Source: Aquificota bacterium | GTDB lineage: Bacteria > Thermosulfidibacterota > Thermosulfidibacteria > Thermosulfidibacterales > B14-G1 | DNA length: 59,327 nt | Assembly: GCA_015486015.1 (NCBI GenBank) | Contig: WFSL01000001.1 | Span: forward strand, 1-59,327 | Reading direction: 5' to 3' | Shown here: positions 1 to 59,327 of the stretch, piece by piece | How the letters are laid out: each line of letters opens with the position of its first letter | How positions within the stretch are numbered: position 1 is the first letter of the stretch | Translations under genes and position numbers: made by a program | Notes under the pieces: generated by a model | What the model saw: the letters and a program-made list of their open reading frames with translations, nothing else | What the model was told of the DNA's origin: nothing | Database searches by the model: none

Positions 1-287
1 GCATACTCCGCCAGAAAGAGGGATACACCCAGGGAAAAGGGGATGGTGATAACCAGGGCCAGAAAGGAGGTGACCAGGGTTCCCACTATGAAAGGCAGGG
101 CGCCAAACTCATTGGTGATGGGGTTCCAGACGTCCTTTATCAAAAAGGAGAGACCGAAGGCCTTGATGGAGGGCCAGGACATGATCACCATGGTGACAAA
201 TCCGCCTGTGACCAAAAGAAGCACTGCAGTGGCCATGCCCATGGACAGGTATTCGAAGATCTGGTCTACCAGGGTTCCCTTTCTCAT
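1..287 (-). CDS. pstC: Phosphate ABC transporter permease PstC, N-terminal part
   Basis: Inner-membrane permease of the high-affinity phosphate importer PstSCAB. The reverse complement from the ATG at 285-287 reads MRKGTLVDQIFEYLSMGMAT and continues into a first membrane segment. It then has the SWPSIKAFGLSFL and WNPITNEFGALPFIVGTLVT regions typical of PstC, followed by the start of a second membrane segment. The gene runs off the left edge after about 95 codons. Its natural upstream partner pstS lies on the same strand at 6726-7790, with a cassette array in between. No good ribosome-binding site is seen before the ATG, so the start is tentative. Family call is from recognisable PstC sequence. 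Confidence 0.85.
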   Translation of the reverse strand, partial: MRKGTLVDQIFEYLSMGMATAVLLLVTGGFVTMVIMSWPSIKAFGLSFLIKDVWNPITNEFGALPFIVGTLVTSFLALVITIPFSLGVSLFLAEY

Positions 288-342
288 GGGGCCAATATAG
301 GTTGGGGAGTATTAAGGGATTGTTAAGGTCTCATCAAAAAAA

Positions 343-487
343 CATGAAGGCACCCCACCCCCATTTTCCCTTGCCCGGGGTGGTCCTCTAAGATAAATGT
401 ATAGATACTAATGATTTCTCCAGGGTGGGGGCAATAGACTGATGGTCGTTTCCAAGGGCAAGGGGGGCGCAAGTGACCAAGAAGAGT
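343..487 (+). repeat. Non-coding repeat, copy A
   Basis: About 145 bp that recurs with few differences at 4095-4243 (copy C); its first part also occurs at 3510-3560 (copy B). It contains CACCCC and GGGGTG arms able to form a terminator-like hairpin. There is no convincing coding frame. In copies A and C the repeat is followed, after a divergent stretch, by GTATGAACGAGTTA at a cassette boundary. The remainder of 288-609 holds nothing else I can name. Confidence 0.8.
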
Positions 488-525
488 ATTTGTGCGAAGC
501 AGTTATACCCCAAATCTGGACTGAT

Positions 526-561
526 ATACGCAATACTGCGTGTATGAACGAGTTATATGAC
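526..561 (+). other. Cassette boundary: hairpin plus attC R'-like core
   Basis: A short palindrome (526-545) is followed by GTATGAAC and the core GTTATAT (552-558). The first ten bases of the cassette, GTTATATGAC (552-561), are the exact reverse complement of GTCATATAAC (1299-1308), which opens the attC at the other end of the same cassette. In integron cassettes the start of a cassette and its own R'' core come from one site and are complementary, so this pairing is diagnostic. A matching left arm of this first site was not found. Confidence 0.6.
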
Positions 562-609
562 ATTGGGGATGAATGCTGGATAAAAAAGTAAATGTTGGAG
601 GAATCAAAT

Positions 610-1221
610 ATGCAAATGGGTTTCGAAAGATGGGCAGGAGAATACGAAAAAAATTACAGAAAAGATAACGTCTCTATACAATACAGAAGTAATGACGGAA
701 GGATAACAAATGAGTATTCTCCATATTTTGAATCAATTTCCAAGATTTTACGAGACAGGGGATACCTATTAGGAGAGGAATTTATAAGTATTTGTGAGTG
801 GAAGACCAGAAGACAAAGAAATAGGTATCAAGAAAATTCTGAGGAGGACATAAAACACATAACCACTCACATCACAACTATACATCCTACTAAGATAGAA
901 GATCAAGTACATAGTCTGACCTCTCTCAATGGCGTTGGTGTGCCAGTAGCATCAGCCATATTAACCATAATTTTCCCAGAGAATTATTGTGTGTTGGATT
1001 ATAGAGCATGGAGAGCTCTTCTTTGGGTAATGTCAAAACCATCTAGCTTTAATGACTATATCGAATTCTCAGAAATTATGGACAACTTTAGAAATTATGC
1101 ATCATTGAGTTCTTATAAGCATTACTTAGAGAAAATTAGAAATATAGCAAGGCAATATCATATGACCCCTCGGAAAATTGAGATGGCGCTGTGGATGTAT
1201 GATAAAAAGGTGGGAAATTAG
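610..1221 (+). CDS. Cassette-borne protein with helix-hairpin-helix-like motif
   Basis: A 203-aa protein of unknown function. Around the middle, LTSLNGVGVPVASAILTI followed by VLDYRAWRAL resembles the helix-hairpin-helix and following helix of HhH-GPD type DNA-binding or glycosylase-like folds. No catalytic Asp/Lys pair of a true glycosylase can be assigned. An upstream ATG at 592 exists, but GGAGG at 597-601 lies 8 nt before the ATG at 610, so 610 is the likely start. The gene is AT-rich compared with the chromosome and occupies the first cassette of the array, in the orientation expected relative to the attC downstream. Could be a DNA-repair or defence accessory protein; function is not established. 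Confidence 0.6.
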   Translation: MQMGFERWAGEYEKNYRKDNVSIQYRSNDGRITNEYSPYFESISKILRDRGYLLGEEFISICEWKTRRQRNRYQENSEEDIKHITTHITTIHPTKIEDQVHSLTSLNGVGVPVASAILTIIFPENYCVLDYRAWRALLWVMSKPSSFNDYIEFSEIMDNFRNYASLSSYKHYLEKIRNIARQYHMTPRKIEMALWMYDKKVGN

Positions 1222-1325
1222 ATGGATAAGATGAGAAAATTAAAAGCATTCACCCCCCACGCTTCGCAACCTTCGGTTGCTTGCCTCGCTACCGCTCGGT
1301 CATATAACAGGTGCGTGTCCGACTT

Positions 1326-2710
1326 GAGTTATAGTCAAATCTGGTGTATGGCATCTCAGGCGGCCTCCTGCTGAGGAACTTTGTTCTCTGCTATGCCATC
1401 TGTAAATTTTACACCCTGTACCACCTCCGGCAGTAGACGGTACCCACGTATCCTCTGCCATCTCTTCTGGGCACTCTGCCCCAGCTTGTAGACCATGGCC
1501 AGTATGGTGGCCCTGGATACGCATCCCCTGGTCTTGGCCGTCCTCAGCCTCACCGTGGCAAAGGTGGACTCTATAGGGTTGGTCGTCCTGATGTGCTGCC
1601 AGTGCTCCGCAGGAAAATCGTAGAAGGCCAGAAGTTCTTCCCGATCTTTCTGGAGGCACTTCACCGCCTTGGGATACTTGGCCTCATACTTGTCTATGAA
1701 AAGGTCAAAAGCCTTGTGGGCTTCTTTCCTGGTATCGGCCATCCAGATCTCGTGCAGGGCCTTCTTCACTTTGGGCTGGATGCTTTTCGGCACCTTGTTG
1801 AGCACATTGGCTGTCTTGTGCACCCAGCAGCGGTGCATCCTGGTCTCGGGATACACCCTGGCCAGGGCATTCCAGAATCCCATGGCCCCATCTCCTATGG
1901 CCAGCTTGGGGGCTGTGATGAGACCCCGGTATTTTAAGTCCAAAAGCACCTCATACCAGCTCTGCTCCGATTCCCGGTATCCATCTTCTATGGCAAGAAA
2001 CTCTTTTTCTCCTGTCTCTTTGGCACCGATGATCACCAGGATGCATTGCCTGGCATCATCAGACCTCACGTTGAAGTATATCCCATCAACCCATAGGTAC
2101 ACATACCTCTCTCCGGCAAGATCCCTTCTGCGCCACTCTTCGTATTCCCTCGTCCACTTCTCTTTGAGACGGCTGATGGTAGGCTGGGATAGCCCTCTGG
2201 CTTTATCTCCTAAAAGGGCTCCCAGGGCTTCGTGGAAGTCTCCCGTGGAGATGCCCTTGAGATACAGCCAGGGTAATACGTTCTCCACACTCTTTGTCTT
2301 TTTGATGTAAGGAGGAAGGAGAGATGAACGGAAGCAGATCCCCGAGCCGCTGCGGTCTCTGGTCCTGGGTACCTGAATCTGTACAGGGCCTAAGCCTGTT
2401 AATATCTCCCTGGCGGGTAAGTGGCCATTTCGCACCACAGCCCTGCGGCCTTTGGGATCGTATAGTTGTTCGTATTGTTCCAAAAACACCTCCAATTCAG
2501 CCTCTACAGCCTGCAGGAGCAGTTGCTGGGCTCCTTTCCTCAGTAATGCCGTCAGTTCATCCTCAAATTCCGCTGGCTTCTCAATGGATACTGCGCTATC
2601 TTTTCTCATGTGGCGTGTCCTCCTTTGCTGAGAGTGTTTTTGCTGATTTCACCTCAGCAGGATACGCCACCTTTTTCAATGAGCCCATACACCAGAAATG
2701 GTTATAGCTC
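1326..2710 (-). mobile_element. IS256-family insertion sequence, intact
   Basis: A 1385-bp element bounded by imperfect terminal inverted repeats (1326-1351 and 2685-2710, 21 of 26 positions identical, inner part CTGGTGTATGG perfect). It is flanked by a 9-bp direct repeat GTCCGACTT at 1317-1325 and 2711-2719, the target duplication; 8-9 bp is usual for IS256. It contains one intact transposase gene on the minus strand. It has landed inside an attC site. Sharp ends and perfect target duplication suggest a recent insertion. Confidence 0.95.
1356..2609 (-). CDS. IS256-family (Mutator-type) transposase
   Basis: A full-length 417-aa DDE transposase that catalyses cut-and-paste or copy-out transposition of its element. 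Family marks: an N-terminal helical region with FLEQYEQLYDPKGRRAVVRNG, the first catalytic Asp in LWVDGIYFNV, the second in LAIGDGAMGFW, the CxxH-type HRCWVHKTANVLNKVP motif, and the catalytic Glu in TNPIESTFATVRLRT. No frameshift is seen, so the element may be active. Starts at the ATG complementary to 2607-2609. It ends shortly before the left inverted repeat; the final residues QQEAA are echoed in a relic copy near 8350. Confidence 0.95.
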   Translation of the reverse strand: MRKDSAVSIEKPAEFEDELTALLRKGAQQLLLQAVEAELEVFLEQYEQLYDPKGRRAVVRNGHLPAREILTGLGPVQIQVPRTRDRSGSGICFRSSLLPPYIKKTKSVENVLPWLYLKGISTGDFHEALGALLGDKARGLSQPTISRLKEKWTREYEEWRRRDLAGERYVYLWVDGIYFNVRSDDARQCILVIIGAKETGEKEFLAIEDGYRESEQSWYEVLLDLKYRGLITAPKLAIGDGAMGFWNALARVYPETRMHRCWVHKTANVLNKVPKSIQPKVKKALHEIWMADTRKEAHKAFDLFIDKYEAKYPKAVKCLQKDREELLAFYDFPAEHWQHIRTTNPIESTFATVRLRTAKTRGCVSRATILAMVYKLGQSAQKRWQRIRGYRLLPEVVQGVKFTDGIAENKVPQQEAA

Positions 2711-2805
2711 GTCCGACTTCGCTAACGCTCCTTCCCAATCCCTCGCTTCGCTCGGAACTTTGGATATGCCCCAGCCGTTATATAAAATGGTGGAAAGGTG
2801 ATAAT

Positions 2806-3093
2806 ATGAAGATAGATATAGAGGAGCTAAAACAGAAAATTCTCCCCATTTTACAACGCTATGGAGTCAAAAGGGCAGGGTTGTTTGGCTCTTATGTTCG
2901 AGGGGATATGAGGGAGGATAGCGATATTGATATATTAGTGGAAATCGAGAAGGACATCAGTTTGCTCGACTTTGCAGGTCTTAAACTGGAAATTGAGGAG
3001 GCATTAGGGACAAAAGTAGATTTGGTAGAGTACAATACGGTCAAACCTCTTCTTAGAGAGAGGATTTTAAAAGAACAGGTTGTAATTCTATGA
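2806..3093 (+). CDS. Minimal nucleotidyltransferase antitoxin (MntA-like)
   Basis: A 95-aa MNT-domain protein. [20 protein letters not shown] holds the GS-x10-DxD signature of the DNA polymerase beta-like nucleotidyltransferase fold, with metal-binding Asp residues. In characterised MNT/HepT pairs the antitoxin AMPylates a Tyr next to the HepT active site and so neutralises the RNase toxin. It overlaps the HepT-like gene by ATGA (3090-3093). A longer frame exists upstream, but it runs through the attC site; the ATG at 2806 follows an AGGTG ribosome-binding site. Sits directly after an attC core, as a cassette gene should. Confidence 0.85.
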
Positions 3094-3392
3094 AAAGAGA
3101 CATACGGATATATATTGAGGACATTTTAGAATGCGTTGCGAAAATAGAAGAATACACAAGAGAAATTACCGAAAATGACTTTTATGAGAATACTCAGGTA
3201 CAGGATGCTGTTTTAAGACGATTGGAGATTATAGGTGAGGCCGTAAAGAATATTCCGCAGGAGTTTAGAGACAGATATCCTGAAATACCATGGAAAAAGA
3301 TTGCAGGAATGAGAGACATTCTAATTCACGAATACTTTGGGGTAAATTTAAAGCGGACTTGGAAAGTTGTAAAGAGGATATTTTCGACTTGA
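3090..3392 (+). CDS. HepT-like HEPN toxin (DUF86), C-terminus frameshifted
   Basis: A 100-aa HEPN-family protein, partner of the MNT gene it overlaps. It has the RX4HXY RNase motif in [13 protein letters not shown], so the catalytic region is present. The frame stops at 3390-3392 after [10 protein letters not shown]. One base earlier, the other frame continues as [20 protein letters not shown] to a TAA at 3440-3442, which is the C-terminal helix expected for HepT. A single missing A in the run near 3371-3374 explains this. The toxin is therefore either truncated or the product of a sequence error. AT-rich cassette gene. Confidence 0.8.
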
Positions 3393-3470
3393 GGGCAAAA
3401 ATACTGAAAGTGAAGGAAGAGCTGAAGGAGAACAATGGTTAATAAGATTTGTACCGCCACTTCACATGAC

Positions 3471-3560
3471 AGAGCGTATCTGGCCATGCGCCTTCGGCAT
3501 TCCGCAAACCATGAACGCACCCCGCTTCTTTTCCAGGGGTGGTTTTAGATAAGGATACAA
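3471..3560 (+). repeat. attC-like left arm plus repeat copy B (degenerate)
   Basis: AGAGCGTATCTGGCCATGCG followed by CCTTCGGCATTCCG and the CATGAACGCACCCC start of the array repeat. It matches the left part of the long site at 4046-4110 and, more distantly, the left arm of the site at 6540. A clear R'' core is not present (the expected position reads ATGACAG) and there is no right arm. The CACCCC...GGGGTGGTTTT hairpin at 3518-3545 could terminate the upstream transcript. Probably a decayed cassette junction. Confidence 0.45.
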
Positions 3561-3574
3561 AGGGGGATAAGACC

Positions 3575-3763
3575 ATGTATGAAAAGGAAATCGAGCATAA
3601 AATGCGGGAGCTTCCTGAAGATTTGAGGAGGGAGGTTTTAGATTACGTCGAGTTCCTGCTAAAGAAGTACAAGGGCAAAGAGATTGGGAAGAGGAAGTTT
3701 AAGTTCGACTGGGAAGGTGGCTTATCGGAAATACGGGATAAATTTACTTCTATTGAATTGTAA
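3575..3763 (+). CDS. VapB-type antitoxin (DUF2281-like), prematurely stopped
   Basis: A 62-aa protein MYEKEIEHKMRELPEDLRRE... followed by VLDYVEFLLKKYKGK, the pattern of DUF2281/VapB-like antitoxins paired with PIN toxins. The frame ends in TAA at 3761-3763. If that codon were CAA, it would continue LQHKALEWR and stop at 3785-3787 in a TAATG overlap with the next gene. That is the usual antitoxin-toxin junction, so a C-to-T nonsense change is likely. Start at 3575 chosen because the upstream part of the open frame lies in the repeat. Confidence 0.6.
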   Translation: MYEKEIEHKMRELPEDLRREVLDYVEFLLKKYKGKEIGKRKFKFDWEGGLSEIRDKFTSIEL

Positions 3764-3786
3764 CACAAAGCTCTGGAGTGGAGATA

Positions 3787-4042
3787 ATGTTCCTGGTGGA
3801 TACAAATATATTCCTAGAAATACTTCTGAAACCAGAGATTTATTGAAGGCATTATTCCCAATACCAAACTTCTCTCATTACCGATGGAACTGTATAGAGA
3901 GGTTACAAACGTTAGTAAAAGCCTGAATTTAGATTTTGATGACGTTTATCAGTATAGCGTGGCTAAATATTATGGATTGAAATTGGCTACAATGTACAGG
4001 GATTTTGAGAGGATAAAAGATGTGGAAATCGTATTCTTATAG
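3787..4042 (+). pseudogene. VapC-like PIN toxin, internally deleted
   Basis: It begins MFLVDTNIFLEILLKPEIY, a clear PIN-domain N-terminus with its first catalytic Asp, then meets TGA at about 3844. The C-terminal part reappears downstream as ELYREVTNVSKSLNLDFDDV and YQYSVAKYYGLKLAT...DFERIKDVEIVFL, ending at TAG 4040-4042; it carries the late PIN acidic residues. About 70 central residues are missing and the frame is shifted. Together with the nonsense-mutated antitoxin upstream this is a dead VapBC cassette. Confidence 0.65.
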
Positions 4043-4045
4043 GAC

Positions 4046-4415
4046 GTCTCCTAATAGAGCGTATCTGGCTATGCACCTTCGGCATTCCGTAAACCATGAA
4101 GGCACCCCAGCCCTATTTTCCCTTGCCCGGGGTGGTCCTTTAAGATAAATGTATAAACACTAATGACTTTGTCCAAGGTGGGGGGCCAATAGACTGATGG
4201 TCGTTTGTGAGGGTAAAGGCGGGGAACAAGTGACCAAGAAGACTTGCCCTATTCATGGGAGAAGTATGGAAAAGTATGCTGATGCACATTCGCCAGGCCT
4301 CAGTTTCGCCACACGCCCACTGTGGCAAACATAGGGATGTATATGCGAATAGTTCGCATATCTTCCATGTTCGGCAGTGTATCCGAACGGCTCGGGTATG
4401 AACGAGTTAGGCGAC
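4046..4415 (+). other. Long attC-like region between cassettes 3 and 4
   Basis: The left end GTCTCCTAAT (4046-4055) and right end GTTAGGCGAC (4406-4415) are near-complementary (8 of 10). They are the expected R'' and R' positions: degenerate TCCTAAT and perfect GTTAGGC. TATCTG near the left end can pair with CGGGTA near the right end. At 370 bp it is much longer than a usual attC because it contains the 145-bp repeat and a second palindrome ATATGCGAA-TAG-TTCGCATAT (4341-4361). It may be an attC plus a gene-less cassette. The right end exactly matches, in reverse complement, the start of the next attC at 5685-5694. Confidence 0.5.
4095..4243 (+). repeat. Non-coding repeat, copy C
   Basis: Second full copy of the 145-bp repeat at 343-487, in the same orientation, lying inside the long attC-like region. 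Both copies start at CATGAAGGCACCCC and end at TGACCAAGAAG. No coding potential is visible. Function unknown; it may carry a terminator and a promoter for the following cassette. Confidence 0.8.
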
Positions 4416-4438
4416 ATTACATGCTGTAGGGGTGGTAA

Positions 4439-5671
4439 ATGATGGAAATTGACCCAAGAAAAAATGGTATTCACTCATTAGCAGAAGCTCTTCGAGCCTT
4501 TAAAAAGTTCCACGAAGATCCAAACGATGTCTTTGCTCTAAAAGATTCAATCCTACGAACACATCATGCCTTAGAAACTCTGTTTAAACATATCTTATAT
4601 CAAATAAATCCTGTATTGTTAGTTGGTGAAAAAATCAAGGTTAAAGAAGTCGTAGAGGGATACAATAAATGGTTTAGAGGAGAAGTGGCAACACCTTTGG
4701 ATGAGCTATGGACTATAACCCTTGAAGATGCTATTAAACGTCTCCAAGAGCTTAAATTGCTAAAGGAATTAGATGAAAGTGAGCGCGAAGTTTTCCTCAA
4801 AGCTATAGGTGAATTAACACAATATAGAAACAGCCTGCAACATTTAGGATTAAGAACTGATCCTGACAGGATAGGGCGAATTTTGGGGGTTGTAATACCC
4901 AGAGCAATAGAAGTATTAGAGAGAACGGATTCCCATTTAATAGACGATTTATCTAAAATTATGCCAGAAGCTCCAAATATAATTAATCTTCTTAGGTATA
5001 ATTACGATAATCTAATTAGAGAAACTATCCAGTTTTTCAAAGGATGCACATTCAACGATCAAACCTTAAGACTGAAGATAATAGACCATGGTAAAGTAGG
5101 AGCTCCTCCGTATATGCCTAACTTAATAGCTGAAGGTTTTTTTAATCTTAATCTTGATGTACATGATCTTATAGGATTTGGATCGGGGGGTAAAGGTCCA
5201 TATAAGGCTGAAGTACGTATGAGTCAACCCAATTTTAAAGAAGATAGAAAGCTTCCAAATCATGGGATTGCAGAAGGGTCGCTGGAATTTGAAGCAGATA
5301 TAAAGGTTGATAAAGCTAAAGGGTATTTGATCTTACCAAACGCTGAAGAAAAGATACCAGTATTGAGAGATTTGGTAGTTATAATTAAAGCTCATCTTGA
5401 TTACAATGCAGAGGCTTTAATGACAGATTGGCATTACGATTGTATGAGAATTCTTCAAGCAAAAGGAGAACTAAATGTCAATCTTACTTCAGTTCCAAAA
5501 GGCTATAAAAGTGAAGAAATTGAATTGATTGGACGGTATCAATCAACCTTAAATGAAGAAAATGCATCTTTTAGACTCCATGCTTTCCTTGAACCTGATG
5601 GCTCTTTAAAGGATGGGCCAATACATTTAGAATGGATTATGAATACCATGGGAGATGTTGAATTTATATGA
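4439..5671 (+). CDS. Cassette-borne 410-aa protein with RX4H HEPN-like motif
   Basis: I do not recognise a named family. The N-terminal 150 residues are helical; a long helical pair (FALKDSILRTHHALETLFKH) is followed by YRNSLQHLG. This contains R-x4-H in the R-N-x3-H form used by HEPN ribonucleases and defence proteins. The C-terminal half, from about residue 200, is rich in beta-type sequence with no known catalytic motif. Length 410 aa; ATG at 4439 or 4442 after AGGGGTGG. AT-rich compared with its chromosomal surroundings, single gene in its cassette, with an attC 16 nt after the stop. A toxin or abortive-infection role is an inference only. Confidence 0.6.
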   Translation: MMEIDPRKNGIHSLAEALRAFKKFHEDPNDVFALKDSILRTHHALETLFKHILYQINPVLLVGEKIKVKEVVEGYNKWFRGEVATPLDELWTITLEDAIKRLQELKLLKELDESEREVFLKAIGELTQYRNSLQHLGLRTDPDRIGRILGVVIPRAIEVLERTDSHLIDDLSKIMPEAPNIINLLRYNYDNLIRETIQFFKGCTFNDQTLRLKIIDHGKVGAPPYMPNLIAEGFFNLNLDVHDLIGFGSGGKGPYKAEVRMSQPNFKEDRKLPNHGIAEGSLEFEADIKVDKAKGYLILPNAEEKIPVLRDLVVIIKAHLDYNAEALMTDWHYDCMRILQAKGELNVNLTSVPKGYKSEEIELIGRYQSTLNEENASFRLHAFLEPDGSLKDGPIHLEWIMNTMGDVEFI

Positions 5672-5687
5672 ATGTCTATGTAACGTC

Positions 5688-5775
5688 GCCTAACAGGTGC
5701 ATATCCGACTTTGCTGACGCTTCGTTCAAATTCCTCGCTCCGCTCAGAACTTCGAATATGCCCGGAACGTTAAGC
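5688..5775 (+). other. attC recombination site 4 (intact)
   Basis: An 88-bp site with consensus R'' core GCCTAAC (5688-5694, RYYYAAC) and R' core GTTAAGC (5769-5775, GTTRRRY). The inner arms GCATATCC and GAATATGC pair, and the centre is an imperfect palindrome, so the bottom strand can fold into the hairpin that integron integrases recombine. It lies 16 bp after the stop of the 410-aa gene. The ten bases GTCGCCTAAC at 5685-5694 are the exact reverse complement of the cassette's first ten bases at 4406-4415. Confidence 0.8.
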
Positions 5776-5813
5776 GACAAGCAGAAAAACAGAAATAGAT
5801 ATTTGAGATATCA

Positions 5814-6143
5814 ATGAATGGTGAAATTATGGAGATAAAGGAGTTGCTTGAAGAACTTAAAAAAGAAATTGAAAAGCTATATGGTGACAGATTAAAGAAA
5901 ATTATACTTTATGGATCACATGCGAGGGGTGATTTTACTGAAAAATCAGATATAGATTTACTAATCGTTCTTAAAGGCAAAGTAGTTCCTGGAAGAGAAA
6001 TTGATAGGATGATTGATATAATTACAGAAATAAACCTGAAATATGGTGTGCTAATATCAGTTTATCCGGTTTCGGAGGAAGACTACAAAAAGGTTAACAG
6101 TCCACTGCTCATAAATGTGCGAAGAGAAGGCGTGCAAGCATGA
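5814..6143 (+). CDS. Minimal nucleotidyltransferase antitoxin, second MNT
   Basis: A 109-aa MNT-domain protein. ILYGSHARGDFTEKSDIDLL contains the GS-x10-DxD catalytic signature. It is distinct in sequence from the first MNT of the array (2806-3093) and pairs with a different HEPN subtype. An ATGA overlap (6140-6143) couples it to the downstream HEPN gene. An alternative start is the ATG at 5829. It begins 38 bp after an attC core. Expected role: antitoxin that modifies or masks the HEPN partner. Confidence 0.85.
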   Translation: MNGEIMEIKELLEELKKEIEKLYGDRLKKIILYGSHARGDFTEKSDIDLLIVLKGKVVPGREIDRMIDIITEINLKYGVLISVYPVSEEDYKKVNSPLLINVRREGVQA

Positions 6144-6526
6144 AAGAGATAAAATCTTTGATAGAGAGAGCGGAGAAATACCTAAGGAGTGCTGAAGTAC
6201 TTCTTGGGGAAGAGGACTACGAATCTTCTGTTTCAAGAACATACTATGCTATGTTTTATTCGGCACAAGCCATGCTGCTTACAAAGAATTTATCATTTTC
6301 ATCTCACAAAGGCGTAATCTCTGCTTTTGGAGAACATTTTGTAAAAACAGGTGTTTTCCCAAAGGAGATGGGCAGAGAACTAAACAGAGCATTTGAGAAA
6401 AGACAATTAGGAGATTACGAATACACTTTCGTGATATCGAGGGCGGAAGCAGAAGAAATGCTTGAGAGTGGAAAGAAGTTTTTGGAAAGAATAGTCAAAC
6501 ATTTAAAGGAGAAAAAGATACTATGA
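6140..6526 (+). CDS. HEPN-domain protein (UPF0332-like), toxin partner
   Basis: A 128-aa all-helical HEPN protein of the UPF0332 type. Family marks are SVSRTYYAMFYSAQAMLLTK, SSHKGVISAFGEHFVKTG and the KRQLGDYEY segment. The classical RX4-6H RNase motif is not obvious, which is common in this subgroup, so activity cannot be read from the sequence. Overlaps the MNT gene by four bases and is followed after 13 bp by the R'' core of the last attC. Complete, no frameshift seen. Confidence 0.85.
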   Translation: MKEIKSLIERAEKYLRSAEVLLGEEDYESSVSRTYYAMFYSAQAMLLTKNLSFSSHKGVISAFGEHFVKTGVFPKEMGRELNRAFEKRQLGDYEYTFVISRAEAEEMLESGKKFLERIVKHLKEKKIL

Positions 6527-6539
6527 AATACTGTTTGTC

Positions 6540-6626
6540 GCCTAACAGAGCTTATCTGGCTTCGTGTCTTCGTCACTCCGTCCAGATCCTGCTCCGCAAA
6601 CTTCAGATACCCACTGGACGTTATGT
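6540..6626 (+). other. attC recombination site 5 (last of the array)
   Basis: R'' core GCCTAAC at 6540-6546 and R' core GTTATGT at 6620-6626 (one deviation from GTTRRRY). The arms TATCTG (left) and CAGATA (right) pair, and the total length is 87 bp. The ten bases GTCGCCTAAC at 6537-6546 match the reverse complement of the cassette's first ten bases GTTAAGCGAC (5769-5778) at nine positions. Beyond it the sequence runs into the pstS terminator, so this is the right edge of the array. Confidence 0.75.
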
Positions 6627-6682
6627 GCTTTGACACTATAAATTTGGAATTTGGGCTTCAGGTCGAGGTTTTGAGGGGATAC

Positions 6683-6709
6683 TGGCCTCCCCTTTAAAGG
6701 GGGAGGCCA
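6683..6709 (-). terminator. Hairpin downstream of pstS
   Basis: TGGCCTCCCC and GGGGAGGCCA arms with a CTTTAAAG centre form a strong stem. It lies 17 bp after the pstS stop on the minus strand. There is no clear T-run, so it may be an mRNA-stabilising hairpin between pstS and the former pstC rather than a strict terminator. Confidence 0.55.
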
Positions 6710-6725
6710 GGTGGAAAGGAGCTGT

Positions 6726-7790
6726 TTATTTGATTAATGGCCTTCCGTCGTAGGTGACGGATCTTAGGATTCTCTCGTCCGCCGCCACCGCCGCTTTGGG
6801 GAGTTTCCCATAGAGGAGGGGCTCGTTGTATCTCTGGGCATCATGGATGCACCACCACAGCAGATCTACCAGGGCCCTGGCCCTGGCCTTGCTCCTGCCA
6901 GAGTAGTGTTGCTCCTTGTAGAGGATGATCCAGGTGAAGCCGCTGATGGGATACCCATCGGGGGCGTTGGTGTTGGTGATGGAGACCCTTGTGTCTGGAG
7001 GCAGGGGCACATTGGCCGCGGCAGAGACAGAGGCCAGGGAAGGCTTGATGAACCTGCCCGACTTGTTCTGGAGCATGGCCACCGGCAGGTGGTTCTGTAC
7101 CGCATAGGCCAGCTCTACGTAACCCACGGCGCCGGGGATCTGAGTGATGAGGCCGGCAACTCCTGGATTACCCTTGCCCCCCAGACCCACAGGCCAGTTT
7201 ACGCTCTTGCCCCTGCCCACCTTCTGGGCCCACTCTTTGCTCACCTTGGTGAGGTAGTCGGTGAAGATATTGGTGGTGCCCGAGCCGTCAGAGCGGTGGA
7301 CCACTACGATATTCATTGGGGGCAGATTCACTCCGGGGTTGAGCTTGACCATGGCAGGGTCGTTCCACTTTTTGATTTTACCCAGGAATATTCCGGCCAG
7401 GATATCAGGGGTGAGTCTTAGGGTGGGCTTTCCAGGCAGGTTATAGGCAACGACAACAGCACCCAGGGTGGTGGGGATGTGGAGGATCTTGCCAGGGGCC
7501 TTGGCCATCTCTTGGTCGCTCATGAAGGCGTCTGTTCCGCCAAAATCCACTGTCCTGCTCAAGAGCTGTCTGATGCCCCCTCCAGAACCTATGGCCTGGT
7601 AGTTGATCTTGATGCCCGTCTTCTTGTGGTAGACGTCGAACCACTTGGAGTAGAGGGGATAGGGGAAAGTGGCTCCAGCACCTAAGAGGGTTTTCACCCC
7701 TTTTGCCTCCGCCCTGGTGCCTCCCACCAAGGGCAAGAGCAGAGCAACAGCCAGCGCCATGATTGCCAGTTTTTTCATTACCTTCCTCAT
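6726..7790 (-). CDS. pstS: Phosphate-binding periplasmic protein PstS
   Basis: A 354-aa substrate-binding component of the high-affinity phosphate ABC importer. An N-terminal signal peptide (hydrophobic IMALAVALLLPLVGG, cleavage after about residue 29) is followed by LLGAGATFPYPLYSKWF and IGSGGGIRQLL. The phosphate-coordinating HRSDGSGTTNIFTDYL and the GYVELAYA segment are all typical. AGGAGG lies 6 nt before the ATG at 7788-7790. Its usual downstream neighbour pstC begins at 287, separated by the cassette array, so PstC would no longer share a short transcript with PstS. A Pho box was not identified. Confidence 0.95.
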   Translation of the reverse strand: MRKVMKKLAIMALAVALLLPLVGGTRAEAKGVKTLLGAGATFPYPLYSKWFDVYHKKTGIKINYQAIGSGGGIRQLLSRTVDFGGTDAFMSDQEMAKAPGKILHIPTTLGAVVVAYNLPGKPTLRLTPDILAGIFLGKIKKWNDPAMVKLNPGVNLPPMNIVVVHRSDGSGTTNIFTDYLTKVSKEWAQKVGRGKSVNWPVGLGGKGNPGVAGLITQIPGAVGYVELAYAVQNHLPVAMLQNKSGRFIKPSLASVSAAANVPLPPDTRVSITNTNAPDGYPISGFTWIILYKEQHYSGRSKARARALVDLLWWCIHDAQRYNEPLLYGKLPKAAVAADERILRSVTYDGRPLIK

Positions 7791-7817
7791 TTTAACCTCC
7801 TTAGGAATAATGTGTTT

Positions 7818-8216
7818 TTAGACCCCTATGGGGCTTAGATCTTTTGATTCTGCTAACAGGGAGCATGCATCCTTTGCGGATAGATCCACCTTCTCTATGG
7901 CGAAGATAGAATCCTTCCCACTCACCTCGATGCAGAAGAAGGACTGACCCATTCTCCCCTTTACTCGGGTGGTGGTTGCCGTGCCTGCGCTGATGAAGAA
8001 ACTGGTCTCCAGCCTCCAGGACCAGGGAACATGCTTGTGGCCGGAGAGGGCCAGATGAACCCCAGCTTCGGCGATGATCTTCAGCACGTCCCCTGCATCC
8101 ACCGGAATGTTACGCTCCCTGCCTGTGCCGGGTATGGGCAGCAGGTGATGGTGGATGGCGAATATCTTGAAGCCGTCTCTGTGAAAGACATCCTCCACGA
8201 GCTGGTAGTTCTCCAT
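7818..8216 (-). pseudogene. Metallophosphoesterase, C-terminal fragment
   Basis: A 132-aa remnant of a calcineurin-like phosphoesterase. It keeps the late metal-binding motifs FAIHHHLLPIPGTGRE and LALSGHKHVPW but lacks the N-terminal DxH, GD and GNHD motifs, so it cannot form the two-metal centre. There is an in-frame TAA just upstream of the ATG at 8216. The missing half would lie towards 8330, where a relic IS256 end is found, so an insertion and deletion may have removed it. AAGGAGGT happens to sit before the ATG. Confidence 0.75.
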
Positions 8217-8321
8217 CCAGTTACCTCCTTTCTCTTATTTGCGGGAAATATACTCCGGGAAATATGAAGGAAGTGAAAAGAAAAGATTAAGTTTTTCTTT
8301 ATGTGGACCTTGGAAAACCTG

Positions 8322-8400
8322 GAGCTGTAGTCAAATTTGGTGTATAGCATCTCAGGCGGCTTCCTTACCTGGATCAGACCCTTCTTCTTGCCGGCTTTCC
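8322..8400 (-). mobile_element. Relic of an IS256-family element end
   Basis: GAGCTGTAGTCAAATTTGGT and the following bases match the left inverted repeat of the intact element at 1326. They continue into a minus-strand transposase C-terminus ending GKEAA and stop, parallel to QQEAA in the intact copy. Similarity extends about 45 bp past the repeat and the rest of the element is missing. The remaining 8217-8425 DNA holds nothing else I can name. Confidence 0.7.
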
Positions 8401-8425
8401 GTGAGTGCAACCGACACCAACCCCC

Positions 8426-8453
8426 TTGACATGTATGTCTTATAGTGTATTTA
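8426..8453 (+). promoter_or_regulatory. Sigma70-type promoter for the PIN toxin-antitoxin pair
   Basis: TTGACA at 8426-8431, 16-nt spacer, TATTTA at 8448-8453, about 28 bp before the first gene. TATAGT within the spacer is an alternative but is badly spaced. Confidence 0.5.
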
Positions 8454-8481
8454 TTATGTATGAAATCCTAAGGAGGCTGAA

Positions 8482-8856
8482 ATGAAGGTGTTGGAGAAGA
8501 AAACCTTCCGGTTAAGGGGAAAAGAGATCACTATCAGTCCAGAGGAGGCGTGTGCCCTGATGGAAGCTACAAATGGAATCACAAGCAAGGGTAAAAACCC
8601 GAAGTATTTTGTTGTGGTAGGAAAGAAGAAGGTACCAGTAAAAAGTGCATTAGAGAGCATTGTGAGAGCAAAGGGAATCAACCTCACTGTTCTTGACTTC
8701 ACTACTCAGGACGCTGTCAGGATTCTCAGAAAGCTTGGTTTCCTTATCGTCAAGGGCAAATGCAAAAGGGAAGCACTAAGACGCTACATAGGCGCTTTGT
8801 CCATAGAGGGGAACGCTGTCAAAGACAAGGAGAAGGCTTACAATGATCCTGTTTGA
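8482..8856 (+). CDS. Putative antitoxin of a PIN-domain toxin
   Basis: A 124-aa protein without a recognised family. It begins MKVLEKKTFRLRGKEITISP and has VLDFTTQDAVRILRKLGFLI in the second half, a short helix-strand pattern reminiscent of HicA-like or AbrB-adjacent small proteins, but not decisive. It directly precedes and overlaps by 14 nt the PIN toxin gene, the arrangement of an antitoxin. AGGAGG is placed before the ATG. Longer than usual VapB proteins (70-90 aa). The antitoxin role is inferred from context only. Confidence 0.55.
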   Translation: MKVLEKKTFRLRGKEITISPEEACALMEATNGITSKGKNPKYFVVVGKKKVPVKSALESIVRAKGINLTVLDFTTQDAVRILRKLGFLIVKGKCKREALRRYIGALSIEGNAVKDKEKAYNDPV

Positions 8857-9235
8857 CACCTCTTTTATCGTTGCTCTGCTTAACAAAAAAGACATTTTTC
8901 ACAGCCAAGCCAAAGAAGTTTTTGAAAAAATATCTGATGAGAAGGATTTAGCCGTCCACTACCTGGTGATGCAAGAAACCTATACAGTCATGTGTAGGAA
9001 AGCTGTCGAACGAGCTCACAGCATAAAAGAGATTTTCTCGACCCTCGAAGGGTTCTTCGGTGAAATAGGTATTATAAGCAGTTTACCTGACGAAGGAGAG
9101 ATCATATCCATCATGAAAGGGAGCAAGTGCGGTCTAAGCTACGTGGATGCTGTGCTGGCACACCTAAACAAGAAAACTGGGTTCGAGGTGCTCACCTTTG
9201 ACAAGAAGCTCATAGGGCACCTATCTCCTCTCTAA
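8843..9235 (+). CDS. PIN-domain ribonuclease toxin (VapC-like)
   Basis: A 130-aa PIN-domain protein, likely an Mg-dependent endoribonuclease. The conserved acidic residues are visible: Asp in MILFDTSFIVALL, Glu in YLVMQETYT, Asp in CGLSYVDAVLAHL and Asp in FEVLTFDKKL. Complete length for the family. Overlaps the preceding gene, indicating co-translation. Located between pstS and tRNA-Leu in an accessory stretch that also holds a relic IS. Confidence 0.85.
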   Translation: MILFDTSFIVALLNKKDIFHSQAKEVFEKISDEKDLAVHYLVMQETYTVMCRKAVERAHSIKEIFSTLEGFFGEIGIISSLPDEGEIISIMKGSKCGLSYVDAVLAHLNKKTGFEVLTFDKKLIGHLSPL

Positions 9236-9311
9236 GAGTCTGTCGGACTTGTCTTGAAAAGTCCAAGAGGCAAAAGTAAGGAATGTCAAATGTTGAGACC
9301 TGACACCTAAG

Positions 9312-9396
9312 TGCCGGAGGTGGGATTCGAACCCACACGGGCGCAGAACCCGGGGGATTTTGAGTCCCCTGCGTCTCCCAGTTCCGCCACTCCGGC
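9312..9396 (-). tRNA. tRNA-Leu, anticodon CAA
   Basis: An 85-nt tRNA read on the minus strand. The acceptor stem GCCGGAG pairs with CTCCGGC. The anticodon loop CTCAAAA carries CAA (positions 9360-9362), reading UUG. The long variable arm is of leucine type, and the T arm GTGGGTTCGAATCCCAC is perfect. The discriminator base is A and CCA is not encoded. Nothing else is seen in 9236-9311 except a small inverted repeat GGACTT/AAGTCC near 9245-9271. Confidence 0.95.
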
Positions 9397-9527
9397 AGTC
9401 GACAGTGGAGTTTATAAATGCCGGCCTCATTAAGGTCAAGAGAGCCGCAAGCCATAAAAGATACTGCATCAATCGGTCTATCTCATGTTATAGACAAACC
9501 CAATTCAATGAGGTATTTAAAAGCAAC

Positions 9528-10229
9528 ATGAAAGGATTGAGACTCAATAGGAGTGGGAAAACAGTAGGGCTGCTTCTGATGTTCGCTGTGACCGCCGCAT
9601 GTGCAGGGAGAGTTACACCGACGGGCGTGGGACAACATGCTGCCTTCTATGCAGTGAGTAAGATGGGGCCGAGATACAGCGAGTTTATATATGACGTGGA
9701 TCAAGCCGTTGCTGGGTCAGAGAGATTACTCTGGCACTCGCTTAAGGAAACCGTGGCCCCTTCTGGAGATCCCGTCCCCCCATTGGAAGAGGATGGATTC
9801 CAGCCCCATGGGGTCAGCGATGAGAAGGTTCACCAACGCCCAGATGAGGTGCTTTACAGAGAAGCCTGGCTGTTATTAAAGGAGGGAAACCTCATCCAAG
9901 CCTTTGAAAAATTTACCATGTTAGCAGAGCTCTTTCCCAACTCAAAGTTGGCCGATAATGCCCTTTACTGGGCAGGGGAGTGTTGCTATGCCCGCGAGCA
10001 ACTCGGCGAGGCGCTCCATTTCTTTCAAAGGGTGATCGTTGAATACCCCATGGGGAACAAGGTGCCTGACGCTATGCTGAAGATGGCGTATATTTACCTC
10101 CATCAGGGAAAAAGGACGGCCGGTATGGCTTTACTCCATCAGATCGTCACTGATTACCCTCACCATCCGGCTGCTGTGAAGGCCCTATCCCGCCTTTCAC
10201 TTGAAGAGCAGGGGATTGCATGTAATTGA
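9528..10229 (+). CDS. TPR-repeat lipoprotein (YbgF/CpoB-like)
   Basis: A 233-aa exported protein. A basic start and hydrophobic GLLLMFAVTAAC give a lipoprotein-type signal with a candidate lipid-modified Cys. The C-terminal half holds three tetratricopeptide units: EVLYREAWLLLKEGNLIQAF, LADNALYWAGECCYAREQLG and VPDAMLKMAYIYLHQGKRTA, each followed by FxxxxxxYP-like ends. This is the pattern of the periplasmic TPR proteins YbgF/CpoB or BamD-like. No Tol-Pal genes are adjacent, so the exact role is open. The open frame extends upstream over the tRNA complement; the ATG at 9528 gives the signal peptide. Confidence 0.7.
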   Translation: MKGLRLNRSGKTVGLLLMFAVTAACAGRVTPTGVGQHAAFYAVSKMGPRYSEFIYDVDQAVAGSERLLWHSLKETVAPSGDPVPPLEEDGFQPHGVSDEKVHQRPDEVLYREAWLLLKEGNLIQAFEKFTMLAELFPNSKLADNALYWAGECCYAREQLGEALHFFQRVIVEYPMGNKVPDAMLKMAYIYLHQGKRTAGMALLHQIVTDYPHHPAAVKALSRLSLEEQGIACN

Positions 10230-10274
10230 AGTGACACCTGGTTGAAGTTTCCTCTTTACTCGTTTAACTAAGGT

Positions 10275-10325
10275 GTGGCGATGAGGTCCGCCCTTAACTG
10301 CCTTAGCGGCTGATGACCTCTACCT
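10275..10325 (+). promoter_or_regulatory. Fluoride riboswitch (crcB motif)
   Basis: The conserved crcB-RNA elements are in order: GGCGATGAGGTCCGCC, then AACTGCC, then GGCTGATGACCTCTAC. GAGGTC (10283-10288) pairs with GACCTC, GGCG pairs with CGCC, and GCC with GGC, so both the stems and the pseudoknot partners are present. The closest remembered sequence is the Thermotoga petrophila fluoride aptamer, from which this differs by a compensated pair in the first stem. The 3' half CCTCTACCTC could also pair with GAGGTGAGAGG just before the ATG at 10347. This suggests fluoride-dependent release of the ribosome-binding site. Confidence 0.9.
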
Positions 10326-10346
10326 CAGGACCCAAGAGGTGAGAGG

Positions 10347-11183
10347 ATGCAGGCGCAAAAGCCGCGAGGCAAAGAGGGAAACCCAGAGGAGAAAACTAAG
10401 CTAAAAGAAGTTTTACGATATGTGCTCTCCCTATCTAAGTCAACAGGGGGGTTCGCCTATGCCAAGACCATCCCCCCGGGAATAGAGGACACATACTTCG
10501 CCATCAGGACGCTGGAGGCCATAGGGTACAGGGGAGGTCATCATGCAACCACAAGGTGGCTCCGAAGAGAGCCTTGGATCCCAGATCCCACAGGCCGAGT
10601 ACTCTACTTCCGCATAGCCCTTCACTTGAGGCTGGGTATTGAGGTCCCGTGGGAGATGATAAAAGAGGAGATCACAAGGTTTCTCCCAAAGCTCCAAGGG
10701 AACCCTCAGAAGCTGGACTTCTTGGGAAGGATCACAGCGATGGCCAGGAAACACCACAGGGCATGGGGAGAGATAGAAACCCTCCTGGAAGGGGAGGCCT
10801 ACAAGGCCAACCTCTCTATATCCCCCAAGGATACCTTACAAAAACTTTGGAGAAAGTATAGGGTACATGTTCAATATCGCCGTCCTTTAGACCTTTTATC
10901 GCTAAGTACCTTTTTGAAGCTCTCCCAAAATCCCGATGGGGGGTTCGGCTGCAAGCCCCACACTACCTCCTTTTTGGAGCATACCTACTTTGCCTATAGG
11001 CTCTTTGCAGAGCTAAGGATGGACCCTCCCAATAAGGAGGTAACAAAGGCCTTTATACTCAACTGCCAGAGCAAAAGAGGCGGGTTTGCCAGGGCCCCAG
11101 GGGGCGTTCCGTTCTTGGACACAACCTTCTATGGGATACGGGTCTTGGAGATGTTAGAAGGATACTGCCCTTTAGAACCTTAG
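10347..11183 (+). CDS. Prenyltransferase/terpene-cyclase-repeat (alpha/alpha toroid) protein under fluoride riboswitch
   Basis: A 278-aa soluble protein with three repeats of the prenyltransferase and squalene-oxidase repeat type: STGGFAYAKTIPPGIEDTYF near residue 33, DGGFGCKPHTTSFLEHTYFA near 199, and RGGFARAPGGVPFLDTTFYG near 246. Each is GGF followed by a T-Y/F-(F/Y)-A/G turn and a helix. The DxDD motif of cyclases is absent and the Zn ligands of protein prenyltransferases are not evident, so the enzyme activity is unknown. GAGGTGAGAGG precedes the ATG and lies directly after the fluoride aptamer. No signal peptide and no fluoride-channel features. Confidence 0.7.
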   Translation: MQAQKPRGKEGNPEEKTKLKEVLRYVLSLSKSTGGFAYAKTIPPGIEDTYFAIRTLEAIGYRGGHHATTRWLRREPWIPDPTGRVLYFRIALHLRLGIEVPWEMIKEEITRFLPKLQGNPQKLDFLGRITAMARKHHRAWGEIETLLEGEAYKANLSISPKDTLQKLWRKYRVHVQYRRPLDLLSLSTFLKLSQNPDGGFGCKPHTTSFLEHTYFAYRLFAELRMDPPNKEVTKAFILNCQSKRGGFARAPGGVPFLDTTFYGIRVLEMLEGYCPLEP

Positions 11184-11187
11184 CGCC

Positions 11188-11451
11188 TTAAGATGCATGC
11201 CTTGAGTACCTAACATGTAAAAAAATGGCCACAATGAGCGTTAGCAGGGTTGTGCCGTTTGCACAAATTATTATTAGATCTCTAAGATGAACACCGTATA
11301 GCATCCAAAGAAAAACACCAATGCTGAATTGGTACAGTGTGAGTCTACTTACATCCTTTGCCGACTTTGTTCTCCACATTCTTACAGCTTGGGGAACAAA
11401 GCCAAACATCGTCAATAATGCTGCGAGCCCTCCGACAGCTCTCCATATCAT
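11188..11451 (-). CDS. SemiSWEET-type sugar transporter
   Basis: An 87-aa protein with three membrane segments (about residues 5-20, 38-56 and 60-80), matching the half-size bacterial SWEET fold that works as a dimer. The PQ motif appears as TMFGFVPQAVRMWRTKSAKD in the first loop, and VSRLTLYQFSIGVFLWMLYG contains the second helix. Passive transport of small sugars or related solutes is the family role. Converges with the toroid gene with only four bases between the stops, so it is not in the riboswitch transcript. Confidence 0.9.
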   Translation of the reverse strand: MIWRAVGGLAALLTMFGFVPQAVRMWRTKSAKDVSRLTLYQFSIGVFLWMLYGVHLRDLIIICANGTTLLTLIVAIFLHVRYSRHAS

Positions 11452-11610
11452 GCCCAGCGCCCCCTATAGCTCCCATGCAAAACCAGCGGTCACTTTTATA
11501 ATAAAATAGTTTAGCATATTAACTCGGGGGAGTATACAGAGGAAACGGAGTAGGGGAGTGGTGCCTTGCAAGATCTAACCCAAAAAGGCTTCACTAAAGA
11601 AGAGGCACCA

Positions 11611-13320
11611 TTAATCCACAAACCTTACCTTGAGGCTCCTCATGCGGTTCATGGCAGCAGCCACCTCAAATGTCCTGGGTAGGGCCAGGTTGCCTATAGG
11701 CTGGCCAGTGATGGTCTCGAATCCCTCGCGGCTTACCATTTCTAAGATCTGGGCGATGCCCTGGCTCATAGGGATGGATGAAGCTGCTGTCCGATGGCCA
11801 TAGTAGCGGAGAATCTCAGCAACGGCCCGCGCTTGGGAGTGATCCACCATCTGTTCCACATCGGAAACATCTATCACCTCTTCACCAAATAAGATCTCCT
11901 TGAGGCCCTTGCTCTTTACCCGCTCCTTCCTCCCTTTTTGAGGCTTGAAGCTCTCGGGTAGGGGAGCCCTTTGCCTCACATCACCAAAGGTCCCACCGCC
12001 CTCGGGATGGCGAGAGGTAGGAAGCTTCTCTGCCACTTCCTTAGCTCGCTTGGTGAGGTCCAGCACCCGGTAGGAGTCCAAGGCGATAACGGTGTCGGCT
12101 ACATCTAAGTAATCCCCCGAACCTCCCAGCACCAGGATAGTGGAAACGCCATATTCCGAGAATAGGAGCCTCACCTTGTCTATGAAAGGGGTAATGGGCT
12201 CCCTATCTTTAGGGATTAGGGCCTGCATCCTGGCATCCCTTATAAGGAAGTTTGTAGCAGCCGTGTCCTCATCTAACAAAAGTACCTTGGCCCCCATCTC
12301 CAGTGCCTCCATGATGGAGGCTGCAAGGGAGGTAGATCCCGAAGCATCTTCTGTGGAGAAGAAACTCGTATCCCGGTCCATGGGTAAGTCTCTGATGAAG
12401 GGGGAAATGTCCACCCCTTCTACGTAGCGGCCATCCTCACTGCGCACCTTCACCGCCCCACGATCGGTTACCACCCATTCCCTTCCATCTCCAGGGATAT
12501 GGGGATAGACCCCTCTACTAATGGCCTCCAAAAGGGTGGTCTTTCCATGAAAGCCCCCACCCACAATGAGTGTTACCCCTTGAGGGATACCCATCCCTGT
12601 GACTTCCCCATGGTGCAGTGTCCTCAAGGTAACCCTCAACTCAGGGGGACTCTCGAAGAGCACAGCACCTTCCTCCATAGGTCTATCGTCCACTCCCGAG
12701 CGCCTGGGCAGGAGGGAGCCATCTCGGATGAAGGCCACCAGACCCCTCTCTCCGAGTTGCCCCCTGAGATGCTCCTGATCTTCCACAAGATCCACAAATG
12801 CCTCCAGCTCCCGGGGGTTATGATTAGCGTACCTCAGGGCCTCTGCGGCCCTGGGAAGATCTATTAGGATCATCTCCTCGGCCTCTTTACCCAGCACCCG
12901 CCGTCCCGCGGCGGGAAGCCCCATAAAAAAGCGGACCTCTACATAGTCACCGGTCACCCTGCAACCCGATCGTAACAGCACTTCTTGGGCCCCAGCATCC
13001 ACAGAGTAACGACCGCTGCCTCCTGTACCCCTGGGTCGAGAGAAGGGTCTTATCCTCCTGGCAAAGGCCCTAAGGATAAAATCCTGAAGGGCCATGAGCC
13101 TTATGGGGTTCTCAAAGAGCCTGGGCGGAAACTGGGCCTTAGCCATCTCGAGCCTTAGCCGCCCCCGGCTGGGAGCGGCAAAGGGATCCCCCTGAGCGTG
13201 ATCCAAATAGAAGGTGAGGCCGGGTGCCAAAGAGTAGCTACCTTCTAAATCTTTGTAGGCTTTGTATCCCCTCCCGTTGATCCTGGACAGAACTGACCTG
13301 ATACGCTGAACGCCTTGCAA
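11611..13320 (-). CDS. ATPase of the ABC class (COG3044-like)
   Basis: A 569-aa soluble protein. Walker A GGGFHGKTTLLEA is at residues 254-266. A signature-like segment ASGSTSLAASIMEAL is followed directly by Walker B KVLLLDEDTAATN (345-357). The N-terminal 240 residues include the family-specific region with DHAQGDPFAAPSR. This is the layout of the predicted ABC-class ATPases of unknown function, which have no transmembrane domain. First gene upstream on the strand is a cupin protein (22-bp gap). No function can be assigned beyond ATP binding. Confidence 0.85.
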   Translation of the reverse strand: MQGVQRIRSVLSRINGRGYKAYKDLEGSYSLAPGLTFYLDHAQGDPFAAPSRGRLRLEMAKAQFPPRLFENPIRLMALQDFILRAFARRIRPFSRPRGTGGSGRYSVDAGAQEVLLRSGCRVTGDYVEVRFFMGLPAAGRRVLGKEAEEMILIDLPRAAEALRYANHNPRELEAFVDLVEDQEHLRGQLGERGLVAFIRDGSLLPRRSGVDDRPMEEGAVLFESPPELRVTLRTLHHGEVTGMGIPQGVTLIVGGGFHGKTTLLEAISRGVYPHIPGDGREWVVTDRGAVKVRSEDGRYVEGVDISPFIRDLPMDRDTSFFSTEDASGSTSLAASIMEALEMGAKVLLLDEDTAATNFLIRDARMQALIPKDREPITPFIDKVRLLFSEYGVSTILVLGGSGDYLDVADTVIALDSYRVLDLTKRAKEVAEKLPTSRHPEGGGTFGDVRQRAPLPESFKPQKGRKERVKSKGLKEILFGEEVIDVSDVEQMVDHSQARAVAEILRYYGHRTAASSIPMSQGIAQILEMVSREGFETITGQPIGNLALPRTFEVAAAMNRMRSLKVRFVD

Positions 13321-13341
13321 AGGTCCCTCCTTGATGAGATT

Positions 13342-13689
13342 TTATAGGCTACGTGAACGGGGTATGAGACAGAGGAACTCCATCTCCTCGCTCCCCGTAT
13401 TCACAAACTGATGCTCCTCCCCGGAGGGAATGTAAACAACGGTCCCTGGAGATATCTCAAAGGCATTTTCTCTTTGGACCACTTTTCCCCTGCCCTTAAG
13501 CACAAATACCTCATGCTCCCAGGGATGAGAGTGATAGGGAGACTGCCCACCTGGCTCAACGGAGAAGTGGCGCATAATGAAATTGGGGGCCCCTTCATTC
13601 TCACCAATCAAGATCCTCATCTTCACACCGGCCATGCCAGGATCCTGAGGCGTCACAGGTTGCACCTCTGTGTATTGCCTGACAATCAT
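13342..13689 (-). CDS. Small cupin protein
   Basis: A 115-aa single cupin domain. The two cupin motifs are visible: GQSPYHSHPWEHEVFVLKG (metal ligands His, His, Glu) and VYIPSGEEHQFVNTG (fourth ligand His). Likely a metal-dependent small-molecule-binding or regulatory barrel. A longer reading starts at a TTG (13707), but the ATG at 13689 follows AGGAGGAGAAG and overlaps the stop of the upstream gene as ATGA, so it is preferred. Probably co-transcribed with the ABC-class ATPase downstream. Confidence 0.85.
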   Translation of the reverse strand: MIVRQYTEVQPVTPQDPGMAGVKMRILIGENEGAPNFIMRHFSVEPGGQSPYHSHPWEHEVFVLKGRGKVVQRENAFEISPGTVVYIPSGEEHQFVNTGSEEMEFLCLIPRSRSL

Positions 13690-14207
13690 CTCTTCTCCTC
13701 CTTGCAATAGTGTTTCAGGGTATCTACCACTCTATTAAACGTCCAGAGGTCCAATTGGAAGGCCCTCACACGGTCTTTACCACGGGCCAGGAAGATCATC
13801 CCATTCCCTTGGCGATAGAAGGTGAGGAGGACATTCCCCTTTTTGCCAGTGACCTGGAGTCTCAGAAGAGGGCCACCCTCCCGAAGTGCAAGGGAGGGGA
13901 GTGAAGAGAGTGTCCTGGAGTTTCTCACCAGGAGATCCCAGCTCTCAATAGCTTCCCTGGGAGGAGGGGAAAGATTACAGCTATCCCAGGTTATAGAGGT
14001 AGGCTTAAAATGGATAAATGTAAGTCGCCCAGTGCGAAGCAGATCTCTCCCAAGATAAATGAAAGCTGCAAGGAGGAAAAGGGTTATAAAAAGGTCCAAA
14101 GGCCTTCTAAAGGGTGCAGCCTTTTTATAAACCCTCCTTCTCACCATGTTATTTATTATAGCAGGCCACATCAAGAAAATAGAGAGTGAAAAGATAAGCT
14201 GGGCCAT
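13686..14207 (-). CDS. Membrane-anchored protein of unknown function
   Basis: A 173-aa protein. Two hydrophobic stretches lie near the N-terminus (LIFSLSIFLMWPAII and LDLFITLFLLAAFIYLG), then a soluble domain with beta-type sequence such as LLRLQVTGKKGNVLLTFYR. I do not recognise a family. ATG at 14207 lacks a clear ribosome-binding site; the ATG at 14144 is an alternative that would drop the first hydrophobic stretch. First gene of the cupin/ABC-class-ATPase operon. The 141 bp upstream (14208-14348) is AT-rich and probably holds the promoter. Confidence 0.6.
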   Translation of the reverse strand: MAQLIFSLSIFLMWPAIINNMVRRRVYKKAAPFRRPLDLFITLFLLAAFIYLGRDLLRTGRLTFIHFKPTSITWDSCNLSPPPREAIESWDLLVRNSRTLSSLPSLALREGGPLLRLQVTGKKGNVLLTFYRQGNGMIFLARGKDRVRAFQLDLWTFNRVVDTLKHYCKEEKR

Positions 14208-14348
14208 ATTGGCTATTAGATGTTATAATTTAACATAATATATATTATCAACCAAAAATGGAGGGGAAGCCAAGTTAGACAAACTCCCTCATAAGAGTTT
14301 ACTTTTGCTGTTAACATAAATTTGAAGTATTCCTTGAGGCAAAGGGAT

Positions 14349-14579
14349 TCACAAAATGTCTATTACCTTAACGAGGATTCCCTCCTCAGCAGTGAGCCGC
14401 TCGAATAGGGCAAGCACAGATTCCAAATGGTCCCTCGGTACATACACATCAGCCCTTGCACCCTTGGGCTGTGTTACCCTAACAACTCCTAACTCTTCAT
14501 AGGACTCTATGAGCGCAACAAAAAGTACAAGCTGAGAGCGTGGTACTGCGACTCGGATTGTTACCTCCCCGCTCTCCAT
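14349..14579 (-). CDS. DUF4911-like small protein
   Basis: A 76-aa protein with the pattern of DUF4911: strand VTIRVAVPRSQLVLFVALIE, then a YEELGVVRVTQPKGARADV segment, then VPRDHLESVLALFERL. This suggests a ferredoxin-like alpha/beta fold. Last gene of the folC-pgeF-trmH series, 19 bp after trmH. Function unknown. The family is common in deltaproteobacteria, which fits the suggested host. Confidence 0.65.
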   Translation of the reverse strand: MESGEVTIRVAVPRSQLVLFVALIESYEELGVVRVTQPKGARADVYVPRDHLESVLALFERLTAEEGILVKVIDIL

Positions 14580-14598
14580 CTCTCTAAGACCTAAAGTT

Positions 14599-15180
14599 CT
14601 ACTTTAAATTCTGCCATCGCTCCAGCAACCTCATTCTCTCATGGAGCTCTAATCGGGGGGTACCATACATTCCAGCCCGCTCCCTCTGGGTAAAGGCTTC
14701 GTACAGCACAAGAGCTGCAGCCACAGAGACGTTCAGGCTCTGCACAAATCCCATCATAGGTATAGTTATGCACTCATGGGCAATCTTTAAGATCTCTGGC
14801 GAGATCCCCTCCTTCTCATTGCCTACTACTATCGCACAAGGCAATGTATAGTCCGCATTCCTAAAATCCTTACCCCCTGGATCTATTGTTGTTACATATA
14901 TCTTGATTTCTCGATTTAATAGTACAGGGATTAACTCAGATGAATCATGATAAATTAATATATCCAACCACTGGGCACTTCCGCCACTCACCCTTTGGGA
15001 AATACCTACCGCACCAGAGGCGTGGATGATGTGAACATACTGGACTCCCACAGCATCGCAACTCCGCAGTATTGCACTGATGTTATGAGGGTCTTTCACA
15101 TTCTCCAATACAACGTGTAAGTCAGGCTGCCTCTTGGCCACAACATCCAGCAGGCGCCCGAGTCTCATCTCAGTGACCAT
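14599..15180 (-). CDS. trmH: TrmH-family tRNA (Gm18) 2'-O-methyltransferase
   Basis: A 193-aa SPOUT-class RNA methyltransferase. All three SpoU motifs are visible: VVLENVKDPHNISAILRSCD (motif 1 with the conserved Asn and Arg), AIVVGNEKEGIS (motif 2) and IPMMGFVQSLNVSVAAALVL (motif 3). These form the trefoil-knot SAM site. The C-terminal LHERMRLLERWQN resembles the TrmH tail. The start at 15180 is chosen over 15201 because GGAGG lies about 10 nt before it and it falls just after the pgeF stop. Substrate (Gm18 of tRNA) is from family knowledge. Confidence 0.85.
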   Translation of the reverse strand: MVTEMRLGRLLDVVAKRQPDLHVVLENVKDPHNISAILRSCDAVGVQYVHIIHASGAVGISQRVSGGSAQWLDILIYHDSSELIPVLLNREIKIYVTTIDPGGKDFRNADYTLPCAIVVGNEKEGISPEILKIAHECITIPMMGFVQSLNVSVAAALVLYEAFTQRERAGMYGTPRLELHERMRLLERWQNLK

Positions 15181-15184
15181 AAGG

Positions 15185-15892
15185 TCATTTCCTCCATGCA
15201 AGGCTTAAAAAACGGGAAGCAGCAGAACCCTCCCTTCTATATGATGGAAACCACTTAGAACAACAGGTGCATATAGGAAAGCGATATATACTTCCACCAA
15301 CCCCATGCTCCTTAAGCAAACGAACAACAAGACCACTTAGAGATAAGAAGCTCTTCCCTTCCCTATCTTCTACTTCCTGCATTACCAGATTAGCAGGCAA
15401 TGCCTTCCTTAGCTCTCCAAGCATATCCTCACCCACCTGATAGCAGCACTTTCCGATCGAAGGACCAAACACTGTATCAATTTCGGAAGGAGCAATATTT
15501 AACGATGTTATAGAATCTAAGGCTTCGCCTAATATACCTCCCTTCAGACCACGCCAACCTACATGCAGGAGAGCTATCATGCCTGGAGTAAAGAACAAGA
15601 GAGGTAGGCAGTCTGCGGTAAGCACTCCAATGCCCAAACGTGGAGTTGTAGCAATGAGGGCATCCCCTTCCTCTCCCAGTATCCCCCGACACCCCTCTGC
15701 CCTTAGGACACGAGCGCCATGGACTTGACGAAGACTCACCACATCAATGAGCCCTAACTTTCGGGACAATGCCTCCACCCGACTCTTCTCACGGTAGTCC
15801 ACGCGTCCTGTACTATGAATAAGACCTACCCCATCCAAATCCCAAAAGATAAACTTCTCACCGTCTATGGTGATCCATTGCCACGAAGCCAT
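15185..15892 (-). CDS. pgeF: Purine nucleoside phosphorylase / laccase-domain protein (PgeF, YfiH family)
   Basis: A 235-aa protein of the multicopper-polyphenol-oxidase-like YfiH family, shown in other bacteria to act as a purine nucleoside phosphorylase or peptidoglycan-editing factor. The Zn site is visible as His in SLRQVHGARV, Cys in GVLTADCLPLLFF and His in IALLHVGWRGLKGG. The ATG at 15892 is preferred over 15922 because GAGAGGTG precedes it; it overlaps the end of folC by 28 nt. The C-terminal C-C pair in FPICTCCSKWFPSYRREG is typical of the family. Confidence 0.9.
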   Translation of the reverse strand: MASWQWITIDGEKFIFWDLDGVGLIHSTGRVDYREKSRVEALSRKLGLIDVVSLRQVHGARVLRAEGCRGILGEEGDALIATTPRLGIGVLTADCLPLLFFTPGMIALLHVGWRGLKGGILGEALDSITSLNIAPSEIDTVFGPSIGKCCYQVGEDMLGELRKALPANLVMQEVEDREGKSFLSLSGLVVRLLKEHGVGGSIYRFPICTCCSKWFPSYRREGSAASRFLSLAWRK

Positions 15893-17097
15893 GTGAACAC
15901 CTCTCTCACCACACCAAAGCAACCAGTAATAACTACAACAGCATTCTCATGCCTGGCCGAATTCACCACGGTAGTCCACTCTTTTCTCCCCTGAATTCTC
16001 TCTATTCCACCGACCATAGCTTCATCCCCCCCAAGGCCCCTACCCCCAAGGTCTAAAGGGAGATGGATAAGCCTCTCAAATCCCCTTCTGAGCAAAGAAA
16101 TCATCTCCCGATAGGGTTTGTCCCGCAGAAGCTGAAAAACAGCCCATAAGGGGCGTTTTGGAAAGCACTTCTTTACCTCGCCTATCAGAAGACTCAATGC
16201 TGAAGGATTGTGAGCTACATCAAACACCAAGGTCACTCCATAACACTCCTCCACCTGGAAACGTCCAGGGAGCCTCGTTCTCCCTATCACAGGTGCCACC
16301 CCCTTCAAGGCCATCCCCAACACCTCCATGGCCCTGAGAGCCATTGCAACATTGATCATCTGGTAGTCTCCTCTCATTCCAGCCACAAGATGTGGCAGCA
16401 CCTTTCTCCCCACATAGCAGAATCCCCCTCCCTCCTCAGGGAGGAAGAAAAAGTCCTTTTGAAGCTCGTGCAATGTGACCCCCCACTCCCTGCTCATCCC
16501 TCTGAAAACCGACAGCCCTGGCAAGGGAAAGGCACCGATAATGAGGGACTTCCCTGGCCTTGCAATATGGAACTTCTCCCAAGCGATAGCCTCAATGGAG
16601 CTTCCCAAGTATAGGGTATGATCCATCCCTACAGAAACCACCAAGGAGACGAGGGGATCCGTCACATTTGTGGCATCCCACCTCCCTCCCATACCCACCT
16701 CCAGAACCGCCAACTCTATACCCATATATTTGAAGAGCTCTAAAACCGATGCAGTGAGGAGTTCAAAGGGGCTGAGATCAATGCCCCAGCGCCGAGAGCA
16801 CTTCCCCAAATCGTTCATCAGTCCTTTTAATTCTTCCAATGAAAATCCCCTTGTCGCCTTCACCCTCTCCTGGAACTGCAAGAGATGAGGTGAAAGGAAG
16901 ACCCCCGTCTCTATCCCTGAGGCTGCCAGCAGCTCATAGAGGTAGCATGCAGTGGAACTCTTTCCATTGGTTCCGCCTATAAGAATGCTGGAAAAGGCGT
17001 TTTGAGGATTGCCCAGTTTCGCAAGAAAAAATTTTATCCTCTCTATTCCTGGCTTTATTACACTATCAGAATACTGGTTAAACTTTAGATTCTCCAA
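15865..17097 (-). CDS. folC: Folylpolyglutamate synthase / dihydrofolate synthase
   Basis: A 410-aa Mur-ligase-fold enzyme that adds glutamate to (dihydro)folates using ATP. P-loop ILIGGTNGKSSTACYL lies near residue 39. FLSPHLLQFQERVK is next, and ELAVLEVGMGGRWDATNVTD is the FolC hallmark. VVSVGMDHTLYLGSS and the C-terminal VFDVAHNPSAL complete the set. First gene of an operon with pgeF, trmH and the DUF4911 gene. Full length for the family. Confidence 0.93.
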   Translation of the reverse strand: MENLKFNQYSDSVIKPGIERIKFFLAKLGNPQNAFSSILIGGTNGKSSTACYLYELLAASGIETGVFLSPHLLQFQERVKATRGFSLEELKGLMNDLGKCSRRWGIDLSPFELLTASVLELFKYMGIELAVLEVGMGGRWDATNVTDPLVSLVVSVGMDHTLYLGSSIEAIAWEKFHIARPGKSLIIGAFPLPGLSVFRGMSREWGVTLHELQKDFFFLPEEGGGFCYVGRKVLPHLVAGMRGDYQMINVAMALRAMEVLGMALKGVAPVIGRTRLPGRFQVEECYGVTLVFDVAHNPSALSLLIGEVKKCFPKRPLWAVFQLLRDKPYREMISLLRRGFERLIHLPLDLGGRGLGGDEAMVGGIERIQGRKEWTTVVNSARHENAVVVITGCFGVVREVFTWLRGNGSP

Positions 17098-17227
17098 TTA
17101 TAACTCCATCTATTAACTTGCGATTTCCCCTTATTGCCTTGCCAACATCCTCTGCTTTCTGTATACTTTGGGAAAATTTTAACAGTTTAGAAGGAAGGCC
17201 TCAATCACTATAAGAAGGAGGAAGTCT

Positions 17228-17323
17228 ATGAATGGGAAAATCCAGATAAAAAAGGCCTTAGGCTGTCACTTTAAAGGGCTGCTCGGGAGGGTCAAGATAG
17301 CCGTTGCAAGCTGGGTGAGGTAA
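17228..17323 (+). CDS. Possible 31-aa small ORF upstream of malic enzyme
   Basis: The ATG at 17228 is preceded by AGAAGGAGGAAGTCT, a strong ribosome-binding site. The frame reads MNGKIQIKKALGCHFKGLLG and eleven more residues to TAA. The start MNGKI resembles the MNGKV start of the malic enzyme 140 bp downstream, so it could also be a decayed duplicate of that leader. Nothing else is recognised in 17098-17464, which must also carry the folC and maeB promoters. Confidence 0.3.
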   Translation: MNGKIQIKKALGCHFKGLLGRVKIAVASWVR

Positions 17324-17464
17324 AGCATGATCCGTTCTTGGTTTGCGTCCCAGTTGTGGTGTGGTGGAAAGATAGCTTAGAGGTGGCTGAGGTGAGAATG
17401 GCAGGCCGTATTGGGCCTTAGCCATTAGCGTAATAATCATATCCTTAGGGAGGAGGTACAACTT

Positions 17465-19732
17465 ATGAATGGCAAAGTTCGTAAGGAAGAGATCCTTGAG
17501 TACCACATGAAAGGGCGTCCAGGGAAGTTGGAAATAGTGACCAAACCCTGCGTTACACAGAGAGATCTCACAATCGCCTATACACCTGGTGTAGCTTTGC
17601 CCTGCTTGGAAATAGCAGAGGATCCAGAAAAGGCCTATCTCTATACCATAAAAGGCAATTGCGTGGCGGTGGTTAGCAATGGGACGGCGGTATTGGGGTT
17701 AGGGAATATTGGTGCATTGGCAGGCAAGCCCGTAATGGAAGGTAAAGCACTGCTGTTCAAGAATTTTGCCGATATCGACGCTATAGACATAAACATAGAT
17801 ACCGAAGACCCCGACGACATAATAAAGGTGGTAAAACTTCTGGAGCCAAACTTTGGGGGAGTGAACTTAGAAGATATAAAGGCACCTGAGTGTTTCTACA
17901 TTGAGGAAGAGCTAAAAAAGATAATGCATATTCCAGTTTTCCATGATGATCAGCATGGAACAGCGGTTATCGTGGCAGCGGGCATAATAAATGCGTTACA
18001 CTTGGTGGGCAAGAAAATAGAAGATGTAAAGTTTGTTTTTAATGGAGCAGGTGCTGCTGGTATAGCCGTGGCAAGCATGATGAAGTCCCTGGGGGCGAAA
18101 AACATCATCATGTGTGATAGCAAAGGCGTCATTTACAAGGGCAGAAAAGAGAGGATGAATCCTTACAAAGAGAGGTTTGCCGTAGACACTAACCTAAGGA
18201 CACTTGCAGAGGCTATGGTAGGGGCTGATATCTTCATTGGCGTTTCCGTGAAGGGAGCTGTGACCAAGGAGATGGTAAAGTCTATGGCCTCTAAACCCAT
18301 CATCTTTGCTATGGCCAATCCTGACCCAGAAATTACACCGGAAGAAGTAGCGGAGGTGAGGGACGATGTTATCATGGCTACTGGCAGATCGGACTATCCC
18401 AACCAGGTAAATAACCTGTTGGGATTTCCCCACATCTTTAGGGGTGCCTTAGATGTGAGAGCAACTGCGATAAACGAAGAGATGAAGAAGGCCGCAGCCC
18501 AGGCATTAGCGGGCCTGGCCAGGGAGGAAGTACCCGAATCGGTATTGAGGGCTTATAACAGGGAGAAGATGGAATTTGGGAAAGAGTATATACTCCCCAC
18601 ACCGGTAGATCCCAGGGTACCTCTTTGGGTTGCCCCTGCTGTGGCCAAGGCAGCCATAGAAACTGGGGTGGCTCAGGTAAAGATTGAAGACTTCGAAAAA
18701 TATAAGGAGGACTTAGAAGCCCGACTCCGTGGTAAGATGGGAGAAGTTGTCAGGGCCTTCATAAACAGGGCAAAGAAGAGCCCCAAGAGGATAGTCTTTC
18801 CAGAGGGTACAGATGCCAACATCCTGAAGGCCTCTCAGCTAATCCTGGACGAGAAGATCGGTACCCCTATCCTTATTGGCAGGGAATCAGATATCAGGAT
18901 AAAGATGAAGGAGCTCCGCTTAGACCTAAAAGGCGCTGTCATAGTAGACCCGTTCAAGTTTGAAAAAGCCGAAGAGTATGCCCAGCGCCTTTATACAATG
19001 AGAAGGAGAAAGGGAGTGACCCTGGCAGAGGCTACCCGCCTCATCCTCAGGGGCCCCAATACCCTTGGGGCCATGATGCTCGAGATGGGAGATGCAGATG
19101 TATTTATAGGGGGCCAGGATCAACACTACTCCACAGTGCTCTCATACATCTTGAAAATACTGAAAACCAAAAAGGGTATTTCCAAGGCGTCAGGCGTTTA
19201 CATCCTGATATTTAAAGATGATATCATGTTCTTTGCAGATACCACAGTAAATATAGAACCCACCGCTGAAGATTTGGCAGAGGTGGCCATTTGTACTGCA
19301 GAGACGGCCCGCAAGTTTGGGATAGAACCCAGGGTGGCTATGCTCTCTTACTCCAACTTTGGATCTGTGCACCACCCCACTGCCGAAAAGGTGAAGCGTG
19401 CTGTGGAGATAGTGAAAGAGAGGGAACCCTTCCTTGTTATTGATGGTGAGATGCAGGCAGACACCGCAGTGGTCCCAGAGATCTTGAGGGGAACCTACCC
19501 ATTCTCCAGCTTGAAAGAGAAGGCAAACGTCTTGGTCTTCCCCAATTTAGACGCAGGGAACATCGCTTACAAACTTCTCCATAGACTTGGTGGGGCAAAG
19601 GTAATAGGGCCTATCCTTCAGGGCCTCAGCAAATCCGCCCATGTGCTTCAGAGGGGGGCAACTGCCGAGGAGATATTCAATCTGGCCGCCGTCGGGGCAG
19701 TGGAGGCACAAGAGATGGAAGAGACTGGATAA
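17465..19732 (+). CDS. maeB: NADP-type malic enzyme with phosphotransacetylase-like domain
   Basis: A 755-aa MaeB-type enzyme converting malate to pyruvate and CO2 with NAD(P). The N-terminal malic enzyme domain includes [39 protein letters not shown] (metal and substrate site) and the Rossmann motif [17 protein letters not shown]. The phosphotransacetylase-like C-terminal domain from about residue 430 begins [18 protein letters not shown] and usually senses acetyl-CoA rather than catalysing. GGGAGGAGG lies before the ATG at 17465. The stop is 25 bp before gltX, so the two may be co-transcribed. Confidence 0.95.
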
Positions 19733-19757
19733 ACTCCATACTTGCGCCGAACCACTG

Positions 19758-21179
19758 ATGAACAGAACGATAAGGGTGCGTTTTGCCCCCAGCCCTACAG
19801 GTTATCTTCACCTGGGAGGGGCAAGGACGGCTATTTTTAATTGGCTCTTTGCTCGGCACCACAGGGGGAGCTTTATCCTTAGGATAGAGGACACAGACAA
19901 GAGCCGCTCCACAGAAGAGTCTATTAGAGAGATTACAGAGTCACTGAGGTGGTTAGGATTGGATTGGGATGAAGGCCCCTATCGTCAAACGGATAGGATG
20001 GAGATCTACAGGAGAGAAGCCCAAAGGCTCCTTGATGAAAAGAAGGCCTATTACTGTTATTGTACCCCAGAAGAGTTAGAGGAGAGGCGTAAAAGGGCCT
20101 TAGAAGAGGGACGAATGCCAAAGTACGATGGACGGTGTAGGGACAGAACGGAGCCCAGGAAAGGGGTGAAACCTGTAATACGTCTCAAGGTGGATCAGGA
20201 GGGGGAAACGGTTGTTCAAGATGTGATCAAGGGAGAGGTGGTCTATCCGAATGCACAATTGGACGATTTTATCTTGGTACGCTCTGATGGGACCCCCACA
20301 TACAATTTTGCAGTAGTAGTGGATGACACTCTCATGGAAATCTCTCATGTGATCCGAGGAGACGATCATCTCAACAATACCCCAAAGCAGATCCAGCTTT
20401 ATAGGGCCTTTGGCTACAAGCCACCTGTATTCGCCCATGTCCCCATGATACTGGGTCCAGACAGGGCAAGATTGAGCAAACGCCATGGGGCCACATCTGT
20501 CCTGGCCTATAGAGAAGAGGGATACCTGCCAGAGGCCCTCCTCAACTTTTTGGTGAGACTGGGTTGGTCCCATGGGGACCAAGAGATATTCTCTAAGGAA
20601 GAATTAATTCAGTATTTCTCACTGGAACATGTGGGTAAGTCCCCGGCAGTTTACAACCCAGAAAAGCTCTTATGGCTCAACGCTCACTATATCAGCACTG
20701 GGGATACTCGGCGCCTGTCCCATCTCTTGGTCCCCTTCCTAATAGAGGGGGGACTGATCCCAAAGGGAAAGATTCCTGACATGGATTGGCTCTGCCGAGT
20801 AGTAGAAACCCTGAAAGAAAGGGCAAAGACCCTTAAAGAGATGGCCCAGATGGCCGCTTTCTACTTCAAAGCACCCACGGAATACGACCCCAAGGGCACA
20901 GAGAGGTTCCTTACACCTGAGGTACTCCCCTACTTCCAAAGTCTGGTGTGCAAATTGGAGGCCATGGGCCACTTTGAGGAGGAAGAAGTGAAAGCTGCAT
21001 TTGAAGCGGTAATGAGGAAGCACTCCATAAAGCTCAAACACCTGGCCCAACCTTGTAGAGTAGCCCTCACAGGAAAGACGGTGAGCCCTGGGATCTTTGA
21101 GGTCATAACTGTACTGGGCAGAAGGGAAACCATCGAGCGCCTTAAAAGGGCTATTAACTTCATCCGCGCCCGCCTATGA
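19758..21179 (+). CDS. gltX: Glutamyl-tRNA synthetase
   Basis: A 473-aa class I aminoacyl-tRNA synthetase. The HIGH-type motif is in [19 protein letters not shown], and the KMSKS-type motif is [11 protein letters not shown] near residue 240. The Cys pair [14 protein letters not shown] with a later Cys in YDGRCR fits the Zn-binding GluRS form. The C-terminal anticodon-binding domain ends [11 protein letters not shown]. An upstream open frame overlaps maeB; the ATG at 19758 gives the canonical [15 protein letters not shown] start. Confidence 0.95.
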
Positions 21180-21202
21180 TGCCCTTCGCCCATTGAAGAG
21201 AG

Positions 21203-21230
21203 TTGACAAAGGGGAATTCCGGCCTATCTT
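21203..21230 (+). promoter_or_regulatory. Sigma70-type promoter
   Basis: TTGACA at 21203-21208, 16-nt spacer, TATCTT at 21225-21230, 40 bp before the small Cys-rich gene. Confidence 0.5.
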
Positions 21231-21270
21231 TCAATTTCTGCGAGGAAATTGGATAAGGGGAGATGGGAAC

Positions 21271-21453
21271 ATGGAGAAGAAGATACACAAAAAAGGGGAG
21301 ATAAGAGAGCTCCCTTGTTGGGGATGCCCATTCATGGCGGGGATAAAGGGGGACAGGATCCTTTGTCTCAATCCCCAGGTGACCGGGATGGAAGGGGTAC
21401 CGGTACCTATCGCCCCTGATCACAAGCCCAAGTGTTTATATGATAAGAATTAA
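21271..21453 (+). CDS. Small cysteine-containing protein of unknown function
   Basis: A 60-aa protein. Cysteines are spaced C-x2-C (LPCWGCPF), then single Cys in ILCLNPQV and in KPKCLYDKN, a possible four-Cys metal or Fe-S site. AAGGGGAG lies 8 nt before the ATG, and a promoter is visible 40 bp upstream, so it is probably real. Its end overlaps the end of the convergent kinase-like gene by four bases. No family recognised. Confidence 0.55.
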   Translation: MEKKIHKKGEIRELPCWGCPFMAGIKGDRILCLNPQVTGMEGVPVPIAPDHKPKCLYDKN

Positions 21454-22328
21454 GCCTTGCTAAAAATCCTCTCCATAAGCCACTCCTCATGAAGCTCCAC
21501 TGTAAAGTTCCACTCCGCCTCCCCCTTTCTCATGTGTTTCAGGGCCCTTATCAGTCTCTTAATACGGAGCAAAAAGGTAAAGAACTCTAAGTCGGAAGGG
21601 GTAAAGCCCGAGGATGTCAGATAGCTATCCACATCCCCTTGCGTTTCGGGAAAGTGATAGAGGAGGGCAGCCACATCCATCAGAGGATGGGAAAACCTTG
21701 CCCTATCTAAGTCCATTAGGACAGGGACATTGCCTCTGGCTCCGAGATTGGACTTGGCCAGATCCGCGTGGATCAAGCTGTAAGCCTTCAGGGGGCTCAA
21801 GAGCTTGCTGGTCTCCTCCAGCCAAGTGAGGTAAGGCCTTACATCTACCCTCCTCCATTTAGACCATCGATCCAACCTGGACTTTACCTTTACCATCTCT
21901 GCCCCCAACCAATTCCCCTTTCTCCCCCACAGGGGATCACCCCAACGATCGCGGGTGATGGCGTGGAGATGGGCAAGCTCTTTTAGTAATGCCTTTCCAG
22001 ATCCCTTCCAAGGACTCACCCACTCCTCTAAGGAGAGGCCTATCACACCACCCATCCACAACCGAGGATCCGTCCAGAAACCATAAATACGAGGCATGGA
22101 GACCCCAGCCTCTTTGCAAAGGCCGTAAATCTTTCTTGTCCTGGCCAAGGTCAAGGGATCCTTATACAGACGAAGCACCCCCCTGTCCCTCTCCCCTTCT
22201 AACAGGAAGACCAGCCCCTTTTTCCCCTTAGCCATGGGCACAATATCCCGTACGATACCCAAAGGGGAGATAGTCCTACCCAGAAACACCTCTTTTAAAG
22301 AAGGCACCCAAGTCCAACGATCCCTCAT
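21450..22328 (-). CDS. Aminoglycoside-phosphotransferase/LPS-kinase-like protein
   Basis: A 292-aa protein with the APH/choline-kinase catalytic core. YSLIHADLAKSNLGAR gives the catalytic loop (H-x-D-x4-N), and PVLMDLDRARFSHPLMDVAA gives the metal-binding D of the DxD segment. Last gene of an operon with two glycosyltransferases, its start overlapping the preceding gene by 4 nt. Context favours phosphorylation of a lipopolysaccharide-core or other cell-surface sugar, not antibiotic resistance. Confidence 0.75.
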   Translation of the reverse strand: MRDRWTWVPSLKEVFLGRTISPLGIVRDIVPMAKGKKGLVFLLEGERDRGVLRLYKDPLTLARTRKIYGLCKEAGVSMPRIYGFWTDPRLWMGGVIGLSLEEWVSPWKGSGKALLKELAHLHAITRDRWGDPLWGRKGNWLGAEMVKVKSRLDRWSKWRRVDVRPYLTWLEETSKLLSPLKAYSLIHADLAKSNLGARGNVPVLMDLDRARFSHPLMDVAALLYHFPETQGDVDSYLTSSGFTPSDLEFFTFLLRIKRLIRALKHMRKGEAEWNFTVELHEEWLMERIFSKA

Positions 22329-23431
22329 GCCCCCTCCAAAAGCCCCTTGTAGTATTCCTCCATAATGAGGGCCCGATGCCCATGGGTAAAGCGTTTCTCC
22401 ACCAAGGCCCTTCCCTTCATCCCCATCTCTCTCATTGCCATTTCACTGTTTAAGAGGGACTTAATAGCCTGAGCCAAGGCATGGGCATCATTGGGAGGCA
22501 CCAAGAGCCCCGTCTCGTGAGGAATCACCACCTCGGGGGCACCCGCCACATCAGATGCTACTACAGGCCTTGCACAGGCCATGGACTCCCTGAAAACCCC
22601 TGGCAAACCTTCCCCTTCTGTAGAGGGTGCCACCAGAAAGTGGGATGCCCCCATTATTACCTCCACGTCACCCCGATAACCCAAGAAGAAAAACCGATCT
22701 CCAATCCCCATTCTATGAACCTGACTCCTGAAGGCCTTATAGGTACTTCCCCGGGTCTTCCCTGCCAGCAATACGCGAAGCTTAGGATATCCATGGGTAA
22801 GCTGGGCCACCGCCTGGGCCAGAATATTATGCCCCTTCCATGGCCTGAACTGGGCCACCATGGCCACATAGTCCAAGGAGGGATCCAGACCGAGACTCCT
22901 GCAAGCCTCCTCCCTCCTCATGGGAATAAAACGCCCTACATCCACACCACCGTAGATCACCCTGATCTTCTGAGCAGGCACACCAGAGGCCATCAAGACA
23001 TCCTTCACGTGCGCAGATACAGCCACAATACCCCTGGTCCACGGCATAAGGTACTTCCACCTGTTCCAGAAGGAGAGAGAGAAGCTCACCCCCCGATTGG
23101 CTACCACTACTGGGGGTTTTTGCATGCCACATACGGCCAAGAGACTCAAAGTATGGGACAACCCCTTATGCGCATGGACCACCTCTATCCTCTTCTCCCT
23201 CATGAAGCCCCTGAGCATCGCTACAGAGGCCATATCTACGTTACCCCTCATAGGCAAAGGGAAGAACGGGACCCCAATACCTTTACATCTCTCCTGTGCA
23301 CTCCCACCAGGTCTTGCGGCAAACCACACCTCGTGTCCCCTTTCCCTCAGCCCCTTAGCCAGCTCTAAGGCTTGCAAGCCACCACCGGAGTCGCAATTGC
23401 TACGAGAGATGATCTGCAGTATCTTAAGCAT
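22325..23431 (-). CDS. GT4-family glycosyltransferase
   Basis: A 368-aa GT-B-fold glycosyltransferase. The N-terminal acceptor domain has SRSNCDSGGGLQALELAKGL. The nucleotide-sugar-binding half has VAMVAQFRPWKGHNILAQAV and the E-x7-E segment EGEGLPGVFRESMACARPVV. Likely transfers a sugar from an NDP-sugar during LPS core or glycan assembly at the cytoplasmic face. Overlaps both operon neighbours by a few bases. Confidence 0.88.
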   Translation of the reverse strand: MLKILQIISRSNCDSGGGLQALELAKGLRERGHEVWFAARPGGSAQERCKGIGVPFFPLPMRGNVDMASVAMLRGFMREKRIEVVHAHKGLSHTLSLLAVCGMQKPPVVVANRGVSFSLSFWNRWKYLMPWTRGIVAVSAHVKDVLMASGVPAQKIRVIYGGVDVGRFIPMRREEACRSLGLDPSLDYVAMVAQFRPWKGHNILAQAVAQLTHGYPKLRVLLAGKTRGSTYKAFRSQVHRMGIGDRFFFLGYRGDVEVIMGASHFLVAPSTEGEGLPGVFRESMACARPVVASDVAGAPEVVIPHETGLLVPPNDAHALAQAIKSLLNSEMAMREMGMKGRALVEKRFTHGHRALIMEEYYKGLLEGA

Positions 23432-24401
23432 GCTCCACCACCCTAAGGAACCTCCTTAGACGGGCCCCTGGGGAGAATAGCCTTCCCCTCCTTGCATTAA
23501 GGAGACCTGTCCAACGCCGAAGCGCAGGGGAAGATCCATACCGACATAAGGTATCCTCCAGTCCCGTATCCAGTGGGAGGTTCCAGTCCCCCAGCAGATA
23601 GGGGACACCTCCTTGAGGCACCGCTAAGACCACCAACCCAGAGGCCATGGCTTCCAGCACCGTCCTGGCTGTGGCCTCCGAACCCACTGAGAGATAGATT
23701 AGGGCGTGATGACGCCTCAGGAGTGCAGGATAATCCCCATCATCCAATCTGTAAGGTACCCAATCACAATCCTTATGAACGCCCAGGGTCTGGGCCAGTG
23801 CCTTCACCCTCCCAAGAGCCTTCCCTCCCCCCTTGAAGGTGACAGAGACATGCATAGGTAGTCTGGAGACAGCCTCTAAGAGCCTTTCCTGTCCCCTGCC
23901 AGGTTTCATCCTTGAGACCATCACCACCGAAAAGGGGGGCCTCGCCCCTCCAGGATGGAACAGCGAGGTGTCTACCTCCCCAGGAAGCCAATGGGCCCCT
24001 TCAATGGGATAAGGTGCAAAGACCCCAGCAGTAAAAGCAAACAGGACCCGTTCCCAGGGGCGTCCCCTTGGGGGATCAGATTTATACCAGAGGCGGTAGA
24101 CTGGCTTCACAAGCCCCCACATAAGGGCGGACCACCAATGGTCTTGGGAGCGGGAGACAATGATGACCCATGCCTCCCTACCGTGCCTCAAGAGCGACAA
24201 AAGTGAGAGGTCATAGACCTCCAACCCTGCCTCCTTAGCCTTTCGTGCCAAGGATCCTCCCTTGCACAGGAGGACCACCCTCCTTCCAGTCCCCTTCAGG
24301 GAGCAAGCCAGTGAGAGGGTGGGGGATGAAGCCCCAGTGAGTTTTGATGATGGAATGGTGAACAGATAGGACCTACCCTCGTCCTCATGGACTTCAGTCA
24401 A
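23424..24401 (-). CDS. Glycosyltransferase, GT4-like
   Basis: A 325-aa protein of GT-B type with an unusually short N-terminal domain. FSVVMVSRMKPGRGQERLLE marks the donor-domain start, and LSVGSEATARTVLEAMASGL has the E-x7-E equivalent near residue 243. GCGxSxxG-like acceptor motifs are replaced by SSKLTGASSPTLSLACSL. Co-transcribed with glnE upstream (8-bp overlap) and the second glycosyltransferase downstream. Substrate unknown, probably surface polysaccharide. Confidence 0.75.
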   Translation of the reverse strand: MTEVHEDEGRSYLFTIPSSKLTGASSPTLSLACSLKGTGRRVVLLCKGGSLARKAKEAGLEVYDLSLLSLLRHGREAWVIIVSRSQDHWWSALMWGLVKPVYRLWYKSDPPRGRPWERVLFAFTAGVFAPYPIEGAHWLPGEVDTSLFHPGGARPPFSVVMVSRMKPGRGQERLLEAVSRLPMHVSVTFKGGGKALGRVKALAQTLGVHKDCDWVPYRLDDGDYPALLRRHHALIYLSVGSEATARTVLEAMASGLVVLAVPQGGVPYLLGDWNLPLDTGLEDTLCRYGSSPALRRWTGLLNARRGRLFSPGARLRRFLRVVEHA

Positions 24402-27186
24402 GGAGTGCCTCCTGGAGCAAACTTCTGTTCTCTCTGGTTATCTCCTCATAGGTCTCCATAAACTCCCTACTTGTAGAAAAGCCCAAGGAGCGGGCAAGCA
24501 ACTCCTTCTCCTTAGCATCAATAGGGATATTAGAAAAAGGCACATCATACATAACACGCAGGCGGTTCTCCACACTCCTAAGAAAGAGGAAGGCATCCCT
24601 AAGCCTCCTGTGGGCTCCCTTATCAATCAAACCCATAAGGGCCATCCTGGCCAGTGCTCCCAGGGTCGACGTCCTCCTCACCTCGGCATTATCGGCCCCC
24701 CACAAGAGCTGCCAGAACTGTACAAGAAACTCTATATCAATGATTCCACCAGGGCCGTACTTCACATGATGAGGACCACCGGCCAGCTCCCTCTCCATCT
24801 TGAGCCTCATCTCCCAGATCTGCTTCCCTACATCGGGGGGGAGTGGCGCACCGTACACCCAAGAGTGGATTACGTTGAGAACCTCAGCCTGCAATGCTGG
24901 GTCCCCTACCACTGGCCTCGCCTTCAGCATGGCCTGCCTCTCCCATAGGCGGGCGCTTCTGGTGAGATACCTTCCAAACTCCTCTAATGGATACACCATC
25001 TCACCATGTGCACCATGGGGCCTCAGGCGAAGGTCCACCTTGAAGAGGGTCCCTTCTTTACTCGCAGATGACAAACCCCGCACCAAACCCACTGCCAACC
25101 TATTCTGGCCGGCCTCCTCATTGTTCATCACAAAGACCATATCCAGGTCAGAGTGGTAAGTGAGTTCCCTCCCACCCCACTTCCCCAAAGCCACCACACA
25201 GAGGGGCACCTCCTCCCCCCCTGTCAGCCAAGTCCACAGCCTCCGCACCACCACATCGGCCACCTTGCTCCACAGATGGGTGATCTTTTGCAAGGGGAAA
25301 CCACAGAAGACATCCCCCATGCCTATCCTGAGGATCTCTCGTTGTTTCCAACGACGCAGCTCGTCCAGCCTGGCAGAGAGAGAAGTGATACCCCTGGTGC
25401 GAAGGTCTGTCTCTATCTCCCTCTCCATCTGCTCCACAGGCTCAACCCCATAAATGAAATCGGGATCGGCCAAATAGTCCATAAGCTCAGGATGAGAGAT
25501 GAGGTGATGGGCTAAGTAGGCGCTGCTACCAAATATCCTCATTAAAACTTCCAACACCCCCTGATTTTCCAAAAGGAAGGCATAGAAGGTCCTGCGTCCC
25601 TCCCTCTGAACAGATGCGAAGGCCTCTAAGTGATCCAAGGCCCAGTCAGGATTCACCGTCTCGGATGCCAGCTCTATCAAGCGGGGCAGGAGCCTTGCAA
25701 AGAGGGCCTTTGCCTCTGGTGCAGGGTGCTCAAAGGGCCTCCCTTCTGCCAGGGTCCTTATGTTTCTCATGGCCCTGTGCAAATCCTTAAAGCCACAGGA
25801 AGCCAATACCCCTTCCAGCCCTGCCTCATCCATATATGCCAGCTCCTCTTCTTCCCTTACTGGTGAGAAGAAGCGCTGGAAGATGCCATGCACCCCTACC
25901 CTGTGCCTCTCGAGATCCTCTTCCAAACGCCTTATGCAATCCACATCGGTATATCCCATCATGTACGCCAACCTCTCCTTCTCCAAGGAACTGACCGGTA
26001 ACCTATGGGTCTGCAAGCAGTCCACCATCTGCAGTCGGTTCTCCATTTTCCTCAGAAACACGTATGCAGAGCTCAAGGTCTGATAGTCCCTGCCGGAGAG
26101 GAGGCCCTTACCCATAATCCGATGAAGGGCCCTCAGGGTGTTACGCTCCCTGAGCCACGGCTCTTTACCACCGTAAATGAGCTGGATGGCCTGGGTGACA
26201 AATTCGATCTCCCTTATCCCCCCTCTCCCCAGCTTCACGTTGTATCCCCCCTTCCTTTTGGCCTGGGCATCTATTTTCATCTTTAATTCTCGGATCTCAT
26301 CCAAGGACTTGAAGTCCAGATACCTCCTATAGACAAAGGGCCTGAGTGTCTCCAGAAATTCCCTGCCCAAGGACGCATCCCCTGCCACCGGCCTGGCCTT
26401 GATAAGGGCGGCCCTCTCCCAAGTCTGTCCCCAAGACTCATAGTAGATCTCATAACTCCTTAAAGGTAAGACAATGTCACCCCTGTTCCCCTCAGGGCGC
26501 AAACGCAGATCCACTTTGTACATCTGGCCCTGGGGAGTGACTGCAGAAAGTGCCTTGGTAAGGGCCTCGCACAAGCGGACAAAAAACTGGTGATTCCCCA
26601 CCACCCTGGGTCCGGTGGTCTCCCCCTTCTCCGTCTCGTACACATAGATGAGATCCACATCCGAGTGGAAGTTTAGCTCCATACCTCCAAGCTTCCCCAA
26701 CCCCATAACGGTAAAGGCTGCCTTGGTACCCTCAGGGGTGGTGGGTATCCCGTAAGTTATCTCCAATTCCCCCTCCACTAAGGAGAGGGTGGCTTGGATC
26801 ACGGCATCCGCCAAGTGACTCAACTCCTCCAAGATCACAGGCACGTCTTCCAGGGAGAGGAGATCCCGGACTCCAATTCGGAGATGTTCCCGCTGCTTAT
26901 AAAGGCGGATACCTTCAAGACCCGCACCTTCCCTAAGCATAGCGTTGAGGTGCTCACCATGGAGATGGGAGGGGACAGGGCCCAGCCCAGGAGGGGAGAA
27001 TATCTCCTCCACCCATTGAGGCACGCTAAGGAAGAGCCGTCGAAAACAGGGGCTCACTGAGATCACGAAGAGGAACTCATCAAGGAGGCCTTGATCCCGA
27101 AGGTGCTGACGAATCTGGGGATCCAGAGACGATAAGACATGCTCCGCCTCTTTGTTTCCCCTCCAAGAAGAGAAGGCGCCCCTCAC
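24394..27186 (-). CDS. glnE: Bifunctional glutamine synthetase adenylyltransferase/deadenylase
   Basis: A 930-aa GlnE that adenylylates glutamine synthetase when nitrogen is abundant and removes the AMP when it is scarce. Two nucleotidyltransferase domains are present in tandem: VMGLGKLGGMELNFHSDVDL (about residue 160, deadenylylase) and VALGKWGGRELTYHSDLDMV in the second half (adenylylase). Each is followed by a long helical domain with GRGGIREIEFVTQ or GPGGIIDIEFLVQ. Full length for the family. First gene of the operon; an odd partner for surface-glycan genes. Confidence 0.95.
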   Translation of the reverse strand: MRGAFSSWRGNKEAEHVLSSLDPQIRQHLRDQGLLDEFLFVISVSPCFRRLFLSVPQWVEEIFSPPGLGPVPSHLHGEHLNAMLREGAGLEGIRLYKQREHLRIGVRDLLSLEDVPVILEELSHLADAVIQATLSLVEGELEITYGIPTTPEGTKAAFTVMGLGKLGGMELNFHSDVDLIYVYETEKGETTGPRVVGNHQFFVRLCEALTKALSAVTPQGQMYKVDLRLRPEGNRGDIVLPLRSYEIYYESWGQTWERAALIKARPVAGDASLGREFLETLRPFVYRRYLDFKSLDEIRELKMKIDAQAKRKGGYNVKLGRGGIREIEFVTQAIQLIYGGKEPWLRERNTLRALHRIMGKGLLSGRDYQTLSSAYVFLRKMENRLQMVDCLQTHRLPVSSLEKERLAYMMGYTDVDCIRRLEEDLERHRVGVHGIFQRFFSPVREEEELAYMDEAGLEGVLASCGFKDLHRAMRNIRTLAEGRPFEHPAPEAKALFARLLPRLIELASETVNPDWALDHLEAFASVQREGRRTFYAFLLENQGVLEVLMRIFGSSAYLAHHLISHPELMDYLADPDFIYGVEPVEQMEREIETDLRTRGITSLSARLDELRRWKQREILRIGMGDVFCGFPLQKITHLWSKVADVVVRRLWTWLTGGEEVPLCVVALGKWGGRELTYHSDLDMVFVMNNEEAGQNRLAVGLVRGLSSASKEGTLFKVDLRLRPHGAHGEMVYPLEEFGRYLTRSARLWERQAMLKARPVVGDPALQAEVLNVIHSWVYGAPLPPDVGKQIWEMRLKMERELAGGPHHVKYGPGGIIDIEFLVQFWQLLWGADNAEVRRTSTLGALARMALMGLIDKGAHRRLRDAFLFLRSVENRLRVMYDVPFSNIPIDAKEKELLARSLGFSTSREFMETYEEITRENRSLLQEALLD

Positions 27187-27291
27187 TCTCGCAGGACCCC
27201 CTCTATCCTCTCCCGAAACCCCTCACCGACTCCCCTGCTGCACCAACAATCTTTACTGAACATCCCTTCAAAGATAGCCACAGTGAAGGAG

Positions 27292-27329
27292 AGATGTCAA
27301 AAGACCTGGGGGCCAAGGCCCCCAGGTCT
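27292..27329 (-). terminator. Intrinsic terminator for the porin transcript
   Basis: A near-perfect stem: AGACCTGGGGGCC pairs with GGCCCCCAGGTCT around a short loop (27302-27329). On the minus strand it is followed by TTTTGACATC. It lies about 30 bp after the porin stop at 27358. Confidence 0.85.
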
Positions 27330-27357
27330 GTCAATGGAGCAGAGGGATGAGGGTGTT

Positions 27358-29658
27358 TCAGAACTTCCACATGAGACCCACGTTCATGATGTAGGCCTCA
27401 CCATCGGTATCATCGCCCAGATAATTCTCTTCATCATTGAAGTCCCGATAAGTGAAGGTGGCATTCGCGGTGAAGTTCTTCCAGAAGTTGAGCTCAAAGC
27501 CTGCAGAGGCATCTAACCTATCGTAGCCCAAATCCGACCAATCATTTGCCTTGTCAAAATCACTGTCCCAATAAACCATCACATGAGAAGCCCCTTCCTC
27601 ACAGCTCGGGTGGTGCACATCACTTCCAAAGTCTGGATCGTCATAGTCACCCTCGGAATGGGTATAGGTCAAGTCTCCAAACAGTTTAAGCCACTGCTTT
27701 GGTGTGAAGTCCACAGAGAGATAAACCACATGATTGTCAATATCGTAATCCACCTCATCGTCATCACGTGACCCAGCCTGGGTCACAAAGGAGTGGCCCG
27801 CTCACCCTGCAAAGAAGTCGTAACAAAATCTCGTTTCATACTCATTTCTCTCATAGTTGTAGCCCAAGGTGATAAAGAGATTGTTTATGGGAGACAGCCA
27901 GAAGTTTATCCCGGCAATGTAGGTGTTATTCTCCCAGTCAGAGTCATTGTTTTTCTGATACGTATACTGGAAATTGGCATTTACAGAGTACTTACCAGAA
28001 GGTGCCCAGGTAGCGTTCAGCTTAACCCTATGGGTATCAGTGGGGACATTGGAGGCATCCTTATGCCTGTATGCATTTCTGAAGATCTCATAGTAAGGGG
28101 TACCACCCATCACCAAATCATTCCTGTGCCTTAGACAGATACCGTTGTGGTTTTCAAAGGGATTATCCCGATACTCAAATTCATAGGAGATCCTCCCTGT
28201 TAAGGTCCTGAAAGGTCTGGCATTCAAAGCAATCTTGAGGTCATGTATCTCTGTGATCTCATGATCCAAGAAACCCTCGTCCTTCATAGATGGATCGAAA
28301 TACTTTTTCCAGTGGTAGTTTTTTCTATCAATCTCTTTGAAGGTGTAGCCACCTCTTAAATTATATCCCTTGAGGAACCTCCAGGAGAAGTCAAGACCCG
28401 CTTCTGTCACCCCCCTTTCCATATTGGATTTCCTCTCGTAGCTGAACAAGGAGACAGGCACCCCATATGCAGGGCCAAGCACTGTAGGGTTATTGGCTAT
28501 GTTTTCCATCCTTACGTCCACATCGTCGTTGTCCAGATCGTAATACCTGAAGTGACCAGATAGCGTGAGCCTGTTAGCGAAAAGGGTGCTTGTGAGCCTG
28601 GCAAAGTAGGCATCCATATCGTAACTATTGTTTGTATACTCATTCTCCACCCGAGAGGTCACAAAGCTTCCATAAAAGGTGGTGGCATACGGCAAATCCA
28701 CCCTGAGTTTTACCGCATCTGTATCCTTATCCACGTCGGGCACTTCTCCATACCTTTTACGCTCGTTCTCATAACTCAACCTGCTTTTAAAAACTGTACC
28801 ATATTTAGGATGATATGCATCATCGAACAGATAGTAATTCTTCCTGGCCCTATTGTCGAAGTATCCCTCTGTGTGGAAGTAGCTCGCAGTGACAATTCCA
28901 TACTTGAGAGTAGCGCCTATGCTCACATCGGTTGTGCGCTCATCCACCCTCAAGCCATTGCCCACTACATGGCAGGGCAAGCACTTACCCGCCATGAATG
29001 TGGTCTGTCTCCAGCCCCTCCTCACCTCACGCCTAATCTTCATCTCAGGGATCAAGTAAGGAAAGAACGGGAGCTGGAGCTTTAGATCCCCCTTATGCTC
29101 TGTCCTGAAGATCTCATAGTCTCTGCCCCGATCCATATCCGTGTGGGCATACATCTGAGCACCATGTAGTCCTGTTTCCCCGGTAGTCTTGGTGCAATAG
29201 AAAAGTGGTACAAAGGCAGTCAGATTTGAGACAACCCCATGGGTATCATGAAGCAGGAGCCCTGGTACACCATCAGGAGGTGTATACTTGGCCTTATCAT
29301 GGAATAGTTGATCGTGCCCGGTCCTGTGAATAAAAGAGTTGTAATAGTAAGAGGAACGGAAGATCCGGTCTATATTAAGATAGGCGGAGGTATCCTTGTC
29401 GTCTCTATCCTCGTAGTACCAGTGACCACCAAAGTATGCCTCACCCAGCCTCACATCCATGTTGAGATCCGCCGTGGCAGAGGATCTCATCCCTTCATAT
29501 TCGGAGACCTTCGTCAGCTCATCATCATGACCCACAGACCTATACCCGATTACAGACTTTATCTTTACCCACTTCTTCGGTTCCTCTGCCCTGAGGCTTC
29601 CCCAGAAGCTCACCAGAAATATCAGCACCAAACCACAAATCATCCATCTTCTCATCAT
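27358..29658 (-). CDS. MtrB/PioB-like outer-membrane porin of an electron-conduit, with one in-frame TGA
   Basis: A beta-barrel partner of a decaheme cytochrome, expected to hold the cytochrome across the outer membrane for electron export or import. Signal peptide MMRRWMICGLVLIFLVSFWG with cleavage near residue 24, then many aromatic, Asp-rich alternating strands. The frame is interrupted by one TGA (27802-27804, codon 619). The same frame continues without shift through AGHSFVTQAGSRDDD to a final strand AYIMNVGLMWKF ending in the terminal Phe typical of barrel proteins. Total 766 codons before the final stop. A haem-type motif CLPCH lies near residue 226. Nonsense mutation, sequence error or UGA recoding are all possible. 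Confidence 0.7.
27768..27786 (-). other. SECIS-like hairpin after the in-frame TGA
   Basis: On the minus strand GTGACCCA, loop GGC and TGGGTCAC form a perfect 8-bp stem. The loop begins 23 nt after the TGA at 27802-27804, inside the 16-37 nt window for bacterial SECIS elements, with G at the first loop positions. A lower stem CCAC/GUGG is also possible. It may be chance; no selenocysteine gene is in the window. Confidence 0.35.
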
Positions 29659-29667
29659 ATCACCCCC

Positions 29668-30699
29668 TCACCTCGTGAGCCTTGAGCCGCCACCTGGTAT
29701 CGAGAGGGAAGGCAGATCAGAGCCATGAATAGCCGGGTGACACTGAGTGCACCTGGTCATGATAGCCATTTGCGCTGCATGCTTATGGGGAGCCGTAGCA
29801 AGTGGAAGACCAGGCTCAGGCTGTAATGCCGCATGAAAATGGATACCGTGGCACTGCAGGCAGAGATAAGGCTCGTTCTGCTTCAGGAGATTGTCTGCCA
29901 CTGTACCATGGGGTTCATGGCAGATGGTGCAGTCTTCCACCACAGGGGCATGCTCGAAGGTAAAGGGGCCCCGATACCTGGCGTGGCAATGGAGGCAAAG
30001 CTCGTTTTTGCGCTCATCAGTCCTGAGCAAGGGCTGAACCTGAGAACCATGGGGATTGTGGCAATCAGAACAGGTCATTCTGCCTTCCTTCACGGGATGG
30101 TGATTGGGATAGTTGGTCTTGGCCATGATGTCCTTGTGGCATGTGTAGCAAAGCTCCGGCTCAGGCTTCTTCAAGAGAGCATCCTTCACATGCTTGTGGC
30201 GATAGCCCAGCTTGTTGCGGTAGGCCAGCTTGTCCTTCTTACCGTGGATGGTATGGCATTTGACGCACGAAACACCATTTAATGCATGTTCGGAACCCCG
30301 CCAGTCCATAGTCTCACCATCGGAATGACAACGAGTACAAATAGCCGAGGCCTGGGCAGGCTGTAGCTTGGCTGGATTGATGATGTATTTGGGGTCCTCC
30401 TCGTCTATATGCTTACTCCCCGGTCCGTGACAGGTCTCACAACCTTTGGCCACCATGTTGGGTTTCACCTCGAAACCGGCGATCCTGCCATGGATGGTCT
30501 TCTTAAAATTATCTACTATCTCCTCATGGCAGTCGGCACAGGCCTCCGACCCCACATACTTGGCCCCTTTAACAACAGGAATTTTGGCGTTCACCGCCTT
30601 TTCCTTGACCTCTTTCATGGAGGTACATGCAGTAAACCCTACCAGAAAGAGACCAACCACCAATATCACCAGTCCGCCCTTCCACCGTGTCTTCCTCAT
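29668..30699 (-). CDS. DmsE-type decaheme c-type cytochrome, lipoprotein
   Basis: A 343-aa cytochrome with ten CxxCH haem motifs: CADCH, CETCH, CTRCH, CVKCH, CYTCH, CSDCH, CLHCH, CTICH, CLQCH and CTQCH. The N-terminal signal LVILVVGLFLVGFTAC looks like a lipoprotein signal with FTAC as lipobox. Family role: periplasmic or porin-embedded electron carrier of an MtrA/DmsE-like conduit. Its gene lies 9 bp upstream of the porin gene and is clearly in one operon with it. ATG at 30699 chosen because GAGAGG precedes it by 5 nt; a GTG six bases earlier is possible. Confidence 0.92.
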   Translation of the reverse strand: MRKTRWKGGLVILVVGLFLVGFTACTSMKEVKEKAVNAKIPVVKGAKYVGSEACADCHEEIVDNFKKTIHGRIAGFEVKPNMVAKGCETCHGPGSKHIDEEDPKYIINPAKLQPAQASAICTRCHSDGETMDWRGSEHALNGVSCVKCHTIHGKKDKLAYRNKLGYRHKHVKDALLKKPEPELCYTCHKDIMAKTNYPNHHPVKEGRMTCSDCHNPHGSQVQPLLRTDERKNELCLHCHARYRGPFTFEHAPVVEDCTICHEPHGTVADNLLKQNEPYLCLQCHGIHFHAALQPEPGLPLATAPHKHAAQMAIMTRCTQCHPAIHGSDLPSLSIPGGGSRLTR

Positions 30700-30947
30700 C
30701 TCCACCTCTCCCTAACCTGTGCTCCAAAAATCCATCACCATCAACAGGATCCCACTTCCACCTTAATTCCTTAATTCACAAAAACCTGCTTTTCTCTATC
30801 ACCCCCTTTCCACTTTATTCATCAGAACATGCGAATATTAGAATATCCGAATGTTCCTTCCTTCACAATCACCTTATAAATGCTTCACTGCAAGCTGTCA
30901 ATAGAAAAGTCAATAAATTTTTTCTATAATATCTATTAATTTTTGAG

Positions 30948-31739
30948 CTATTCCACTACACAGAGAGGAGTCACATATAGGGTCTTGGGCTGCCCCTCCT
31001 CGGCCTTGAAGGGAAGCATCTTCTTATCTACCACAATTGCAACGGCCCCCGCATTACCTACACGCAATTGAACACCCTTTCTGAAGGTGATCCTGTAACT
31101 CTCATGGGGCTTGAGGATAAAATCTCTAACGGAACCGTCCTCCAGTTTCATCCAAACCCAACACCGTTCTCTGGCCCGAATCTCCAGCTTGTGGAACTCC
31201 ACCTGTGCTGCCATGGCCTTATCGGGCTCCTCTCTCTCTATAATAGAAGTTGAAGGGCCTTCCTTAGATGCAGGAGGGGGTATCCCCTCCCCTACCGCAT
31301 GTGACTTACCGAGGGATGCAGTGGAAGAGGCCCTGGGCCCAGGGTGCTGCCCCAAAGACTTCCACCCCTTCCAAACAGAAAAGCCACCTATTGTGAGCAT
31401 CAGCAAGACCACAAAAAGGAGGAGCACCTTCGGTTTGATACCTTCCTCCCTCACCTTCCCCACTACTACGGAGGAGAGGTCTATGTGGGATTCAAAGGCC
31501 CCTTCCCTCATTATCTCGGGGGGAAGCTGTAGCACCTGGGATATACGCTCCAGGAAGTGCCGCATATACACGGCCTCTGGAAGCTCCTCCCAGACACCAT
31601 CCTCCAAGTTTCTCACCACAGATAAAGGGACACGAGCCTTCTCAGCCAGCGCTTCCCTACTGAGGCCCTGGGACTCCCTCGCCCCCTTAATCTGAGCCGC
31701 TACATCCTTATACAGCTCCAAGTCACGCATTTCACTCAA
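30948..31739 (-). CDS. rodZ: RodZ-like cell-shape protein
   Basis: A 263-aa membrane protein. The N-terminal helix-turn-helix of HTH_25 type (IKGARESQGLSREALAEKAR, residues 17-36) is followed by VYMRHFLERIS. A transmembrane helix KVLLLFVVLLMLTIGGFSVW lies near residue 104, then a Pro/Ser-rich linker. The periplasmic DUF4115 domain has ARERCWVWMKLEDGSVRDFI and GNAGAVAIVVDK. RodZ links MreB to the elongasome. Last gene of the long minus-strand series. The region 30706-30947 upstream of the cytochrome gene is AT-rich and probably a promoter. Confidence 0.85.
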   Translation of the reverse strand: MSEMRDLELYKDVAAQIKGARESQGLSREALAEKARVPLSVVRNLEDGVWEELPEAVYMRHFLERISQVLQLPPEIMREGAFESHIDLSSVVVGKVREEGIKPKVLLLFVVLLMLTIGGFSVWKGWKSLGQHPGPRASSTASLGKSHAVGEGIPPPASKEGPSTSIIEREEPDKAMAAQVEFHKLEIRARERCWVWMKLEDGSVRDFILKPHESYRITFRKGVQLRVGNAGAVAIVVDKKMLPFKAEEGQPKTLYVTPLCVVE

Positions 31740-31749
31740 CCCTCAGGGC

Positions 31750-32652
31750 TCATTCGAGCTCGTAAAAACCCCTCCTCAGACCCTGTGCCATGGCGTACCT
31801 GCATACCTCCTCATACTCCTGACGGGTGGGCCTCCTATGTATCTCAGGGAATCTATAAGCCTGATGGAGAGGCCTATACTGGAACATGATATTCACATAT
31901 GTATCCTTAGAGATCTCCTTGGCCAAAAAATCCATAATGGCCTTGGAATCCTTCGTCCAGCCCGGCATAACCAAATGGCGTACCAATATACCCCTCACAG
32001 CTAATCCCTCCTCTATCACCAGCTCCCCTACCTGGCTGTGCATCTCCCTCACCACTTCTCTTACTATATCTGGGTAGTCAGGGGCATGAAGATATCTCGA
32101 AGAAGCATCAGGGTCAAAAAATTTTATATCAGGCATATAAATATCGATCAACCCCTTCAACTTCCTGATAACGCTCAATGACTCGTATCCCCCACAGTTG
32201 TAAACCACAGGAAGGCGAAGCCCCTTTTGGGCAGCCAGGTATAGGGCAGAGAGTATCTGAGGGACATAGTGGGTGGGAGTAACCAGATTGATGTTGTGGC
32301 AACCCCTCTCCTGTAGCCAGAGCATGAAGCCACCCATACCCTCCACATCCACCTCGTCACCATGACCCAGGTGGCTTATCTGGTAATTCTGGCAAAAGAC
32401 ACAGCGGAGGTTGCAGTGGGTGAGGAATATAGTTCCAGAGCCCCTCCATCCCACAAGCGGGGGTTCCTCACCAAAGTGGGGTCCAATAGAAGAGACCACA
32501 AGTTCTGCAGGGGCTTTACAGTAGCCTATCTCACCCCGAAGCCGATTCACTCCACAAGCTCTCGGACATAGCACACAACTTTCCAACAGGGCCTCCAACT
32601 CCTGGGCCCTCTCTCTGAGCAACTGAAGGTTATCTACGTAAAGGGGCAACAT
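31750..32652 (-). CDS. Radical SAM protein, PflA-like (YgcF-type activating-enzyme family)
   Basis: A 300-aa radical SAM enzyme. The cluster motif CNLRCVFCQNYQ (CxxxCxxC) is preceded by an N-terminal Cys cluster ESCVLCPRACGVNRLRGEIG that usually binds another metal or Fe-S centre. INLVTPTHYVPQI and YNCGGYESL are typical of the PflX/putative pyruvate-formate-lyase activating group. Substrate unknown. ATG at 32652 or GTG at 32667; it overlaps the TPR lipoprotein gene. A related enzyme is encoded at 57591-58616. Confidence 0.85.
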   Translation of the reverse strand: MLPLYVDNLQLLRERAQELEALLESCVLCPRACGVNRLRGEIGYCKAPAELVVSSIGPHFGEEPPLVGWRGSGTIFLTHCNLRCVFCQNYQISHLGHGDEVDVEGMGGFMLWLQERGCHNINLVTPTHYVPQILSALYLAAQKGLRLPVVYNCGGYESLSVIRKLKGLIDIYMPDIKFFDPDASSRYLHAPDYPDIVREVVREMHSQVGELVIEEGLAVRGILVRHLVMPGWTKDSKAIMDFLAKEISKDTYVNIMFQYRPLHQAYRFPEIHRRPTRQEYEEVCRYAMAQGLRRGFYELE

Positions 32653-33424
32653 CGCGGCATGCAGCACCCAATAGATCTAAATAAACCTTTGCTTTCTGAG
32701 ACCAAATGGTGAGGGGATAATCCCTCACCACCTGTTTGAAGAAGTCACACGCCCCCTCTTTATCCCCCTCGAGATTCTTGAAGAAACCCTGGTAATACAC
32801 CAGGCCAGGGGTCCTCAGATTCAGTGCCACTGCATCATCCAGGATTCCCCGGGCCCTCCCCATCTGCTCCTTTGAGATATAGAAGGCTATTAAATTTTCA
32901 TACGCTTTGGCAAACCTGGGGTTATACCTAATGGCCCGGTAGTAGTCTTCCACGGCCTTCTTCTCATCCCCCATCATCTGATAGGCATAACCCCTATTAT
33001 TGTAGGCAGACTCTGGGGTGAGATAGAAAGGGTTTTTGAGGGCCAGGTTACACTCTTTAATCGCCTCCTTCCACTGCCCCTTTTGGGTATAGAGGATAGC
33101 CAGATTGGTATGGGCCTGGGAATACATGGGATTGATCGCCACAGCCTTCTTAAAGGCATCCATGGCCTTGTCCATCTCACCCAATCCCAGATATGCCACC
33201 CCCATGCTGTCATAGAGCTCGCAGGACTCAGGGTTCAACTTCTCTGCCTCTAAAAACTCTATCAGGGCCTCCTTGTACCTGCCCGATTGGATGTAAGAAA
33301 GCCCAAGCTTGTACTTTAGTCTGAATTGAGTCCTCTCGGCCTCCCTCTTCGCTTGCTTGGAGCTCCCTACGCATCCCCCTACGAAAAGCACCAACACCAA
33401 TACCCAGGCAATCCTTTCCCTCAC
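32630..33424 (-). CDS. TPR lipoprotein (PilF/PilW or NlpI-like)
   Basis: A 264-aa exported lipoprotein: VRERIAWVLVLVLFVGGC has a clear lipobox VGGC. At least five tetratricopeptide units follow, for example YKLGLSYIQSGRYKEALIEF, YDSMGVAYLGLGEMDKAMDA and AHTNLAILYTQKGQWKEAIK. The pattern fits PilF/PilW pilotins, consistent with pilC in the same gene series. The GTG at 33424 is chosen because GAGGAG precedes it and it overlaps the dppC stop as GTGA; the longer open frame upstream would give no signal peptide. Confidence 0.8.
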   Translation of the reverse strand: MRERIAWVLVLVLFVGGCVGSSKQAKREAERTQFRLKYKLGLSYIQSGRYKEALIEFLEAEKLNPESCELYDSMGVAYLGLGEMDKAMDAFKKAVAINPMYSQAHTNLAILYTQKGQWKEAIKECNLALKNPFYLTPESAYNNRGYAYQMMGDEKKAVEDYYRAIRYNPRFAKAYENLIAFYISKEQMGRARGILDDAVALNLRTPGLVYYQGFFKNLEGDKEGACDFFKQVVRDYPLTIWSQKAKVYLDLLGAACRDVAPLRR

Positions 33425-34257
33425 CGCGATCTCCTCAACCTCGGATCCACAGCATCCCTGATACCCTCCCCCAGCAAGTTGTAACCCAGCACTGCAACCA
33501 GGATAGCCAGACCGGGAAAGAGAGAGAGCCACCATGCCACCTCAATATAGTCCTTACCCACTGCAAGGATGGATCCCCAGCTTGGTGTGGGAGGCTGGAC
33601 CCCTATACCCAAGAAACTCAATGCCGACTCTGTGAGGATAGCAGCCCCTACACCCAAGGTGGCTGCTACCAACACGGGAGCCAAGGCATTGGGGAGGATG
33701 TGCCGTAAAAGGATCCTGCCCTTAGAGAGCCCCAAGGCCCTGGCTGCTAACACAAACTCCCTCTCCCTCAGGGTAAGCACCTCTGCCCTCACTAAGCGCG
33801 CTATTCCCATCCACGACGTGATGCCTATCACAACCATGATGTTCCATATGCTGGGCTCCAGGACAGCGATGACCGCCAGTATGAGAAAGAAGGTTGGGAA
33901 GCAGAGCATCACATCCACTAAACGCATAAGCATACTGTCAACCCACCCACCGTAGAAACCTGCCACTCCCCCCACCAAGGTACCCACTACACAAGCAATG
34001 CCAACGGATATCACACCTACCTCTAAAGAGATGCGGGTGCCCCAGATCATACGTGAAAGCAGATCCCTCCCCAAATTATCTGTTCCCAGAGGATGACTCC
34101 AAGAGGGAGGAAGAAGCACTGCATGGGGGTTTATCCTTGCAGGATCGTAAGGGGATATCCAAGGGGCCAAGATGGCCACAATACACAGAAACACTAAGAC
34201 CACTGCCCCAGCCAAGGCCAGTCTGTTTTCAAGCAGCCCTTTCCAGAACCACCTCAA
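33421..34257 (-). CDS. Dipeptide/oligopeptide ABC transporter permease, DppC/OppC type
   Basis: A 278-aa inner-membrane permease. The N-terminal DppC-type tail has ILAPWISPYDPARINP and LGTDNLGRDLLSRMIWGTR. Six membrane segments follow, with the EAA loop ARALGLSKGRILLRHILPNA near residue 185. It is complete but stands alone: no DppB, binding protein or ATPase is nearby. TTG start overlaps the nfu stop (TTGA). Substrate unknown (peptides, nickel or other). It either works with partners elsewhere or is a relic carried in the operon. Confidence 0.9.
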   Translation of the reverse strand: MRWFWKGLLENRLALAGAVVLVFLCIVAILAPWISPYDPARINPHAVLLPPSWSHPLGTDNLGRDLLSRMIWGTRISLEVGVISVGIACVVGTLVGGVAGFYGGWVDSMLMRLVDVMLCFPTFFLILAVIAVLEPSIWNIMVVIGITSWMGIARLVRAEVLTLREREFVLAARALGLSKGRILLRHILPNALAPVLVAATLGVGAAILTESALSFLGIGVQPPTPSWGSILAVGKDYIEVAWWLSLFPGLAILVAVLGYNLLGEGIRDAVDPRLRRSR

Positions 34258-34481
34258 AGGGCCACTACCTCCTTAACACCGGGCACCATTCTCTTCAAAA
34301 CTTGTTCTACGCCCATCTTCAAGGTTATCTGGGAAAAGGGGCAGCCACCGCATGCCCCTGTCAGACGCACCTTCACCACTCCCTCATCGGTCACCTCAAT
34401 GAGTTCCAGATCACCACCATCAGCCTGGAGATAAGGCCTGATCTCTCCCAATACCTGCTCCACCTTTTCTCTCAACTCCAT
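34254..34481 (-). CDS. NifU-like (Nfu) Fe-S scaffold protein
   Basis: A 75-aa single Nfu domain. IRPYLQADGGDLELIEV is followed by LTGACGGCPFSQITLKMGVE with the CxxC that holds a transient [4Fe-4S] cluster for delivery to target proteins. Complete for a stand-alone Nfu. GGGAGGTGATG at the start; a GTG three bases earlier is an alternative. Four-base overlap with dppC downstream. Confidence 0.92.
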   Translation of the reverse strand: MELREKVEQVLGEIRPYLQADGGDLELIEVTDEGVVKVRLTGACGGCPFSQITLKMGVEQVLKRMVPGVKEVVAL

Positions 34482-34490
34482 CACCTCCCT

Positions 34491-35282
34491 TCATCGTAAG
34501 AGAAGCTTTACAGCCATAAAAAACAATAACACACCAAAGGCCCTCCTCAAAGGTGTTCCTCCTACCCTATGCCCCACCCACACCCCAAGCTGAGAGGCCC
34601 AAAAGCCCCCAGCCACGAGTAGACCCCACACCAACACGTTCACATAGCCCAGAGAATAGGGAGGTAACCCTGGCTTCCCCCAGCCATGAAAAACATATGC
34701 CAATGCCCCTGCACCAGCTATAGCAGGTATAATGGCTGATGAGGTAGCGATGGCCTCTAAGGTTGGAAACGAATAGATTAGCACCATGAGGGGCACCGCT
34801 ACGGTACCCCCCCCTACACCGAAGAAAGAGCCAACAAGCCCTGTGGCCAAACCAATGCTGAAGAAGGCTATCCCCCTCCTCTCCCTCGCTTTACCTTCCC
34901 TCTTATTAAAGGAGGAAAAAATCATGCGGTAGCACGCAAAGAAGAGCAAAAACGAGAAGGCCTTCTTTACAACCATACCACCCAGGGAGGTAGCCAAGGT
35001 AGACCCCCCCATGGCACCCATCACACCGCCAGTGATAAGCCATGGAACCCTCCTCCAATCTATAAGGCCCCTCTTCAAGTGACCCAGTGCTCCAGAAAAG
35101 GCGAAGCAGGCCGCCGATGCCAAGCTGGTCCCCAGGGCCATAGGGACTGCCGTATCCTGCAGCAATCCCCAATGAGGAAGGAGCCAGAAAAGGAGAGGCA
35201 CCATAATGATGCCACCCCCTATGCCAAAGAGGCCAGAGAGGAAGCCCGAGACCACGCCTACAGCGAAGATCAGAGGAAGCAT
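34491..35282 (-). CDS. TauE/SafE-family permease
   Basis: A 263-aa membrane protein of the sulfite exporter TauE/SafE family. The repeated glycine motifs LSGLFGIGGGIIMVPLLFWL and LVGSFFGVGGGTVAVPLMVL sit in the two halves and mark its internal duplication, with about eight membrane segments in all. Family members export sulfite, sulfoacetate or related organosulfur anions. Start at 35282. The gap of 148 bp before it (35283-35430) has no gene. Confidence 0.85.
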   Translation of the reverse strand: MLPLIFAVGVVSGFLSGLFGIGGGIIMVPLLFWLLPHWGLLQDTAVPMALGTSLASAACFAFSGALGHLKRGLIDWRRVPWLITGGVMGAMGGSTLATSLGGMVVKKAFSFLLFFACYRMIFSSFNKREGKARERRGIAFFSIGLATGLVGSFFGVGGGTVAVPLMVLIYSFPTLEAIATSSAIIPAIAGAGALAYVFHGWGKPGLPPYSLGYVNVLVWGLLVAGGFWASQLGVWVGHRVGGTPLRRAFGVLLFFMAVKLLLR

Positions 35283-35430
35283 ACCCTTAACTCAAGCAAT
35301 ACCATACCTGGGATTCTGCCTCGAACCCTCACCCCTCTCAGACCCTCCTCAACACCATTCCCTCATCCAGGATCGCTTAGCCCGGGTCTCTATAACTTTC
35401 AGTAACCCCTATCCGACCTGAGGAAGGAGG

Positions 35431-36633
35431 TTACTTGATAGTAGCAGCCATCTTAAAGATGGGCAGGTAAAGGGCCACAACAACAAGCCCTATGAATCCG
35501 CCCAGAAAGATTAGCATAAAGGGCTCTAACATAGATGTGAGAGCGACAACGGCGGCATCCACCTCTTCATCAAAAAAGTCAGCCACCTTGTCCATCATTT
35601 CATCCAAGGCACCAGTTTGTTCCCCGGCAGCCATCATCTCTATCACCATATTCGGAAATACCCCCGTCTCCCTAATGGACTTAGCAAGGCTCTCACCCCT
35701 GGCCACCTTCAGCCTGGACTTGAGGATGGCTTCCTCAACCACCTTATTCCCAGCGGTCCTGGCAACGATATCCATGGCCTCCAAGATAGGGATACCACTT
35801 CTTACCATGGTGGCCAAGGTGCGCGAGAAACGAGACACAGATACCTTCCTCAGGAGGGGGCCTATGACAAACACATGCAACCTCAGGCTATCATAAAGCC
35901 TCCGCACGCTATTGTTCTTAAGGGAAAAGTGGAACAGGATGAAGAAGGCAACCATCCCTGTCGCTATATAGTAGAGACTGTTCTTGGTAAATGCGCTTAG
36001 ATCAATTATGAAAACGGTAAGGAGAGGCAACTCCACACCGGCCTCCTTGAAGAGCGTGGTAAAGGTAGGAACAATCTTGATCAGCAGGAAGGCCAGAATG
36101 CAAATGGCTAAGAGCAAGACTATTGAAGGATACACCATGGCAGTAATCATCTTCCTTCTAAGGGATAGTACCTTTTCCACATACTCAAAATACCGATTGA
36201 GCATGGTGTCCAGGTTTCCTGTGGCCTCTCCTATCTCCACCATGCTCACAATCAAACGGTCAAAGATGCGAGGATACCTGGCGAGTGTCTCAGAAAACCT
36301 GCTTCCCCCTTCCACAGCCTCCCTTACCTCGACAATTACCTGCCTCAGCCTCTTACTCTTCACCTGCTCCTCTACAATCCTCAGGGCACTGGGAAGGACA
36401 ATGCCTGCACCCACCATGGAGGCCACCTGACGGCTGAAGATGGCGATCTGCTTCAGCCTCACCCTCCTTAAGGATGGGATAGTGATAGGGAGCCCCTTCT
36501 TGGGGGAAATGTTCAAGGGATAAAGGCCACCTTCCCTCAACTCCTCGGCCACAGTCCGGGAATTGGAGGCCTCCATCACCCCTGCGACCTTGTTGCCCTT
36601 AGTATCCCTGGCCACGTACCTATACTCTACCAC
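35431..36633 (-). CDS. pilC: Type IV pilus / type II secretion inner-membrane protein PilC (GspF)
   Basis: A 400-aa platform protein of type IV pili or T2SS. It starts VVEYRYVARDTKGNKVAGVM and has two copies of the T2SSF domain: IAIFSRQVASMVGAGIVLPS in the first and VSRFSRTLATMVRSGIPILE in the second. EIGEATGNLDTML and AAGEQTGALDEMM lie at equivalent places, each with membrane helices behind. The GTG at 36633 is chosen: GAGGGG precedes it and it overlaps the lapB-like gene by 14 nt. No pilB or pilT in the window. Confidence 0.9.
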   Translation of the reverse strand: MVEYRYVARDTKGNKVAGVMEASNSRTVAEELREGGLYPLNISPKKGLPITIPSLRRVRLKQIAIFSRQVASMVGAGIVLPSALRIVEEQVKSKRLRQVIVEVREAVEGGSRFSETLARYPRIFDRLIVSMVEIGEATGNLDTMLNRYFEYVEKVLSLRRKMITAMVYPSIVLLLAICILAFLLIKIVPTFTTLFKEAGVELPLLTVFIIDLSAFTKNSLYYIATGMVAFFILFHFSLKNNSVRRLYDSLRLHVFVIGPLLRKVSVSRFSRTLATMVRSGIPILEAMDIVARTAGNKVVEEAILKSRLKVARGESLAKSIRETGVFPNMVIEMMAAGEQTGALDEMMDKVADFFDEEVDAAVVALTSMLEPFMLIFLGGFIGLVVVALYLPIFKMAATIK

Positions 36634-37888
36634 CAATCCCCTCAAGCTCTGCAAACAAGGTGCCACCTAAGCCACATCCTGGGCACTCCTCCCTCCACTC
36701 CTTAGAGAAGCACCCACATACATTGCACCTATACATCAACCCCATCTTTTTCCCCAGGACTTCACTGAGACGCCTAAGTGCCTCTTCCCCTTTCTCAAGT
36801 CTCCCGAGCACCAACACCTTCAAAAAAACCACAGGTAGAACATCCTCACTCAACCCAGATAACACCTTGTGGGCGTCCTCATACATGCCCAAAGAAAAGT
36901 AAAGGCGCGCCAACAGGAACGGTATAAGTGGCTCCTCTGGATATCGGGCCTGGAGCTTCTTGTAGAACCCTATGAGATCTCCTGGCTTCTCCTGAGAAAG
37001 GACCAAACCCTCGAGCCTTTCAAAGAGAACGAGTGCCTTGGGATTTCTCTCGCACCCCTTCATAAGAAGATCCAGAATCTTAGATCCCTTTTCTTCCATC
37101 TCTGAAAGTGCCACATAAGCGGGCACAAACGTAGGATCCCTTTTGATTATCTTGTAGAGCCCCCCCTTATCGCCTATAGTCTTCATTGCTTTATAAAGCC
37201 TCCATGAAAAGGCCCGTGCCTTCTCTTCTCTCTCCTCCTTAGGTACAGACTTCAGGATCTTGCCCTGGATAGAGACAGCCTTCTCCACCTGCCCCATCTG
37301 AAGGGCCACGTCCATCATCCCTTCGAGGATACCCTGGGAGGGCTTCCCCTCGGAGGAAAGGGTTTCCAAAACCTCCCAAGCGTCCTCCCACTCTCCAGTA
37401 GCAACGTAGTCCCTATACATTTGAGAGAGAAGCCAAGGATCACCGTCGGTTACCCTTCGGGCCTTCCTATGCCAGCTAAGAGCCTCTTCCAACTTCCCTT
37501 CCTCCCTTGCAACCACACCCATAAGCACCATACCCTCGAGGGAATGACCGTCTAAGGAGAGGAGCCTACTGAGCGCCCCCCTTGCCTTCTCCCAGTCCCT
37601 CAATCCCCACCAGGCCAGCGCAGCATGAAAAAGGCCCCTCTTCTTACCCTCCCTCTTCCATTGCCTCTTGTCCTTCGCCCTTCTGATTGCCCCCCTCACC
37701 TCGCTTCCCGCCATAAGCACAAGCCCAGCTACAAAACCGGCAATTACCAAGACCACCACCACAGCCGCCAGGGGTAAGCTATATGCGTGGGTCTTGCTCA
37801 ACCTAAAGGTCACATTTTGGGGGTTCAAAATCACCACGTAGAGAAACACTACTGTAGGAACAAGAGCTGCTATGAAGGCCCTCAACAT
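36620..37888 (-). CDS. LapB/YciM-like TPR protein with rubredoxin-type metal domain
   Basis: A 422-aa protein. Two N-terminal hydrophobic segments (residues 1-20 and 38-60) look like a fused LapA/DUF1049-type anchor. TPR repeats follow (e.g. GMVLMGVVAREEGKLEEALS). A C-terminal four-Cys rubredoxin-like module YRCNVCGCFSKEWREECPGC ends the protein. In Enterobacteria LapB controls LpxC turnover by FtsH and so lipopolysaccharide level; here the role is inferred. A one-base gap separates it from rsfS. Confidence 0.8.
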   Translation of the reverse strand: MLRAFIAALVPTVVFLYVVILNPQNVTFRLSKTHAYSLPLAAVVVVLVIAGFVAGLVLMAGSEVRGAIRRAKDKRQWKREGKKRGLFHAALAWWGLRDWEKARGALSRLLSLDGHSLEGMVLMGVVAREEGKLEEALSWHRKARRVTDGDPWLLSQMYRDYVATGEWEDAWEVLETLSSEGKPSQGILEGMMDVALQMGQVEKAVSIQGKILKSVPKEEREEKARAFSWRLYKAMKTIGDKGGLYKIIKRDPTFVPAYVALSEMEEKGSKILDLLMKGCERNPKALVLFERLEGLVLSQEKPGDLIGFYKKLQARYPEEPLIPFLLARLYFSLGMYEDAHKVLSGLSEDVLPVVFLKVLVLGRLEKGEEALRRLSEVLGKKMGLMYRCNVCGCFSKEWREECPGCGLGGTLFAELEGIGGRV

Positions 37889-38242
37889 CTATCCCTCCTC
37901 CCTTGCAGGAATGAGACTCGGGGCATCTCCCCAAAGCCTATCCAAATCATACAACCCCCTCACCTCCCGGAGGAAGACATGCACAACCACATCACCAAAG
38001 TCCAACAATATCCACCTTCCCTCGCTGTAACCCTCCACATGCCAAAGGGGGATACCCAGCACCTCAGCCTCCCTTTCCAGATCATCGGCCATGGCCTGAG
38101 CATGCACAGGGGCATCTGCCGACACAAGCACAAATGCATCTACCAATACAGAGAGCCCCCTAAGATCCAAAGCCGAGATGTCTCTCCCCTTCTTCTCCTC
38201 CAATATCTCAATTATGAACTGAATCTTATCTTCTAAAGTCAT
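37889..38242 (-). CDS. rsfS: Ribosomal silencing factor RsfS
   Basis: A 117-aa RsfS/Iojap-family protein that binds L14 and blocks subunit joining. The typical DLRGLSVLVDAFVLVSADAP and GRWILLDFGDVVVHVFLREV stretches are followed by YDLDRLWGDAP. Eight bases downstream of nadD, the conserved nadD-rsfS arrangement. Confidence 0.93.
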   Translation of the reverse strand: MTLEDKIQFIIEILEEKKGRDISALDLRGLSVLVDAFVLVSADAPVHAQAMADDLEREAEVLGIPLWHVEGYSEGRWILLDFGDVVVHVFLREVRGLYDLDRLWGDAPSLIPAREEG

Positions 38243-38249
38243 CCTCTAC

Positions 38250-38930
38250 TCATTTGTAGAGCCCCACCTCAAGAATAAGACTCTCCACCTCCGGGGGGAC
38301 CCTGTACTTAATGCTTCTTCCCTCCCGCAACCTCCGCCGTATGCCCGTAGATGAAATACCTATATTCACCACAGGGGTCAAATAGATCTTGGAATCAAAA
38401 CCTTCCCCCTGAACCGTAAAAACGTGGAGATCGCCAACCTTCCCCTGATGATAGAATTCCACTTCTGGAAAACGGGCGTGAAATTCATTGAGATAATCCT
38501 CCATTTCCTCTATGGAAAGCACCCTTCCTGCTCTTTCCATCACCACGAACTGGGCATAGCGGAAGAGCTCAGGGGGCTGCTTCCACGAGTGTAACTGCAA
38601 GAAAGCCTCGCTACCAATTAAGAAGTAAAGACTCGCTTGAACCGATGCATTCAACTCCTTTAAGGTATCCACTGTGTAAGATCTGGTACCTCTCCTCACC
38701 TCTACATCTGATAACCCAAAGAAGGGATTGCCTTTTATAGCCAGCCTCACCATGGCCAAACGCTCTTTCGCTGGCGCGACATCCACCGACTTGTGAGGGG
38801 GGATGTAGGAAGGGACAAAGAGTACCCTATCCAAGGAGAATCGCTCCCTCACCTCCTCAGCCACTACCAAATGCCCCATGTGAATGGGATTAAAGGTGCC
38901 CCCTAAGATCCCCAACCGTTCTAATTCCAT
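38250..38930 (-). CDS. nadD: Nicotinate-nucleotide adenylyltransferase
   Basis: A 226-aa enzyme that makes nicotinate adenine dinucleotide from NaMN and [23 protein letters not shown] carries the T/HxGH motif, [11 protein letters not shown] binds substrate and [13 protein letters not shown] is the ISSTxIR motif. First gene of the long minus-strand series and divergent from rplM across a 126-bp promoter region. Confidence 0.95.
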
Positions 38931-38987
38931 ATTTTTAAAGTACAGCCCTCCTGAGGATTAGTCAAAGCACCGCTTAAAGTTAATTTG

Positions 38988-39016
38988 TTGACATGCCAAG
39001 GCTGATCATATATACC
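38988..39016 (+). promoter_or_regulatory. Promoter of rplM-rpsI
   Basis: TTGACA at 38988-38993, 17-nt spacer, TATACC at 39011-39016, 40 bp before the rplM ATG. Confidence 0.65.
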
Positions 39017-39056
39017 CTCCCTGCTCTTAAAATACACGGGGTTGAGGAGCTAAAGG

Positions 39057-39512
39057 ATGAAAGCAAAGACCTATATGGCCAAGCCAGGTGAGGTAGAGAG
39101 GAAATGGTACCTGGTGGATGCCAAGGATCAGGTGGTAGGAAGACTGGCCAGCAAGATCGCTATGGTTCTGATGGGGAAACATAAACCCCATTATACCCCT
39201 TATATAGATACCGGGGACTTCGTTGTGGTAACAAATGCCGCAAAGGTTCGTTTCACCGGGAATAAATGGAAAAAGAAGGTATACTATAGACATTCTGGAT
39301 ACCCTGGGGGATTGAAGTCAAGAACAGCTGGGGAGATGTTAAAGAGAAGGCCCGAGGAGATCTTGAGGCATGCAGTTAGGGGAATGCTCCCCAAAAACCA
39401 CTTAGGGAGGCGACAGCTCAGAAAGCTCAAGATATACCCGGGGGAAGATCATCCCCATGTGGCACAGCAGCCTGTAAAACTGGACCTGTTAGGAGGGGGA
39501 AATGACCACTGA
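39057..39512 (+). CDS. rplM: 50S ribosomal protein L13
   Basis: A 151-aa ribosomal protein. [20 protein letters not shown] near the start, [20 protein letters not shown] and [20 protein letters not shown] are all L13 signatures. GAGGAGCTAAAGG precedes the ATG. It is slightly longer than average because of a short C-terminal tail that overlaps rpsI by 11 nt. Confidence 0.97.
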
Positions 39513-39894
39513 GATCTTCCATGGAGTGGGGAAGAGGAAAAGTGCCATTGCCCGCGTCTGGTTGAAAGCGGGAACAGGGAACATCACAGTGAACAACAGG
39601 GCTTTAGAAGATTACTTCCCCAGAGAGACTCTTAGGAGCCTCGTATTTCAGCCTTTACGCCTCACTGGGACAGAGGGAGAATTCGATATCAAGGTGAACG
39701 TGAAGGGAGGGGGGATATCGGGTCAGGCAGATGCGGTGAGATACGGCATTGCCAAGGCACTAATAGACTGTAACATAGCGTTCCGGCCTCCCCTCAAGAA
39801 GGTAGGGCTCTGCACCAGAGATGCGAGGATAGTAGAGAGGAAAAAGTACGGACGTCATAAGGCCCGCAGAGGCCTCCAGTGGAGAAAGAGGTAA
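39502..39894 (+). CDS. rpsI: 30S ribosomal protein S9
   Basis: A 130-aa ribosomal protein: [40 protein letters not shown] and the basic tail [17 protein letters not shown] that reaches the tRNA in the P site. Paired with rplM as in nearly all bacteria. AGGAGGGGGAA precedes the ATG. Confidence 0.97.
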
Positions 39895-39967
39895 TGCCCT
39901 TCACCTGAGCATCCCCAACCACTCAGGCTGGGGAGGGGCTTATTAGGATCTAAGCCAAAGGAGAAAG

Positions 39968-40564
39968 ATGGCGGGGAAGGTGGTTAAACCAGGAAAGGGG
40001 GATGCCCTGATCATTGTGGATCTTCAGAAAGACTTTCTCCCGGGAGGGGCCTTGCCCGTACCCCACGGTATGCGAATAATCCCTATAGTAAACTCCTATA
40101 TCCATCTCTTCAAAGAAAGAAAGCTCCCCGTTATTGCCACGAGGGACTGGCATCCACCTGATCACTGCTCCTTCAAGGAACAGGGTGGATTGTGGCCTAC
40201 CCATTGCGTTCAGGGAACTCAAGGAGCTGATTTTGCTGAGGGCTTGGATCTTCCAGAGGACGTGATTGTCATTTCAAAAGCCACCAACTCGGATGAAGAA
40301 GCCTATTCCGGTTTTCAAGGCACGGACTTGGATGAAAAACTGAAAGAGAGAGGGGTAAAACGGCTCTTCATCGGTGGGCTTGCGACGGACTATTGCGTGC
40401 TGAGTACAATAAAGGATGCCGTAGCTTTGGGGTACAAGGTGTGCCTACTGAAAGACGCCGTTGAGGCCGTGAATGTGAACCCTGGAGATGCCGAAAAGGC
40501 CTTAGAGGAGATGGAATCCCTGGGGGCTGTTCCCTTAAGCTTAAAAGACGTAACTGAAGACTGA
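39968..40564 (+). CDS. pncA: Nicotinamidase
   Basis: A 198-aa isochorismatase-fold hydrolase converting nicotinamide to nicotinate. Catalytic Asp is in IIVDLQKDFLPGGALPV, Lys in IVISKATNSDEEAYSGF and the nucleophile Cys in GLATDYCVLSTIKDA. The metal ligands are in TRDWHPPDHCSF. The NAD-salvage link to nadD across the divergent promoter may be chance. GGAGAAAG precedes the ATG. The 189 bp to tig holds nothing recognised. Confidence 0.92.
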   Translation: MAGKVVKPGKGDALIIVDLQKDFLPGGALPVPHGMRIIPIVNSYIHLFKERKLPVIATRDWHPPDHCSFKEQGGLWPTHCVQGTQGADFAEGLDLPEDVIVISKATNSDEEAYSGFQGTDLDEKLKERGVKRLFIGGLATDYCVLSTIKDAVALGYKVCLLKDAVEAVNVNPGDAEKALEEMESLGAVPLSLKDVTED

Positions 40565-40753
40565 GCTCCCCCACTCAGGATCTTCCCAACCTGTACACAA
40601 GGTGCATGGGGAGCAGGGACCCTTAGTCAATATAGCGGGGGCGATTTGGGGGATGGGCCTCTCCAGAGAATTGGGTGGTTGATTTACGTTTTTTGCCTGT
40701 AATAAGCTGCTAACCTTAAGGTACCTGCAAATATTCATAGTGCTGGAGGAGGG

Positions 40754-42070
40754 ATGAAGGTTACGGTCGAAGAGCTTGCACCGTGCAAGAAGAAGGTTCA
40801 CGTGGAGGTGGAACTGGAAGAAATGGAGAAGAGGTTCCGGAAGGTATATGAAGAGCTTCGCGAAAAGACCCAGCTCCCAGGATTCAGACCCGGAAAGGCG
40901 CCCCTCTTTCTCCTAAGGATGAGATTCGGTGATTACGTAAGGGAAAAGGTGTTAGAAGAGGTGGTTCCTGAGACTTATGAGAAAGCCATAAAGGAAGTCG
41001 GAATCAAGGTGGCCACCGAGCCCAAGTTTCCTGTGATGGAATTGGAGGAGGGAAAGCCTTTCAAGCTGGTGATAGAGGTGGAAGAGGAGCCAGATTTCGA
41101 GCTCAAGGAATACAAGGGCATCGAGATAGAAGAGCGTAGATACCCAGTATCAGATGAGGATGTGGAAGAGGTGATCGAGAGATTGCGACAACAAAGAGTG
41201 AGAATATCTGATAAGGGCGACCAGGCTGCCCAAGAGGGAGACCTGGTGGTGGTAAGTTACGATGTGGAGTTAGGAGGAAAAGTGCTGGAGGACAAGCACG
41301 AAGAAGGAATGACTCTCGTATTGGGCTCAAGGGATGCAGTACCTGGGTTTGAAGAGGCCCTCCTGGGCCACAAGGTAGGGGATACTGTCTCTGTGGAGGT
41401 TGAGCTGGGCGAGGAGCATCACGATAGAGAACTTGCAGGAAAGCGGGTAAGATTCATCGTCACCCTGAAAGAGGTGAAGAAGAGAGAATTGCCAGAGGTG
41501 GACGAGAATTTCGCCAAGGAGATGGGGTACGAGGGCCTCGAGGATATGAGGAAGCAGGTGAGGGAGAAACTCCAAGAGGAGTTTAATAACAGGGCCAAGG
41601 CGGAGATGATAGATCAGATAATGGAGAAGATGGTGGCCCAGTATGAGTTTCCTGTGCCCCCCAGTCTGGTAGAGAGGGAGGTGGAGAGAAGAATAGACGA
41701 CGAAAAGTTCCATCTGCGGGTGAAGGGGATAAACCCTGAAAAGGCAGACATTGACTGGGAAGAGAAGAGGAGAGAGGCACAGGGGGATGCGCTGGCCAAT
41801 GTAAGATTCTCCTATTTGTTGAGCAGGATAGCAGACGCCGAAGGGATCGAGGTAACAAAGGATGAGTTGTGGGACCAGATAGAGGATACTGCCCGGACCC
41901 TTCAGAGGCCTGTTGACGATGTGGTAAAGCTCATGCAGAAGACCGGAAGACTCCAGAGGCTATCCCTTGATATGCTGCGCAGCAAGGTATTAGATTTCCT
42001 CCTGGAACATGCAAAGATGGGATCGGCCTCAGAAGGGCCATCTGTAAAAGAGGATTTGGAAGGGAGATAG
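40754..42070 (+). CDS. tig: Trigger factor
   Basis: A 438-aa ribosome-associated chaperone. The N-terminal ribosome-binding part contains the signature [16 protein letters not shown], the middle FKBP-type PPIase domain has [12 protein letters not shown] and [20 protein letters not shown], and the helical C-terminal chaperone domain follows. GGAGGAGGG lies directly before the ATG. It heads the classic tig-clpP-clpX-lon cluster. Confidence 0.95.
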
Positions 42071-42071
42071 G

Positions 42072-42683
42072 ATGGGTTTGGTACCCATTGTTGTGGAACA
42101 AACAGAGCGGGGGGAGAGGGCTTATGACATCTACTCCCGCCTCCTTAGGGATCGGATCGTCTTGGTAGGAACCTCCTTGAACGATGAAGTGGCCAATCTG
42201 ATCGTAGCCCAACTCCTCTTCTTAGAGGCGGAAGACCCCCAAAAGGACATTTACATGTACCTCAACTCCCCCGGTGGCATGGTAACGGCGGGGTTGGCCA
42301 TATATGATACCATGCAGTATATCAAACCTGACGTTTCCACCATCTGTGTGGGGCAGGCAGCGAGCATGACTGCAGTTCTGCTTGCGGCTGGAGCAAAGGG
42401 AAAGCGCTATGCCCTCCCCCACTCCAGAATCCTGCTACATCAACCCATCGGGGGCTTTGAGGGACAGGCGGCGGACGTGGAGATCCAGGCAAAGGAGATC
42501 CTTCGTTTGAAGGAGATCCTGGAAGAGATACTGGTGGCCCATACGGGCCAGCCCCCTGAGAGGATCAAAAAGGACACCGATAGGGACTTCTTTATGGATG
42601 CTCATCAGGCAAAAGAGTATGGTATAGTGGATGCGGTACTGGAGAAGAGAGGAGTAAAGTCAAAGAAGGGGAAAAGGGGTTGA
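42072..42683 (+). CDS. clpP: ATP-dependent Clp protease proteolytic subunit
   Basis: A 203-aa serine protease subunit forming the tetradecameric barrel used by ClpX. Catalytic Ser is in [19 protein letters not shown], His in [15 protein letters not shown] and Asp in [19 protein letters not shown]. Begins one base after the tig stop codon, and three bases separate its stop from clpX. Full length. Confidence 0.96.
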
Positions 42684-42686
42684 AAA

Positions 42687-43910
42687 ATGTTTAGAGATAC
42701 TGATCTGAGATGCTCCTTTTGCGGTAAGGGTCAGCGAGAGGTGAAGAAGCTAATCGCTGGCCCAGGGGTTTACATCTGCGACCGTTGCGTGATGCTCTGC
42801 AGCAAGATCATAAAGGAGGGTGAAGAGCCATCGGGGGAAGACTTAAGGGGTCTGCCCACCCCCAAAGAGATCAAGGCCTTTTTGGATCAGTACGTGGTAG
42901 GTCAAGAAAAGGCCAAAAGAGTCCTATCGGTAGCTGTGTACAACCACTACAAGAGGATATCCAGCCAAGACGAGGGGGATGTGGAGATCCAAAAAAGCAA
43001 TATACTCCTTATCGGGCCAACAGGATGTGGGAAAACCCTCCTTGCCCAGACCTTAGCGAAGTTCCTGGATGTGCCGTTCTCTATCACAGATGCTACGCCC
43101 CTAACAGAGGCAGGATATGTAGGAGAGGACGTAGAGAACGTACTTGTGCGTCTCTTGCAGGCTGCGGATTACAATGTAGAACGGGCAGAAAAGGGAATCA
43201 TCTACATTGACGAGATAGACAAGATTGCCAGGAAGAGCGAAAACCCCAGCATTACCAGGGATGTATCAGGTGAAGGGGTCCAACAGGCCCTCCTTAAGAT
43301 CATTGAAGGCACAGTAGCCAATGTGCCTCCCCAAGGTGGTAGGAAACACCCCCAGCAAGAGACCATCCAGATTGACACTACAAACATACTCTTTATTTGT
43401 GGAGGTGCCTTTGTAGGGTTAGAGAAGGTGATAGAGCATAGGATAGGCAAGAAGGTGATCGGCTTTGGGGCCCAGATGGAGGAGAGGGAGAAGACGAAAA
43501 CCGAAGAGATACTCTCACTGGTCCAACCAGACGATCTCATCAAGTTTGGACTCATCCCTGAGTTGGTGGGAAGACTACCCGTAGTGGCCACCCTTAGCGA
43601 CTTGAGTGAGGAAGACATGGTCAAGGTACTCACTGAGCCTGCCAACTCACTGGTAAAACAGTACCAGCGCATGTTCGAGCTGGAAGGTGTGAAGCTCACT
43701 TTTACAGAGGGTGCACTGAGGCATATCTCCAGGGAGGCTATGGAGAGAAAGCTTGGCGCCAGGGGGTTGAGGGCCATTATGGAAGAGGTGATGCTGGACA
43801 TCATGTATGAGCTCCCCTCTGGCAAACATGGTATCAAGGAGTGCATTATTAATGAGGATGTGGTAAAGAAGAGATCGGAGCCTATATTTTTGTTCGAGAA
43901 GGCTGGATAG
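42687..43910 (+). CDS. clpX: Clp protease ATP-binding subunit ClpX
   Basis: A 407-aa AAA+ unfoldase. N-terminal Zn domain: [19 protein letters not shown] then CDRCVMLC (four Cys). Walker A is [20 protein letters not shown], Walker B is [14 protein letters not shown], and the [20 protein letters not shown]-like segment appears as [17 protein letters not shown]. The C-terminal small domain is intact. Confidence 0.97.
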
Positions 43911-43924
43911 GGGGAAGAGTGGAT

Positions 43925-46318
43925 ATGCTCTTTAGCAGCAGCGATACCATCTATCCTGTGATCCCACTAAGGGATTTGGTGGTCTTTCCACACTCTATCA
44001 CTCCCCTCTTTGTGGGTAGGCCTCAGTCTGTGAAAGCAGTGGAATATGCCCTTAGGAGAGGAAAGCAGGTCCTTCTAGTAGCCCAAAAGGATGCAAACGT
44101 GGATGACCCCCGAGGGGGAGATTTATATACCCTGGGTGTGATCGCCACCATCATCCAGCATGTAAAACTGCCAGATGGTACCATCAAGATATTGGTTGAC
44201 GCCCTCCAGAGGGCGAAGATCCTGGAGTTCAGAGAGGAAAGTCCCTTCCTGGAGGCCAGAGTACTTCCCATCGAAGACTCGTACTTACTGACCCCTGAGA
44301 CCGAGGCCCTTACTAGGGCCATTATGGAGGCCTTTGAAAAATATGCCTCTTTCAATACCAAGATACCCTCTGAGGTGGTGATCTCCCTCAAGGGGATGGA
44401 GGATCCAGGCCGCTTTGCGGATACAATAGCGTCTCATATCTCCCTAAAGACCAAGGAGAAGCAGGAAATCCTCGCCACCCTTGATTTAAAGGATAGAATG
44501 GAGAAGATCTATGCCTACCTCCAGTTGGAGACTGAGGTATTGGAGGTAGAGAACCGCATAAAGAACCGCGTAAAAAAACAGATGGAGAAGAATCAGAGAG
44601 AATACTACCTTAACGAGCAGCTCAAGGCCATCCAGAAGGAACTTGGTAGGAGTGACCTAAATGAGATTGAGGAACTGAAGGAGAAGATCAAGAAGGCCAG
44701 GATGCCCAAGCATGTAGCAAAAAAGGCAGAGGATGAGCTTAGAAAGCTGGAACTCATGCCCGCCATGTCCGCCGAGGCTACCGTAGTGAGGAACTACTTA
44801 GACTGGCTAATTGCGCTCCCATGGAGCAAAAGAACCAGGGACAAACTGGATATCAAAAAGGCAGCCCAGATCCTGGATGAAGATCACTATGGCCTGGAAG
44901 AGGTTAAGGAGAGGATCTTAGAGTATCTGGCTGTTAGGAGGCTGGTGAAGAAGAATAAGGGCCCCATCCTCTGCTTTGTTGGCCCACCCGGAGTAGGTAA
45001 GACCTCTCTTGGGAAGTCGATTGCAAGGGCTATGGGAAGACGGTTTGTCCGGGTGAGTCTTGGAGGCGTAAGGGACGAAGCCGAGATCAGGGGACACAGG
45101 AGAACCTATGTAGGTGCCTTGCCTGGGCGTATCATCCAAATGATGAAGAAGGCAGGGACAAAGAACCCTGTGATGCTTCTGGACGAGGTAGACAAGCTCA
45201 GCTCAGATTTCCGTGGTGATCCTGCCTCTGCTCTATTAGAGGTCTTGGACCCCGAGCAAAACTCCAATTTCAGTGACCACTATTTAGGTGTAGAGTTTGA
45301 TCTATCTGAGGTCTTCTTTATTACCACGGCCAACGTGCTATACTCTATTCCCAGACCGCTTCAGGACAGAATGGAGGTGATCAGGCTTCCCGGATACACA
45401 GAGTATGAGAAGAAGATGATCGCCCGCCACTTCCTTTTGCCAAGGCAAGTAAAAGGCCATGGCATTCCAGAGGAGAGGCTAATAGTGGAGGACTCAGCCA
45501 TTCTGGGTATCATTCGTGAGTACACCAGGGAGGCTGGAGTGAGGAACTTAGAGAGAGAATTGGCCAAAATATGCCGGAAGGTGGCCAGGCGACTGGTAGA
45601 GGGACAGGGGGATTTCCCTATAAAGGTGAGGGGAGAAGATCTAGAGGAGTACCTTGGTGTGCCAAAGTACCGCCATGGAAAGGCGGAGGCCTCCCCAGAG
45701 GTTGGTGTGGTTCAAGGTCTGGCCTGGACGGAGAATGGGGGTGAGCTCCTTACTACTGAGGCCGCTGTGGTGGAAGGCAAGGGTGACCTTATCCTCACAG
45801 GGAAGCTTGGGGAGGTGATGCAGGAATCGGCAAAAGCGGCTCTCACCTTTGTACGTTCCAGGGCAAAGGCCCTGGGAATTTCTACAGATTACTTTCAGAA
45901 GGTGGATATCCACATCCATCTGCCAGAAGGCGCCATCCCAAAAGATGGCCCCTCGGCAGGCATTACCATAGCTACCGCCTTGGCATCTGCCATTGCCCAT
46001 ATCCCTGTATACGCAGATGTGGCCATGACAGGAGAAGTAACCTTACGTGGCAAGGTGCTGCCTATTGGAGGCCTCAAAGAGAAGCTACTGGCAGCCAAGA
46101 GGGGGAAGCTCAAAAGGGTGATCATACCCGAAGAGAACAAGAAGGATCTGAAAGAGGTACCCGAGGAGATACGCAAAGGCTTAGAGATCGTGCTGGTTGA
46201 GCATATGGACCAGGTCCTGGATATGGCCTTGGTAGGTTGGAAAAGGGAGGACAAGACAGCGATTGCTCCTCCTCAAATCATTTCCTCAACCGAAATCAGG
46301 CCCACCTTCACCTCATAG
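43925..46318 (+). CDS. lon: ATP-dependent protease Lon
   Basis: A 797-aa AAA+ serine protease. N-terminal LON substrate-binding domain (YPVIPLRDLVVFPHSITPLF), central ATPase with Walker A LCFVGPPGVGKTSLGKSIAR, and C-terminal protease with the Ser of PKDGPSAGITIATALAS and the Lys of LRGKVLPIGGLKEKLLAA. The ATG at 43925 suits the GGGGAAGAG upstream; a GTG six bases earlier is possible. Its last six bases overlap the end of the convergent channel gene. Confidence 0.96.
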   Translation: MLFSSSDTIYPVIPLRDLVVFPHSITPLFVGRPQSVKAVEYALRRGKQVLLVAQKDANVDDPRGGDLYTLGVIATIIQHVKLPDGTIKILVDALQRAKILEFREESPFLEARVLPIEDSYLLTPETEALTRAIMEAFEKYASFNTKIPSEVVISLKGMEDPGRFADTIASHISLKTKEKQEILATLDLKDRMEKIYAYLQLETEVLEVENRIKNRVKKQMEKNQREYYLNEQLKAIQKELGRSDLNEIEELKEKIKKARMPKHVAKKAEDELRKLELMPAMSAEATVVRNYLDWLIALPWSKRTRDKLDIKKAAQILDEDHYGLEEVKERILEYLAVRRLVKKNKGPILCFVGPPGVGKTSLGKSIARAMGRRFVRVSLGGVRDEAEIRGHRRTYVGALPGRIIQMMKKAGTKNPVMLLDEVDKLSSDFRGDPASALLEVLDPEQNSNFSDHYLGVEFDLSEVFFITTANVLYSIPRPLQDRMEVIRLPGYTEYEKKMIARHFLLPRQVKGHGIPEERLIVEDSAILGIIREYTREAGVRNLERELAKICRKVARRLVEGQGDFPIKVRGEDLEEYLGVPKYRHGKAEASPEVGVVQGLAWTENGGELLTTEAAVVEGKGDLILTGKLGEVMQESAKAALTFVRSRAKALGISTDYFQKVDIHIHLPEGAIPKDGPSAGITIATALASAIAHIPVYADVAMTGEVTLRGKVLPIGGLKEKLLAAKRGKLKRVIIPEENKKDLKEVPEEIRKGLEIVLVEHMDQVLDMALVGWKREDKTAIAPPQIISSTEIRPTFTS

Positions 46319-47353
46319 AGAGAGGGGGGTCTTTGTCAGATCTCCCAGTTTTTCTATATCTTCTTTGTTCCCCAAAACCACGAGAAGGTCTCCCCTCTCC
46401 AATTTGATATGGGGATCAGGCCTTAAAATAGTAGCATCCTTCCCTTTTCTAACTGCTACCACAATAGCACCTGTGTCTTCTCGGATCTTCGAATCTTTAA
46501 GAGGGACTCCATCCAGAGGAGAGCCTTTCTCAATTACCATCTCCTCTAAGATAAGGGTTACAGGGCCCAGGCGTGTTGCAAGCTCTATGAATTCTGTGAC
46601 TGTTGGCTTTAGTGCAGCATGGACCAGCATACTGGCCCCCACATCATAGGGAGAGATGACCCTGTTGGCACCTGCCTTGTAAAGCTTCCTGGTGGCTTGG
46701 GGGTCTTCTACACGAGCCACGATATGGATTTTGGGGTTAAGCTCCCTTGCTGTGAACGTGACGAAGAAATTGGCAGCGTCGGAGCCCAGCACGGCAATGA
46801 GTATCCTGGCCTCTTTGATCCCGACTTGCTCCAGGACCTCCTCCTCAGATGAGTCAGCCTGTAAGAAGAGGTAACCCTTCTTCCTTATCAAGGCTACCCG
46901 GCTCGGGTCATTCTCAATTATCACGAAGGGGACGCCCTCTCCTTGCAACTCCTCACTTACTCTCTCCCCCAGCCGTCCAAAACCACAAACTATAATATGG
47001 TTACGGAGCTTGTCCATTTCTCTCCTCCACCTCCTTTCCTCAAAAACCCTTCTGAACTCCCCTTCTATGAGGAGTCTTGATAGACTTACAGCGCCGTAAG
47101 CGAAGGTACCCACTCCTAAGGTGATGAGCAGTATGGTAAAGATCCTTCCCTGTGGAGAGAGAGGGTGGACCTCGGCAAATCCGACGGTAGCTAAGGTGAT
47201 CACTGCCATATATAGGGCATCGAGAAAATGCCATCCTTCTAAGCTCATGTACCCTACCACCCCCACGGTGACTGTGGCGATGATGAGCACGCTTAAAATA
47301 AGGATGCGGCGCAGTAAGGTGGTGTAATACGCCTGGTATCCGCTATCGTCCAT
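46313..47353 (-). CDS. Two-TM potassium channel with TrkA-N/TrkA-C (RCK) domains
   Basis: A 346-aa channel protein. Two membrane helices (residues 17-36 and 71-92) flank a pore loop with the filter TLATVGFAEVHPLS. NHIIVCGFGRLGERVSEEL starts the RCK Rossmann domain, and a TrkA-C domain closes the protein (GSPLDGVPLKDSKIREDTGA). The filter reads TVGFA where TVGYG or TVGFG is usual. Its ATG overlaps the stop of the aminopeptidase gene by one base (TAATG), so the pair is co-translated. Confidence 0.88.
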   Translation of the reverse strand: MDDSGYQAYYTTLLRRILILSVLIIATVTVGVVGYMSLEGWHFLDALYMAVITLATVGFAEVHPLSPQGRIFTILLITLGVGTFAYGAVSLSRLLIEGEFRRVFEERRWRREMDKLRNHIIVCGFGRLGERVSEELQGEGVPFVIIENDPSRVALIRKKGYLFLQADSSEEEVLEQVGIKEARILIAVLGSDAANFFVTFTARELNPKIHIVARVEDPQATRKLYKAGANRVISPYDVGASMLVHAALKPTVTEFIELATRLGPVTLILEEMVIEKGSPLDGVPLKDSKIREDTGAIVVAVRKGKDATILRPDPHIKLERGDLLVVLGNKEDIEKLGDLTKTPLSL

Positions 47354-48471
47354 TACATCAGAAACTGGCCGTTTTTGATGACTTCAAACCACTCGCCCTT
47401 TGAGAGGATCTTAAGGGTAGGATTAAAAAGCACAAAATCCTGGTGAAAAGGTACCTTTACCACACCCCCAAATGTGGAGTTGTCCCCAAAAGCTATATGG
47501 ACGGTACCTGCAATCTTCTCTGCTTCCAAAATGTTATCTGGCCTCGTAGCCTTTTTATTGGTGCCAATCCCAAGCTCAGCAACGTTCCTGGCTGCAGGGT
47601 ATTTCTGAAACACCCCTTCCAGGTATTCCCCCACCCTTTCATCTCCCTCTATGCGCCTTACCTTTCCCCTTTCGATGTGGAAAAGGAGGGGGGGATCCAA
47701 TTTCATGGTAGAGCCCCACTCCGCTACATAAGTGCCACGGGCCGTACCCTCTACTGGGGCCACAAAGGCCTCCCCTGCCGGAAGGTTACCGAAGGACCCA
47801 GGCGCAGTTAGCCTACCAGTATCTGCTATCGCCCTTCTCTCCCTTATGGAGAGAGTAAGATTTGTCCCATTAGAAGCAAAGATCCTCACCTCTTCTCCCT
47901 CCGTGAGCACATGGGCCAGGGCCAGTGTAATCCTCTCCTGTTCGTCAAGGTCCACGTCCAGGGAGGTGGTAAGCATATCCACATCGAAGAGGGGCATACT
48001 GGCGTAGCGGGCCCCCATCTCGGTAAGAAGCTCCCGGAAGGATGTATGAGTGGTAGAGTAGTTGGCCAAGGCAATCACCACCTGAGGTACGTCCGCATTC
48101 TCTGCCTGAAGCACTTGAAGGGTTTTGAGAAAGGTGTCGTGGTCCTCTTTCTCGAGGAGGCGCTCAAGTAAACCCCTTTCCTCCAGCTTTCTGATCACCC
48201 TTTCCCCGAATGCCAGATTCCACAGAGACATTGGAGGCTCCATCCCATGATACCCCAGGGCACCGTATTCATGATAAACCACTTTGTCTGTTATAGACTT
48301 GGCCACTTCTGCTATCCGCTGGGCCAGCACCCGTGCCTTCTCCCGTCTGGGAAAGTGGTGTGGAGCGAGCTTGGGCTCCTTGTCAGTAATGAAATCGGTA
48401 AAGACCAACAGCTTTTCCCCTCTCTTGAGTCCAACATTCTCTTGGAGCAGCTTCATGATATGCCTCTTCAT
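47353..48471 (-). CDS. Aminopeptidase, M29 family
   Basis: A 372-aa protein resembling M29 (AmpS/PepS) thermophilic aminopeptidases. GSFGNLPAGEAFVAPVEGTA, ARNVAELGIGTNKKATRPDN and KIAGTVHIAFGDNSTFGGVV supply the expected Glu, His and Asp metal ligands. Cytosolic, no signal peptide. Coupled to the K+ channel gene downstream. The exact substrate is unknown. Confidence 0.82.
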   Translation of the reverse strand: MKRHIMKLLQENVGLKRGEKLLVFTDFITDKEPKLAPHHFPRREKARVLAQRIAEVAKSITDKVVYHEYGALGYHGMEPPMSLWNLAFGERVIRKLEERGLLERLLEKEDHDTFLKTLQVLQAENADVPQVVIALANYSTTHTSFRELLTEMGARYASMPLFDVDMLTTSLDVDLDEQERITLALAHVLTEGEEVRIFASNGTNLTLSIRERRAIADTGRLTAPGSFGNLPAGEAFVAPVEGTARGTYVAEWGSTMKLDPPLLFHIERGKVRRIEGDERVGEYLEGVFQKYPAARNVAELGIGTNKKATRPDNILEAEKIAGTVHIAFGDNSTFGGVVKVPFHQDFVLFNPTLKILSKGEWFEVIKNGQFLM

Positions 48472-48568
48472 TGACTCCTCCCATCTATACTATAAGTGAA
48501 GCTTGCAAAGAAAAGCGCCCCATGTCAATCTCTGTATTGGTGGATGGGCTGAGCGGGAGAGCTGGAAG

Positions 48569-49711
48569 ATGGGGCATTTCAGGGTGTTACACACCAACAT
48601 GCACAAGGGGGGTTGGGGGGGACAACCTAACCGGATCCTTACCGTAGCCCGTGGGCTTCAAAAGAAGGGGCATCATGTGATCATAGCCGCCCCCAAGGGA
48701 GCCACGCTGATAGAGAGGGCCAAGAAGGAAGGGATTTCTGTGTTTGACGATCTGCGTCTGCCAAAGAAGTTCAACCCCGTCACCTATGTGAAAGAGGTAG
48801 CCCGTTTTCGACGTCTCATAAAGGAACAGGGAATAAATGTAGTCCATACCCATGGCTCCCAGGACACCTGGACTGCAGTAGTGGCAGCCTGGTTGGTAAG
48901 ACCGAGGCCTCTGGTGGTAAGGACCAGGCACAACACCTTCCCCGTAAAGAACCATTTTTTGAACCGCATCCTCTACCGACGCCTCATAGACGGGATTATT
49001 GTAGTCTCTGATGCTGTCACCGACGTATTCCGTCAGACAGGTGTATTGGGGGATAAGGCGAAAGAAGTACTTACACTTCACAGTGTAGTAGACGCCCAGG
49101 GGCGTTTCAACCCTGAAAAGATCGAAGTAGAGGGCATAAGGGAGGAGCTAAGGATCCCTTCCGATGCCCCAGTGGTGGTGAATGTAGCCCGCTTAGCCAG
49201 GGAGAAAGGGCACATCTATCTCCTGGAGGCTGCCAGAGAGATACTTAGGGAGTTACCAGAGACCCAATTTCTTATCCTGGGAGAGGGCCCTATGAGGACT
49301 CACTTAGAGGAATATGTCCAGAGGGAAGGGCTCAAGGGGAGAGTAAGGTTCCTGGGCCTCAGAAGGGACGTACCCCGCATCCTCAGGGTATCCCAGGTGT
49401 TCCTCTTCACCCCAGTAGCTGGTGAATCCTTGGGTACAGCGGTCTTGGAGGCCTTGGCTATGGAGGTGCCTGTGGTAGCCTTTAATGTAGGGGGCATAAG
49501 CGCCTCGGTACGCCAAGGCGAGACAGGCTATCTGGTAGAACCAGAAGATGTGGCAGGTTTGGTGAATTACACCCTCAGGCTCTTAAAGGATAAAGAACTT
49601 AGGCGCTGTTTGGGTAGGGCTGGGCGGAAGTGGATGCTGGAGGCCTTCGGTGAGGAAAGCCTGGTAGAGGGGAATATAGCCTTTTATCACAGGCTGTTAG
49701 GGATCAGATAA
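48569..49711 (+). CDS. GT4-family glycosyltransferase
   Basis: A 380-aa GT-B glycosyltransferase: VLHTNMHKGGWGGQPNRIL in the acceptor domain, VVNVARLAREKGHIYLLEAA at the donor-domain start, and GESLGTAVLEALAMEVPVVA with the E-x7-E pair. The upstream open frame to 48503 lacks a ribosome-binding site; the ATG at 48569 follows GGAAG. Probably acts in cell-surface glycan synthesis. Stands alone, divergent from the aminopeptidase gene. Confidence 0.88.
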   Translation: MGHFRVLHTNMHKGGWGGQPNRILTVARGLQKKGHHVIIAAPKGATLIERAKKEGISVFDDLRLPKKFNPVTYVKEVARFRRLIKEQGINVVHTHGSQDTWTAVVAAWLVRPRPLVVRTRHNTFPVKNHFLNRILYRRLIDGIIVVSDAVTDVFRQTGVLGDKAKEVLTLHSVVDAQGRFNPEKIEVEGIREELRIPSDAPVVVNVARLAREKGHIYLLEAAREILRELPETQFLILGEGPMRTHLEEYVQREGLKGRVRFLGLRRDVPRILRVSQVFLFTPVAGESLGTAVLEALAMEVPVVAFNVGGISASVRQGETGYLVEPEDVAGLVNYTLRLLKDKELRRCLGRAGRKWMLEAFGEESLVEGNIAFYHRLLGIR

Positions 49712-49758
49712 ATGACCTGGGACTGCTTGAACTATGCCGGTTCCTCCCCTACTTCCCA

Positions 49759-50050
49759 TCAAAGAGGGACCAGAATCCTCGGTGTTTGGGAAAGTGGATG
49801 GCTTCGTTTCTCTGCTGGGGGAAAATGCACAGGAATGGCGAATATCTGACCGGGATAGATGAGATCCGGATCGTGGATTTGGGCTTTGTTTGCCCTTATA
49901 GCAGCTTCCTTGGCTTTAAGGGCCAGTCGGGCAGATTCATTTGCCTGATAAAGGGTTCGTAATTTGAGTGCTTCACTCTTGGGCCTCTTTCAGAGCTTGC
50001 TGGGCCGTCTGAATGGCCCATTTTGGCATAGCCCATCTTTGAAAAAATTC
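49759..50050 (-). pseudogene. LysM-domain protein fragment
   Basis: On the minus strand one frame reads KWAIQTAQQALKEAQE and stops. One base off, EALKLRTLYQANESARLALK leads to KAQIHDPDLIYPGQIFAIPV and ends at TGA 49759-49761. The last part is the C-terminal half of a LysM peptidoglycan-binding motif, preceded by an alanine-rich coiled coil. There is no start codon or signal peptide, and a one-base frameshift near 49975. Explains most of the 375-bp gap 49712-50086. Confidence 0.6.
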
Positions 50051-50086
50051 TCCAACTTTCTCAAAAGAAAAAGAAATGGAGTGAGA

Positions 50087-51502
50087 TTATTCCACTACCA
50101 CCTCTCGAGGATTCCTATCCTCTAAGGAGCGCCTGAAGAGTTCTAATAGGTGAGGATCCACATCCCCCTGATCCTTTCTAATGATGTCAAGGGCCTGTAT
50201 CACCTTTCCAACGCTCCATCGGGATTCCTCCTGGAGCAATCTGCAGATCCTGTCTGCCAGGTGGATCACCCTGGCCCCAAGGGGTATCTGTTCACCTTTT
50301 AAGCCCTTAGGAAAACCAGAGCCGTCGAACCGCTCATGGTGAAAGAGAATCATAGGACGGGCCTTTGAAAGTACATGGATATTGCGCAACATAAAGGCCC
50401 CTATCGCGGGATGCTCCTTGTAGTTCCATGAGCCTTCTCCATGGGCAAGCTCGGATTTGCCAATATCATGTAAGATAGCGGCTGCCTCGAACAACCGGAT
50501 GCCATCCCCACTCAGATTCAGGGCCTTTCCTATCTCCACTGACATCTTAGCAACCAACTCAGAGTGCAACCTGCTGTACCTGTCCCTCTCACCCCTATGG
50601 GAAATCAGAAAAATCGCATCCTCGACGGACTGGAAGATGGGAGGGGCGGGCACCTCATCCTTGACGTAGCGCACCCTATTCCCCCCTCCCTTCTTTGCCT
50701 GATACATACCCCAGTCAGCCCTCCTCATCAGCTCCTCAGATGTCTCTCCATCCATGGGGAACGCAGCAACCCCTATGCTCAAAGTAACAGAAGGGAGTCC
50801 CTCCTTCGAAATGGTCTCCACCTGCCTCCTGATCCTATCTGCCACCCTTATAGCTCCGTCTGGAAGGGTATCTGGAAGGATGGCGGCAAACTCGTCTCCC
50901 CCGTATCTGGCAGCAATATCTGAACCTCGGAGGGAAGAACGGATAGCCTGGGCAACCCTTTTAAGCACCTTGTCCCCCACCACGTGGCCGTAAGCATCAT
51001 TCACGCCCTTGAGATTATCTACATCCATGAAAAGCACAGAAAACAAAACATTGTATCTCATGCCCCTCTCAATCTCATAGCGTAGACTCCTATGAAAAAC
51101 CCCGGCGTTGTACAGACCCGTGAGATAGTCCGTAGTTGCAAGGTACTCTTTCCAGGAGAGGGCACTCCACAGTAACCTGCCTCCCAAGGCCCCCACGATC
51201 TCTGCCCTACCCCTCATACGCATGGAGAGCTCCTCTCCGATTCTTCTCTCACCTGTGAGGTTGAGCACGAGATCCACCTCAGGAAAATTTACAACCCTAT
51301 GGTAGTCCTCATATACAGGGATACCCATAGAACGGGCCAAAGGTACAGCCTCGGCGCCCGAATATATCTCTGCCAGACCCAACACCTCTATAAAGGGATC
51401 CTCGTGAATAGCAGAGAGGAGCGATTTGCAGGCCCTTCCTCCTCCCACAATGAACACCTTGACACGTTTCTTGAAGACCCTTGGTACAGATATCTTATTC
51501 AT
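50087..51502 (-). CDS. Rossmann-GGDEF-HD-GYP signalling protein
   Basis: A 471-aa cytosolic protein with three domains. Residues 1-115 form a Rossmann-like dinucleotide-binding domain (VKVFIVGGGRACKSLLSAI, then VLNLTGER). Residues about 125-280 form a GGDEF domain (DYLTGLYNAGVFH, active site RYGGDEFA at 199-206, inhibitory RxxD site RGSD at 192-195). Residues about 300-440 form an HD-GYP-like domain with LHDIGKSE (HD at 345-346) and LFHHERFDGSGFPKGL. Expected to make and possibly degrade c-di-GMP under control of a bound dinucleotide or metabolite. GYP is replaced by GFP. Confidence 0.85.
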   Translation of the reverse strand: MNKISVPRVFKKRVKVFIVGGGRACKSLLSAIHEDPFIEVLGLAEIYSGAEAVPLARSMGIPVYEDYHRVVNFPEVDLVLNLTGERRIGEELSMRMRGRAEIVGALGGRLLWSALSWKEYLATTDYLTGLYNAGVFHRSLRYEIERGMRYNVLFSVLFMDVDNLKGVNDAYGHVVGDKVLKRVAQAIRSSLRGSDIAARYGGDEFAAILPDTLPDGAIRVADRIRRQVETISKEGLPSVTLSIGVAAFPMDGETSEELMRRADWGMYQAKKGGGNRVRYVKDEVPAPPIFQSVEDAIFLISHRGERDRYSRLHSELVAKMSVEIGKALNLSGDGIRLFEAAAILHDIGKSELAHGEGSWNYKEHPAIGAFMLRNIHVLSKARPMILFHHERFDGSGFPKGLKGEQIPLGARVIHLADRICRLLQEESRWSVGKVIQALDIIRKDQGDVDPHLLELFRRSLEDRNPREVVVE

Positions 51503-51629
51503 ATCTACCTATCCATTTTTAAAGTGTAGCCTGTTCCTCTGAACCAGGTTTGAAAAGTCCAATACCAACACCACTCAGGACCTGCAACTAAAACCTCAAA
51601 TCCTCTGACTCAGGATTGCCCTTCTACAA

Positions 51630-53594
51630 ATGTCATCCTTGTGGAAAGGTGCTATGTATTGTGAAAACACTGGAGACCAGGGAAGGGGCATGGAGGGTTT
51701 GAGAGGTCTTAATGATATGATCGAAAGGATCCTTAGTAAGGAGTCCCTTTCACAGCTCATGGATGGTTATGAGACAAGGGAAGGTCAGCTGATCATGGCA
51801 AGGGAAGTGGCCAGAGTGATGGAAGAAGGGGGAATGAGCCTTATTGAGGGAGGCACAGGCGTGGGAAAGACGCTGGCATATCTGATACCTGCTGCTCTAT
51901 TTGCTATCACCGAGGACACAAGGGTGGCAATTTCCACCAGCACCAAGAGTTTACAGGACCAGGTGATCTTCAAGGATCTCCCGCTGGTCCAGAAACTCCT
52001 AAAAAGCCAGGGAATTGCATTGAAGGCATCCCACATAAAGGGGAGGGGCAACTATCTATGCCTGCATCGGCTAAGCAACGCACTACAGAGAGGTCAGATC
52101 TCTGCAGAGACAATGGGCTGGGCCCAGTCCAGCCCCTACGGAGATCTGGAGCATGCACCCCAAACCGGGCTTTCATACATTATAGGCAGCCGCTGGGAAT
52201 ACTGCTTAGGGAAAAATTGCCCTCACAGGGAGGCCTGTTTCTATCAGAAGGCATGGAAAAAGGCAGAAGAATCCCACCTGATGGTAGTAAACCACCACCT
52301 CCTGCTCAGTCATCACTTGACTGAGAAGAAAGGGCTCCCCCTATTTGAGAGGCTGATCATAGATGAGGCCCACCGCTTAGAGAAAACTGCTTTGGATGTG
52401 CTCGGGGAGAGTGTATCCATCTCCTATCTGTTGCGCCGTGTCCAGGGGCTCCTGGGCCTGGAGGTCTCCCTGATGGAGGCCCCCCACTTTATGGACGGTT
52501 TACGAAGCCTTGAGAGGCTTCTACACCGGGTACTGGCCAGCCTGGCCAGCATCATCCCTTCAGGACGCACCTCCAAGGAGGCCCTCGAATTAGCAGAAGA
52601 GGCGATAGATCTCCTGAGGGGGCTTTCCGTGAGCTTAGAGGGAGTGGCCTTGATGGGAGAGGGGATGGTGCGGAGGCTTGGGGAGGAGGCCCCCATGATG
52701 GGGGAGGTGGCAATGGTCTCCAAAGAGTTCCTCACCGCCGCCCGGATCCTGTCCCAATGGATAGAAGAGACAAGTGAAGGGGTAGTAAAGTGGATAGAAC
52801 TGGAGGTAAGTGATGTCCCTTCTCTCTCCTTTCATTCGACCCCCTTAGACGTATCCGGTCCCCTTAAGGAGTACCTTTTTTCCGCAACAGACGGTGTGGT
52901 TCTCACGTCTGCCACGCTATCCGTTGGTGGGAGCATGGAATATGTTAGAAAGACACTTGGCATAGAAAAAGCACGGGAGGTGTTTCTACCCCCGGAGTTC
53001 GCTTACGAACAGCAGGTACGTTTGGTCGTTATGAAGAGCATGCCTCAACCACGATCCAAGGACTACAAAGAAGGGATCCTCGATGGCATCTCTTCAATAT
53101 TGCAAGAGAGGGGTGGGCAGACCTTGATCCTCTTTACGGCCTATCATCTCATGGAAGAGATCGCACGTACCCTAAGGGATCGGTTTCCCACCCTCCACTT
53201 CTATATACAGGGGGAGAGAGGCAGGGATATATTAGTAAATTTATTCCGGGGTGACCGCCAGGGTGTGCTTGTAGGGGTAGAGAGCTTCTGGGAGGGGATA
53301 GATCTCCCCGGAGAGGCACTCAAGACCTTAATCATAGTGAAGCTACCCTTTCGTTCCCCCGAAGACCCATTAGTAGCTGCCCGATCCCGCTGGCTTCAGG
53401 AGCAGGGCAAAGACCCATTTGAGGAGTATCTCCTCCCCGAAGCGGTGCTTACCTTCCGCCAGGGCTTCGGAAGGCTCATCAGGAGCAAGGAGGACACAGG
53501 CGTAGTGTACATTCTGGATCCCCGAATCCTGAAAAGGGGCTATGGACGTGTGTTTCTTTCTTCTATTCCCAAGATCAACGTGGAAACGGAATAA
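51630..53594 (+). CDS. DinG/XPD-family Fe-S helicase
   Basis: A 654-aa superfamily 2 DNA helicase. Walker A IEGGTGVGKTLAYLIPAA; four Cys for a [4Fe-4S] cluster are in NYLCLHRL and YCLGKNCPHREACFYQ. DEAH box is LIIDEAHRLEKTA, and the C-terminal helicase motifs include VVLTSATLS, GVESFWEGIDLPGEALK and QGFGRLIRS. DinG unwinds DNA and resolves D-loops, R-loops or G-quadruplexes. The true start may be the ATG at 51690. Its 3' end overlaps the convergent znuB-like gene by 20 bp. Confidence 0.9.
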   Translation: MSSLWKGAMYCENTGDQGRGMEGLRGLNDMIERILSKESLSQLMDGYETREGQLIMAREVARVMEEGGMSLIEGGTGVGKTLAYLIPAALFAITEDTRVAISTSTKSLQDQVIFKDLPLVQKLLKSQGIALKASHIKGRGNYLCLHRLSNALQRGQISAETMGWAQSSPYGDLEHAPQTGLSYIIGSRWEYCLGKNCPHREACFYQKAWKKAEESHLMVVNHHLLLSHHLTEKKGLPLFERLIIDEAHRLEKTALDVLGESVSISYLLRRVQGLLGLEVSLMEAPHFMDGLRSLERLLHRVLASLASIIPSGRTSKEALELAEEAIDLLRGLSVSLEGVALMGEGMVRRLGEEAPMMGEVAMVSKEFLTAARILSQWIEETSEGVVKWIELEVSDVPSLSFHSTPLDVSGPLKEYLFSATDGVVLTSATLSVGGSMEYVRKTLGIEKAREVFLPPEFAYEQQVRLVVMKSMPQPRSKDYKEGILDGISSILQERGGQTLILFTAYHLMEEIARTLRDRFPTLHFYIQGERGRDILVNLFRGDRQGVLVGVESFWEGIDLPGEALKTLIIVKLPFRSPEDPLVAARSRWLQEQGKDPFEEYLLPEAVLTFRQGFGRLIRSKEDTGVVYILDPRILKRGYGRVFLSSIPKINVETE

Positions 53595-54366
53595 TCAGGG
53601 AAACAAAGAAGACCAAGCCCGCTGTTATGGCCATAGTAGCTCCAGGGGGGAGGTTTAGGAGGTATGCCACAGCCAATCCACCCCCATTTATCCCCAGGCC
53701 CACTCCGATAGAGAGAAGGAGGATGCTCCTATATCCAGTGAGAAAGCGCAGAGCCACAGAGGCAGGAACCACTACCAACGCCGTAACCAGGATAACCCCT
53801 ACCAGCTTGATGGCCAGTACCACCGCCAAGGCCAGGAGCACAAGGAGAGAATAATAGAGAAATCCCACGGGGAGCCCCCTGGTATAAGCCACCTCCTCAT
53901 TGAGGGCCATCAGCAAGAGTCCTTTTAGGCAAACACTTACGAATAGATAAGCCAGAAGGGTGACCCCGGCAATGGCTATGAGGTCTCCTTTTGTAAGGGT
54001 GAGAATGTTTCCAAAAAGGTAACTGAAAGCATCTGAGGTATATCCTTTGGAGAAGGAGAAGAGCACCACTCCCACCCCCATGGCAAAGGAGAATATTACC
54101 CCTATGGCCACGTCCTCATGAAAACCCCACCTGCGCCTCACAAACCCAATGGTGAGCCCTGCCATCAAGGCAAAGAGGAGAGCCGGGAGGTCCGGAGACA
54201 CACCGAGCAAAAAACCTAAGGCTACCCCTCCAAATGCAGCATGAGAGATCCCTACCCCCAAAAACGACCAGTTGTGCACTACCACAAAGAACGAAAGGAG
54301 GGAAAGAAGTAAAGCCAAGAGGATGGCAGCACCAATGGCATACTGCATGAAAAGTGGAAAATTCAC
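53575..54366 (-). CDS. Zn/Mn ABC transporter permease (ZnuB-like)
   Basis: A 263-aa ABC-3 family permease with about eight membrane helices. [20 protein letters not shown] carries the conserved G-x-x-x-S-HAAFGG segment, and [20 protein letters not shown] lies near the end. Forms the membrane part of a zinc or manganese importer with the neighbouring ATPase and binding protein. The GTG at 54366 overlaps the ATPase stop as GTGA; the ATG at 54348 is an alternative. Confidence 0.88.
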
Positions 54367-55148
54367 CACTTTTTGAGGTCCCTTACAATGTGACACCCTT
54401 TACACTGGGGGTGGTGAACAAAGACATCCACAGGTTCCCCATAGAGCTCCTCTAAGAGGCGACAATCCAATGCCCCCCTGGGATCCCCTGCGTAGTGCAA
54501 GGTCACATTGAGACAGGCAATCCGGTCTACGAAGTGCGAAATCACCCCTACATCGTGAGTGACCATAAGCACAGTGAACCCCAACCTCTCCTTCAGCCCC
54601 TTCATCACCTCGTAAAAGCCCTCCTGTGCCACCACATCTACCCCTGTGCTCGGTTCGTCCAAGAGGACTATCTGAGGTTGTGAGACCAAGGCCATAGCAA
54701 TAAGGACCCTCTGCTGTTCCCCCCCGGAAAGGTTGGGAAATGGATCGTGGGCCTTCTCCACCATCTCCACCATCTCTAAGGCCCTCATGGCCTCATCTTG
54801 CTGGCGAGGGCCAAAGGGTTTGAAGAAGTTAAAACGGCTACACCCACCTATCATCACCACATCCAACACAGAAAGAGGGAAGTCTTTTGTGCCCATCTTC
54901 TGGGGGAGGTATCCCACCAATCCTCGCTTCACAGCCTCCTTAGGCGAAAGGCCCAAGATGGAGACATGCCCCCTCTTGGGCTTGATAACGCCAATAATGG
55001 TCCTCAAAAGGGTGGTCTTTCCACCGCCATTGGGACCAATGATGCCCCAAAATTCACCACTCTTAACCCCAAGGCTCACGTTGTCCAGGACAACCCTCCC
55101 ATTAAGGGCCACTGTTACCCCTTCCACACTAATAGCCGTAGCAGGCAT
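54363..55148 (-). CDS. Zn/Mn ABC transporter ATPase (ZnuC-like)
   Basis: A 261-aa ABC ATPase. Walker [22 protein letters not shown]-loop VGYLPQKMG, signature [20 protein letters not shown], Walker [13 protein letters not shown] and H-loop MVTHDVG. The C-terminus [17 protein letters not shown] is rich in His and Cys and could bind the transported metal. Overlaps the binding-protein gene upstream by 20 bp and the permease downstream by 4. Confidence 0.9.
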
Positions 55149-55980
55149 TCAGCATCCTCCTCGCATTGTAAATCAACAAAGAGACAAGATCCCTCCTCTG
55201 TGGATCATTAGGATCTCCCAGAGGATCGAGGCGCACCAGATGGCCTCCTCCATCCCTGGCCAAGACCTCCATTACCCTGGGATTTTCTCCCCTATTTGCA
55301 ATGAGCAACACGCGACCATGCTCCTTAATCGTCCTAAGGAGGGCCATGAACTTCATAGGACCGGGTTCCCTTCCAGGCACCTCCTCTACTACACCCAACG
55401 TAAATAGCCCAAAACGCTGACAGAAGTAGTGCCAGGCCCCATGCTGGGCTACGTAGTAGCGGCACGGCATAGGTCCAAGGAGTTCCCTAATCCTGGCAGT
55501 GAGCCTCTCTAACTCCAAGCGGAAGGCCTTTCCCCTCTTTCTATAGTATGGGGCCCCAGAGGGATCCAACTCACTGAGCACAGCTACCAAACCCGGCACC
55601 CTCTCCTCCACCATTACTGGATCGAGCCACACATGGGGATTCCCTTCATCAAGCTCCAGTCCTTTAGTGACGACAAACACCTTGCATCCTGCCCCATTTA
55701 GGGCCCTATCCAACCAATCATCCAGGTGTGCCCCCACCTTCACCAACAGAGAAGCCCTCTTGATGGCCCTTATTTGGGAAGGCTTAAGTTCAAATCCATG
55801 AGGTGAAGCACCAGGAGGAACGAGGCACTCCACATCCACACGCTCCCCACCAACAGCTCTCACGATAGAGGCCAGAGGATAGATGGTAGCCACCACCCGA
55901 AGTTCGCTGGCCCAAGTGACGCCGGGTAGAAGAATCAGAAGTGCCATGATTGTGCTCAGTGCCTTAAGTGCCCTCAACAC
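55129..55980 (-). CDS. Zn/Mn-binding periplasmic protein (ZnuA-like)
   Basis: A 283-aa cluster A-I metal-binding protein. Signal peptide ([17 protein letters not shown]). Three His ligands are visible: [28 protein letters not shown] and [15 protein letters not shown]. The His-rich loop of classical ZnuA is missing, so zinc versus manganese cannot be decided. The GTG at 55980 is chosen because AAGGAGG lies 8 nt upstream. First gene of the transporter operon. No Zur box was identified. Confidence 0.87.
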
Positions 55981-56104
55981 TCCCACCACCTCCTTTAGGA
56001 AATCGGTGTAAGGGCTCCATTCAAGCCGGTCCCCTTGAACCACTCAGGATAGACAGATATAAGTTTAGTCACGCAAGCGCAACAATCAATAGTGGAGAGG
56101 GGCT

Positions 56105-57073
56105 TTGAAAGAGATCATAGCATACTTCAAGGGAGATCTGGAGGCTGCTGAGAAGGTGATCAACAACAACATCCACTCCACTATTAAGATAATCCCAAGC
56201 CTTTCCCAATATATCCTTGAGAGCGGTGGAAAGAGATTCCGGCCCCTGTTGGTCCTGGCATCTGCCGCCCTCTGTGGGTACAGGGGAGAAAAGGCCCACA
56301 TGGCAGCCTGCGCAGCCGAATACATCCACACAGCCACACTCCTCCATGACGATGTGGTGGACGAGTCAGACACCCGTAGAGGAAGGACCTCTGCCAACAC
56401 CATATGGGGCAACGAGGCCTCGGTCTTGGTGGGAGATTTTCTTCTGGCCAGGGCCTTTCAAATGATGGTGCAATACCTCAACGCCGATGCACTCAGGGTG
56501 ATGGCCCAAGCTTGCATGCATCTGGCTGAGGGCGAGATCCTCCAGTTGCTCAAGAGTTTCGACATAAACACTACCATAGAGGATTACTACCAGATCATAT
56601 TTGGCAAGACGGCGGCGCTTATCTCTGCATGTTGCGAGGTGGGAGCCATCCTCGCAGGCGCAAGCGAAAAAGAAAGGAGAGCGCTAAGGGACTATGGAAA
56701 GGAGCTGGGTTACACTTTCCAGATCGTAGATGACTGCTTAGACGTGGTGGGGGATCCGGGGAAAACGGGAAAACCCTTAGGCAACGACCTCAAAGAGGGA
56801 AAGTTCACGCTCCCTCTTCTACTGGCGTTGGAGAAGGCAGAAGGGAAAGAAAGAAGGGTGATTCAGGAAGCAGTGTTGGAGAACGAATTCACACCGGAGA
56901 CATTTGAGAGAGTAAAGGCCATAATCATGAGGCATAAGGGCGTGGAGGGGGCAAGAAAAATAGCGAGGGAACACGCCCTTAGTGCCATGAACCAACTGAA
57001 AGCCTTTGAAGATGCACCGGAAAAGGAGTATCTTATAAAGGTAGCTCAATTCACTTCAGAGAGAGAGGCATGA
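56105..57073 (+). CDS. ispB: Polyprenyl diphosphate synthase (IspB-type)
   Basis: A 322-aa trans-prenyltransferase making the long isoprenoid tail of quinones. First Asp-rich motif [15 protein letters not shown], second [12 protein letters not shown], plus [11 protein letters not shown] and [15 protein letters not shown]. Absence of bulky residues just before the first motif fits a long product. TTG start with GGAGAGG upstream. Translationally coupled to the AMMECR1 gene (ATGA). Product length is inferred. Confidence 0.9.
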
Positions 57074-57594
57074 TGTCAGAGGAACATCCACTGGTAAGTT
57101 TGGCCAGAAGGACTATCGAGGAGTATATCCTTAAAAGAAAAGTGATAAAACCTCCCCCTCTTCACGAGATGAGCCCTGAGATGAAGCAGAAGGCAGGTGT
57201 CTTCGTCTCGTTGAAGAAGCGGGGTGAGCTTAGGGGGTGCATTGGTACCTTCCTACCCTCCACAGAGAACGTGGCCTGCGAGGTAATAAAGAACGCCATC
57301 TCTTCTGCCACGGAGGATCCGCGTTTCCCTCCAGTGAGTCCTGAAGAACTAAAGGAGCTGGAGATATCTGTGGACGTGCTCTCAGATCCAGAACTTGTAA
57401 AAGGTAAGGAAGAGCTGGATCCCAAGGTATACGGCGTCATAGTGGAATCTGGGTGGAGACGTGGCTTACTCCTGCCCGACTTAGAGGGTGTGGATACTGT
57501 GGACCAGCAGATCTCCATTGCTATGGCCAAGGCGGGTATAAGGCCTGGAGAACCCATAAAGATATACAGGTTCAAGGTAGACAGGTACAAATGA
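57070..57594 (+). CDS. amrA: AmmeMemoRadiSam system protein A (AMMECR1 domain)
   Basis: A 174-aa AMMECR1-domain protein. [11 protein letters not shown] holds the invariant LRGCIG motif, and [20 protein letters not shown] follows. AMMECR1 proteins are found with a radical SAM enzyme and a Memo-like protein in a tailoring system of unknown target. Overlaps both neighbours by four bases (ATGA), so the three genes here are one operon. The Memo gene is not in the window. Confidence 0.88.
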
Positions 57595-58616
57595 AAGAGG
57601 AGGCCCGTTATTGGGAGGCCTTAGAGGGGAGAAAGGTTAGGTGTAAGCTCTGCCCCAGGGAATGCCTTATAGCTCCAGGCCAGAGGGGTTTTTGCCGTGT
57701 GCGCACCAACGAGGGTGGTATTCTCTATACCACAGGATACGGAGAAGTCGTTTCAGTAGCCATGGATCCCATAGAGAAGAAGCCCCTGTATCACTTTTAT
57801 CCGGGGATGAACATCCTATCCCTGGGCCCAAATGGCTGTAACCTGGCCTGCATCTTCTGCCAGAATTGGCAAATCTCACAGACCGACGTTCCCACCCACT
57901 ACATCCCCCCACGGGAGCTGGTGAACCTGGCCTTCAGGCATGGGTCTATGGGGATAGCCTTCACATACTCTGAACCCCTCATTTGGTTTGAGTATATCAT
58001 TGATGTAGCAAGGATAGGCAGACCACGAGGCATTTACACAGTACTTGTGACGAACGGTGTGATTAATCCCCGTCCATTGGAGGACTTACTCGTTTGGATA
58101 GATGCCATGAACGTGGATCTCAAATCCATGAATCCGGATTTCTACAAGAAGCTCTGCAGGGGGAGCTACTTGGAAACTACACTTCACACCATAAAGAGGG
58201 CCCATGAGGCAGGGATACATGTAGAGGTGACCAATCTCATCATTCCCGGCCACAACGACGCTCCTGAAGAGATAAAGGCGTTGGTGGACTGGATCTATAG
58301 TGTTTCTCCAGACATCCCCCTCCACTTCTCTCGTTTTTTCCCCCACTATCGCCTGAGAAATGTCCCCCCTACCCCCATAGAAACGTTGGCTAGGGCCAGG
58401 GAGGTCGCCATGAAGAGGATGAGGTATGTGTATGTAGGAAACGTGTGGAACACCGAATGGAATACCACTTACTGCCCCACTTGTGGAGAGGCCCTTATCA
58501 TAAGGGAAGGATACTCCCACCCCAGGATAAGGCTGAAGAACGGCACCTGCCCCAAATGCGGCACAAGGATTGTAGGGTCAGGTCTTGAATTTGGCAATTT
58601 CTCCGGCCTTCTGTAA
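57591..58616 (+). CDS. amrS: AmmeMemoRadiSam system radical SAM enzyme
   Basis: A 341-aa radical SAM protein: [16 protein letters not shown] carries CxxxCxxC. An N-terminal Cys cluster [20 protein letters not shown] comes first, and [20 protein letters not shown] is the family hallmark. A C-terminal zinc-ribbon-like pair is present ([10 protein letters not shown] and TCPKCGTRI). The upstream longer frame lies within the AMMECR1 gene; the ATG at 57591 overlaps its stop. Substrate unknown. Confidence 0.9.
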
Positions 58617-58750
58617 GATCTTTAATTCAAACTTATAATATTATTAGATCAGGGCTTTTGATTTACAGAACAAATGCCATAGATTTAGCCCAAAGATGGT
58701 ATTGATCGAGGTTATAAGCTGCAGGCAAGTCAAGAGGAAAGGATTAGGGC

Positions 58751-58779
58751 TTGACACCCCCTTGTCCTTTGCTTAAAAA
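58751..58779 (+). promoter_or_regulatory. Probable promoter of the riboswitch transcript
   Basis: TTGACA at 58751-58756, 17-nt spacer, TAAAAA at 58774-58779, about 30 bp before the aptamer. Confidence 0.45.
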
Positions 58780-58807
58780 CAATTTGCTGATCTTTGACAA
58801 TAGTAAA

Positions 58808-58965
58808 TCTTCCCCTGGGTGAACGGGAAGTCCGGTGAAAATCCGGCGCGGACCCGCCACTGTGATCGGGGACGAAAGCCGCAAGAGCCCACTGGGACCT
58901 AAGGATCCTGGGAAGGGGCGGTGAGTAGGATGATCCGAGAGCCAGGAGACCGGCCCAGGGAGAGC
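58808..58965 (+). promoter_or_regulatory. Cobalamin riboswitch
   Basis: The AdoCbl-type aptamer elements are present in order: GGTGAAAATCCGG, then GCGGACCCGCCACTGTGA, then the B12 box AGCCAGGAGACCGGCC (58940-58955). The closing stem CTTCCCCTGGG (58809-58819) pairs with CCCAGGGAGAG (58954-58964). Followed by an intrinsic terminator and a TonB-dependent receptor gene, so cobalamin should switch transcription off. The rest of 58617-58807 holds only the promoter. Confidence 0.95.
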
Positions 58966-59036
58966 CTCGCTCGGCATTTGCCGGTAAAAGGCCCTCGAGG
59001 AATGGGGCTGTGAGGGTTGGGTGGATAGGTTTGCTC

Positions 59037-59079
59037 GATCCCCGGTTTTCCCTTTGGGAGGGCCGGGGATCTTTTTTTT
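59037..59079 (+). terminator. Riboswitch-controlled intrinsic terminator
   Basis: GATCCCCGG (59037-59045) pairs with CCGGGGATC (59063-59071), followed by a run of eight T. It lies between the cobalamin aptamer and the receptor gene, so it is the likely expression platform. Confidence 0.9.
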
Positions 59080-59103
59080 GAAAAATTTAGAGGAGGTTAT
59101 GAA

Positions 59104-59327
59104 ATGCAGATCAGGCCAGGGTGTTGGTGGTGGTTGATGATGGCGCTATGCTCCTTTCTATGGGTCCTTCCCATAAATGCCCAGGAGAATCCAAAAGGGG
59201 TGGCGAAGATGGAAGAGGTGGTGGTGACAGCCACCAGGGTAAAGGAAAAGGCCAAGACCCTTCCTGTGTCCAGCTCAGTGATCACTGAGGACGAGATAAA
59301 GGCCACCGGTTTAGAGAATGTCTCTGA
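59104..59327 (+). CDS. TonB-dependent receptor, BtuB-like, N-terminal part
   Basis: The right edge cuts this gene after about 74 codons. Signal peptide with WWWLMMALCSFLWVLPINA, then a TonB box EEVVVTATR and the start of the plug domain (LPVSSSVITEDEIKATGLEN). AGGAGG at 59091-59096 lies 7 nt before the ATG. Position behind a cobalamin riboswitch strongly suggests an outer-membrane vitamin B12 or corrinoid importer. Confidence 0.9.
   Translation, partial: MQIRPGCWWWLMMALCSFLWVLPINAQENPKGVAKMEEVVVTATRVKEKAKTLPVSSSVITEDEIKATGLENVS

Follow-up and report, generated by a model that had tools for sequence, protein, structure and literature searches.

We consider it probable that a genuine translational ON fluoride riboswitch controls an alpha/alpha-toroid protein in the window studied here (the whole 59,327-nucleotide stretch analysed, from contig WFSL01000001.1 of an Aquificota bacterium), that this toroid belongs to a recurring fluoride regulon of dynamin-like GTPases (DLPs) and toroids, and that the window is a deletion derivative of such a system, with a membrane-protection role that is inferred. 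The element itself is a genuine fluoride riboswitch, with ligand binding inferred from its family membership; the class is a known one, and the DLP and the toroid appear to be new as members of its regulon. The features concerned are listed in Table 1.

Table 1. Features of the riboswitch-toroid locus, in window coordinates.
Feature	Position	Strand	Sequence or support
Fluoride riboswitch aptamer	10268-10329	+	RF01734, 46.9 bits (gathering threshold 34), E 6.9e-10, model positions 1-64 of 64
Aptamer stem P1	10277-10292 (10277-10280/10289-10292)	+	GGCG/CGCC; loop holds pseudoknot strand GAGGTC, 10283-10288
3' pseudoknot strand	10315-10320	+	GACCTC; common to aptamer and anti-Shine-Dalgarno hairpin
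Expression platform hairpin hiding the Shine-Dalgarno sequence	10317-10346	+	CCTCTACCTC (10317-10326)/GAGGTGAGAGG (10336-10346), one bulge
Probable remnant of deleted DLP leader fused to toroid	10347-10397, exact 3' limit uncertain	+	MQAQKPRGKEGNPEEKT; alignment to G003 DLP start
Alpha/alpha-toroid protein, 278 aa	10347-11183	+	PF00432-like, 35.3 bits (gathering threshold 26.5)

An earlier note on this DNA, made from the sequence alone, had described a fluoride aptamer with its conserved blocks and compensated pairing, and the covariance-model scan that it proposed as a check bears this out: the match to RF01734 is full length and above the gathering threshold, and it is the only one that an Rfam scan returns from the 1.62-Mb genome. 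Both P1 and the pseudoknot GAGGTC/GACCTC are intact in the window copy, and in an alignment of 11 aptamers from nine genomes of the phylum every pseudoknot position pairs (100%), with double changes at three pairs; when the whole aptamer structure is slid along the same alignment as a control, only 34-59% of the cells are paired. The window copy scores toward the low end among those of the phylum. A TPR-protein gene ends at 10229, only 38 nt upstream of the aptamer, and transcription running on from that gene may therefore extend into the riboswitch as well.

The 3' strand of the aptamer had also been claimed to be complementary to the ribosome-binding site, and the predicted minimum-free-energy structure (-13.6 kcal/mol) is indeed the hairpin of CCTCTACCTC and GAGGTGAGAGG, a platform that competes with the aptamer for this strand. 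Support from the window copy alone is modest (z only -2.0 against shuffles); z is about -3.9 or below in 8 of the 11 phylum copies, and two others are weak (-1.3 and -0.75). The pseudoknot-closing strand pairs with the Shine-Dalgarno sequence before the start codon in other phylum copies too, so that the translational ON architecture proposed earlier recurs beyond the window. Since pseudoknot docking and formation of the Shine-Dalgarno hairpin both use the CCUC strand, the logic of the switch is that ligand turns translation ON. Without fluoride, the 3' strand would pair with the Shine-Dalgarno sequence and hold toroid translation off; with fluoride and Mg present, GACCTC would be held by GAGGTC in the pseudoknot, so that the hairpin could not form and the toroid would be translated. 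The architecture is observed, and the response to fluoride is likely, being inferred from the riboswitch family. Control of transcription by the fluoride aptamer is found as well, in other lineages, as is evident from two loci (L114 and L126) where terminator-like hairpins with T-runs behind them overlap the aptamer. Like the known crcB motif (RF01734), the window copy has all the core elements, a score above gathering and an ON-type platform; unlike it, the window copy acts through a translational Shine-Dalgarno hairpin and controls a toroid (in relatives, a DLP), not crcB/Fluc or CLC-F.

No Fluc/CrcB or CLC-F gene lies under the window riboswitch. A homologue of the CRCB family was not found anywhere in the window genome, and its one CLC gene, not established to be of the fluoride type CLC-F, is on another contig without a riboswitch. 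The toroid reading frame begins 17 bases after the aptamer ends, and the next gene, for a SemiSWEET transporter (11188-11451, - strand), is convergent. The earlier description of the sequence, including the aptamer, the Shine-Dalgarno hairpin, the toroid frame, the convergent neighbour and the lack of crcB or eriC beside it, was thus correct. Across the phylum, crcB is absent from eight of nine genomes, and each riboswitch found precedes a gene for a toroid, DLP or pyrophosphatase. The note had named as a refuting case an aptamer that in relatives lies upstream of an exporter deleted here; a gene has apparently been lost at the locus, but loss of an exporter is ruled out by the relatives, which show a DLP at that place.

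Both riboswitch and toroid are present in all nine phylum genomes examined, the window genome (G000) among them. The order riboswitch-DLP-toroid is found in G001, G002, G003 and G005, and in G002 and G003 the toroid is followed by a pyrophosphatase and then a HEAT-repeat protein; in G004 the genes are split between two contigs, one with riboswitch and DLP and the other with a truncated DLP, the toroid, the pyrophosphatase and the HEAT-repeat protein. The riboswitch stands directly on the toroid in three genomes, of which G006 has its DLP elsewhere, G007 has separate riboswitches for toroid and DLP, and G008 has the order riboswitch, toroid, DLP. A second riboswitch in G003 precedes a pyrophosphatase. 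The relatives' DLP has a Dynamin_N domain and a long helical trunk, matches Nostoc BDLP (2j68) with an E-value of 5.7e-26 and was modelled with a pLDDT of 75; it shares Dynamin_N with the known bacterial DLPs (Nostoc BDLP, CjDLP 5owv, IniA 6j72 and B. subtilis DynA) and differs from them in being headed by a fluoride riboswitch. We note that in some toroid operons a protein of 138-142 aa is encoded after the pyrophosphatase and HEAT-repeat genes (L024 8849-9265, L025 5496-5912, L032 6133-6561), the G002 copy having no Pfam match. In G003 and G004 (L025 1449-1540, L031 6005-6100) the riboswitch-controlled Shine-Dalgarno sequence opens a 23-codon leader reading frame whose stop overlaps the DLP ATG, which suggests translational coupling; the leader and the DLP share one frame in G001 and G002.

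Neither a DLP nor a family-I pyrophosphatase was found in the window genome, which is 96.75% complete; a PF00350 match there, covering 38 positions in a 438-aa frame, is of a sort that most control genomes show too and is not a DLP. The window sequence from the Shine-Dalgarno through about ten codons aligns over some 47 columns to the DLP start of G003 (CCAAGGAGGTGGAGGCATGCAGTCGCAAAGACAGGAGG...), with shorter alignments of the same leader to the DLP starts of G001 and G002, and homology to the G004 toroid sets in only after the window toroid's start. On the simplest reading, a deletion has apparently fused the DLP's riboswitch, Shine-Dalgarno, leader and start codon to the toroid. The arrangement in the window is probably secondary, because close relatives have riboswitch, DLP, toroid and pyrophosphatase in a row, the window lacks the DLP and the pyrophosphatase, and the first toroid codons resemble a DLP leader: an ancestral operon of that composition would have lost the two genes, leaving the toroid to be taken over by the riboswitch and start codon of the DLP.

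To look beyond the phylum, GTDB genomes were scanned with the DLP alignment, which brought up at least 527 relatives; 80 loci were retained. According to a model built from the phylum aptamers, 69 of the 76 assessable DLP loci, those with enough upstream sequence, have a same-strand riboswitch no more than 700 bp upstream; the P2 pairs of this model are misregistered by about two columns, so that its matches rest mainly on sequence, and Rfam scores were above gathering in 13 of 15 DLP loci tested. Of the remaining loci, four lie at contig edges, and in seven, among them G008 with its toroid ahead of the DLP, no riboswitch is close upstream of the DLP. Hosts include Deltaproteobacteria, Nitrospirae, Pelotomaculum, Brocadia, a Gottesmanbacteria genome and an archaeal MAG, the last with riboswitch-DLP-toroid operons also (L129). 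The window case is no isolated curiosity: the link of riboswitch and DLP is widespread. A second, more divergent dynamin-like family of about 560-570 aa, led by a riboswitch and followed by a toroid, was seen at L179 and L180 (G258 and G341).

The toroid is also present in 10 of 50 DLP-bearing genomes; in six of these it lies on another contig with its own fluoride riboswitch upstream, all above the Rfam gathering threshold. Two small reading frames intervene between riboswitch and toroid at L138, and a NUDIX gene at L143, in a seventh genome. Of 395 genomes in a Desulfobacterota-type sample (the phylum of G024), 54 match the toroid at E<=1e-20, and 15 of these have a riboswitch within about 0.8 kb upstream, a proportion whose probability by chance is below 1e-23 under generous riboswitch densities. 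Five of the 15 had entered through the DLP scan, which leaves 10 of 49 independent of it; three more genomes (G258, G320 and G341, with G211 weakly) have riboswitch-DLP-toroid. Together with G006, G007 and G008, the 15 genomes supply the association that the note had suggested looking for, and as far as regulation goes there is good support for its view that the toroid responds to fluoride and is of unknown biochemical type. About two thirds of the toroid homologues in the sample have no nearby riboswitch, and the family may therefore have broader roles. Co-occurrence of toroid and DLP per genome is not enriched across the 395 genomes (13 shared between 54 and 75, about 10 expected); only their adjacency is striking. 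The two are thus separable, and the toroid counts as a member of the regulon independently of the DLP; that they form a joint machine is not shown. A strict dependence of the toroid on the DLP is rejected on this ground and on that of own-riboswitch toroids in sampled genomes without a DLP match. At L154 two fluoride riboswitches (726-797 and 1131-1203) stand in tandem upstream of a single toroid-MFS pair.

The window protein meets the PF00432 profile above gathering and has the corresponding fold: an AlphaFold2 model (pLDDT 91) is a toroid of 12 helices with residues 1-8 disordered, and the best PDB folds are RabGGTase beta followed by squalene-hopene cyclases. It has no membrane segment, is basic (pI 9.7), and its conservation is dominated by a near-invariant Asp48, invariant Glu211 and Arg249, and several glycines. 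It is a soluble alpha/alpha-barrel of the prenyltransferase-beta/terpene-cyclase fold, and no catalytic claim is possible. Comparison with G004 indicates purifying selection (pN 0.175, pS 0.874), most of the divergence predating the loss of the DLP.

As to function, DLPs guard membranes in B. subtilis (PMC8844932), and HF enters cells through the membrane (PMC11139923). The likeliest role of the DLP and the toroid is to protect or remodel the membrane or envelope under HF or fluoride stress rather than export fluoride, an inference made without data on fluoride binding, expression or protection; a membrane-protecting role is possible, resting as it does on the general biology of DLPs, and is not shown. 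Because the toroid stands alone under riboswitch control in the window and in other genomes, it would retain a function independent of the DLP. Tentatively, and with somewhat less than an even chance of being right, we propose an exporter-independent fluoride-defence module, made up of DLP, toroid or both, in several bacterial phyla, an archaeal MAG and a CPR genome, which would lower HF entry or repair fluoride-damaged membranes and of which the window would hold a reduced, toroid-only version. The known fluoride regulon comprises Fluc, CLC-F, Na+/H+ antiporters, pyrophosphatase, enolase and HAD phosphatases (PMC11139923). Genes flanking the DLPs and toroids include those for Usp, Na+/H+ exchangers, MFS transporters, enolase, HAD phosphatase and pyrophosphatase, and in the pyrophosphatase, antiporter, enolase, HAD and Usp genes these loci resemble that regulon; they differ from it in that dynamin and prenyltransferase have no occurrence there, and in the lack of crcB from most of the phylum genomes. 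A literature search found no link of the fluoride riboswitch to dynamin or prenyltransferase-type proteins, although a prior listing of the dynamin family in the Baker 2012 gene survey is not excluded.

Several other explanations were weighed against this reading. That the RNA match is a chance resemblance, conceivable for one motif of moderate length, carries next to no weight beside its E-value, the presence of the aptamer in nine of nine phylum genomes, the pseudoknot covariation and the conserved position and platform; the comparative evidence refutes it. It is decidedly improbable, in our estimation, that the arrangement is a vestige in which the riboswitch belongs to the deleted DLP and the toroid is merely the leftover next gene, with no need to serve a fluoride response. 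The riboswitch-DLP-toroid order of close relatives, the missing DLP and pyrophosphatase, the apparent fusion of the DLP leader to the toroid and the low score of the window aptamer within its phylum are all compatible with a vestige; against it, toroids have riboswitches of their own in G006, G007, G008 and many genomes of another phylum, neither the aptamer core nor the Shine-Dalgarno hairpin is disrupted, and purifying selection acts on the toroid, with the reservation on timing given above.

A different question is what the proteins do. The toroid could be a true isoprenoid enzyme, resembling a terpene cyclase or acting as a protein prenyltransferase, whose task as fluoride rises would be to modify membrane lipids or to anchor the GTPase. 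It has the alpha/alpha-toroid fold and GGF...DT repeats of RabGGTase beta and farnesyltransferase beta (PF00432), fold and profile matches extending to squalene-hopene cyclases, and it adjoins a membrane-acting GTPase. In a profile alignment, however, the Asp, Cys and His that bind zinc in protein prenyltransferase beta subunits are not conserved at the positions aligned to the ligands of RabGGTase beta, which rejects a classical prenyltransferase; no gene for an alpha subunit was seen adjacent to the window toroid, and identity to solved members is about 14%. We regard an isoprenoid enzyme as somewhat unlikely, though a real possibility. Alternatively, the DLP and toroid might be made because, like pyrophosphatase and enolase, they are inhibited by fluoride, so that the switch compensates inhibition and adds no defence. 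Metal-fluoride complexes mimic phosphate in GTPases, and pyrophosphatase occurs in the same operons and enolase at some loci; yet the toroid has no obvious phosphoryl-transfer site, and one DLP family is linked to the riboswitch far more specifically than a generic GTPase would be. This explanation seems unlikely to us. If the DLP/toroid regulon is as we read it, the two families, one of them a dynamin, are candidates for fluoride resistance by means other than export and metabolic bypass, and fluoride, a simple inducer, offers a direct test of what it is that dynamins guard bacteria against.

Other features of the window include a cobalamin riboswitch (RF00174, 110.5 bits) at 58800-58972 (+) and a tRNA gene with a long variable arm (55.5 bits) at 9312-9396 (-), which adjoins the start of the TPR-protein gene. 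A PIN-domain protein (8843-9235, +) overlaps a small upstream reading frame (8482-8856) in an arrangement resembling that of toxin-antitoxin pairs.
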